Source: a virus
Strand: one strand, 5' to 3'
Length of the DNA stretch: 30,378 nt
Virus record (IMG/VR): IMGVR_UViG_3300042691_003169
Location: 1 to 30,378 of that record
In this document: positions 1 through 30,378 of the stretch, piece by piece
How the letters are laid out: every line of letters starts with the position of its first letter
Position numbering within the stretch: the stretch's first letter is position 1
Notes under the pieces: generated by a model
What the model was told of the DNA's origin: nothing
The model's input: the letters and a program-made list of their open reading frames with translations, nothing else
Database searches by the model: none
Program-made: the position numbers and the translations under genes

Positions 1-54
1 TTCCTTTCGCCTATCCGCGAAATTACGGGTTTTGATTCTGCTAGGGTTTTGACT

Positions 55-567
55 ATGAACCTACGTATCGAATCTAAGAAGGTCGCCGAATTGAGCTTCG
101 ATCCTGAGAACGCTCGGTCGCATAGTAAGCAGAACCTAGACGCTATTCGGGCTTCTCTCGAAACCTTCGGTCAGCGTAAGCCGATCGTGCTTGACTCCGA
201 AGGCGTAGTCGTTGCCGGGAACGGAACTCTTCAAGCGGCTATCTCTTTGGGCTGGTCTGAGATCGAAACGGTTTCAGTCCCGGACGACTGGACTCCTGAG
301 CAGGTCAAGGCTTTTGCTATCGCCGATAACCGAACCGCCGAGCTTGCCGAGTGGAATCAAGAAGTTCTCCAAAAGCATTTAGCCGACCTAGACGCTTCGG
401 GTTTTATGGTGGCAACTATCGGCTTCGAAGCCCCGAAACTTATCGAACCTAACTTCAGTCCCGATTCTGCCGACCAGCCCCGCCTAGATCAGCGGGCTTC
501 TACTATCTGCCCGAATTGTGCTTTCGAGTGGCGGGTAGCGGCTAAGGGTGAAATCGAACCCGTATGA
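55..567 (+). CDS. ParB-like N-terminal (ParB/sulfiredoxin fold) protein
   Basis: The first ~110 residues resemble the ParB N-terminal/nuclease-like fold: a 'DPENARSHS' segment, the 'GQRKPIVLD' strand, 'VVAGNGTLQAA' (the GNGT/GNHR-type box) and 'IADNRTAELAEW'. The C-terminus carries a single CPNC motif, half of a zinc ribbon. Proteins of this type sit beside terminase or methyltransferase genes in many phages and are thought to bind or nick DNA; they are not partition proteins unless paired with ParA, and none is seen here. ATG at 55 is preferred over TTG at 49 because AGGG at 43-46 is 8 nt upstream. The stop overlaps the Mom-like gene by 4 nt, so the two are probably translated together. Confidence 0.85.
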   Translation: MNLRIESKKVAELSFDPENARSHSKQNLDAIRASLETFGQRKPIVLDSEGVVVAGNGTLQAAISLGWSEIETVSVPDDWTPEQVKAFAIADNRTAELAEWNQEVLQKHLADLDASGFMVATIGFEAPKLIEPNFSPDSADQPRLDQRASTICPNCAFEWRVAAKGEIEPV

Positions 568-1214
568 CTCTCTTAGTTGCCAACGCTTCTAAGGAAGCCG
601 CCGAGTATGCGGCTAAGAATTGGCATTATTCGAAGTGTTTACCCGTCGGCAAGTTAGTCAAGTATGGGGTTTGGGAGAACGAGAAGTTTATCGGGGTAGT
701 TATTTACTCTCGCGGCGCAAGCCCGAACTTAGGAACTGCTCTTGAACTTGACCAGACCGAAGTTTGCGAACTCACCCGCGTAGCTCTCGATAAGCACGAA
801 GCCCCTGTTAGTCAGATCGTAGCGATTACTCTTACTCAGTTGAAGAAAGACAACCCGGCTCTAAGGGCGGTCGTTTCTTTTGCCGACCCGAAAGAAGGAC
901 ACGTCGGCGGAATCTATAAAGCGGGCAATTGGTTATTTACTGGGTTAAGTAATTCAGTCGTCGAGTATTTTATCGAAGGGCGTTGGATGCACACTCGCAA
1001 CGCTTACCACCACCCGCACCGACCGACCGCCGCAAAGCGTGAGAGTCCGGGAAAGTTCCGCTACATTTACCCGCTCGACCGACCTATGCGGAAGCAAGTT
1101 TCTCTGCTAGCCTTACCTTACCCAAATGCGGTCGAAGGCTTGAAGGTAAGCCGCCAAGTTTCCGACTTGGAGAAGCAGGTTCGATCCCTGCCGACCGCTC
1201 GAAAGAAGAACTAA
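564..1214 (+). CDS. Mom-like DNA modification protein (GNAT-fold)
   Basis: Resembles phage Mu Mom and its actinophage relatives, GNAT-like enzymes that modify adenine to N6-(methylcarbamoyl)adenine and protect phage DNA from restriction. Recognisable blocks are 'YSRG' (48-51), 'ELTRVAL' (69-75), 'SFADP' (105-109), 'GGIYKAGNW' (115-123) and 'KFRYIYPLD' (164-172). Length, 216 aa, is close to the Mu protein. A basic tail of about 30 residues follows the core. The start overlaps the ParB-like gene (ATGA) and the stop abuts terS (TAATG), so modification and packaging genes share one operon. The chemistry is inferred from family resemblance; the sequence does not prove activity. Confidence 0.8.
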   Translation: MTLLVANASKEAAEYAAKNWHYSKCLPVGKLVKYGVWENEKFIGVVIYSRGASPNLGTALELDQTEVCELTRVALDKHEAPVSQIVAITLTQLKKDNPALRAVVSFADPKEGHVGGIYKAGNWLFTGLSNSVVEYFIEGRWMHTRNAYHHPHRPTAAKRESPGKFRYIYPLDRPMRKQVSLLALPYPNAVEGLKVSRQVSDLEKQVRSLPTARKKN

Positions 1215-1666
1215 TGGCGCAAGTAGGTAGACCGCCGAAGCCAACTGAGTTGAAACGTGCGCAGGGTAATCCCGGTAAGCGAGCTTTACCCGATAAAGAG
1301 TCGGTGATTCTGCTACCCGCAGTTACGTCTATTCCCGAACCGAGCCGCCAACTATTCCAATACGGGCGTGAACTTTGGGATCGAGTCTGGGGTATGGGGC
1401 ATTCGTGGATAAGTTATACGACCGACGTAGACCTTCTCCTAATGGTCTGCGAGCAAATGGACGAACGAGCGAAACTTAGAACGCAGGTTTGGAACGAAGG
1501 CAAGAACGACGAACGTAAAGCCCTTCGTATGCTTGAGCGGGCTATCGTCGATAATCTTTCGCTTCTCGGTTTCACCCCTACCGATCGCAGTCGTCTAGGC
1601 GTTGCCGAAGTGAAGAAGCAGACAAAGCTTGAAGAGTTGCTCGCTAGGAAATCTCAGCGTGAGTAG
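1214..1666 (+). CDS. terS: Terminase small subunit (P27 family)
   Basis: The N-terminus 'GRPPKPTELKRAQGNPGKR' is the hallmark opening of the P27 small-terminase family (Terminase_4). The 150-aa length is normal. The protein recognises the packaging site and delivers DNA to the large subunit. Residues 45-150 are predicted mostly helical and end in a lysine-rich segment. The start overlaps the Mom-like stop by 1 nt and the end overlaps terL by 8 nt, the usual coupling of the two terminase genes. Confidence 0.9.
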   Translation: MAQVGRPPKPTELKRAQGNPGKRALPDKESVILLPAVTSIPEPSRQLFQYGRELWDRVWGMGHSWISYTTDVDLLLMVCEQMDERAKLRTQVWNEGKNDERKALRMLERAIVDNLSLLGFTPTDRSRLGVAEVKKQTKLEELLARKSQRE

Positions 1667-3179
1667 CTTCCCCCCGCAATGGCTAACCCCCGTAAGTGAA
1701 GAATCTATGGCGGCGGGCGACGGCGATTACGTCGTCGAGTTCGCTGAAGCGTTCGGGTCTATCGGTAAAGACGGAATAGCGGGGGCTATGGGCGCACCCT
1801 TGAAACTCCGGGACTGGCAGAAGGAACTTCTACGCCGGGTCTATGCCCGCGACGAGAACGGCGGGCTGGTCTATCAGCGTTGCCTAATTGGTATGCCCAG
1901 AAAGAACGGGAAGTCCGCCCTATCTAGTGCGGCTATCGGTTTGTATAGTTTGCTCGGTGAAGGTATTGGCGGTGGAGAAGTTATCGCGGTCGCCGCTGAG
2001 AAAGAACAGGCTCGAATTGTTTTCAATGAAGCAAAGCGTATGGTCGAATCTTCGGAACTTAGCGAGTTAGTCCAAATCTATAAAGACTCGATCTACGTCC
2101 CTTCGACTAACTCAGTTTTCAAAGTCGTTTCCGCCGAAGCTTATTCAAAAGAAGGTCTTAACCCAAGCAGGGTAATTTTGGACGAGCTTCACGCTCACAA
2201 GAACCGCGACTTATACGACGTATTTTCGCTCGCTATGGGTAACCGTGGCAAGATCGGGCAACTGGTCGCAATCACTACCGCAGGAACTCGCACCGATTCA
2301 ACGGGTAACGACTCTATTGCTTACGAGCTTTACAACTATGGCAAGAAGATTATTACGGGGGAAATCGTAGACCCTTCGTTCTTTATGGCGTGGTGGGAAG
2401 CCGACCCCGAAGGCGACCACAAAGACCCCGCTCAATGGGCTAAAGCAAATCCGGGTTTCGACGATCTAGTTTCGCTTCAAGACTTCGAATCTTCAGTCCG
2501 ACTAACTTCGGAAGCCGAGTTCCGAACTAAGCGACTTAATCAATGGGTGAACGCTAAGGAAGCGTGGCTACCTGCGGGCGTTTGGGATAACTTGACGACC
2601 GAGTTCGAGATAAGCCCGGACGACGAATATGTTTTGGGTTTCGACGGGTCTTGGAATAATGACTCGACTTCGATCGTCGCGGTTATTCTGCCGAAGGAAG
2701 AAGGGAAACCGTTTAGGGTTTCAAGGGTCGCTTCTTGGGAGAAGAACTTTGCTATCGACGACGACTCTTGGCGGGTATCTAAGGACGAAGTAACCGCTTG
2801 GCTTATGGACTTTACGGAGAAGTATCCGCGAATAAAGGAAATGGCTTGCGACCCTTCGTATTGGTTTGACGAGCTTCTTCTCTGGCAGGAATCGGGAATA
2901 CCCGTAGTTATGTATCGGAATAGCCCCGAACGAACCGTCCCAGCGACTTCGAAACTTTATGACGCGATTATGAATACTAAGTTCGTTCACAATGGCGACC
3001 CGGCTCTAACAAGGCACATAGAGAATTGCGTTCTGAAGGTAGACGCTCGCGGCGCAAGAATCACAAAGGATCACAGACAACCGAAACTCAAAGTCGATAA
3101 TGCTATCGCTCTACTTATGGCTTACGACAGGGCTTCGGCTAGAATGGAAGAACAAGTTATCCCGCAGTTCTACTCTTAG
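1659..3179 (+). CDS. terL: Terminase large subunit (ATPase/nuclease)
   Basis: DNA-packaging motor protein of the Terminase_1/HK97 type. The ATPase domain has a Walker A-like 'GMPRKNGKS' (residues 78-86) and Walker B 'VILDE' (172-176). The RNase H-like nuclease domain has metal-binding aspartates in 'GFDGS' (D329), 'MACDPS' (D398) and 'KVDNA' (D480). GTG at 1659 is chosen because AGGA lies about 9 nt upstream and the overlap with terS is then 8 nt; an in-frame TTG at 1629 would overlap by 38 nt. The 506-aa length is typical. The product cuts concatemers and pumps DNA into the prohead through the portal. Confidence 0.95.
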   Translation: MSSFPPQWLTPVSEESMAAGDGDYVVEFAEAFGSIGKDGIAGAMGAPLKLRDWQKELLRRVYARDENGGLVYQRCLIGMPRKNGKSALSSAAIGLYSLLGEGIGGGEVIAVAAEKEQARIVFNEAKRMVESSELSELVQIYKDSIYVPSTNSVFKVVSAEAYSKEGLNPSRVILDELHAHKNRDLYDVFSLAMGNRGKIGQLVAITTAGTRTDSTGNDSIAYELYNYGKKIITGEIVDPSFFMAWWEADPEGDHKDPAQWAKANPGFDDLVSLQDFESSVRLTSEAEFRTKRLNQWVNAKEAWLPAGVWDNLTTEFEISPDDEYVLGFDGSWNNDSTSIVAVILPKEEGKPFRVSRVASWEKNFAIDDDSWRVSKDEVTAWLMDFTEKYPRIKEMACDPSYWFDELLLWQESGIPVVMYRNSPERTVPATSKLYDAIMNTKFVHNGDPALTRHIENCVLKVDARGARITKDHRQPKLKVDNAIALLMAYDRASARMEEQVIPQFYS

Positions 3180-3185
3180 GCAGGT

Positions 3186-3323
3186 ATGTTAGCTACTCTT
3201 ACGCAAGCTCTCGGTCTAGTCGCTATCGCTATTGGCGTCGGCTTTATCTTTCCGCCCGCAGGTCTAATCGTCGCAGGTATCGGGCTAACCCTTTTCGGCT
3301 TGGCTTTAGAAAGAAGTAAATAA
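3186..3323 (+). CDS. Small membrane protein, 45 aa
   Basis: A short gene between terL and portal. The product is almost entirely hydrophobic and glycine-rich from residue 9 to 41 (one long or two short membrane spans, with a PP turn at 23-24) and ends in the basic tail ERSK. It starts at ATG 3186, only 6 nt after the terL stop, and its TAA overlaps the portal ATG (TAATG), so it sits inside the operon with no slack. No function can be assigned. Confidence 0.7.
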   Translation: MLATLTQALGLVAIAIGVGFIFPPAGLIVAGIGLTLFGLALERSK

Positions 3324-4648
3324 TGCTAGGTAATCTCTTCGAGAGTCGAGCAATCAGTTTCCAGACCCTATGGGGTTCGGGGTCGGACATTGAGATTCTG
3401 AATCAGTCCGGGACGGTAATCAACAACAAGACTTCGTTCGAGATCGTCGCTTTCTTCTCAGCGGTATCTCTAATCAGCGACACTATTTCGACTCTACCTA
3501 TGGGGGCTTACCGCCGCGAACTCGGTCAGCGAGTCTACCTAAACAACCGCCCTGCTTGGGTCGATCAGCCCGACGTGGACTCTAGCCGAGCCGCTCACTA
3601 TCAGCAGGTTCTAGTTTCTCTTATGACTAGCGGTAACTCTTACACAAGGGTTTTTAGAAACAACTCTGGGGAAGTAGTAAACCTAGTCGTTCTCGACCCT
3701 AATAAGGTTACGGTTAGCCGTTCGGCTATCGGTCGCAAGATCTTCACTTACGAAGGCGAACAGAACGGTCTGACTAGCGACGACATTATTCACCTAACCG
3801 ACCTACTCGAACCGGGTGCTATCAAAGGCATTAGCAGGGTCGAGAAACTAAAGGAAGCTCTAGGCGTAGCTTCGGCTCTTCAGTCTTACGCCGCCCGCTT
3901 CTTCGGTCAGGGTGCGACGACTCAAGGAATTATCGAGTATCCCGGCAATCTTCTACCCGATCAGGCGAAGCAGTTGCGCGACGGGTTCGACTCAGCTCAC
4001 AAGGGCTTTAGAAAAGCACACCGCACGGGAATCTTGACTGGCGGCGCAACTTACAAGACCACTACCGTAAACAATGACGCGGCTCAGTTCTTGGAGAGTC
4101 GCCGCTTTGCGGTCGAAGAAATTGCGAGAGCGTTCAATATTCCGCTTTCCTTTATGGGTATTCCCGGCACACAAAGTTACGCCAGCGTGGAGCAGAATGC
4201 GATTCAGTTCGTAACCCACTGCCTACGTCCATATATCGAGAAGATCGAGTGGTCGTATAGCCGCCTTCTCGGTGCTGGAGAGTTCATCAAGTTCAACGTG
4301 GACGGGCTAATGCGTGGCGACTTCAACTCACGAACTACCGCCTACAATTCAGCTCTTCTAACGGGTTGGCTTTCAGTAGACGACGTTCGACGCTTCGAAG
4401 ATCTGCCACCCGTTCAAGGCGGAAGCGTTTACCGAGTGCCACTTGCTAACGTCGATCTAGCCGCCGCTGGTCTAGTCGAGCAACAGACAAAGGTAGTTAT
4501 GGCTAAGACTCTTACCGACGCGGGCTTCGACCCTGCCGACGTTCTTGCCAAGCTCGGTCTGCCCGCCATTACTCACACAGGTTTGCCTTCTACGCAACTT
4601 CAGTCGGTCGCACAGATAAACCCAGAAGATCCCGAAAGCGTTTACTAA
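3323..4648 (+). CDS. Portal protein (HK97-type)
   Basis: 441 aa, matching the phage_portal family. Evidence is the N-terminal segment 'SAVSLISDTISTLPMGAYRR', the central 'LDPNKVTV' and 'DDIIHLTDL' strands, and 'FAVEEIARAFNIPLSFMG' followed by 'QFVTHCLRPYIEKIEWSYSRLL', the clip/stem helix region shared by HK97-like portals. It forms the dodecameric ring at one capsid vertex through which TerL translocates DNA. It is coupled by 1-nt overlaps to the small membrane protein upstream and the next gene downstream. Confidence 0.95.
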   Translation: MLGNLFESRAISFQTLWGSGSDIEILNQSGTVINNKTSFEIVAFFSAVSLISDTISTLPMGAYRRELGQRVYLNNRPAWVDQPDVDSSRAAHYQQVLVSLMTSGNSYTRVFRNNSGEVVNLVVLDPNKVTVSRSAIGRKIFTYEGEQNGLTSDDIIHLTDLLEPGAIKGISRVEKLKEALGVASALQSYAARFFGQGATTQGIIEYPGNLLPDQAKQLRDGFDSAHKGFRKAHRTGILTGGATYKTTTVNNDAAQFLESRRFAVEEIARAFNIPLSFMGIPGTQSYASVEQNAIQFVTHCLRPYIEKIEWSYSRLLGAGEFIKFNVDGLMRGDFNSRTTAYNSALLTGWLSVDDVRRFEDLPPVQGGSVYRVPLANVDLAAAGLVEQQTKVVMAKTLTDAGFDPADVLAKLGLPAITHTGLPSTQLQSVAQINPEDPESVY

Positions 4649-4917
4649 TGACTTTGCCTATCGAGTCTGGGCGTTTGACGGTTGGGACTACACCCGTTCA
4701 AGTAGACGGCGTAGGCGTTTCCCCTATTCGCATTTACGTTCACAACGAAGAACCGACTAAGACTTTATATGTAGGCAACGGTAACGTTACGGTTCTAAAC
4801 GGGTTTGGTATCGACAAGTCAAGCGTTCAAGACTTTCTAATCTTTCCGGGTCAGTCGCTTTGGATAGTTTCAGAATCAGCGGGACACGTGGTCAGTTATC
4901 TAAGGATACCCGTCTAA
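4648..4917 (+). CDS. Small beta-rich head-module protein, unknown
   Basis: 89 aa, predicted almost all beta ('SGRLTVGTTPVQVDG', 'PIRIYVHN', 'TLYVGNGNVTV', 'SLWIVSESAG'). It has no membrane segment and no cysteines. The portal stop and its ATG overlap, and its own TAA overlaps the protease ATG at 4917. Small beta proteins in this slot of actinophage genomes are usually unassigned; a virion decoration role would fit but is not shown by the sequence. Confidence 0.8.
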   Translation: MTLPIESGRLTVGTTPVQVDGVGVSPIRIYVHNEEPTKTLYVGNGNVTVLNGFGIDKSSVQDFLIFPGQSLWIVSESAGHVVSYLRIPV

Positions 4918-6839
4918 TGCCTTACTTCATTACGGACGAAAGCTCAGACTGCTCAGGTTGGGCGGTCGTCGATTCTGCGGGCGAAGTTTTTGGTTGCCAC
5001 GAAACAAAAGACTCAGCGATAAAGCAAGCGGTCGCTATCAGTCTTGGCGACGACGAACCTTTTATGGGAGAACGAAATGAAAATGGCGACCCGATTATTA
5101 TTAGTGATCTTGACGACACTCTTATTCGTGGTCGTTCTCTAATTCGCAAGACCTACAACTATTTACAAACTCTCGACGGGGCTTTATTCCTAGTTACAGG
5201 CAGACCGACCGCCGACGAAGCGGAAACCCGCCAGACCCTAAAAGACTTAGGCGTTCGCTATACTCGACTAATTATGAATCCCGGTTCGCTTGCCGAATCG
5301 ACCGACTTCAAGAAGGCAACCGCTGAGAAGTTGCTTGAAACTTACAACGTGCTAGAAGCGGTCGAGAATAACGCCGAAACTTTGCGGGCTTACCGTTCGC
5401 TCGGTATCAAGGCGACCGACCCAGCCGACCTACCCGAAGAGAACTCGGTTAGGGCTATAAATCAAGAAGCCCCCGCTTATATGAGAGCCGCCGCTCGACG
5501 CGGGCTTGAGTATTACGAGCAGGGACTAGCAGGGGACGGCGTAGTCGATCGCACTATCCGAGAAGCTCGACTAATGGCGGACGGTCAAGTTAGCGACGAC
5601 AAGTGGGTTCGAATAGCGGCGTGGATCGCCAGACACCTAGTAGACCTTGATAGCCCAGACGCAGACCCGAACTCGGACAACTATCCTTCGGCGGGCGTAG
5701 TCGCTCACTTGCTTTGGGGTAGTGGACCAAGTAAGCGGGCGGCGGAACGTGCTAAAGATTACGCCGACTCGGTAGTTAGTAGAATTAGGGAAGAAGAAGA
5801 AAGCGAACGTATGACTGAAGAAAATCGCGCATTACCGGGCGAACTTACCGTCGGCGACTATGTTGCTTGGCTTATCGGAACTGAAGCCTATGCTGGAGAA
5901 ATTGTTGAGCTTATGGACGAATCTGCCGAAGTAGTAATCTACAACGAAGAAGATCACGTCTGGCTTCCAACGGGTCTAAAGGTTACCGTCCCTATCGCCG
6001 ATCTCAAGAAGGTAGACCCGCTAATCGAACCCGAAGAACTCCCAGAACTTACCGAGTCTATGATTATCCCTACCCGGACGAAGTGGCTCAACGCCGCTTA
6101 CGCTATCAAGGCAAGAATCGAAGGGGTTACGGACGAAGGCAGGGCTAAGAACCCTAACGAAACCCGAATCGCCGACGTTACTTTCGAGCTTAGGGAAACG
6201 ACCGACGGTATGACTTTCGAAGGCTACGCAGCGGTTTTCAATTCAGACTCTAGCCCGCTACCCTTTATCGAACGTATTGCTCCGGGTGCTTTCTCGAAGA
6301 GCCTAAAGTCTAGGAACGACATAAAGCTTCTATGGAATCACGATACGGGAATCGTTCTTGGATCGACTAGGGCTGGCACTCTTCGACTTATGGAAGATAG
6401 TTTCGGTCTGAAAGCGGTCGCTTCTCTACCAGACACCCAAGCGGGACGGGACGCGGCGGTGTTGCTCAAGCGTGGCGACGTTTCGGCTATGAGTTTTGGC
6501 TTTACCGTTCCTACGGGCGGCGACTCTTGGGATAAGACGGGCAACGTTCGCACCCTAAACCGAGTTTCTCTCCACGAAGTTTCTTTAGTGGCTTTCCCCG
6601 CATATAGTTCGACGACCGGGACGACTTCAGTTCGCTCAGTCGAAGGCGGTATCGACGCAGACACTCTCGCAGACGCACTACTGAAACTCGAACTAGGTGA
6701 AGAGTTAGAAGCAGACCAAGCAACCCTAGTTACCGAAGTAGTTGGTAAACTTACAAAGACTCCAGAAGTTCAAGAAGTCGAAGGCGATATCTTAGCTCTG
6801 AAGAAGAAGAAACTCGATCTACTAATGTTAGGAATCTAA
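4917..6839 (+). CDS. Multi-domain prohead protease with N-terminal HAD phosphatase-like domain
   Basis: 640 aa from ATG 4917, which overlaps the preceding stop (an in-frame ATG at 4860 would overlap 58 nt). Residues 1-48 are a small domain with 'CSGWAVVD' and 'GCHETKDSAI', seen in actinophage maturation proteases. Residues 59-175 are HAD-like: motif I 'DLDDT' (64-68), 'VTGRP' (93-97), a lysine in 'DFKKATAEK', and 'VENNAET' where acidic motif IV is expected. Residues ~185-290 are helical. Residues ~308-365 have an SH3/KOW-like strand pattern ('GDYVAWLIG'). Residues ~415-565 are the HK97 prohead protease (U35): 'FEGYAAVF', 'LWNHD' (H475), 'MSFGF' (S526), 'HEVSLVAFP' (553-561). The protease should trim the capsid delta domain. 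Whether the HAD part is enzymatic or a scaffold is unknown. Confidence 0.9.
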   Translation: MPYFITDESSDCSGWAVVDSAGEVFGCHETKDSAIKQAVAISLGDDEPFMGERNENGDPIIISDLDDTLIRGRSLIRKTYNYLQTLDGALFLVTGRPTADEAETRQTLKDLGVRYTRLIMNPGSLAESTDFKKATAEKLLETYNVLEAVENNAETLRAYRSLGIKATDPADLPEENSVRAINQEAPAYMRAAARRGLEYYEQGLAGDGVVDRTIREARLMADGQVSDDKWVRIAAWIARHLVDLDSPDADPNSDNYPSAGVVAHLLWGSGPSKRAAERAKDYADSVVSRIREEEESERMTEENRALPGELTVGDYVAWLIGTEAYAGEIVELMDESAEVVIYNEEDHVWLPTGLKVTVPIADLKKVDPLIEPEELPELTESMIIPTRTKWLNAAYAIKARIEGVTDEGRAKNPNETRIADVTFELRETTDGMTFEGYAAVFNSDSSPLPFIERIAPGAFSKSLKSRNDIKLLWNHDTGIVLGSTRAGTLRLMEDSFGLKAVASLPDTQAGRDAAVLLKRGDVSAMSFGFTVPTGGDSWDKTGNVRTLNRVSLHEVSLVAFPAYSSTTGTTSVRSVEGGIDADTLADALLKLELGEELEADQATLVTEVVGKLTKTPEVQEVEGDILALKKKKLDLLMLGI

Positions 6840-6997
6840 TGGCAACGAAAGACGAAATCGAACTAGCGGTCAAGCTAATAAAAGAAGTTGCTGGCGACCC
6901 TAGCTCTGGCGTAGTGAAGGAACTTATCGACGCTATCGCAAGTTCGGCTAACCCGGCTAAAGAAGTTCGGGTGAAAGCCGTCGAAGAAACTCGCTAA
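6839..6997 (+). CDS. Small helical protein, 52 aa
   Basis: ATG overlaps the protease stop (TAATG). The product is highly charged and predicted to be two or three helices ('KDEIELAVKLIKEVAG', 'GVVKELIDAIASS', 'AKEVRVKAVEE') with no cysteine or membrane segment. It is the last gene before a strong terminator, so it ends the first packaging/head transcription unit. Function unknown. Confidence 0.7.
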   Translation: MATKDEIELAVKLIKEVAGDPSSGVVKELIDAIASSANPAKEVRVKAVEETR

Positions 6998-7014
6998 TCG
7001 CTCAAGCGAGTTTC

Positions 7015-7051
7015 CCCCGCCAGACTTCCCCCTTTCGTCTGGCGGGGTTTT
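7015..7051 (+). terminator. Rho-independent terminator
   Basis: An 11-bp perfect stem (CCCCGCCAGAC at 7015-7025 with GTCTGGCGGGG at 7037-7047), an 11-nt pyrimidine-rich loop and TTTT at 7048-7051. It closes the operon that ends with the 52-aa gene and separates it from the tmRNA-like RNA and the capsid gene. Confidence 0.9.
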
Positions 7052-7056
7052 CATTG

Positions 7057-7139
7057 GGGCTAGGTAATGGTTTCGATTAGTCGTAAAACCCGAAACGGGA
7101 ACGGCTAAGACCAGAGTTCGATTCTCTGCTAGTCCACCG
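7057..7139 (+). ncRNA. tmRNA-like RNA reduced to the tRNA-like domain
   Basis: Acceptor stem GGGCTAG (7057-7063) pairs with CTAGTCC (7129-7135) over 7 bp, with a G-U at the third pair, the alanine identity mark of tmRNA and tRNA-Ala; A at 7136 is the discriminator. Next comes a 5-nt linker and GGTTTCGA (7069-7076), the stemless D-loop box of tmRNA. A helix TTAGTCG (7077-7083)/CGGCTAA (7102-7108) takes the place of tmRNA helix P2. It is capped by 18 nt containing the hairpin CCCG-AAA-CGGG (7089-7099). GAC then leads into a T-arm CAGAG-TTCGATT-CTCTG (7112-7128). The end, CCACCGA, is like actinobacterial ssrA. No tag reading frame or pseudoknots fit in 18 nt. It lies just after a terminator, so it needs its own promoter or is processed from read-through. 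Confidence 0.75.
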
Positions 7140-7176
7140 AATCTGTATTACATACACCATTTAGAATTGACTTAGG

Positions 7177-7217
7177 TTCTGAGTCTGCTCGACCTGCTTC
7201 TGTTCTGAGTCTGCTCG
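7177..7217 (+). repeat. 15-bp tandem direct repeat before the capsid gene
   Basis: TTCTGAGTCTGCTCG occurs exactly at 7177-7191 and 7203-7217, 26 bp from start to start, 39 bp before the major capsid ATG. The spacing is about 2.5 helical turns. The second copy runs into CTGC-TCG-GCAG, a small potential hairpin (7211-7221). A TTGACT -35-like hexamer lies just upstream at 7167-7172, but no convincing -10 follows at 17-18 bp. A regulator binding site or promoter element is possible. Confidence 0.6.
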
Positions 7218-7255
7218 GCAGAAAAACCCCCTAATTCATTTATCAAAGGAATCTA

Positions 7256-8410
7256 ATGTCTGAGTTCATCAAAGCTCAAGCAGACGTTCGTTCAAACCTT
7301 ATCGCGCAGGTTCGAGAAGTTATCGACCTAGCCGAGCAGGAGAAGCGTGGACTATCTGCTGAAGATCTACAGAAGATCGACCGTCTAGAAGCAGATATTG
7401 CTTCAGCGGACTCTTCTATCGCTACCGCACAGAAGGTTGCTCAGCGTTCGGCTGAAGCGGCTGAAGCGGCGGCTTCGTTCGTCCCTACCGCTGAAACTTC
7501 GACTACCGACGCAGACACTTTGCGCTCGATCGCTCGCGGTGAAATGCGTGGAACTGAGTTCTCGCGTCGTGCGGCTCTAGTGCCTTCTGCCAACACCGTC
7601 GGTCAGTCTTTCTATGACCAAGTATTTCAGATTGCTACTTTGGTTGGTCCTATGCTTCAGACTTCAGAAGTTTTCAACACCACTTCTGGAGAGAACCTAG
7701 TTATCCCAACCGCTACCGCAATTTCTGGTTCAACCGCTACTGCGGCAGGATCGGCACTTGGCGAAAGCAACCCAACCTTCAGCTCAATTACTTTGGGCGC
7801 AACCAAGTTCGGCGCACTTGTTAGTGTCGCTAACGAGCTAGTCGCAGACGCAGGTTTCGACATCACCGCCTATATCGCACAGCAGTTGGGAACTTCACTC
7901 GGTATCGCTATGAACACCGAACTTACTACTGGAACTGCGGGTCTTGCGACTTCAGCAGGTTCGGTTGTTACTGGTGGCACAGGCGTAAGCGGTGTGGCTT
8001 CTTACGAGAACCTAATCGACTTGGTGTATGGAATTGCCGACGGCGCACGTGTGTTGCCGGGCTTGGGCTTCCAAATGTCTAAGTCAGGTATCGCGGCGGC
8101 TCGCAAGCTAAAGGACGGCGCAGGTAACTACATCTGGCTCGACAACGCAGTAAACGGTCAGCCAGCACAGTTGCTCGGTTACCCGGTTTACGAGAACCCA
8201 GCAGTTGCGGCAACTGGAACTGGCACAAAGTCAGTTCTGTTTGGACACCTACCTTCTTACAAGGTTCGCGTCGCAGGTGGAATCAGGATCGACCAGTCAA
8301 GCGATTACGCTTTCAACACAGACGTTACAACGTTCCGTGGCGTAGTTCGCGTCGGTGGTGGCTTGACCCACGCAACCCACGTAGGTTACTTCAAGGGTGG
8401 CGCAAGCTAA
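7256..8410 (+). CDS. Major capsid protein (HK97 fold)
   Basis: 384 aa. Residues 1-~75 are a charged, coiled-coil delta domain ('IAQVREVIDLAEQEKRGLS', 'DLQKIDRLEADIASADSSI') that acts as an internal scaffold and is normally removed by the prohead protease. The remainder matches the HK97-type capsid family (Phage_capsid), including 'LVIPTATAISGST', 'KFGALVSVANELVADAGFDI', 'SGIAAARKLKDGAGNYIW' and 'LLGYPVYENPAV'. The start has a good ribosome site, AAAGGA, 9 nt upstream. The gene stands alone between the terminator/RNA block and a second terminator, suiting a strongly expressed single gene. Confidence 0.95.
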   Translation: MSEFIKAQADVRSNLIAQVREVIDLAEQEKRGLSAEDLQKIDRLEADIASADSSIATAQKVAQRSAEAAEAAASFVPTAETSTTDADTLRSIARGEMRGTEFSRRAALVPSANTVGQSFYDQVFQIATLVGPMLQTSEVFNTTSGENLVIPTATAISGSTATAAGSALGESNPTFSSITLGATKFGALVSVANELVADAGFDITAYIAQQLGTSLGIAMNTELTTGTAGLATSAGSVVTGGTGVSGVASYENLIDLVYGIADGARVLPGLGFQMSKSGIAAARKLKDGAGNYIWLDNAVNGQPAQLLGYPVYENPAVAATGTGTKSVLFGHLPSYKVRVAGGIRIDQSSDYAFNTDVTTFRGVVRVGGGLTHATHVGYFKGGAS

Positions 8411-8439
8411 ACCTTAGAACCTAGTTCTAGACTGGTAGA

Positions 8440-8468
8440 CCCCGTAAGTGCGTAGGCTTGCGGGGTTT
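8440..8468 (+). terminator. Probable terminator after the capsid gene
   Basis: CCCCGTAAG (8440-8448) pairs with CTTGCGGGG (8457-8465) over 9 bp with one G-U, an 8-nt loop and a short TTT tail. A smaller 6-bp hairpin TAGAAC-CTA-GTTCTA precedes it at 8415-8429. The short T run makes it a weaker terminator than the one at 7015. Confidence 0.7.
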
Positions 8469-8494
8469 ACCTTTGCCCGATTCTCTGTTATGCT
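8466..8494 (+). promoter_or_regulatory. Candidate promoter
   Basis: TTTACC (8466-8471) and TATGCT (8489-8494) are 17 bp apart and each match 4 of 6 positions of the -35 and -10 consensus. The site directly follows the capsid terminator, where a promoter for the connector/tail operon would be expected. It is prediction only; the -35 overlaps the terminator T tract. Confidence 0.4.
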
Positions 8495-8527
8495 CTAAGA
8501 GTCCGATCCCCCTATTCTCGGATACAG

Positions 8528-8574
8528 GAAACCCCGTTTACTCAGGTGAGCGGGGTTTCTGCTATTCTCTGGGT
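8528..8574 (+). promoter_or_regulatory. Stem-loop and -10 box directly before the glycosyltransferase
   Basis: GAAACCCCG (8528-8536) pairs perfectly with CGGGGTTTC (8551-8559), with an inner CTC-AGGT-GAG hairpin at 8541-8550. It is terminator-like, but its T run is only three bases and part of the stem. TATTCT at 8563-8568 lies exactly 6 nt before the ATG at 8575, so a transcript starting there would be leaderless; there is no Shine-Dalgarno at a useful distance (GGG is 1 nt from ATG). No good -35 is seen 16-18 bp upstream. Confidence 0.5.
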
Positions 8575-9771
8575 ATGAGTAAACCTACGCACAAACTAAA
8601 GGGGACGGTCAGCGTCTATTCCAATTCGCCCGGACAACCGACCGGGTATGGAGTCCAAGCCGAGCTTCTGATAAACGGTATGAAGCGGGCGGGGCTAGAC
8701 GTAGCCGCCCTATCGAACTACGGGCTTGAAGGCAACCGATCGACCTACAGAACGCCTTATGGAGATATCCCGCATTACGCTCGCGGCAACGACCCTTATT
8801 CGAACGACGTAGCCCCTATGAATCACGCTCATTGGGTATCGCAGAATAAAGAGCAACCTGAGCTACTTATCGGGCTTTACGACTGCTGGGTTATCAAGGG
8901 CAAAGGCTGGGATAAACACCCCGTCGCTTGGTGGACTCCACTCGATCACGTAACTATGCCCCCAGCGGTCGAAGCGTTCCTAAAGAAAGAGAACGTAACC
9001 CCTATCGCTATGAGTCCCTTCGGCGTTCGCCAAATGGAGTCGAAGGGTATCGAGTGCGAGTATGTCCCGCACGTTGTAGACACTAAGGTTTTCAAACCGA
9101 CCGCAACGATCGGCGGGCAACCGGGTCGAGAGTATCTAGGCGTAAAAGACGAGTTCGTTGTCGGTATGAACGCCGCGAATAAAGCTTCGGGACTTATCCA
9201 CCGTAAAGCCTTTAGTGAGAACCTGCTCGCTTTCTCGATCTTCAGACAAACTCACCCGGACGCAGTTCTTTATCTTCACACCGACCCGCTGGGTTCGGCG
9301 GGCGGTTGGAATCTTATTACTATGGCTCAGGCTTTCGGTATCCCGAAGGAAGCGGTTATCTTTCCGCCGTTTATCGAATACAAATACGGTATGTCGAATA
9401 GGGACTTGGCGGGGCTTTATTCCGCTATGGACGTTCTTCTTGCCCCTTCGTTCGGTGAAGGGTTCGGAGTGCCACAGGTGGAAGCACAGGCGGCGGGGAC
9501 TAGGGTTATCGGCTCTAACTGGGCGGCGACCCCCGATCTAGTTTCTGAAGCTTCTTGGCTTGTCGAAGGGCAACCGACTTGGGACGCGTCGCAAGCGTCG
9601 TTCTGGCAAGTTCCGCTAGTCCCGTCTATCGTTGCCGCTCTTGAAGAAGCGTATAAAGCCGAGCGTGGAGTTTGTAGAACTTCGGTCGAGTTCGCTAAAC
9701 AGTTCGACGTAGAAACGGTCTGGCAAAATAACTGGCTTCCGACGCTAACAAAATTGCTCAAACAGGCTTGA
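8575..9771 (+). CDS. Glycosyltransferase, GT4-like (GT-B fold)
   Basis: 398 aa from ATG 8575; an upstream in-frame start at 8458 would run through two hairpins and is rejected. The N-terminal half has the donor/acceptor entry motif 'SPGQPTGYGVQAELL'. The C-terminal half has the GT4 signature 'APSFGEGFGVPQVEAQAAG' with the two glutamates 7 residues apart (E-x7-E), and 'AMDVLLAPS'. No signal or membrane segment is visible, so it is cytoplasmic. Lying between the capsid and connector genes, it could glycosylate virion proteins, or alternatively modify the host surface or DNA. The substrate cannot be read from the sequence. Confidence 0.85.
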   Translation: MSKPTHKLKGTVSVYSNSPGQPTGYGVQAELLINGMKRAGLDVAALSNYGLEGNRSTYRTPYGDIPHYARGNDPYSNDVAPMNHAHWVSQNKEQPELLIGLYDCWVIKGKGWDKHPVAWWTPLDHVTMPPAVEAFLKKENVTPIAMSPFGVRQMESKGIECEYVPHVVDTKVFKPTATIGGQPGREYLGVKDEFVVGMNAANKASGLIHRKAFSENLLAFSIFRQTHPDAVLYLHTDPLGSAGGWNLITMAQAFGIPKEAVIFPPFIEYKYGMSNRDLAGLYSAMDVLLAPSFGEGFGVPQVEAQAAGTRVIGSNWAATPDLVSEASWLVEGQPTWDASQASFWQVPLVPSIVAALEEAYKAERGVCRTSVEFAKQFDVETVWQNNWLPTLTKLLKQA

Positions 9772-9773
9772 GA

Positions 9774-9785
9774 TAGAATTAGGGT
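9774..9785 (+). promoter_or_regulatory. -10 box placed for a leaderless start
   Basis: TAGAAT at 9774-9779 fits TANNNT and is followed after 6 nt by the ATG at 9786. The only GGG is 1 nt from the start codon, too close for a Shine-Dalgarno. The arrangement copies that at 8563-8575. No strong -35 is seen. Confidence 0.4.
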
Positions 9786-10385
9786 ATGGCAATAACTAAC
9801 GGATATGCGACTCTCGCAGAAGTAAAAGCCGCCCTTCGTATCGGAGATAATCTCGACGATTCTCTGCTCGAAATGGCGATCGAGTCGGCTTCACGTCTAC
9901 TAGATAGTTATACCGCCCGAAGCTTCTACGTTGCTGGGACTGCGGTTCGATACTTCACCGCGACTAGCGACTTTCTTACTAACCTAGACGACGCTATCGC
10001 TATTACGCAGGTCGCTACGGACGCTTCAGCGGACGGCACATACGACGTAATCTGGCAAGCGGACGACTTCCAACTCGAACCGCTAAACGGGCGTATAGAC
10101 GGGCTTGTAGTGCCTTACAACGCCATTAGAGCGATAGGCGACTACACCTTCCCTATCTGGGGTGAAGAAGCCTTAGTAAAGGTTACGGGTAACTGGGGCT
10201 GGGCTTCAGTCCCTATTGCTATCAAGCAAGCGACGATTATTCAGTCGAGCCGTATTTTCAAACGTCTAGATAGTCCGCTTGGGGTGCTTTCGTCGCCCGA
10301 TCTCGGCTTTATTCGCGTGGGCGCAAGAATCGACCCGGACGTTGCTCAGTTGGTAGACCCTTATAGGATCGTGAAGTTCGCCTAA
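9786..10385 (+). CDS. Head-tail connector/adaptor (gp6-like)
   Basis: 199 aa. The opening 'NGYATLAEVKAALRI-GDNLDDSLLEMAIESASRLLDSYTAR' pattern is typical of the Phage_connect_1/gp6-like adaptor family, with an N-terminal helical bundle followed by beta strands and a helical C-terminus. It sits after the capsid region and before the tail terminator, the expected slot of the ring that docks under the portal. The stop overlaps the next ATG (TAATG). Confidence 0.85.
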   Translation: MAITNGYATLAEVKAALRIGDNLDDSLLEMAIESASRLLDSYTARSFYVAGTAVRYFTATSDFLTNLDDAIAITQVATDASADGTYDVIWQADDFQLEPLNGRIDGLVVPYNAIRAIGDYTFPIWGEEALVKVTGNWGWASVPIAIKQATIIQSSRIFKRLDSPLGVLSSPDLGFIRVGARIDPDVAQLVDPYRIVKFA

Positions 10386-10789
10386 TGGCTTCGATTACCG
10401 CTATTCGTTCGGGGCTTGCTACTAACCTTTTGACCGCTAACGTTCGTAGCTCAGGAACTCTTCCAGCCCTAGTAAACCCGCCCTTTGCCCTAGTCGCCCC
10501 TGCGGGCGTAACTTATCACCGGGCTTTCAATAACTCTCTGAGCGAATACTCGTTCACGATCACTCTCATAGTGGGTCAAGCGTCGGAGAGAAACGCACAG
10601 AACGCAATAGACCTATACTGCTCTTCTACGGGAACTTCGTCTATCAGACGTGCGATAGAATCAGATAAGACTCTCGGTGGCGTGGCTTACGACACCGTGG
10701 TTACCGATATGAGAAACTACGGCTCGACAGTTATCGGTGAAACAACATATCTGGCGGCAGAGTTTAACGTTGTCGTTCAGGCTGACTAA
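10385..10789 (+). CDS. Head closure or tail terminator protein
   Basis: 134 aa, an alpha/beta protein opening 'SITAIRSGLATNLLTA' and with a 'YSFTITLIVGQASERNAQNAIDLY' core, as in minor tail/tail terminator proteins that cap the tail tube next to the connector in actinophages. Assignment rests on gene order and this fold pattern rather than on a sharp motif. It begins on the connector stop and ends 12 nt before the tail tube gene. Confidence 0.65.
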   Translation: MASITAIRSGLATNLLTANVRSSGTLPALVNPPFALVAPAGVTYHRAFNNSLSEYSFTITLIVGQASERNAQNAIDLYCSSTGTSSIRRAIESDKTLGGVAYDTVVTDMRNYGSTVIGETTYLAAEFNVVVQAD

Positions 10790-10801
10790 AAGGAAATAAT
10801 A

Positions 10802-11212
10802 ATGCCAAAAGTAGTAGTAACATCAAGATTCGTCAGTCTAAACGGAACTGACCTATCATCAAGCTTGGCGGGGGCTTCACTCGAAATCACCGTCGAAGAG
10901 ATCGACAAGACTTCACTCGGTTCGCAGGGCTGGAGAGAAGTTGCCGCAGGTCTAAAGAGTGGTTCGCTAACTCTAAACTTCCAGCAGGACTTCGGCGCAG
11001 GTTCAGTAGACGCGACTCTATTCCCGCTCTTGGGAACTGAAGGAACTGTCGTTATTCGTCCGGGTTCTGGAACTGTATCGGCAAGCAACCCCGCGTATAG
11101 TGCCACCGTGCTAATCTCGCAATATATGCCAATCACGGGAGCAGTCGGCGACCTTCAGACCTTCGACGTAACTTTCCCAACCGTTGGCGCAATCACCCGC
11201 GCAACCGCCTAA
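10802..11212 (+). CDS. Major tail (tube) protein
   Basis: 136 aa, all-beta: 'FVSLNGTDLSSSLAGASLEI', 'GSLTLNFQQDFGAGSVDATL', 'QYMPITGAVGDLQTFDVTFP'. This matches the compact tail tube subunits of small actinophages. The start has a strong ribosome site, AAAAGGAA, suiting a highly made structural protein. It lies directly upstream of the frameshifting tail assembly chaperone, which is the conserved order for siphoviruses. Confidence 0.85.
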   Translation: MPKVVVTSRFVSLNGTDLSSSLAGASLEITVEEIDKTSLGSQGWREVAAGLKSGSLTLNFQQDFGAGSVDATLFPLLGTEGTVVIRPGSGTVSASNPAYSATVLISQYMPITGAVGDLQTFDVTFPTVGAITRATA

Positions 11213-11227
11213 ACAAAGGAATAGAAA

Positions 11228-11482
11228 TTGAGAATAACCCTACGCGTTACTTTTCTAAACGGAGAAGTTAAAGAAGTTATCTGCTCTGCTAGTGATCTAG
11301 TGAAGTTCGAAAATCACTTCAACTTGTCTATCGGGAAACTAGAGCAAGACCTAAAGATTAGTTATCTACTCTTCTTGGTTCACGCTTCGGAAACCCGGAC
11401 GAAAGCAACTACTCTCGACTTCGATACTTGGGTTGATACGGTCGCTACGGTCGGCGCAAGCGAGGAACTCGACCCAAAATAA
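11228..11482 (+). CDS. Tail assembly chaperone, short form
   Basis: 84 aa from a TTG start, with AGGA 8 nt upstream. It is a small acidic-ended protein occupying the lambda gpG position between tail tube and tape measure. The final codons contain the slippery heptamer C CCA AAA (11473-11479) immediately before the TAA, so most ribosomes stop here and a fraction shift to make the longer form. Confidence 0.8.
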   Translation: MRITLRVTFLNGEVKEVICSASDLVKFENHFNLSIGKLEQDLKISYLLFLVHASETRTKATTLDFDTWVDTVATVGASEELDPK

Positions 11483-11637
11483 CGGGTCTAGGCGACGATA
11501 GTTCGCATTGGTATATTGCCAGCCTAGCTTGCGAAACGGGTATCGCCCCTAACGTTCTTCTTCAGCAGTCGGACAGAATGCTTTGGACTATGGGGCGATA
11601 CCTTATTTGGAGAGCTAACGAAATGAATAAACGCTAA
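11228..11637 (+). CDS. Tail assembly chaperone, -1 frameshift product (G-T type)
   Basis: A -1 slip at CCCAAAA (11473-11479) moves translation past the TAA at 11480 into an open frame up to the TAA at 11635-11637, giving 136 aa in total (join 11228-11479, 11479-11637). The extension reads 'GLGDDSSHWYIASLACETG', then '...LLQQSDRMLWTMGRYLIWRA', the usual look of the second chaperone domain. The extension has no start codon of its own before the middle of the frame. Its stop overlaps the next ATG. The long form is expected to help assemble tail tube subunits around the tape measure. Confidence 0.85.
11473..11527 (+). other. Programmed -1 ribosomal frameshift site
   Basis: The heptamer C CCA AAA at 11473-11479 fits X XXY YYZ in the zero frame. 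Downstream, CTAGGC (11488-11493) can pair with GCCTAG (11522-11527), a 6-bp stem starting 8 nt after the slip site, a typical distance for a stimulator. The location, at the end of the short tail chaperone, is where such signals occur in siphoviruses. Confidence 0.85.
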
Positions 11638-12128
11638 TGGCAGATATTATCTACTCGAATATTCGTGAGCTAAATCGTCGCCTAGATATGATCGACGTGA
11701 AGTTGAAGCGTCAGTTACAGGCGGAAGCAAAGAAACCTGCGAAGGTTATTCAAGCCGCTATCGTTGCCGCTATTCCTAATTCTGCCCCGCTTCGTGGTAT
11801 GAATCACAGGGGGCGAACTTCGTGGAATTACTCCGAAGATTACAAGGGCAAGATTATCAAGCCGAAGTCGGTTTCGGTGAACTTCAAGTCGGGCGGTTCA
11901 AAACGTGCGGCGATTACTTCATTAGTAAAGGTTCAAGCTAACTCTGCGATCGTTTCAATTATCGACACCGCAGGGGTCGCTCGAAGCCCGCAGGGAACTT
12001 TATTTATTCGTGCGCTAGGTGGCAGACCTTCTCGCTATGTCTGGCCAGCAGTTGAGCGTAAACTGCCCGCTGTCGAAGCAGAAGTTAGAATGGTCTTAGA
12101 TAGATACACAAAAATGGTTAGAGTCTAG
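11637..12128 (+). CDS. Tail protein, possibly HK97 gp10-like
   Basis: 163 aa. It starts with a helix-rich region ('ELNRRLDMIDVKLKRQLQAEAKK') followed by basic strands and ends in a helical segment ('VWPAVERKLPAVEAEVRMVL'), reminiscent of gp10-like tail completion proteins that have a 'pal-R-pal' tail end. It lies between the frameshifting chaperone and the tape measure, an unusual place for gp10-like proteins, so a minor tail or chaperone role is an alternative. TAATG coupling joins it to the chaperone. Confidence 0.55.
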   Translation: MADIIYSNIRELNRRLDMIDVKLKRQLQAEAKKPAKVIQAAIVAAIPNSAPLRGMNHRGRTSWNYSEDYKGKIIKPKSVSVNFKSGGSKRAAITSLVKVQANSAIVSIIDTAGVARSPQGTLFIRALGGRPSRYVWPAVERKLPAVEAEVRMVLDRYTKMVRV

Positions 12129-12139
12129 GAGATTACTAA

Positions 12140-14299
12140 ATGGCTGTTATAGTCCCTATTCTCGCAAAACTCGATCCTAAAGGTTTCAACGACGCTAAGA
12201 AAAGTTTTGGAAATCTTAGCGGCAGTATCAAGAAGTCGTTAGCGGGTATCGGTGTCGGTCTAGGTTTAGCCGCTCTTACTAATCAACTAAAAGCCGCTGG
12301 TAAAGCCGCCGCTCAGGACGCAAAATCTCAGGGACTTCTAGCTCTTGCCCTTAGAAATACAGTCGGGGCGACTAATGAGCAGATCGCCGCAGTCGAAACT
12401 CAGATAACTAAGTTTCAGAATCTTTCGTCGATCGCCGACGACAATATTCGCCCGGCTTTCTCTCGCTTGGTGGTTGCTACTGGGGATATCACTACTGCGA
12501 CCGGGCTTATGTCGCTTGCTCTTGACGTTTCAGCGGGAACGGGTAAAGACCTAAACGCAGTAAGTTCTGCCCTTGCCAAAGCTCACGGCGGGCAAGCGAC
12601 CGCACTAAATAGGCTAGTTCCGGGAATCGCCGACGTTACCGACAAAATGGCTTTCCTTCAGGAAACCTACGACGGGGCGGCGGAAGCGGCGGCAGACCTA
12701 GACCCTTATCAGCGTCTAAGCCTAATCTTCGGCGATCTTCAAGAGCAAATCGGTATGGCACTTCTGCCTTATCTGAATCAGTTTGCCGACTGGCTTTCTT
12801 CTCCGCTTGGTCAAGAGCAACTAAAACTTATTGCTAGGGCTTTTGCTGAGATTGTAACTTCGGTCGCTTCTATGGTTACTTGGCTTGGTAACAATAGTTG
12901 GATTGTAAAGACTATTGCTGGTCTTGCGGCTATGGCTAAAGCTTGGGTCGTAATCTTCAACATTACTAAAGCAATTTATGGGGCGCAGAAGGCTATTGCC
13001 CTAACCCAGTTTGTTATCAAGGGTGCGGAATCGGGTAAGGGCTGGGCGGCTATCGCTACGGCGGCGGCGGCTCTTGCCGCAGGTATCGGAACTTTCGTTG
13101 CTCTCGATCTAATGATCGGAAGCATTAGTAGCAACATCAAGAACATTGAAGAAACAACTACCGACCTAAAAGTTCCCGAAATACCGGGTCTAGATCCCGC
13201 AACTAAGGGAACTAAAGCTCTTACTGCGGCACAGAAAGCGGCGGCTGAAAGCGCAAAGAAACTTGCCGCTGAAACTAAAGCGGTAGCAGAAGCCCTAGCA
13301 AAAGAGCAAGAAGCCCTTGCTAACTTCGTAAAAGAACTAAACGGTCTAACGACTGCGGTTCAACCCCTAATAAAGTTAGGGCGTGAAATTGGCGAGTTCG
13401 AGCAAGCGACGGTCGATAGTTTCGACGCAATCGCCGAGTCGATCGAGCAGGGCGTAGCGAATAAAACGATTATCGCTAGAGCCGGGAAGAACCTTCTCGA
13501 CTATGTTGCGACCGAACGTAAAGCTCTTACCGCTATCGCCCAGCAACGCGACGAACTTGCTTCTAAGCGTGGACTTGCCGAAGCCCTAATCGGGGACGTA
13601 AAGGCGGCGGTCGTCGGTTTCGCTACGATCACCGATCTAGTAAATAAAGAAACCGGGAATCTAACTAGCAACTTTGCGGACGTAGTTTCTAAGACTAAGG
13701 CGTTCGCTTCTCAGTTGAAGCAGTTGCGAGAACTCGGTCTAGACAAGAATCTTTACAAGCAAATCGTGGACGCGGGTATCGAAGCGGGCGGGGCTACGGC
13801 GGCAGAGATTATCGCTGGCGGGGCTGGGACGGTTAGCGAACTAAATAACCTATTCTCCGAGCTTGAACGGGCTGGGGTGGCTATCGCCGAAGATACCGCT
13901 CTAGTTATGTATAACAACGGCGTAGAAGTCGCTGGCGGGCTTGTAGCGGGTCTTATGAGTCAGGAACAGGCTCTAGTCGAAGCGGCTCAGACTCTAGCGG
14001 ACGCGTTTACTAGAACCTTTAACTCTATGATTACCGATCTAAAAGTCCCGTCGCAGGAAGTCGAGCAGATAACTTTGAGTATCGCCGATATCGCCGCAGG
14101 TAATACTGGTTTAGCGGGGGCTAATAGCGGCGTAAGTCGCGGGCTGGCTAACCGCTACCTTAGCGCAACGGGCGGTCAAGGGGCGCAAACTATTACCATT
14201 ACCGTAAACGCTGGGCTTGGAACGAACGGTAAAGCCGTCGGTCAAGCAATTCAAGCCGAGCTAAACAAATACAACCGTTCGAACTTTGCGAGTGTCTAA
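12140..14299 (+). CDS. Tape measure protein
   Basis: 719 aa, the largest protein of the window. It is alanine-rich and mostly helical, opening 'MAVIVPILAKLDPKGFNDAKKSFG', with hydrophobic membrane-like segments at about 254-276 and 301-325, a long charged coiled coil around 355-410, and 'GVEVAGGLVAGLMSQEQAL' and a conserved-looking 'ITITVNAGLG' near the C-terminus. It sets tail length and is thought to help DNA cross the cell envelope. A good ribosome site (TAGGAG) precedes it. Its length implies a short siphovirus tail. Confidence 0.9.
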   Translation: MAVIVPILAKLDPKGFNDAKKSFGNLSGSIKKSLAGIGVGLGLAALTNQLKAAGKAAAQDAKSQGLLALALRNTVGATNEQIAAVETQITKFQNLSSIADDNIRPAFSRLVVATGDITTATGLMSLALDVSAGTGKDLNAVSSALAKAHGGQATALNRLVPGIADVTDKMAFLQETYDGAAEAAADLDPYQRLSLIFGDLQEQIGMALLPYLNQFADWLSSPLGQEQLKLIARAFAEIVTSVASMVTWLGNNSWIVKTIAGLAAMAKAWVVIFNITKAIYGAQKAIALTQFVIKGAESGKGWAAIATAAAALAAGIGTFVALDLMIGSISSNIKNIEETTTDLKVPEIPGLDPATKGTKALTAAQKAAAESAKKLAAETKAVAEALAKEQEALANFVKELNGLTTAVQPLIKLGREIGEFEQATVDSFDAIAESIEQGVANKTIIARAGKNLLDYVATERKALTAIAQQRDELASKRGLAEALIGDVKAAVVGFATITDLVNKETGNLTSNFADVVSKTKAFASQLKQLRELGLDKNLYKQIVDAGIEAGGATAAEIIAGGAGTVSELNNLFSELERAGVAIAEDTALVMYNNGVEVAGGLVAGLMSQEQALVEAAQTLADAFTRTFNSMITDLKVPSQEVEQITLSIADIAAGNTGLAGANSGVSRGLANRYLSATGGQGAQTITITVNAGLGTNGKAVGQAIQAELNKYNRSNFASV

Positions 14300-15531
14300 T
14301 GCCGACCGAGTTAGTTGAGATCGGCTTCGACCTTCGGGGTGCGGGTGGACCATTTCTTGTTTTAGACGACCCTATCGCTGGTCAGTTGGACGACCCGGAC
14401 TGGGTTCTTGGCGGAACTATCTTTATCGACATAACGGACGACGTTACTAACTTTACGATTAGGCGTGGTAAGTCGAACGATATCGCTAACTTCAGTTCGG
14501 GCGAATCGGTAGTCGAACTGAATAACCGTCTACGCTATTACGACCCTACTTACGAAGCTTCACCTTATTACGGAAACATTATTCCTAAACGTCAGGTTCG
14601 TATCTCGACTAACGGTATTATTCAGTATTTCGGTTCGGTGGACGACTGGAACTTGGCTTACCAGCCGAACGGCGACGCGGTTGCTAACTTCGTTACTTCG
14701 GACGGTTTCGCAGACTTGGCTAATACGACTATTACGGCGGGGACTTCTACGCCGCAGTTCTCAGGGGCTAGAGTGAACGCGGTTCTTGACGACCCTACGG
14801 TTGGCTGGTCGCCCGATAACCGCAACATAGATACGGGTTCGGCTTATCTTGGGGCGGACGTGATCGCCGCCGATACAAACGCTCTAGCCTATATTCATAA
14901 GGTCGAGCAGTCTGAGCTTGGTCGGTTCTTTATCGCTAAGGACGGTAAAGCGACTTTCCAAGATCGAACCGTTGCCCCTTCTTCGGTTGGTCTAATCGAG
15001 TTGTCTAATACCGGGACAGGTATCCCTTATCAAGACTTGACGGTTATGTATGGGTCGGAAGATTTGGCTAATGAGATCGTGCTTACTTCGGCTATTACTT
15101 CGACTACGGTTGTCGCTAACGATACGGACTCGCAGAACGCTTACGGTATTTACAACCTAACTCTTAGCGACCTTCTGCTAAATGACGACACTCAACTTAC
15201 CGACACCGCCCTTTTCTTAGCTTCGAAATACTCGCAACCGCAGTATCGGTTCGACTCGCTTAACGTTCGCCTAAATAGTTTGACGACCGGGCAACAGAAT
15301 CAGATTCTCGGACTCGAACTCGGTTCGGTCGTAAAGGTTACGTTCCTACCGTCGAACCTACCCCCAGCGATCGTTCGCTACGCAGAGATTATCCGTATCG
15401 GGCATAGCGTAGATATTGCGGGCGAACATACGGTCAATTTCGGTCTGGCGACCGTCGATCTAACTTACCTAGTTTTGGACGACCCTGTATTTGGTATGCT
15501 AGATACTAATAGCAACGTTCTAGGTTTCTAA
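14299..15531 (+). CDS. Minor tail protein (distal tail/baseplate)
   Basis: 410 aa, beta-rich. The section 'FTIRRGKSNDIANFSSGES-VVELNN-RLRYYDP' is typical of minor tail proteins that follow the tape measure in actinophages and form the tail tip. A near-repeated phrase ('FLVLDDPIAGQLDDPDW' at the start, 'YLVLDDPVFGMLDTNSN' at the end) brackets the protein. The start overlaps the tape measure stop (TAATG). Baseplate hub or Dit-like function is inferred from order. Confidence 0.75.
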   Translation: MPTELVEIGFDLRGAGGPFLVLDDPIAGQLDDPDWVLGGTIFIDITDDVTNFTIRRGKSNDIANFSSGESVVELNNRLRYYDPTYEASPYYGNIIPKRQVRISTNGIIQYFGSVDDWNLAYQPNGDAVANFVTSDGFADLANTTITAGTSTPQFSGARVNAVLDDPTVGWSPDNRNIDTGSAYLGADVIAADTNALAYIHKVEQSELGRFFIAKDGKATFQDRTVAPSSVGLIELSNTGTGIPYQDLTVMYGSEDLANEIVLTSAITSTTVVANDTDSQNAYGIYNLTLSDLLLNDDTQLTDTALFLASKYSQPQYRFDSLNVRLNSLTTGQQNQILGLELGSVVKVTFLPSNLPPAIVRYAEIIRIGHSVDIAGEHTVNFGLATVDLTYLVLDDPVFGMLDTNSNVLGF

Positions 15532-15541
15532 GGAGTCCCAA

Positions 15542-15799
15542 ATGCCCGGTCTTGGTCGGAAAGTCTTTTCGGCAGGTGAAGTTCTTACTGCCGTAAACGT
15601 TCAGGGCTACCTAATGGATCAAACCGTTATGGTCTTTGCTTCTTCGGCGGCTCGAAGCTCGGCTTTGGGGACTGCGGTTTCTGAAGGTATGATGAGTTAC
15701 CTAGCGGATACTAACGAAGTTACCGTTTACGACGGGACTGCTTGGCAGTCGGTCGGCGGCGGCGGCGGTCTTGAGCCTTTTCTACTAATGGGAGCATAA
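15542..15799 (+). CDS. Small tail-tip protein
   Basis: 85 aa with 'KVFSAGEVLTAVNVQGYLMDQTVMVF', then 'SALGTAVSEGMMSYLADTNEV-TVYDGTAWQSV', a motif common in small minor tail proteins of actinophages and in collar regions of tail fibres. It ends in a poly-glycine run (5 Gly) and a short hydrophobic end. Ribosome site AAGGAG lies 7 nt upstream. It is likely part of, or an adaptor to, the receptor-binding apparatus. Confidence 0.65.
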   Translation: MPGLGRKVFSAGEVLTAVNVQGYLMDQTVMVFASSAARSSALGTAVSEGMMSYLADTNEVTVYDGTAWQSVGGGGGLEPFLLMGA

Positions 15800-15803
15800 A
15801 TAA

Positions 15804-16136
15804 ATGGCAACTACTTCATATAAAGTTCTAGCGCAAGCCGCCCCAAGTGCGACTTCCAATACTGATATTTATACCGTCGGCGCAGGTAAGCAGACCGTAG
15901 TATCGACAATGATTATCTGTAATCGTGCCGCTACTGCCGCGACCTACCGAATCGCTATAAGGACAGACGGGGCAGTTCTAGCAAACACCCACTATATCGC
16001 TTATGACGTTCCTATCGCGGCGAACGATTCAACGACTCTAACTCTTGGTTTGACTATTGACGCTTCGGACGTTGTAACTGTCTACGCTTCGACCGCTAAC
16101 TTCACCTTCTCGATCTTCGGGGCAGAAATCGTCTAA
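15804..16136 (+). CDS. Small beta-sandwich tail protein
   Basis: 110 aa, all-beta, with 'SNTDIYTVGAGKQTVVSTMIICNR', 'TYRIAIRTDGAVLANTHYI' and 'DVVTVYASTANFTFSIFGAEIV'. This strand pattern is common in phage virion proteins placed near tail fibres. There is no clear Shine-Dalgarno; the short gap (4 nt) suggests reinitiation after the upstream stop. Coupled to the propeller gene by TAATG. Exact role unknown. Confidence 0.6.
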   Translation: MATTSYKVLAQAAPSATSNTDIYTVGAGKQTVVSTMIICNRAATAATYRIAIRTDGAVLANTHYIAYDVPIAANDSTTLTLGLTIDASDVVTVYASTANFTFSIFGAEIV

Positions 16137-17092
16137 TGGCAATAACAAAGCTCTCTACGGACGGGATAACTAATTCTGCCCGGTTTGTAAATATGCGGGC
16201 GGGTTATTCTGGCACTTCTAGAATAGTTGTTTGGGGAACTGCGGCTCGACTTTACTCTAATGACGGTGCGACTTGGACTCCTACTACGCAATCGACGCTT
16301 TCTAGCACTACGACTGCGGCGAATTACCCGATAACTAAAGGCGGCAGAATCTTTGCCCTTCAGGGTCAGGCTTGGAATTGGTCTTACGACGGGATCACTT
16401 GGTATTTCACTAACGGAGTCGCGGGCGACGCTAACGCAACGGTAAACTTCTGGGGCGAAATGGCTACTGGAGAAGTCGCTTGGAACTCTTGGTATGGCTA
16501 CACTCGAAGCCACTTAATGCGAGAATATTCTGGCTACTCTGGGTCGATCGGTTCTTACGGAACGCCTTGGGATATAAACGTCAATGGAATAGCAAACAAT
16601 GGGGTTGTCGGGGCTTCGTCTATCTGGGTTGTCGCCTTTGGTTCAACTAGCTCAGTTTATTCACTTAACGACGGAGTTACTTGGACTACGTTTAGTCCGG
16701 GGGCTGTTTTGCTTTCCCTTCGGTATGGTGGCGACAAGTTTCTTGCTACTACTAATAGCGGGACAACTTATTACACTTCGACTAACGGAACTACTTGGAC
16801 TTCAAGAAGTTTTCCAACAACACCGCAGAACAGAACTGCGGTCAGGTATACGGGCGGTCAATGGTTTTTAGGTGGTCCTTCTGGCGCACTTTTTACTTCT
16901 CCAGACGGTATTACTTGGACTTCAAGAACTTCGGGTGCTGGCGCAAACACTATAAACGGTTTTGGCTTTGCTAATAACTTGTATGTCGCCGTAGGTAACG
17001 GCGGTTATGTGGCTACTTCTCCAGACGGCGTTACTTGGACTGCTCGATCTTCAGGAGTAACAAGCGATCTTTATGTAGTAGGTGGAATCTAA
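16136..17092 (+). CDS. Beta-propeller tail protein, likely receptor binding
   Basis: 318 aa with six copies of an Asp-box/BNR-like motif S-x-D/N-G-x-T-W at residues 41-47, 83-89, 177-183, 215-221, 255-261 and 295-301. Spacing is about 40 residues, with one double-length gap (83 to 177) that may hide a degenerate blade, so a 6-7 blade propeller is expected. At the DNA level the last blades share near-identical stretches (16911-16925 and 17031-17042), a sign of repeat expansion. Propellers of this kind bind sugars or host surface ligands. Base composition is somewhat more AT-rich than its neighbours, which fits a fast-evolving receptor-binding gene. Confidence 0.75.
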   Translation: MAITKLSTDGITNSARFVNMRAGYSGTSRIVVWGTAARLYSNDGATWTPTTQSTLSSTTTAANYPITKGGRIFALQGQAWNWSYDGITWYFTNGVAGDANATVNFWGEMATGEVAWNSWYGYTRSHLMREYSGYSGSIGSYGTPWDINVNGIANNGVVGASSIWVVAFGSTSSVYSLNDGVTWTTFSPGAVLLSLRYGGDKFLATTNSGTTYYTSTNGTTWTSRSFPTTPQNRTAVRYTGGQWFLGGPSGALFTSPDGITWTSRTSGAGANTINGFGFANNLYVAVGNGGYVATSPDGVTWTARSSGVTSDLYVVGGI

Positions 17093-17367
17093 TGAGTAAT
17101 TTCTATTTTGAAATCGAAGAAAATGGTTCGGTTGTAATTTTCGACGGCGTAAACCCCGAACCGTTTGTTAGGCAACCTTGCTGGCCAAACGGAACGGAGT
17201 GGTCTGGGGACGAAGCTAGCAAATGGGCAGAGCAGGTTATTCTTTCTATCGAAGATACGACTGCCGCTTTTGCTGGAAATAGCCCAGAAGAGCCGACTAT
17301 CGAACGCCCGGTAATAGTCGAAGAAATCGTCGAACCCGAAGTCGAATCCGAAGCTCTACCCGAATAA
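17092..17367 (+). CDS. Small acidic tail-associated protein
   Basis: 91 aa from ATG 17092, overlapping the propeller stop. The first 55 residues are folded-looking ('NFYFEIEENGSVVIFDG', 'PFVRQPCWPNGTEWSGDEASKWAEQVI'). The C-terminal third is a Glu/Pro/Val-rich low-complexity tail. Small proteins of this pattern follow tail-fibre genes in many phages and may assist fibre assembly; this is inferred from position. Confidence 0.65.
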   Translation: MSNFYFEIEENGSVVIFDGVNPEPFVRQPCWPNGTEWSGDEASKWAEQVILSIEDTTAAFAGNSPEEPTIERPVIVEEIVEPEVESEALPE

Positions 17368-17407
17368 AACTTGAAACCCTACGCCCGATACAAGAAAGAA
17401 TCGACGC

Positions 17408-17623
17408 GTGGAAGATAAAGTCCCAACGTGGGCGCAAGAACTCATAAGAGAAGTAACTATCCTAAATGAGCGTTTGCCGAATCACATTACTTGGACTGAG
17501 CGCAACGTTCTCGATCACGAAAAGCGAATCAGACTTTTAGAGCAGTTCCGCTGGGCAGTTCTAGGTATCGCTTCACTATCGGGGCTTCTCGGTATCGTTC
17601 TCGCTAAATTGTTAGGAATATAA
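17408..17623 (+). CDS. XhlA-like lysis protein
   Basis: 71 aa from GTG 17408. It has an amphipathic, charged N-terminal helix region ('REVTILNERLPNHI...VLDHEKRIRLLEQF') and one C-terminal membrane span ('AVLGIASLSGLLGIVLAKLLGI'), the arrangement of hemolysin XhlA-type proteins that accompany holins. It lies 1 nt before the endolysin gene. The gap from 17368 to 17407 holds nothing clear. Confidence 0.65.
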   Translation: MEDKVPTWAQELIREVTILNERLPNHITWTERNVLDHEKRIRLLEQFRWAVLGIASLSGLLGIVLAKLLGI

Positions 17624-17624
17624 A

Positions 17625-18131
17625 ATGTGGCAGTTGCCTTTCCCCGTAGTTTTCGACGAGTTCGGTTCTCTAAGCCCGGAACGTAAACGCCTAACAGGTA
17701 AACCGCATAGGGGTTGCGACTACAACGGGTTAGACCCGAAGAGTAAGAAGAAGATCTACAAGTTCGGTAAAGGGACACCGCTTCCAGCGGTAAACGACGG
17801 AGTTATCTCGGCGAACTATTGGTCGGAGATTCTTGGTTGGGTCGTTGAGCTGAAGGTTTCTAAATGCCCGTGGGGTAAAGAGCAGAAACCCGCAGACCTT
17901 TTCTTTATGTATTGCCACCTAAACGAGCAGTCGCCGCTGAAGGTCGGTAGCAAAGTGAAGTCTGGTGAGTCGGTTGGCGGTGCGGGAACTACCGGGTCGG
18001 CTTCGAGCGGCGTTCACCTACACTTTACGCTCTCAAACACTTCGAAGGGCGGGGCGTTAGGCAAAGTCTGGGACGCTCACAAATACCTAACCCGCCGCGT
18101 AGCAGAACAGGAAGCGAAACTAAATGGATAG
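17625..18131 (+). CDS. Endolysin, M23 zinc peptidase
   Basis: 168 aa. The LytM/M23 catalytic motifs are present: H28-x3-D32 ('HRGCD'), H98 ('YCHLN') and H131-L-H133 ('VHLHFT'). The whole protein is catalytic domain, with no separate wall-binding module, no signal peptide and no membrane segment, so it needs the holin for release. M23 enzymes cut peptide cross-bridges of peptidoglycan. It overlaps the downstream holin-like gene by 8 nt and follows an XhlA-like gene, which confirms a lysis cassette. Confidence 0.85.
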   Translation: MWQLPFPVVFDEFGSLSPERKRLTGKPHRGCDYNGLDPKSKKKIYKFGKGTPLPAVNDGVISANYWSEILGWVVELKVSKCPWGKEQKPADLFFMYCHLNEQSPLKVGSKVKSGESVGGAGTTGSASSGVHLHFTLSNTSKGGALGKVWDAHKYLTRRVAEQEAKLNG

Positions 18132-18465
18132 CAGTAAGAAGATTCTCAAGTCGATCGGTATTCGAATCGTCGGTATCTTTATGGCTTTCTTCCTAACGGG
18201 TGCGGGTATCTCTGCCCCTACGCCCGTCGGTTGGTTCTGGGGCGGTATGATCGCGGTCGGAACGGTTCTAGGAACTATCGTTACCGTTCTCGGAGTAATT
18301 CTTATCTGGAAAGCTCATTGGACGCTTGCCGATATCGAAAAGACTTTCCGGGCGGTCGTTGCTCAACAGGCAGAAGATAATGAGCAGATAAAGGACGCTT
18401 TAGAGATTGCCGAAATGGAAGAGTTCGACTGGGCTGATTATGGCGATTTGGACGAAGAAGAGTAG
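18124..18465 (+). CDS. Holin-like membrane protein
   Basis: 113 aa with a basic N-terminus ('SSKKILKSIGIR'), two membrane spans (about 14-32 and 37-61) and a strongly acidic cytoplasmic tail ending EEFDWADYGDLDEEE. The topology and place next to the M23 endolysin fit a holin. It is the last rightward gene before the convergent whiB; no clear terminator is visible in the 13-nt gap. Confidence 0.65.
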   Translation: MDSSKKILKSIGIRIVGIFMAFFLTGAGISAPTPVGWFWGGMIAVGTVLGTIVTVLGVILIWKAHWTLADIEKTFRAVVAQQAEDNEQIKDALEIAEMEEFDWADYGDLDEEE

Positions 18466-18478
18466 TTTGCTTCGTTGG

Positions 18479-18787
18479 CTAATTGTCCGACTCTTGACCC
18501 TTCAAGCGAGATTCCTTCTTCGCAAGCCTAAGTAGCTCACGCTCGGTCGCGGTCGTCCCGCCCCAGACGCTTTCGGCTTCGTGAGCGGATAGGGCATAAT
18601 CTAGGCACTTCTGAATAACCGGGCAGGTTTGGCAGACTTCTTTCGCTTCTTTCTCGGCGGATCGTATAAGAGCGGGGTCGCCTTCGGGGTAGTAAAGCAG
18701 GTATCTTTCGACGCAGGGCGGCTCTTCGTCTAGGTTACGAATAGATAACATTAGCTCGGAATAGAGTTTGCTTTGTCGGTGGCTCAT
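18479..18787 (-). CDS. WhiB-family transcription regulator
   Basis: 102 aa with the four iron-sulfur cysteines C25, C52, C55 and C61 (C-x26-C-x2-C-x5-C), then the WhiB turn 'VWGGTT' (74-79) and a basic C-terminus ('ELLRLAKKESRLKG'). WhiB proteins occur only in actinobacteria and their phages and bind the primary sigma factor to alter promoter choice. This is the only minus-strand gene in the window. It is convergent with the lysis genes and divergent from the recombination operon across 47 bp, a natural place for a switch. Confidence 0.95.
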   Translation of the reverse strand: MSHRQSKLYSELMLSIRNLDEEPPCVERYLLYYPEGDPALIRSAEKEAKEVCQTCPVIQKCLDYALSAHEAESVWGGTTATERELLRLAKKESRLKGQESDN

Positions 18788-18834
18788 AGTAGTTTTTACC
18801 CTAGCGGATAAAACCCCCGCTGAAAGGGCTACTA
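18788..18834. promoter_or_regulatory. Divergent whiB/exonuclease control region
   Basis: 47 bp separate the two divergent starts. On the minus strand GCTAGGGT (complement of 18798-18805) lies 10 nt before the whiB ATG and repeats the core seen before the genes at 55 and 23249. On the plus strand GAAAGGG is the ribosome site for the exonuclease gene. Complete -35/-10 pairs are not obvious, so promoters may extend into the whiB coding region. Confidence 0.45.
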
Positions 18835-19734
18835 ATGAAATTACTTACAGACCACGCCCAGATTACCGAAGCTTCTTCTTTAGGAGTTTTCGAGTCTGGT
18901 TCTAAAGAGTGGCACGACCTACGCGACGAACCCGGAGTTATTACGGGTTCTATGATCGGCTCGATTATCGGCGTAAACCCGTGGGAGTCGGCGGTTACCC
19001 GATACTACAAAGCGATCGGTGCTATACCGAACGAGATTCCAGTTTCGCAAGCTATGGAACTTGGAACGCACTTTGAGCCGTCGATTCTTGACTTCTTCGT
19101 AAAGAGCAAACCTAAGTGGCAGTTCTTTACTACGGGAACTTGGGCAAGCGTTTACGAGTCTTGGGCTAGAGCAAACCCGGACGCTCTCTTCATTGACGAG
19201 AACGGCGAACTCGGTTTAGTCGAAGTAAAGTTCTCAGGTCGCTACTGGGGCGGGGAAGTCCCTGCTCAGTATCGGGCGCAAATTATGTGGTATCTGGGAG
19301 TCTTAGGACTAAAGAAAGCGGTGCTAGTCGGTCTTATCGACTCACGTTTCGAAACTTGGGAGATCGACTTCGACCCGTTCGAGTTCGAGTCTATGCTTCA
19401 AGCCGCCAGAGAGTTCCGCAAAGCGTTAGACCTTCAAGTTCCGCCAGACTGGGACGGCGCAGAAAACACTTACGAAACCGCTAAAGCTCTTCACCCCGAA
19501 ATTGAAGATCGGGAAGAAGAGATTAGCCAGCAACTCGGTATCGACCTTCAGAACACCGCAAACGATATCGACGCTCTAACTACGAAACTTAACGAACTGA
19601 AGTCGAGAACGCTCGACCAAATGGGTTCGGCTAAGACCGCCTTTATCGAAGTCGGTTCAGACCGCTTCGTTGTGGCGACCCGGAGTTCTCGCAACGGCGG
19701 GACACCGTATCTAACAGTAAAGAAAGGGAAGTAA
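18835..19734 (+). CDS. YqaJ-type exonuclease (lambda Exo/RecB-like nuclease)
   Basis: 299 aa. It shows the YqaJ viral recombinase pattern: 'GSKEWHDLRDEPGVITGSMIGSIIG' region, 'ELGTHFEP' (E81), D116 in 'NPDALF', 'LVEVKF' (E130, K132) and 'PAQYRAQIMWYL' with the conserved glutamines. This is a PD-(D/E)xK nuclease that resects double-stranded ends to give single strands for the ERF annealing protein encoded 570 bp downstream. The C-terminal ~90 residues are coiled-coil-like. It is the first gene of the recombination/replication operon. Confidence 0.9.
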   Translation: MKLLTDHAQITEASSLGVFESGSKEWHDLRDEPGVITGSMIGSIIGVNPWESAVTRYYKAIGAIPNEIPVSQAMELGTHFEPSILDFFVKSKPKWQFFTTGTWASVYESWARANPDALFIDENGELGLVEVKFSGRYWGGEVPAQYRAQIMWYLGVLGLKKAVLVGLIDSRFETWEIDFDPFEFESMLQAAREFRKALDLQVPPDWDGAENTYETAKALHPEIEDREEEISQQLGIDLQNTANDIDALTTKLNELKSRTLDQMGSAKTAFIEVGSDRFVVATRSSRNGGTPYLTVKKGK

Positions 19735-19735
19735 C

Positions 19736-19933
19736 TTGGAAACCTACGTCGCAATACTTGGAGTCGCTCAGATAATCACCGCTGGGCTTCTAATCTTTGT
19801 AGTAATCAAGCTCGGTAAGCACGATCGGGCAATTCTTTCGCTATTCAACACCGATAAGAGTCTGCTTTCGCTTGCTAAGAAGAGCAACGAAATCTTCCAA
19901 CTGCTCGGCAAGTTCGTAACGAAGGGGAAGTAA
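19736..19933 (+). CDS. Small membrane protein
   Basis: 65 aa from a TTG start 1 nt after the exonuclease stop. It has one N-terminal membrane span ('YVAILGVAQIITAGLLIFVVI') followed by a basic amphipathic cytoplasmic segment ('KLGKHDRAILSL...LLSLAKKSNEIFQLLGK'). Its TAA overlaps the next ATG. Function unknown. Confidence 0.7.
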   Translation: METYVAILGVAQIITAGLLIFVVIKLGKHDRAILSLFNTDKSLLSLAKKSNEIFQLLGKFVTKGK

Positions 19934-20103
19934 TGGAGATCGGGGACACTATCAAGGCGGGCGGGGTCGAAGGCGTAATCGTCGAGATTCACGCTACGGA
20001 CTCGGAGAAGCAGGTCAAGGTTCGCACGAACGAAGGGTCGCTTGCGATTATCACCTACTACGCCGCTAAGAGTAACGGGCTAGACGAAATGAAGCTCGGC
20101 TAA
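19933..20103 (+). CDS. Small SH3/KOW-like protein, 56 aa
   Basis: ATG and TAA both overlap the neighbouring genes by one base (TAATG on each side), which strongly supports translation. The strand pattern 'IGDTIKAGGVEGVIVEIHA...KQVKVRTNEGSLAII' resembles small SH3-like barrels. The following gene has a similar pattern. Function unknown. Confidence 0.7.
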   Translation: MEIGDTIKAGGVEGVIVEIHATDSEKQVKVRTNEGSLAIITYYAAKSNGLDEMKLG

Positions 20104-20306
20104 TGGTCAAGCTAGGCAAGCAGGTCTTTATCGCTATCAAGAGCGATCGGTATGCCGAAACCTTTATCTTCGGTAGTGTAGTCGCTATCGGAACGGTAAA
20201 GGACAACCCGGACGCTTTCTGGGTAGAGATCGAAGGGTTATCTTCTCGGTTCTACTCGGATAGAGTTCGTATTACAGAATCAAAACAAACTAAGAAGGGG
20301 AAATAA
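20103..20306 (+). CDS. Small SH3-like basic protein
   Basis: 67 aa, beta-rich ('GKQVFIAIKSDRYAETFIFGSVVAIGTVKDN', 'AFWVEIEGLSSRFYSDRVRIT') with a lysine-rich end. It is similar in strand order to the preceding 56-aa protein, so the two may be tandem relatives. It ends immediately before the ERF gene. Could be a nucleic acid-binding accessory of the recombination module; this is inference from charge and context. Confidence 0.7.
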   Translation: MVKLGKQVFIAIKSDRYAETFIFGSVVAIGTVKDNPDAFWVEIEGLSSRFYSDRVRITESKQTKKGK

Positions 20307-20888
20307 ATGGCAACCGCCGCAGAAGTAGTGCTAAGCGTTATGAACGACGTTCAAGGGCTAGCAAAGAAAGACAAGAATCAAGCTCAGGGTTTCAGTTTTC
20401 GTGGTATTGACTCGGTTATGAACGCCGTTGGTCCAGCGTTGCGAAAAGCGGGCGGGTTCGTAGTCCCGGCAGTTCAGTCGGTTAGGCACGAAACGCTTAC
20501 TACGGCTAAGGGGTCGCAAATGAACGCCGCTTACGTCGAAGTTCTTTTCTCGGTTTACGGTGGGGATAACGGCGAACCTATTTCGGGTATCGTCGCCGCC
20601 GAAGCCTTCGATTCGGGCGATAAGGCAACCGCTAAAGCTATGAGCGTCGCTATGAGAACGTTCCTGCTCCAGTTGCTTTGCCTACCGACCGACGAACCCG
20701 ACCCAGACTCTTTCAGTTACGAAGCAGGGAAACCTGCTAGGGACTGGGTAGCGGAAGCGGACGCTCTCGCACTCTCTTACGATCTCGACGGGTTGCGTAA
20801 ACTTTATGTAGCCGCCCAAGCCGCTAAAGCAAACTCGGCGGTTCTAGAGAAAGTAAAAGCCTATGGAAATGACCTTAACCGACCATAG
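20307..20888 (+). CDS. ERF-family single-strand annealing protein
   Basis: 193 aa matching the ERF superfamily: 'VLSVMNDVQGLAKKDKNQAQGFSFRGIDSVMNAVGPALRKAG' region, 'SGIVAAEAFDSGDKATAKAMSVAMRTFLLQLLCLPT' (the usual 'GEA.D.GDKA..KA.T.A.K..L...F.IPT' stretch) and the helical C-terminus. It pairs with the upstream YqaJ exonuclease as a two-part recombination system. A ribosome site, AAGGGGAAAT, lies just upstream, overlapping the end of the previous gene. Confidence 0.9.
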   Translation: MATAAEVVLSVMNDVQGLAKKDKNQAQGFSFRGIDSVMNAVGPALRKAGGFVVPAVQSVRHETLTTAKGSQMNAAYVEVLFSVYGGDNGEPISGIVAAEAFDSGDKATAKAMSVAMRTFLLQLLCLPTDEPDPDSFSYEAGKPARDWVAEADALALSYDLDGLRKLYVAAQAAKANSAVLEKVKAYGNDLNRP

Positions 20889-21063
20889 AATATTGCTCGC
20901 GTCGCTGATCGAGATAAAAGAGCTTCACTCGGAACTTTACGAAACTCGTAACCCGAACGCCGCCGAAGCCCTGCGGTTCTCGATCTTCGACCGGGCAGAA
21001 AGACTGACTAATGGAAACTACGCCGACCCAGATAATCGCGGAACTTTACCGCATACAAACTGA
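20863..21063 (+). CDS. Hypothetical protein overlapping both neighbours
   Basis: 66 aa; alternative in-frame ATG at 20869. It overlaps the ERF gene by 26 nt and the coiled-coil gene by 53 nt, longer than the usual overlaps here. It is helical ('LASLIEIKELHSELYET', 'AAEALRFSIFDRAERL') with a polar tail. Because removing it would leave a 122-nt gap in an otherwise gapless operon, it is probably real, but the tail read in the overlap may be irrelevant to function. Confidence 0.5.
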   Translation: MEMTLTDHRILLASLIEIKELHSELYETRNPNAAEALRFSIFDRAERLTNGNYADPDNRGTLPHTN

Positions 21064-21349
21064 AGCCGCTAAGGGCGTAAACGCTCTTTACGACGCTGAG
21101 TGTAAGTTAGCCGACTCGGAGAACTACTACGATAGGACGCTTCAGTTGGCGTTTATGGACGCTCAGGGGACGGTGGCGGATAGAACCGCTATTAGTCGCC
21201 TAAAGGCTTCAGAAGCCCGCCTAGCGGCAGATTTAGCAAAAGCCGAATACAACCGAATCAAGCTCAAACTAAAGCAGTTAGAATTAGCGCAAATGTCTAC
21301 CCAGACAATAGCCCGCCAACTTGAAACCGAACTGAAGGTCTTACGCTAA
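21011..21349 (+). CDS. Coiled-coil protein
   Basis: 112 aa, almost entirely helical, with heptad-like stretches at about 65-110 ('LKASEARLAADLAKAEYNRIKLKLKQLELAQ'). No cysteines beyond one, no membrane segment. It sits inside the recombination operon and its TAA overlaps the ATG of the metallopeptidase. A structural or adaptor role in DNA metabolism is possible; no specific family recognised. Confidence 0.7.
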   Translation: METTPTQIIAELYRIQTEAAKGVNALYDAECKLADSENYYDRTLQLAFMDAQGTVADRTAISRLKASEARLAADLAKAEYNRIKLKLKQLELAQMSTQTIARQLETELKVLR

Positions 21350-21687
21350 TGAAACTACCGAAGTCGGTGAAGATCGGAACTCAAGTTTGGGAGATTACCG
21401 AGCAGAAGCGCAAGCACTCGGTTACTAACGACCACTTCGGGTTCACTAGCCCAACGAATAATACAATCGTTCTCGACTCTGAGCAGGTTTCGTCTATGAA
21501 GCGGGTTACGCTCTTCCACGAGCTTCTTCACGCTATAAAGATTACGTTCGGCGGGTCTTTTCAACCGGGCAAAGGAACTTCGTTCGAAGAGTTAGAGCAT
21601 TACTTCATTGGGCTTTACGAAGAACCCGTCGTCCTAATGTTTAGGGATAACCCCGAACTTGTAGAGTTCTTGCTCGCTAATGACTAG
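21349..21687 (+). CDS. HExxH zinc metallopeptidase-like protein
   Basis: 112 aa with a gluzincin-type motif 'FHELLHA' (H57-E58-x2-H61), and acidic candidates for the third ligand at about 80-84. Proteins of this size and motif occur in the early regions of many phages and resemble the ImmA/IrrE or SprT-like fold, but no fold-specific second motif is clear. It overlaps the HNH-like gene downstream by 8 nt. Substrate unknown. Confidence 0.75.
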   Translation: MKLPKSVKIGTQVWEITEQKRKHSVTNDHFGFTSPTNNTIVLDSEQVSSMKRVTLFHELLHAIKITFGGSFQPGKGTSFEELEHYFIGLYEEPVVLMFRDNPELVEFLLAND

Positions 21688-22018
21688 GAAGCAGTTTCAG
21701 CGGTATCTTGACCGCGACGGTGGGTGCGTTCATTGCGGCGATACAGAAACCGCAGTCCCGAATCATAGGGCTAATCGGGGTATGGGCGGAAGTAAAGAGC
21801 GGGACGTTCCTTCGAACGTTGTCGTTCTTTGTGCGAACTTGAACGGGCTTATCGAGTCCGATCAGGTCTGGGCGGACGTAGCTCTCTCGAATGGTTGGAA
21901 GTTGCGGTCTGGGCAGAACCCGGTCGAGAGTCCTTATTACGATCTTCGGGTCGGTCGCTGGTATTACGTCGATAATCTTTTCAACCGTATTGCTGGCATT
22001 AGAAGTATTTTGGTATAG
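21680..22018 (+). CDS. HNH-like nuclease
   Basis: 112 aa. Residues ~15-60 show a zinc/HNH arrangement: 'CVHCG' then 'VPNHRANRGMGG' (the H of HNH) and 'PSNVVVLCANLNGLIES' (the N-containing helix). The rest is an accessory domain. Stand-alone HNH proteins of this type are common in phage early regions and may be homing or recombination nucleases. The gene's stop region (TATAGAG at 22014-22020) also looks like a -10 box for the next gene. Confidence 0.75.
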   Translation: MTRKQFQRYLDRDGGCVHCGDTETAVPNHRANRGMGGSKERDVPSNVVVLCANLNGLIESDQVWADVALSNGWKLRSGQNPVESPYYDLRVGRWYYVDNLFNRIAGIRSILV

Positions 22019-22044
22019 AGTAAGCAAAGTCGAAAGGGGACTAA
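21990..22044 (+). promoter_or_regulatory. Candidate promoter and ribosome site for the methyltransferase
   Basis: TTGCTG (21990-21995) and TATAGA (22014-22019) are 18 bp apart. GAAAGGGG (22032-22039) is a good Shine-Dalgarno 5 nt before the ATG at 22045. The same GAAAGGG phrase precedes the genes at 18835, 23555 and 29392. Confidence 0.4.
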
Positions 22045-22818
22045 ATGCTAAATACGATACAGAACGAAAACTGCCTAGAAACTCTTGGGCGAATTAGCGA
22101 CGAAACTATCGACCTAGTTCTTACGTCGCCGCCCTACGACAACCTACGAACTTACAACGGCTATTCTTTTGACTTTGAGAACGTAGCAAAAGAGTTAGTC
22201 CGAGCTTTGAAGCAGGGGGGGGTAATTGTGTGGGTAGTTGGCGACGCAGTTCTAAAAGGGTCTGAGAGCGGATCTAGTTTTAGACAAGCCCTGCGATTTA
22301 TCGAGCTTGGTCTGAATCTTCACGACACTATGATTTTCGAAAAGAATAGCCCGGCTTACCCAGCAAAAGCCGACGGTAATCGCTATACCCAGATTTTCGA
22401 ATATATGTTCATTCTCAGTAAAGGTAAGCCCAAGACCGCGAACCTTATTTGCGACAAGCCGAATAAGTGGGCGGGGTTCAAAGACTATTCGGGCAAACTG
22501 AAGAACCCAGTCCCAGACTTCTCGCCAAGAAACAATATTTGGCGGTTCGTAACTTCTATGAACGGAGTAAAGCACCCCGCACCCTTTCCCGAAGCTCTAG
22601 CCGCAGACCATATTGCTACTTGGTCTAACGAAGGCGAATTAGTTTACGACCCTTTTATGGGTTCCGGGACGACCGCTAAAATGTCGATTCTGAGCGGACG
22701 TAATTTTATTGGTTCGGAAATTAGTAGCGAATATGTTGCTTTAGCAAATGCTAGGCTGACCGCTACTCAGGCAGAGCTAGCTTTACGATTCCTAATCGAC
22801 GATAAGAACTTCGTCTAG
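22045..22818 (+). CDS. DNA methyltransferase, beta class (N6-adenine or N4-cytosine), copy 1
   Basis: 257 aa. Catalytic motif IV 'TSPPYD' (27-32) precedes the AdoMet-binding motif I 'DPFMGSGTT' (202-210), the order of beta-class N6_N4 methyltransferases. Residues ~130-165 are the variable, probable target-recognition section. The closest relative in this window is the enzyme at 26794, with long shared stretches such as 'GSESG-SFRQAL' and 'NLHDTMI-EK'. No restriction endonuclease gene is adjacent, so it is likely an orphan protecting phage DNA or mimicking a host mark. Target base and site cannot be read from the sequence. Confidence 0.9.
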   Translation: MLNTIQNENCLETLGRISDETIDLVLTSPPYDNLRTYNGYSFDFENVAKELVRALKQGGVIVWVVGDAVLKGSESGSSFRQALRFIELGLNLHDTMIFEKNSPAYPAKADGNRYTQIFEYMFILSKGKPKTANLICDKPNKWAGFKDYSGKLKNPVPDFSPRNNIWRFVTSMNGVKHPAPFPEALAADHIATWSNEGELVYDPFMGSGTTAKMSILSGRNFIGSEISSEYVALANARLTATQAELALRFLIDDKNFV

Positions 22819-22832
22819 AAAGAAGAATTACC

Positions 22833-23248
22833 TATAACTAAATAGCAATACCACGAAATAGGGGCGTGTAAATCTTGGACTTTAGTTCAAGGTTCGGAGA
22901 GTGCCAACTCGTTAAGCCGAACTCAAGTCAATTTCCCGTCGATTCATAGTCGCGGTTTCAGTGGGTTAGAGCCAGACTGTTTAGCATACCCGGCGCAGAA
23001 ATGAAGCTTTAGATCGGGTAAAAGTCGAAGAGAGATCGACAAGAGCGTCAGCGGCGTTACTAAACCGTATCTACCTAGTAACCGAAGAAGTCTGCTAACG
23101 CGTATGGCGTAGATAGTCGATATCGTAAGACTCGACCCCGACCGAAACCCAAGAGTCCCTTGGCGTTTGAGAGTTGGTGCGTAACTAAGCCCTTCTCTCT
23201 CCCTTCGAGAACCCGTAAGCGTTTATTAGATACTGCTAGGGTTTTTGT
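22833..23248 (+). ncRNA. Gene-free 430-bp stretch, candidate structured RNA
   Basis: No convincing plus-strand gene lies between 22819 and 23248. Consecutive local helices are found: TTGGAC/GTTCAA (22875-22890), GTTCGG/CCGAAC (22893-22922) enclosing GAGT/ACTC, TACCCG/CGGGTA (22987-23020), GTCGA/TCGAC (23024-23040), GTTAC/GTAAC (23056-23082), TATCTAC/GTAGATA (23068-23115, alternative or pseudoknot to the previous), GTCGA/TCGAC (23116-23136), AAACCCAAG/CTTGG-C-GTTT (23145-23168) and GAGAG/CTCTC (23169-23199). TATAAC at 22833-22838 could be a -10. AACCC/GGGTT followed by TTTTGT (23210-23248) could end it. I do not recognise the family. Confidence 0.5.
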
Positions 23249-23515
23249 ATGGACGAGCAGAAGATAGTTTGCGTTAGGTGCGGGCAGGTGAGCTTCGTTC
23301 CGCTTGATAAGCGCAAGCGCAAGGACGGGTTGTGCTTCAGTTGTCGTATGCGACCCGCTAAGACTATTAGTTATGGTTTCGGTAAGCCCTGTAAGCCGTG
23401 GGGTGGTGAGTTCGATCCAGACGATAACCCGCTTGTGGACGGTGAGTTGTTTATGCCCGGTGAGCGTATCTGCGGGCATAAGGACTGTGTGGAAGTTGAA
23501 CATTGTCGGGTGTAA
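23249..23515 (+). CDS. Zinc-ribbon protein
   Basis: 88 aa with 'CVRCG' (8-12) and 'CFSCR' (29-33) forming one probable zinc site, and a C-terminal 'CGHKDCVEVEHC' similar to the zinc loop of HNH_3 proteins and small actinophage proteins. The linker is basic (KRKRKDG). Preceded by the 17-nt motif shared with the start of the window (23229-23245) and by TAGGGT 6 nt before the ATG, so it may have a leaderless or very short leader transcript. Probably DNA or protein binding. Confidence 0.75.
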   Translation: MDEQKIVCVRCGQVSFVPLDKRKRKDGLCFSCRMRPAKTISYGFGKPCKPWGGEFDPDDNPLVDGELFMPGERICGHKDCVEVEHCRV

Positions 23516-23554
23516 CTGCTAGGCTCGAAGTATCTATCTGAAAGGGGTTGCTAA

Positions 23555-23908
23555 ATGGCGACTATCAGCGTTAAGGGTTTTGCTACCCGTATTTTCTTCG
23601 AAGATCGTGGGGTCGAAGTTACTGAGTATTTCACCACTAAGAACGGTGAGTCAGCTCAAAGAAAGTTTACGGCTTGGTTCGAGAAGCCAGTTTCTTTTAG
23701 CGTGGGTGCTGAAGGTATTTTTAGCGGCGTGTTGTCTGCGGTTATCGACGAATGGAAGAACCCGGACGGTTCTCCAAAGTTGAATAAAGAAGGTAAGGCG
23801 GGTCAGTCGGTAAAGGTTTCGATAAACGGAACTAGCTTCGAACCGATCGGGTCTAACGTTTCTAACGCACCTGCTCAGACTTACACCGCTACCGACGCAC
23901 CGTTCTAA
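23555..23908 (+). CDS. SSB-like single-strand DNA-binding protein
   Basis: 117 aa with an OB-fold-like strand order ('TISVKGFATRIFFEDRGVEVTEYFTTKNGE', 'KFTAWFEKPVSFSVGAEGIFSGVLSA') and a Ser/Asn/Ala-rich tail ending 'ATDAPF', like the acidic DDxPF tip of bacterial SSB that recruits repair proteins. It sits between recombination genes and the RusA gene, which supports the role. Ribosome site GAAAGGGG is 9 nt upstream. It is a divergent SSB, so the call rests on the tip, fold pattern and neighbours. Confidence 0.65.
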   Translation: MATISVKGFATRIFFEDRGVEVTEYFTTKNGESAQRKFTAWFEKPVSFSVGAEGIFSGVLSAVIDEWKNPDGSPKLNKEGKAGQSVKVSINGTSFEPIGSNVSNAPAQTYTATDAPF

Positions 23909-24343
23909 ATGTCCCGGTCGGAGTTTGGGTTCACCGTTTACGGTCGCCCAGCCCCGCAGGGTAGCAAGACTGCTTACGTTCGTGGGGGTCGCGCCGTTAT
24001 GGTCGAATCGTCAAAGTATCTTCCAGAGTGGCGGTCTGCGGTTATGTTGGCGGCGAACGTTGCTCTAAATACTTCTATGGACGTTACGCCTTTTAGCGAA
24101 CCCGTAAAGCTCGAAGTAGAGTTCTTTCTTGAACGCCCGAAGAAGTCGAAGTATGTGGACTATCCGGGCGGGAAACCTGATCTTGACCACTTGGTTCGTG
24201 CGGTGGGAGATTCTCTTACTCAAGCGGGGGTTTTGGCGGACGATTCCCTTATCGTCGAGATCGTAGCCCGCAAGCTTTGGACGGGCAATTCGGCTAGAGT
24301 CCTACCTTTTGCGGGGGCTAGGGTCTATTTATCTAGGGTTTAG
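23909..24343 (+). CDS. rusA: RusA-like Holliday junction resolvase
   Basis: 144 aa. It has the RusA opening 'YGRPAPQGSK', then 'KPDLDHLVRAVGDSL' with the catalytic aspartates D91 and D93, and 'GVLADDSLIVEIVARK' supplying the third acidic site (D111/D112). The usual Asn after DLD is His here. The enzyme cuts four-way junctions and branched replication intermediates before packaging. It starts directly after the SSB-like gene stop and ends the recombination operon. Confidence 0.9.
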   Translation: MSRSEFGFTVYGRPAPQGSKTAYVRGGRAVMVESSKYLPEWRSAVMLAANVALNTSMDVTPFSEPVKLEVEFFLERPKKSKYVDYPGGKPDLDHLVRAVGDSLTQAGVLADDSLIVEIVARKLWTGNSARVLPFAGARVYLSRV

Positions 24344-24461
24344 GGCTTTATTACGGTTTGGTAACGACCTAAAAAACTTGTAGAAATACTGCCTATTTCC
24401 CCGAAACTTTGATACTCTAAAGGGGTAGCCAACAAGGGCTACAGAATAGGGAGTAAAAGAA
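24344..24461 (+). promoter_or_regulatory. Promoter/leader region of the small-gene operon
   Basis: 118 bp without a gene. GATACT (24411-24416) is a plausible -10. A good -35 at 17 bp is not seen; CTTGTA at 24378-24383 is too far. Downstream lies the hairpin GTAGCC-AACAAG-GGCTAC (24425-24442) and a strong ribosome site GGGAG (24449-24453), 8 nt before the ATG at 24462. The sequence upstream of the -10 is AT-rich (AAAAAA at 24371). Confidence 0.5.
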
Positions 24462-24674
24462 ATGACCGAAGTAATCGCAACTCTAACCGCCGCAGTAGAA
24501 GCTCTAGAGATCGCAAAGACTCAAGCTTGGGACAAACTACAGGCTGAGAAAACTATCGGAGCAGACGGTAAAACTTACTGGGATAGAAACTCAATGAACC
24601 TTCGTGCGGCGTATCAAGCACTCAAGGGTCAGCACCTAGCCGCAGTCGAGATTCTAAACTCGGTGGTCGCATAA
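24462..24674 (+). CDS. Hypothetical helical protein
   Basis: 70 aa, helical throughout ('ATLTAAVEALEIAKTQAWDKLQAEKT', 'MNLRAAYQALKGQHLAAVEILNSVV') with a short turn 'GADGKTYW'. It is the first gene of the small-gene operon with the best ribosome site of the group. No family recognised. Confidence 0.7.
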   Translation: MTEVIATLTAAVEALEIAKTQAWDKLQAEKTIGADGKTYWDRNSMNLRAAYQALKGQHLAAVEILNSVVA

Positions 24675-24874
24675 TGACTAGGGCGCAACTACAAACACTC
24701 AACACCGAAGAACTCTACGCACTAGCAAACGGTTTTCGTAAAGCTTTTGTCGTCGCATACGAAGAGAAAGACCTAATCGTTGGTCAGTATGCCCAAGACG
24801 CACTAGAGATAGTCCAAGACATTATCTTTGAGCGTCAGATCGACGACCTAAACAAACTTCAGGGGGCGAACTAA
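24674..24874 (+). CDS. Hypothetical small protein
   Basis: 66 aa, helical and acidic ('TEELYALANGFRKAFVVAYEE', 'QDALEIVQDIIFERQIDDLNKL'). Starts on the previous stop and its own TAA overlaps the next ATG. No family recognised. Confidence 0.7.
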   Translation: MTRAQLQTLNTEELYALANGFRKAFVVAYEEKDLIVGQYAQDALEIVQDIIFERQIDDLNKLQGAN

Positions 24875-25053
24875 TGACTCTTCAAGAACTCTCAAACAAC
24901 GAAATCGAAGAAGCCCTAGAGCGTTACGACAATCTCTATACCGAAGCCCTAGAAACTTTCGACGGCGGACTTATGAACTCGATTCTCAAACTCTGGGAAG
25001 AAGTCGAGAACGAAGCTATCAAGCGTGGACTAATTGAGAAGGTCGGTGCGTAA
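24874..25053 (+). CDS. Hypothetical acidic protein, 59 aa
   Basis: ATG 24874 and TAA 25053 overlap the neighbouring genes by one base each. The product is acidic and helical ('NNEIEEALERYDNLYTEALET', 'LKLWEEVENEAIKRGLIEK'). It resembles the preceding protein in length and charge pattern. No function can be given. Confidence 0.65.
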   Translation: MTLQELSNNEIEEALERYDNLYTEALETFDGGLMNSILKLWEEVENEAIKRGLIEKVGA

Positions 25054-25157
25054 TGCGTTGGTTCTATTTCCAAACCGATAAGGGAAAGAAAATTGCTATT
25101 CAAGCAATGACCCGCCGTGAAGCCGCCCGTATCTTCTTGAAGGAGTTTGCTAACTAA
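25053..25157 (+). CDS. Very small basic protein, 34 aa
   Basis: Encoded between TAATG junctions on both sides, which is the main support. The sequence 'MRWFYFQTDKGKKIAIQAMT' then 'RREAARIFLKEFAN' is basic, with a short strand pair and a helix. It looks like a miniature version of small phage proteins that open with an R-W-Y/F strand. Function unknown. Confidence 0.55.
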   Translation: MRWFYFQTDKGKKIAIQAMTRREAARIFLKEFAN

Positions 25158-25402
25158 TGACTTACAAAGCAGACGACGAAATCACGATCACCTTCAGCGG
25201 ACTCAAGCTCGCACAGAACGAAGCGTTCCAAGAAGGAATCGCTTTCGCCACTAACCGACTTGCCCGGTTCTTCGACAAAGAACCTAACCTGCCGAAAATA
25301 ATGGAGTTCCTAGACCTTCTAAAGCACGTCGATCTCTACAACGAAGGCGACGAAGGTTGCTCTTGTGAAGAGAACTGCGACGCTGAAGGGTGTGAAGCGT
25401 GA
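25157..25402 (+). CDS. Small protein with Cys-rich acidic end
   Basis: 81 aa. The first 60 residues have a strand ('DEITITFSGLKL') and helices. The end 'EGCSCEENCDAEGCEA' holds four cysteines in an acidic setting, possibly a metal site. It overlaps the next gene (GTG 25399) by 4 nt. Confidence 0.65.
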   Translation: MTYKADDEITITFSGLKLAQNEAFQEGIAFATNRLARFFDKEPNLPKIMEFLDLLKHVDLYNEGDEGCSCEENCDAEGCEA

Positions 25403-25560
25403 AAGAACTACTAATCGTTCTCGGCTTCGTTGCCGTAATCGTTGTTTTCGACTGGATCGCTAACGAACTCGCAAAAGAAGCGAATTGGGTTCTAGCCCTA
25501 ACGTTCTTCGGCGGGTTTACCTATTTCCTAATCAAAGTCATTAAGGAGAGTAAGAAGTAA
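25399..25560 (+). CDS. Small two-span membrane protein, 53 aa
   Basis: GTG start overlaps the previous stop (GTGA) and its TAA overlaps the next ATG. Hydrophobic stretches 'LLIVLGFVAVIVVFDWIA' (4-21) and 'VLALTFFGGFTYFLIKVI' (31-48) are separated by a charged loop, and it ends KESKK. A small inner-membrane protein of unknown role. Confidence 0.65.
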   Translation: MKELLIVLGFVAVIVVFDWIANELAKEANWVLALTFFGGFTYFLIKVIKESKK

Positions 25561-25883
25561 TGGAAACCTTCAACAAACTAGAAAAGGCTTTTATCGAGTT
25601 CGATACTCAAAACCCGGAAGTCTATAAACAGTTAGTCCGCCTAGCCCGCCAATGGGTGAACGCGGGCGGCGCAAAGCTCGGTATAGCGACTCTCTTCGAG
25701 AAACTTCGTTGGGAGTGGCACGTAGCGGGGCTAACCGACTCGGACGGCTACAAACTCAACAACAACTACCGTTCGCTTTACGCCCGAAAGATTATGAAGA
25801 ACGAACCCGATCTTGACGGAGTTTTCGAGATACGCACTCTTGCTAGTGAGCGTAGCCCTATGGTTTGGAGTTCGACACTATGA
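25560..25883 (+). CDS. Conserved phage hypothetical protein
   Basis: 107 aa with 'KAFIEFDTQNPEVYKQLVRLARQW', then 'AKLGIATLFEKLRWEW' and 'YKLNNNYRSLYARKIMKNEPDLDGVFEIR'. This is a pattern I recognise from many phage early regions, but its function has not been assigned to my knowledge. Soluble, basic, mixed helix; possibly nucleic acid binding. Coupled by ATGA to the next gene. Confidence 0.8.
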   Translation: METFNKLEKAFIEFDTQNPEVYKQLVRLARQWVNAGGAKLGIATLFEKLRWEWHVAGLTDSDGYKLNNNYRSLYARKIMKNEPDLDGVFEIRTLASERSPMVWSSTL

Positions 25884-26065
25884 GCGAGCAAAGAATCAAA
25901 GACACCGCCGATCTTGTGAACGAGATTATCGTCGAAGCAACCCGGTTCACCGACCGAATCGACGAAGCCTATTCCGCCCAAGACCCCGAAGTTTTGGCTA
26001 TTCAGACCGCCGCCCGCCGCTCTCTAATAGCGCACCTTCAAAGAGTTTTCGGGGGGCTAGAGTGA
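25880..26065 (+). CDS. Hypothetical small protein, 61 aa
   Basis: ATG 25880 overlaps the previous stop (ATGA); an in-frame ATG at 25865 is possible but less likely. Helical and mixed-charge ('DTADLVNEIIVEATRFTDRIDEAY', 'LAIQTAARRSLIAHLQRVFGGL'). The stop overlaps the next GTG. No family recognised. Confidence 0.65.
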   Translation: MSEQRIKDTADLVNEIIVEATRFTDRIDEAYSAQDPEVLAIQTAARRSLIAHLQRVFGGLE

Positions 26066-26235
26066 TCGCTACCCCTATCTATGACTCTATGAAGTCAATG
26101 CTTGACCTAGCCCGCAAGACCGCCAGACTCGAAGCAAGAGCCGAGATTCTGAAGGAACTGAAGGCGATACCTAAACCGACCAGACAAGTTACCGACCTTA
26201 TTAGAAAGTTTGAGAGTAATGAAACTAGAGCTTGA
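26062..26235 (+). CDS. Hypothetical small basic protein, 57 aa
   Basis: GTG 26062 overlaps the previous TGA by 4 nt. The frame is open further upstream, but that part lies over two other genes and is not used. The product is helical and basic ('SMLDLARKTARLEARAEILKELKAI', 'VTDLIRKFESNE'). Overlaps the next gene by 17 nt. Confidence 0.6.
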   Translation: MIATPIYDSMKSMLDLARKTARLEARAEILKELKAIPKPTRQVTDLIRKFESNETRA

Positions 26236-26602
26236 ATCAACCGACCTATCGACCGCAGTTATGGACGCGGTAGCGATCGGTAAGCAGTTAGAACGTCAGC
26301 GAATTATTGCTCTTCTGGCGGCGATAAAGGATAACTGGCAGAAACCGCCCGCTCTTCACTACCCGAACGAACTGTTTAAGATTATGAACCTAATCTCTGA
26401 AACTGCCGACCGGGACGAAGTTAGATCGGCGGAACTTTACTTCGGGGCTAAAGCCGAGCGTCTAAGAATCATCAAGCAAATCGAGCGACGCATCTGCTTC
26501 GACGCATTAGACGACCCGGACGGTCGTTGTATTCATCACGGCGGTAAGTGCTACGACTTGCGCCAACTGATTACCCGCCTAGAAGGGGAAGAGAGTGCCT
26601 AG
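26219..26602 (+). CDS. Hypothetical protein with Cys/His cluster
   Basis: 127 aa from ATG 26219 (GAGAG is 5 nt upstream; an in-frame TTG at 26210 is less likely). Largely helical with 'AIGKQLERQRIIALLAAIKDNW' and 'GAKAERLRIIKQIERRI', two segments that look alike and repeat the 'ERQRII/ERLRII' phrase. They are followed by 'CIHHGGKCYDL', a possible zinc-binding end. No family recognised. Confidence 0.65.
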   Translation: MKLELESTDLSTAVMDAVAIGKQLERQRIIALLAAIKDNWQKPPALHYPNELFKIMNLISETADRDEVRSAELYFGAKAERLRIIKQIERRICFDALDDPDGRCIHHGGKCYDLRQLITRLEGEESA

Positions 26603-26804
26603 CCCTAATGACCGCCCAATGACTGAAGAAGAAGAAGTCGCTTACGACGCTGGGCTTGTGGACGGGCGTATCGAAGAGCGGCAGAAAATGCTTGACCTTC
26701 TACGACACCTGCGGAAGCAAGCTCAAGAGAAGAACCTATCTCAGACCGCGAATATAAACGCCATAATCGCTATCCTGAAGGGAACTAAAGACAATGATAT
26801 TTAA
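26595..26804 (+). CDS. Hypothetical small protein
   Basis: 69 aa from GTG 26595. Acidic N-terminus ('MTEEEEVAYDAGLVDGRIEERQKMLDLLRHL') and helical C-terminus. The 'GxxDGRIEERQKML' phrase echoes the repeats of the upstream 127-aa protein ('KQLERQRII'), suggesting these small genes share a helical ancestor. Overlaps the methyltransferase gene by 11 nt. Confidence 0.6.
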   Translation: MPSPNDRPMTEEEEVAYDAGLVDGRIEERQKMLDLLRHLRKQAQEKNLSQTANINAIIAILKGTKDNDI

Positions 26805-27546
26805 CGAAGATTGTCTAGTAACTATGTCGAAACTCGATCCTGAATCTATCGACCTAGTAGTTACTTCACCGCCCTACGATAACCTTCGTAATTACAATGG
26901 CTTTTCTTTTGACTTCGAGAAGGTATCGAAGGCACTCTTTCGGGTTATGAAGCCGGGCGGCGTAGTTGTTTGGGTCGTTGGCGACGCAACTATCAAAGGT
27001 AGCGAGTCCGGGACTTCTTTTAGGCAAGCTTTAGGTTTTATGGACTTGGGGTTCAATCTCCACGACACTATGATTTGGGAAAAGACTGGACGCTTGCCCA
27101 CGCAAGACCGCTACTATGCCATTTTCGAATATATGTTTGTTTTCAGTAAAGGCAAACCGAAGTCTATGAACTTTATTTGTGATCATAAGAACGCTCAGAG
27201 TGGTCAAGTGCGCCAGAAAGACCGCACTATAAATAAAGGCAAACGAGTCGCTGGCGAAGGTGTTTTCGTAACTAAAGAGTTTTCAAGGCGACCTAACATT
27301 TGGAAGATTCATAATATGGGCAATAAGTCGGGACACCCCGCTATCTTCCCTGAGCAGTTGGCGACCGACCATATTCTTTCTTGGTCGAACGAAGGCGACT
27401 TAGTTTACGACCCTTTTCTTGGTTCGGGAACTACCGCTTTAGCCGCTATAAAGAATAAAAGAAACTGGATCGGCTCGGAAATAAGTTCCGACTATACAGA
27501 AATAGCTAATGAGCGAATCAAACTACTAAAGGAGAGAAATGCCTAA
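26794..27546 (+). CDS. DNA methyltransferase, beta class, copy 2
   Basis: 250 aa. Motif IV 'TSPPYD' (24-29) and motif I 'DPFLGSGTT' (206-214) are in beta-class order, as in the enzyme at 22045. The two are clear paralogs over the catalytic and AdoMet regions, but the segment between 'FSKGKPK' and 'PNIW' (124-167) is longer and unrelated here ('NAQSGQVRQKDRTINKGKRV'), where target recognition is expected. So the two probably recognise different sequences. It overlaps the next gene by 8 nt. Confidence 0.9.
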   Translation: MIFNEDCLVTMSKLDPESIDLVVTSPPYDNLRNYNGFSFDFEKVSKALFRVMKPGGVVVWVVGDATIKGSESGTSFRQALGFMDLGFNLHDTMIWEKTGRLPTQDRYYAIFEYMFVFSKGKPKSMNFICDHKNAQSGQVRQKDRTINKGKRVAGEGVFVTKEFSRRPNIWKIHNMGNKSGHPAIFPEQLATDHILSWSNEGDLVYDPFLGSGTTALAAIKNKRNWIGSEISSDYTEIANERIKLLKERNA

Positions 27547-27790
27547 GACCGCTAAAGAAGTAGACCTTTTCTGGAAACGACTCGAAGCAGAACGCCACGA
27601 TCAGACTTGGCTTCACCCGGTCGCCCGTAAAGCCGACCCCGCACCCGAACAGGCAAAGCTCGATAACCGTATCCGCGACAACGTGATGTTTCACGCTGGA
27701 CGATACTACGAAGGGGCTAGGGACGCTAAAGCGGTTCGGGCGCACCTAAACGCGCAGAAGATTATCGACCGCGAGAAGAGCGGGAAATGA
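27539..27790 (+). CDS. Hypothetical basic protein
   Basis: 83 aa, polar and basic, with 'VDLFWKRLEAERHDQTWLHPVARK' and 'FHAGRYYEGARDAKAVRAHLNAQKIIDREKSGK'. No cysteine, no membrane segment. Overlaps both neighbours (8 nt and 4 nt). No family recognised. Confidence 0.65.
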   Translation: MPKTAKEVDLFWKRLEAERHDQTWLHPVARKADPAPEQAKLDNRIRDNVMFHAGRYYEGARDAKAVRAHLNAQKIIDREKSGK

Positions 27791-27990
27791 ATCGCCGCCA
27801 GCAGTTAGTTCTTGAAGCCGCCCTGCTACTTGAAGCCCGCCTTATCTGGTCGGACGATCTCGAATCTATCCGCCCGTATCTTGCGGAGTGGTTGAAGAAG
27901 CAGTCGAAGAAACGTAAGCCTAAAGCGTTAGCGGTGAACCTATCCGCCGCCCTGCTTGACGACTTCTCGAATAACCTAACGGTAGACTAA
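27787..27990 (+). CDS. Hypothetical basic protein
   Basis: 67 aa, helical, with a lysine/arginine-rich centre ('EWLKKQSKKRKPKAL') between hydrophobic helices. Overlaps the upstream gene by ATGA. A nucleic acid-binding role would fit the charge but is not shown. Confidence 0.65.
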   Translation: MNRRQQLVLEAALLLEARLIWSDDLESIRPYLAEWLKKQSKKRKPKALAVNLSAALLDDFSNNLTVD

Positions 27991-27994
27991 CCGT

Positions 27995-28222
27995 ATGAGT
28001 TTACTTAGCGGGCTTACACCGCCAAATAAAAACCCCCAATGCCCCGTAATACGAGTGGCAGACAAACTATCAAAAGAAGATAAGCAGATTCTTTTAGAAG
28101 CTCTGGCTAACCCTGCTTGGTCTTTGAACGCCCTATGGAAAGAAACTTACCGAAGGGGTCTTACTCTTAGCCGTGCGGCTATGTCTGCTCACCGGGCTAA
28201 CGAGTGTGCCTGTAATGCTTGA
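27995..28222 (+). CDS. Small HTH-like DNA-binding protein
   Basis: 75 aa. The second half ('ALANPAWSLNALWKETYRRGLTLSRAAMSAHRANECAC') follows a pattern common in actinophages: 'D..WS..AI...L..RG...S...I..HR.G.C.C', a helix-turn-helix ending in two cysteines. It is encoded immediately before, and overlaps by 8 nt, the metallophosphoesterase gene. It may guide that enzyme to DNA or act as a regulator. Confidence 0.65.
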   Translation: MSLLSGLTPPNKNPQCPVIRVADKLSKEDKQILLEALANPAWSLNALWKETYRRGLTLSRAAMSAHRANECACNA

Positions 28223-29366
28223 GAACCTTCAACCTGCCCCGAAGATCGACGCACCCGTTGGCTGGAAACCCGCCGTCGAGTTCAACGGGTCAGAAGGCGA
28301 AGCAACTACTAACGGTTATGCGGTTGAAGATAGACCGAACTTCGACGAGTTCCTTCTCGACGCGGGCTTCGACCCGGCAGAGATTGAGATAGTCGGAGAG
28401 CCTAGAACTAGCAGGTGGCAAAGATACGACGGGACTTGGCTCACCGCTTACCGTTTCCGCTTCCGCAAGATAACTTCGGTTATCGACCTGCCTTTGCTCT
28501 ACTCGCAAGCAAAACGTACAAAATATACGAAACCTAAAACCGAGCTAAACGATAAGGCTTTAGTAGTTCTATGGTCAGATCTACAGGTCGGCAAGGTGGC
28601 TAGTCGCGGCGGGGTCGCCGAGCTTATTCAGCGGGTTCACGAAAAGACCGAAGCTCTTATCGCCTTTGCTAAGAAGGAGAAGATTAGCAGGGTTATCTTT
28701 TGCGACGTGGGCGATACTATCGAGAACTTCGGTAACGCCGCGAACCTAGCGCAGTTACAGTCGAACGACTTATCTCTTATGGCTCAGGTCGATCTCGCAA
28801 CTACTCTCGCTTGGGAAACTCTAAAGCAACTATCGAAGCTCGCCCCAGAAGTTACTTACGCTTCGGTCGGTTCGAATCATTGCCAATGGCGGGTCAGTAA
28901 GCAACGGGTAGGGACACCGACGGACGACTGGGCTATTCATATCGGACGCACTCTTGCCCGGCTCTCTAACGAAGTCGGTCTGGGAATAAAGTTTCTAGAA
29001 CCGCACCGCGACGACGAATCGCTAATCGTAGATGTTTTCGGCGACAACTTTCATAGGCTCGGACTAGCTCACGGACACCAAGCGAACCGACCCGAAGGAG
29101 TCCCGAATTGGTGGAAAGCGCAAGCGTTCGGTAATCAACCCGTAGCCGCCGCAACGATTCTTGCCAGCGGACACTTCCACCACCTAAGAGTTCAAGAAAT
29201 AGCTTCGACCGAGCGGGGATCTAGCCGCTACTGGGTTCAAGCCGCAACGCTCGATAACGGTTCGGACTGGTATCGACTTACCAGCGGCGAAGATTCAGCA
29301 CCCGGTCTAGTCTGCTTCGTTCTAGAAAAGAACGTCGAGTTTACGGGGACAGTAGTAAAGCTTTAG
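28215..29366 (+). CDS. Metallophosphoesterase (calcineurin-like)
   Basis: 383 aa from ATG 28215, chosen because the overlap with the HTH gene is then 8 nt. The five metallophosphatase blocks are visible: 'SDLQVGK' (121-127, Gln in place of the usual His), 'GD' in 'CDVGDTIENF' (166-167), 'GSNHC' (219-223), 'HGH' (286-288) and 'GHFHH' (319-323). An N-terminal ~110-residue section is unassigned. Such phage enzymes are relatives of Mre11/SbcD-like nucleases, but no SbcC partner is present. It probably acts on nucleic acid or nucleotides in replication or repair. Confidence 0.85.
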   Translation: MLENLQPAPKIDAPVGWKPAVEFNGSEGEATTNGYAVEDRPNFDEFLLDAGFDPAEIEIVGEPRTSRWQRYDGTWLTAYRFRFRKITSVIDLPLLYSQAKRTKYTKPKTELNDKALVVLWSDLQVGKVASRGGVAELIQRVHEKTEALIAFAKKEKISRVIFCDVGDTIENFGNAANLAQLQSNDLSLMAQVDLATTLAWETLKQLSKLAPEVTYASVGSNHCQWRVSKQRVGTPTDDWAIHIGRTLARLSNEVGLGIKFLEPHRDDESLIVDVFGDNFHRLGLAHGHQANRPEGVPNWWKAQAFGNQPVAAATILASGHFHHLRVQEIASTERGSSRYWVQAATLDNGSDWYRLTSGEDSAPGLVCFVLEKNVEFTGTVVKL

Positions 29367-29391
29367 ACTTACTGCTCTACGAAAGGGAATT

Positions 29392-29685
29392 ATGTGTTAC
29401 TGCGGGCTACCCGCAAAGGCTAAAGGTCTTTGCTCTAAACATTACTTGGCGGACTATCGCCGCCGTAAAGAAGCGGGTGAGATCGTGAAAACTTCTATGG
29501 GTGCTATTCTTATCGCCCGAACCCGAACGAAAGTTCCGGGAGTAAAGCATACGGACTGCGGCGTTCCCGGTTGCGACCTACCGCTGAAGGCTCGGAATCT
29601 TTGCGCTAAACACTATCTTCGACTCAACCGATCAGAAAAGAAAAGAAACAATGACCGCTCAGGAAATAACCCTAGTAATCGTTAG
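29392..29685 (+). CDS. Double zinc-finger protein
   Basis: 97 aa with two related zinc motifs: 'CYCGLPAKAKGLCSKHY' (residues 2-18) and 'CGVPGCDLPLKARNLCAKHY' (56-75). Each has C-x(1-4)-C, then C-x2-H. A similar module ends many phage HNH proteins and is known in actinophages as a stand-alone small protein. Ribosome site GAAAGGG is 5 nt upstream. Likely DNA binding. Confidence 0.75.
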   Translation: MCYCGLPAKAKGLCSKHYLADYRRRKEAGEIVKTSMGAILIARTRTKVPGVKHTDCGVPGCDLPLKARNLCAKHYLRLNRSEKKRNNDRSGNNPSNR

Positions 29686-29770
29686 GCACTATCAGATGTG
29701 CTTAGAGTATGGGGCGACTAGGGAAGCGGCTATCCTTCGAGAGATTCTTCTAGAGATAAAGGGTAAGTAA
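29651..29770 (+). CDS. Very small protein, 39 aa
   Basis: Starts inside the previous gene (35-nt overlap) and its TAA overlaps the FmdB-like ATG. Helical and amphipathic ('AQEITLVIVRHYQMCLEYGATREAAILREILLEIKGK'-type pattern, helix positions 3-37). The coupling on its 3' side and the otherwise 84-nt gap support it being translated, but support is modest. Confidence 0.45.
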   Translation: MTAQEITLVIVRHYQMCLEYGATREAAILREILLEIKGK

Positions 29771-29952
29771 TGCCGCTCTACGAATACGTTTGCGAGAACG
29801 GACATAAGCTCGTAGAGATACGCTCGATCCACGACGACAACGAACCGACCGTCTGCCCAGACTGCGGACTGAAACTAGCTCAAGTAATTGCGGGCGTATC
29901 AGTATCCTTCAAGGGGTCAGGGTTCTACTCGACAGACCGAAACAAACAATAA
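29770..29952 (+). CDS. FmdB-type zinc-ribbon protein
   Basis: 60 aa matching the CxxC_CxxC_SSSS family: 'MPLYEYVCENGHKLVEIRSIHD' and 'VCPDCGLKLAQVI'. The second C-x2-C pair (C33, C36) is intact. The first is reduced to one Cys ('CENGH'), with His as possible replacement ligand. Bacterial members are called regulatory proteins without firm biochemistry. In phages the same short protein is common near HNH/terminase genes. Confidence 0.8.
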   Translation: MPLYEYVCENGHKLVEIRSIHDDNEPTVCPDCGLKLAQVIAGVSVSFKGSGFYSTDRNKQ

Positions 29953-29967
29953 AAGAAAAGACCTACT

Positions 29968-30300
29968 ATGCCCCGCCTACCCGAACCCTGCCTAACCTGT
30001 GGAAGGCTCTCGACTAACGGAAGTCGGTGCGAAGCTCACGCTTACGAAGTCGAGCGGGCTAGGAACTCTGAGAGAGCAAAAACTAAACGACAGACTGGTC
30101 AATACTCAGGTGCTTACAAACGCCTATCTAAGATCGTGAGAGCAACCGCCGTAGTCTGCCACCTATGCGGTAAACCCTTCGAACCGGGCGACCAAATCGA
30201 AGCCGACCACCTAACCCCGTCTACGCCCGTCAGCGACCTATCACAGTTAGCCCCAGCCCATAGGTCTTGTAACGCCAGTCGCGGCTCAAAACCCGTCTAA
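29968..30300 (+). CDS. HNH endonuclease, packaging-type
   Basis: 110 aa. The C-terminal HNH motif is complete: C64-x2-C67, 'EADHLTP' (D80, H81), 'LAPAHRSCNASRG' (H98, C101, N102). The N-terminal 'CLTCG...CEAH' (C8, C11, C21, H24) is a second zinc site. If the window ends are joined, this gene lies just before the ParB-like/Mom/terminase genes, the place of HNH proteins that help terminase cut cos sites in HK97-like phages. Confidence 0.9.
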   Translation: MPRLPEPCLTCGRLSTNGSRCEAHAYEVERARNSERAKTKRQTGQYSGAYKRLSKIVRATAVVCHLCGKPFEPGDQIEADHLTPSTPVSDLSQLAPAHRSCNASRGSKPV

Positions 30301-30311
30301 ACGCCACCTAG

Positions 30312-30349
30312 CCCCGTATAACCCCCACCCGTACACTACGGGGGGCGGG
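30312..30349 (+). repeat. GC-rich inverted repeat at the right end
   Basis: CCCGTA (30328-30333) pairs with TACGGG (30337-30342) with a 3-nt loop; it can extend with CCCCC (30322-30326) against GGG after a bulged A. An alternative pairing uses CCCCGTA (30312-30318) with TACGGGG (30337-30343). It is followed by GCGGGT. It lies in the 78-nt non-coding end after the HNH gene. Options are a terminator without a T run, or part of the cos/packaging site. The rest of the end (30350-30378) is a pyrimidine-rich CCTACCTACCTAG stretch with no other feature. Confidence 0.5.
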
Positions 30350-30378
30350 TCAAACCTACCTACCTAGTTTCTTTTCTA

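Follow-up and report, generated by a model that had tools for sequence, protein, structure and literature searches.

A phage RNA that keeps the tRNA-like domain of tmRNA without the tag message belongs to a large covarying family

What kind of RNA is encoded by 83 nt lying upstream of the major capsid gene of a freshwater phage, and what might it do during infection? The element occupies positions 7057–7139 on the plus strand of the window, by which we mean the whole stretch of DNA analysed (30,378 nt; IMG/VR record IMGVR_UViG_3300042691_003169, positions 1–30,378). According to the original prediction it comprises the whole tRNA-like domain (TLD) of tmRNA and no tag domain, and direct reading of the sequence found every part in place. 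The acceptor stem is formed by GGGCTAG (7057–7063) and CTAGTCC (7129–7135), with the G3-U70 pair at 7059 and 7133, and is followed by the discriminator A73 (7136) and then CCG. A stemless D-loop of 13 nt, GTAATGGTTTCGA (7064–7076), ends in the tmRNA D-loop box GGTTTCGA (7069–7076), and the P2 helix (7077–7084 with 7101–7108), a tmRNA-like GAC ahead of the T-arm (7109–7111) and the T-arm CAGAG-TTCGATT-CTCTG (7112–7128) complete the features by which the tRNA-like domain of tmRNA is recognised, all in the standard 5'-to-3' order. Two predicted dimensions needed correction: P2, correctly recognised, has 8 bp and not 7, since T7077 and A7108 also pair (a pair that covaries as C-G, T-A, T-G or A-T in related RNAs), and the spacer between its strands, which does hold the predicted CCCG-AAA-CGGG hairpin (7089–7099), is 16 nt long (7085–7100) rather than 18, consisting of AAAA, the hairpin and a single A. 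This cap replaces the entire mRNA-like domain with its tag frame, and the pseudoknots between P2 and the tag are likewise absent, there being no sequence able to form them.

The original prediction had proposed ARAGORN and Infernal with tmRNA models as a check, and neither recognised the element: ARAGORN did not call it, and Rfam/Infernal searches at E-values up to 1 returned nothing for it, RF00023 included. Nor is it an ordinary tRNA, having no D-stem, no anticodon loop and no recognition by ARAGORN or RF00005. Folding of the single sequence was unremarkable (z = -1.75), and BLAST found no true relative of the window region among phages or of the element among plasmids. With the annotation programs silent and the single-sequence fold weak, the case for the RNA rests on its relatives. 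A covariance model (R1) built from 12 of them, with the window left out, found the element at 68.7 bits (E = 2.5e-15), which excludes a chance origin. RF00023 behaved differently on other members: seven of the eight relatives checked scored 57–72 bits against its cut-off of 47, and in these seven (L256, L258, L259, L085, L089, L116 and L228) the above-threshold match spanned model positions 1–374 although the RNAs are 81–83 nt long and tagless, so that automatic annotation can label such RNAs as full tmRNAs.

Among 80 related contigs gathered through the capsid protein, the same RNA recurred at the equivalent position, with the head protease region on one side and the capsid gene on the other, in L002–L008, L012, L026 and L027, with compensatory changes in P2. 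In the six distinct sequences from these close relatives, 97.7% of the cells were paired, eight pairs changed on both sides (4.1 in shuffled alignments), and the covariation score was 0.355 compared with 0.134 after shuffling (reached in 0/500 shuffles) and at most 0.124 in slid controls. One contig, L009, carries a capsid protein that is 91% identical and does not have the RNA, which indicates that the element is modular and optional.

The immediate surroundings raise the possibility that the element acts in cis, as a tRNA-like processing site at which RNase P and 3' nucleases cut the transcript to separate the head-gene messages, as in tRNA punctuation. It directly follows a strong terminator-like hairpin with a T tail (7015–7052, plus strand), which was read from the sequence and is unscored in our scan limited to 8-nt loops, it has a tRNA-like 3' end, and in about 33 loci a member of the family lies between protease and capsid genes. 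Against this stand the other members, some of which are solitary and others set in tRNA arrays or amid replication genes, and the close relative L009, which manages without the element; moreover, RNase P substrates require neither a G3-U70 pair nor the tmRNA D-loop box. Given such varied contexts, we consider a cis-acting processing site unlikely, indeed improbable. No promoter was found by a promoter scan. The downstream neighbour, which is not part of the RNA, is the major capsid gene (7256–8410, plus strand; PHROG major head protein, E = 1.4e-51). Its leader contains two tandem hairpins of one design (7175–7222), a candidate leader RNA element that precedes the capsid gene in most relatives whether the mini RNA is present or absent; across ten sequences, each hairpin shows two-sided changes at one central pair (T-A, C-G, A-T). 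Upstream, the N-terminal part of the head maturation protease open reading frame (4878–6836) resembles polynucleotide kinase (phrog_415). Elsewhere in the window, a tRNA-Gly(TCC) gene (1128–1200) runs in the same direction as a Mom-like DNA-modification gene (564–1214) and overlaps its 3' end, and a sub-threshold match to Rfam RF04354 (Plastid-ycf2 5'UTR) on the minus strand of 1128–1200 is the antisense of this tRNA, suggesting that RF04354 itself may be antisense-tRNA-like. A gene for a WhiB-like regulator (18479–18787, minus strand) points to an actinobacterial host.

Searching IMG/VR with a TLD-only pattern, in which the middle (27–55 nt) was free and T70, A73 and the D-loop were fixed, matched at least 120 viral contigs, nearly all matches being 62–69 nt long. 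After removal of duplicates and a demand for acceptor and P2 pairing, 97 curated unique sequences remained. Because this demand itself selects for pairing, the main test of P2 was run ahead of the filter, on all 104 unique matches, with the P2 columns read by distance alone from GTTTCGA and GAC. At these fixed offsets P2 was paired in 89% of the cells, compared with 34–41% when one side was slid by 1–3 positions, and all four Watson-Crick pair types occurred at P2 positions 2–6. An alignment of 12 equal-length sequences (A2), those from which R1 was built, had 97.8% of its cells paired, changes on both sides in 16 of 23 pairs (10.6 in shuffles, 0/500) and a covariation score of 0.738 (0.175 shuffled, 0/500); the MAFFT alignment A1, in which the acceptor strand was misplaced, was kept out of all counts. 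Covariation extended over P2, acceptor positions 4–6 and the T-stem, and modestly over the apical hairpin, which in the usual family cap takes the form AAAR, a CCGC-NN-GCGG hairpin and then A. The invariance of GAC across the family is no test, since GAC was fixed in the search patterns. The compensatory changes that the original prediction had named as a check are thus strongly present, in P2 and beyond, against shuffled and slid controls alike. The window RNA is a real structured RNA gene and not a one-off: its family among phages is large and for the most part unannotated.

Does selection maintain the parts of the RNA that would matter for its charging? Conservation of T70, A73 and the D-loop among the first matches is uninformative, as all three were fixed in that pattern. 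Scans demanding another base at position 70 or at position 73 gave no match each, compared with at least 120 with T70 and A73, and as a control for these we ran a scan with the cap and T-arm fixed (in IUPAC codes) and the acceptor and D-loop left free. It returned 34 contigs with 20 unique RNAs, every one of which had G3, U70, A73 and seven acceptor pairs, and 18 of which had the D-loop box GGTnTCGA. The G3-U70 pair is the main identity element of alanyl-tRNA synthetase (AlaRS), and the elbow formed by D-loop and T-loop is the binding site of SmpB. The alanine identity signal of the original prediction is therefore borne out in every member of an unbiased scan, and charging with alanine appears to be under selection; the loops presumed to touch SmpB are also retained, and from this pattern of conservation selection for charging and for a tmRNA-type elbow is a sound inference. 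C occupies position 74 in 90 of the 97 members and in 137 of 138 neighbouring tRNAs, and 24 of the 97 encode the CCA end. Of 135 loci, 24 have a tRNA no more than 300 nt away, often at a distance of 0–6 nt. The tandem placement at 0–6 nt from tRNAs in several phages, together with the tRNA-like C74, suggests tRNA-like processing, and the base 74 and CCA pattern is as expected of an RNA that would be matured like a tRNA.

An alanine-type acceptor on a molecule with no anticodon arm would also suit a role as alanyl-tRNA donor away from the ribosome, such as in the tRNA-dependent modification of lipids, peptides or the cell wall. The enzymes concerned have no need of a D-loop box, which the family nevertheless retains, and no enzyme recurs as a partner; we regard such a role as very improbable.

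The contexts of the RNA vary from a place upstream of the capsid gene to one beside replication or recombination genes (assigned by reading the protein sequences, without a family search), in tRNA arrays or alone, and no partner gene recurs across them. Cultured carriers include the Streptomyces phages LuckySocke, pSt2308, BRock, Shaeky and Riptide and the Stenotrophomonas phage Jojan60, while for GiJojo and Alone3 the similarity is by BLAST alone. None of the inspected named-phage records annotates the mini RNA as a tmRNA. No SmpB gene was found in 20 phage records, so host SmpB would be used. Riptide (L262, PV654398) encodes both a mini TLD-only RNA with a degenerate D-loop (83298–83377) and a full-length tmRNA (94862–95130). 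Several candidates were rejected as members: Tunturi_4 and SM1, whose ARAGORN tmRNA* calls we took as permuted tmRNA; Cosmo and Calle_1, whose annotated tmRNAs measure 419 and 360 nt; and Gordonia GMA2 and Ruegeria RpAliso, which matched R1 weakly. In the Tunturiibacter phage Tunturi_4 (L260), the probably permuted tmRNA* has as its neighbour a gene annotated as a release factor with an RF-1 domain, possibly forming a rescue cassette.

Phages often have att sites that contain the 3' end of ssrA, and the window RNA could in principle be one of these or a captured, decaying fragment of host ssrA. What such a site looks like is seen in Gordonia Yeezy and Mycobacterium Niklas, rejected as members, where only the 3' end matched and a tyrosine integrase lay beside it. 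The window RNA has both ends, joined through a compact cap, no integrase was recognised nearby, and its covariation shows that it is maintained as an RNA. The form is also nearly absent from bacterial genomes: about six short-form matches were found among 84,980 species, some on contigs that look like phage, and in one actinobacterial class 4 of 395 genomes carry it, the query genome included. Most bacterial-genome matches of 78–89 nt were rejected as apparent 3' portions of ordinary tmRNAs. An att site, which the original prediction had already argued against, or a host fragment is contradicted by this evidence and scarcely probable.

What, then, would the RNA do? Our best reading, which we consider probable on the analogy with a published molecule, is that of a TLD-only tmRNA, charged via host AlaRS and using SmpB and EF-Tu, that antagonises host trans-translation. 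Once expressed and processed like a tRNA, it would receive alanine from host AlaRS, which would recognise G3-U70; host SmpB and EF-Tu would bind it and deliver it to stalled ribosomes, and by titrating SmpB, occupying the A site or both it would antagonise trans-translation in infection. Antagonism is suggested by the missing mRNA-like domain, without which the RNA offers no resume codon, no tag and no stop codon, and by the published behaviour of the RNA of mycobacteriophage DS6A, which is classed as 'TLD only' (PMC4131195; tmRNA Website). As summarised in PMC4131195, which cites Mao et al. 2009, a DS6A-like molecule strongly inhibits tmRNA whether chargeable or not, perhaps via SmpB titration, and PMC11915505, citing earlier work, describes inhibition of endogenous tmRNA by the TLD-only form in E. 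coli. The competition with host trans-translation proposed originally therefore has a precedent, and the original interpretation as a whole, in which the RNA may block, redirect or perform rescue, is partly supported. As a counterpoint to antagonism, the gain to a phage from blocking rescue is unclear, since other phages carry full tmRNAs (PMC9004378) and Riptide carries both forms.

The main rival to antagonism is a rescue without tagging, in which the alanyl-charged RNA and SmpB would take over the nascent chain on the stalled ribosome and add one alanine, after which the peptide would be freed untagged, with Pth or a release factor as possible agents, so that ribosomes are recycled and products spared. 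Active peptide transfer needs the strictly kept G3-U70 and A73 and titration does not, whereas to our knowledge no termination step is known that works without the mRNA-like domain, and neither a release factor nor SmpB recurs as an adjacent phage gene. According to PMC11915505, tag-less mitochondrial tmRNAs persist alongside an SmpB encoded in the nucleus, and a role in dealing with incomplete mRNAs is suggested for them; the DS6A-type RNA, for its part, is described as an inhibitor of tmRNA and not as a replacement (PMC4131195). On this balance we judge tagless rescue rather unlikely.

The strict conservation of the charging signal bears on both readings. As the uncharged DS6A-like molecule is also summarised as inhibitory (PMC4131195) and the natural G3-U70 is kept, plain SmpB titration does not explain the conservation; if the uncharged form inhibited equally, loss of G3-U70 would be expected among members, yet it was seen in none, which leaves room for active ribosome entry and for tagless capture or rescue. 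We therefore put forward, tentatively and as a possibility rather than an expectation, that RNAs of this kind form a widespread phage class active in capturing or rescuing ribosomes without a tag, by which phages would rewire trans-translation and not merely titrate it, with no encoded protein partner; charging would then be strictly kept because the nascent chain is passed to an RNA that SmpB and EF-Tu bring into stalled ribosomes. With 97 curated unique members, the family suggests that targeting or exploiting ribosome rescue by RNA alone is common among phages, and the strict G3-U70 poses a sharp question: if titration of SmpB suffices for inhibition, why do members never lose the charging signal? 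Several cultured carriers, one of them infecting Streptomyces lividans, make direct testing possible.

The kind of molecule is already known from one phage. The 2025 tmRNA database paper, which counts 79 bacteriophage tmRNAs and, overall, 9 standard-form sequences without a CDS, names no phage other than DS6A for the reduced form (PMC11915505); the attB of DS6A is listed in a tRNA-Lys gene and not in ssrA (PMC10865867). A search of the open literature found no description of such an RNA family, and as far as could be checked neither the family nor its structure nor its conserved charging signal has been described. With the bacterial one-piece tmRNA (ssrA, RF00023) the window RNA shares the G3-U70 acceptor, the stemless D-loop, P2, GAC and the T-arm, and it differs in its length of 83 nt and in lacking the mRNA-like domain, pseudoknots and tag frame. 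Permuted two-piece tmRNAs, in which the T-arm and 3' half come first and the mRNA part lies elsewhere, are set apart by its standard order. The full-length tmRNAs of mycobacteriophage Bxz1 and methylophage Melnitz are likewise phage-encoded and may affect rescue in infection, but, as described in PMC4131195 and PMC9004378, have an mRNA-like domain and a tag. Tag-less mitochondrial tmRNAs and the plastid tmRNAs of about 65 bp in Mallomonadaceae are similarly CDS-less and reduced towards the TLD; they are organellar and not phage-borne, and the mitochondrial ones work with a nucleus-encoded SmpB (PMC11915505). Compared with the DS6A RNA, to which it is likened by the published description of that molecule, the window RNA stands in a head operon and belongs to a large covarying family.

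Follow-up and report, generated by a model that had tools for sequence, protein, structure and literature searches.

The locus studied here raised the question of what a 430-bp stretch without a gene does in a densely coding phage genome. The window, i.e., the whole analysed stretch of 30,378 nucleotides from the IMG/VR virus record IMGVR_UViG_3300042691_003169, contained no plus-strand open reading frame (ORF) of at least 40 aa between positions 22819 and 23248, and this was its longest such gap. The original prediction had described a gene-free island in a genome of more than 95% coding density; the island was confirmed, and the density was slightly too high, as forward ORFs of at least 45 aa covered approximately 94% of the window. 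The flanking genes were those proposed, namely an N4/N6 DNA methyltransferase upstream (22045-22818; Pfam PF01555, E 2.5e-41) and, downstream on the plus strand, an 88-aa Cys4 zinc-ribbon-like protein recognised from protein alignments (23249-23515). The latter was followed by an SSB-like gene, named after the gene order of the Pontimonas phage phiPsal1, and by a RusA resolvase gene assigned with Pfam. A protein conserved in one frame, which the prediction had named as evidence against an RNA, was looked for on both strands of 13 copies of the element and was not found; all six frames were interrupted by several stops in each copy, and no long frame was held in common. The minus-strand ORF at 23075-23503 was rejected as a coding explanation, having neither a Pfam family nor a conserved frame. 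ARAGORN reported no tRNA or tmRNA within 22819-23248.

Thirteen further copies were found in IMG/VR phage contigs, giving a total of 14 with that of the window. Four of them were close (85-89% identity, broken by clearly paired substitutions), eight were distant (approximately 56-58% identical to the window where measured) and one, L128, was very divergent. A profile search with the zinc-ribbon protein yielded 80 loci, five of which carried a distant copy (nhmmer E ~1e-15 to 1e-19). L116 was recovered by a pattern search for the pseudoknot described below, L124 and L125 by a pattern search for the P4-P5 region, and L128 by a covariance search of the contigs behind the zinc-ribbon loci. The R1 search of the zinc-ribbon loci gave no further credible copy, and the R2 search returned one copy in 49 records. 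The RNA was present once in each genome tested. The 14 contigs belong to one phage group and form two close clusters and four others; assembly errors are possible in IMG/VR contigs, yet 13 other contigs agree with the window. The carriers appear to be phages of freshwater actinobacteria. The window phage grouped with phiPsal1 (terminase 48% identical), which keeps the order methyltransferase, zinc-ribbon, SSB; the RNA was absent from this cultured relative, as well as from G005 (the contig of locus L037), which has a 73%-identical terminase and a close zinc-ribbon gene. Cultured phages and plasmids, searched with several copies, gave zero matches. Other candidates were discarded: the sole match in GTDB species genomes (L119, a chance match of the pseudoknot pattern) and the pseudoknot-pattern matches L111-L113 lacked the rest of the RNA, the weak R1 matches L129 and L130 had no R2 support and were taken as chance, the extra matches of the 17-base motif GACCGAAACCCAAGAGT (L014, L015, L018 and L019) were chance occurrences in coding sequence, and a second match of the P5 hairpin in relatives fell within a coding gene.

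Eleven copies served to derive the fold, which comprises P1, P1a, P2-P5, P6/P6a, P7-P9 and the pseudoknot. The expected row of at least eight stems was borne out by 12 supported helices plus a pseudoknot, all on the plus strand. Of the proposed structured RNA of approximately 390 nt, the structure was upheld by covariation; the conserved core spans approximately 347 nt (22892-23238), which close relatives extend by two covarying 5' hairpins (22852-22891). These accessory hairpins were seen in close copies only: hairpin A (22852-22868) reads CACG/CGUG in the window versus CCCGAA/UUCGGG in relatives, with compensatory changes, and hairpin B (22874-22891) reads CUUGGAC/GUUCAAG in the window and CUUGGC-UUCG-GCCAAG in relatives. 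Within 22892-22922, two-sided changes were present in 5/6 pairs of P1 (22892-22897/22917-22922) and 3/4 pairs of P1a (22899-22902/22907-22910). P2 (22936-22955) had two-sided changes in 4/8 pairs, with 98% of cells paired, and P3 (22959-22979) in 5/6 pairs; the conserved 7-nt loop of P3, GUUAGAG, was retained even in the divergent L128. P4 (22987-23020, pairing 22987-22992 with 23015-23020) carries a long conserved loop and showed two-sided changes in three of six pairs in the MAFFT alignment and in four of six in the structural alignment of 11 copies. P5 (23024-23040), with a GAGAG loop, was 100% paired, with two-sided changes in 4/5 pairs. Within 23045-23101, P6 (23045-23055/23091-23101) changed on both sides in 8/11 pairs and P6a (23056-23062/23076-23082; 100% paired) in 4/7. 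The P7 hairpin (23116-23136; two-sided changes in 5/7 pairs) is capped by a GNRA tetraloop, read as GUAA, GCAA, GUGA or GCGA across copies. P8 (23145-23168) was more weakly supported: MAFFT misaligned it (56% paired), and its 96% pairing with two two-sided pairs in the structural alignment rests on alignment by hand. P9 (23169-23199) was 100% paired on the structural alignment and, being almost invariant, has no covariation support. A tentative long-range helix, PT (22982-22986/23234-23238), was paired in 98% of counted cells, with one-sided (wobble) changes only in the counted alignment; by hand, its outer A-U pair was replaced by G-C in most distant copies and mismatched in L039 and L116. 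Conservation extended beyond the helices to the GUUAGAG, GAGAG and GNRA loops and the pseudoknot strands.

The overlapping pair at 23056-23115, noted earlier as an alternative or a pseudoknot, turned out to be a real pseudoknot. It corresponds to P6a plus the pairing of its loop (23068-23074) with 23109-23115, and 100% of cells were paired. Its strands were nearly invariant in the first 11 copies, with wobble changes only. The later L124 and L125 carried two compensatory double changes (CAUCUGC/GCAGAUG versus UAUCUAC/GUAGAUA), and L128 a third (AACUAC/GUAGUU). These changes constitute independent confirmation, as the covariance models omitted the pseudoknot.

In the MAFFT alignment of 13 copies, built from sequence only, standard pairs occupied 91.7% of cells over 87 pairs (tentative PT included). 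Two-sided changes were found in 43 of these 87 pairs versus 4-12 with slid partners, and the covariation score was 0.468 versus 0.036-0.093 after sliding, a value reached by none of 500 shuffles. The MAFFT alignment of 11 copies gave 41/82 pairs versus 2-9. A tree-based null, in which each column's substitutions were scattered on the tree, was applied to 11 copies. The observed scores summed to 40.5, whereas none of 400 simulations exceeded 2.5 (z=12.9), and 11 pairs taken singly had E<0.05. Since this tree-based test used an alignment hand-adjusted to the structure, the counts from MAFFT alone are to be preferred. Absence of covariation, the outcome that would have told against the prediction, was thus strongly contradicted. 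The expectation of a better folding energy than that of shuffled sequence failed: single-sequence values were not unusual (z=-0.85 for the plus strand, -0.01 for the minus strand). This test is itself weak, a near-zero single-sequence z-score can mask a strongly constrained RNA, and energy alone would have overlooked this one. There can be very little doubt that the element acts as a structured RNA whose fold is maintained by selection.

The family was indeed one that could not be recognised: no Rfam match was obtained at E<=10 for 22819-23248 and none in distant copies, the models with zero matches including ROOL, GOLLD, OLE, Intron_gpI, RNase P, SRP, 6S, tmRNA and the riboswitch and leader models. 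A description of this RNA was not found in the open-licence literature. A large fold that recurs in 13 or more further phage contigs and belongs to none of the Rfam families is therefore probably a working RNA. Only a few RNAs of this large, pseudoknotted kind have been described in phages; the most familiar, ROOL and GOLLD, have no established function. ROOL is longer than the present RNA, and GOLLD was first noticed in lake metagenomes. The present RNA is like ROOL in being a large, highly structured, pseudoknotted phage ncRNA not bound to a protein product; it differs in its shorter length, its place beside DNA-modification and replication genes and the missing Rfam match. With GOLLD it shares the character of a structured phage RNA and an occurrence in lake metagenomes, but neither sequence nor structure matches. 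ROOL is often near tRNA islands, as are GOLLD members, which often exceed 800 nt (PMC12286853). This setting is not found here, where the one tRNA-Gly of the window (1128-1200) lies approximately 22 kb off. By analogy, the family would in its working come closest to the ornate phage RNAs as a broad class (PMC12286853), being smaller and in a different gene context. It forms a separate, smaller family, whose alignment is adequate to seed a covariance model and whose fold is adequate for the design of mutants.

The slot directly 5' of the RNA was an exchange hotspot for DNA-modification and HNH genes: the N4/N6 methyltransferase of the window was replaced by a C5-type methyltransferase in L030, L031, L034, L116 and L124, a Mom-like gene in L039 and L125, a DruA-like (DUF4338) protein in L032 (whose sequence recurs at the end of L033) and an HNH gene in L035, L036, L038 and L128. 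The 5' edge of the RNA unit coincided with the swap boundary. At this edge, CCTATAAC was conserved in five close copies, and CCTATAAT was located ~12 nt before P1 in four distant copies whose farther-upstream sequence differs. A -10-like CCTATAA[C/T] was present in nine copies, even with differing upstream sequence; L035, L116 and L124 had no recognisable counterpart. The consensus promoter scan gave no plus-strand promoter in the 22833-22838 region, so that TATAAC at 22833-22838 is put forward as a putative -10 box from its conservation. On the 3' side, 13 of the 14 copies lay directly 5' of the zinc-ribbon gene. The invariant GCUA at the core end (within 23234-23238) ended exactly 10 nt before the ATG or GTG start codon in all 13 linked copies, across a spacer of variable sequence. 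Shine-Dalgarno (SD) pairing was nil or weak in eight of these 13 (0 to -1.6 kcal/mol) versus a median of -5.5 kcal/mol for the genes of the window. For the zinc-ribbon gene in phages without the RNA, the median was -3.3, and low values were common there too. The window yielded no intrinsic terminator that would separate the RNA from the zinc-ribbon gene. Sequestration of the SD site by an AACCC/GGGUU hairpin was rejected, as the hairpin was not kept in distant copies. The fourteenth copy, L128 (1589 to about 1940; R2 E=2e-13, R1 E=5e-6), is situated between an HNH gene and an unrelated 90-aa ORF, which likely starts at an internal ATG at 2046 with its own SD; the zinc-ribbon gene was not found 3' of it, its 3' half (P8, PT) gave no convincing match, and the locus had no recognisable promoter.

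The computations directly establish the fold with its pseudoknot, the family with its one copy per genome, and the existence of a single zinc-ribbon-free copy. Our preferred reading of the locus, with a probability of about 0.5, is that 22846-23238 (5' end approximate) represents a new phage RNA family, large and pseudoknotted, whose members would probably act in trans as autonomous ncRNAs. Such an RNA would probably be transcribed from its own putative -10 promoter, situated in the early region of replication and recombination genes. The transcript would fold into ~12 hairpins and the pseudoknot between a loop and a downstream strand, and its most likely partner during infection would be a protein or ribonucleoprotein of the host or the phage, which the folded RNA would bind. 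Autonomy is favoured by L128, where the RNA stands free, and by the many zinc-ribbon genes that do without it, only 9 of the 80 zinc-ribbon loci having carried the RNA; the example of L128 is a single divergent copy with a poorly matched 3' half, which counts against it. The exact 10-nt spacing and the missing terminator also count against autonomy, since both fit a 5' leader acting in cis (whether riboswitch-like, autoregulatory or ribosome-recruiting) that would control translation of the zinc-ribbon-SSB-RusA operon and, ending 10 nt before the start codon, substitute for or gate the SD site. Such a role is a serious competitor with somewhat less in its favour, roughly one chance in three, and is kept alive by the spacing, held despite a variable spacer; the weak SD sites and the constancy of the downstream gene while the upstream gene swaps also argue for it. 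Large cis-acting leaders, e.g., the cobalamin riboswitch and the ribosomal-protein leaders, are well known in bacteria, and the position immediately 5' of one gene at fixed spacing is like theirs. However, no leader model of Rfam matches, a copy exists without the gene, most relatives of the gene do without the RNA, the constant spacing may be mere inheritance, and low SD energy is frequent for the gene without the RNA as well.

An RNA of the ribozyme or intron type, be it group I-like, self-cleaving or processed, and perhaps mobilised together with an adjacent HNH endonuclease gene, is unlikely. Phage group I introns are ~350-400 nt long, with a pseudoknotted core and an occasional HNH neighbour, and the present RNA is comparable in all three respects; in addition, one gene junction occurs both with the RNA (L034) and without it (L037). 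On the other hand, the copies tested matched none of the intron or ribozyme models of Rfam, the HNH neighbours are a minority, and the RNA is intergenic, flanked by two separate complete genes rather than split exons; the junction of L037, which lacks the RNA, likewise consists of two separate genes and not of one continuous gene. A group I assignment by eye, with CAGACUG/AGAUAGUC as P7, was rejected because L030 alters one strand only. An origin or recombination anchor, whose hairpins would act in DNA at the gene-exchange hotspot, could account for the swapping upstream genes and for the coincidence of the unit's 5' edge with the swap boundary, but is very improbable, because the G-U pairs kept throughout, the UUCG and GNRA tetraloops and the conserved long-range pseudoknot with wobble intermediates are hallmarks of RNA. 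Within the preferred reading of an autonomous trans-acting RNA, a more specific role may be considered, namely a new class that would aid survival of a DNA-targeting host defence or the takeover of the host. This role is suggested by the fixed seat of the RNA at a slot that swaps DNA-modification genes (two methyltransferase types, Mom-like and DruA-like), and we regard it as a speculative proposal with rather low odds.

Several further observations concern the zinc-ribbon gene and other elements of the window. The zinc-ribbon protein is widespread in phages (encoded by 114 or more stretches in IMG/VR) and combines the Cys4 arrangement with a C-terminal C-G-H-x-D-C-V-x(4)-H motif; it matched no Pfam family at its cut-off, its AlphaFold model (pLDDT 85) had no convincing structural relative, and its gene lacks annotation in phiPsal1. 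L034 (upstream of 2662) and L037 (upstream of 3001) present the same gene junction filled and empty, respectively, and the start region of their zinc-ribbon genes is alike with and without the RNA (CTTGGAT..GTGGATGATAAC). The tRNA-Gly of the window, with a UCC anticodon, lies within the 3'-terminal part of the ORF (564-1214) for a Mom-like DNA modification protein, on the same strand. A tmRNA-like, tRNA-like element of ~82 nt was observed at 7057-7138, just before the major capsid gene. It has a 7-bp acceptor with G3-U70 (GGGCUAG/CUAGUCC), a T-arm (CAGAG-UUCGAUU-CUCUG), a tmRNA-like GGUUUCGA and a long arm ending in a small hairpin, and the mRNA-like part is absent. ARAGORN and Rfam missed this element, and its tRNA score was only 18 bits; it covaries in L126, L127, phiPsal1 (L021, about 5568-5650) and G018 (L132). 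Between it and the capsid gene (~7172-7225), two copies of the direct repeat GTTCTGAGTCTGCTCG are present and are kept in relatives.
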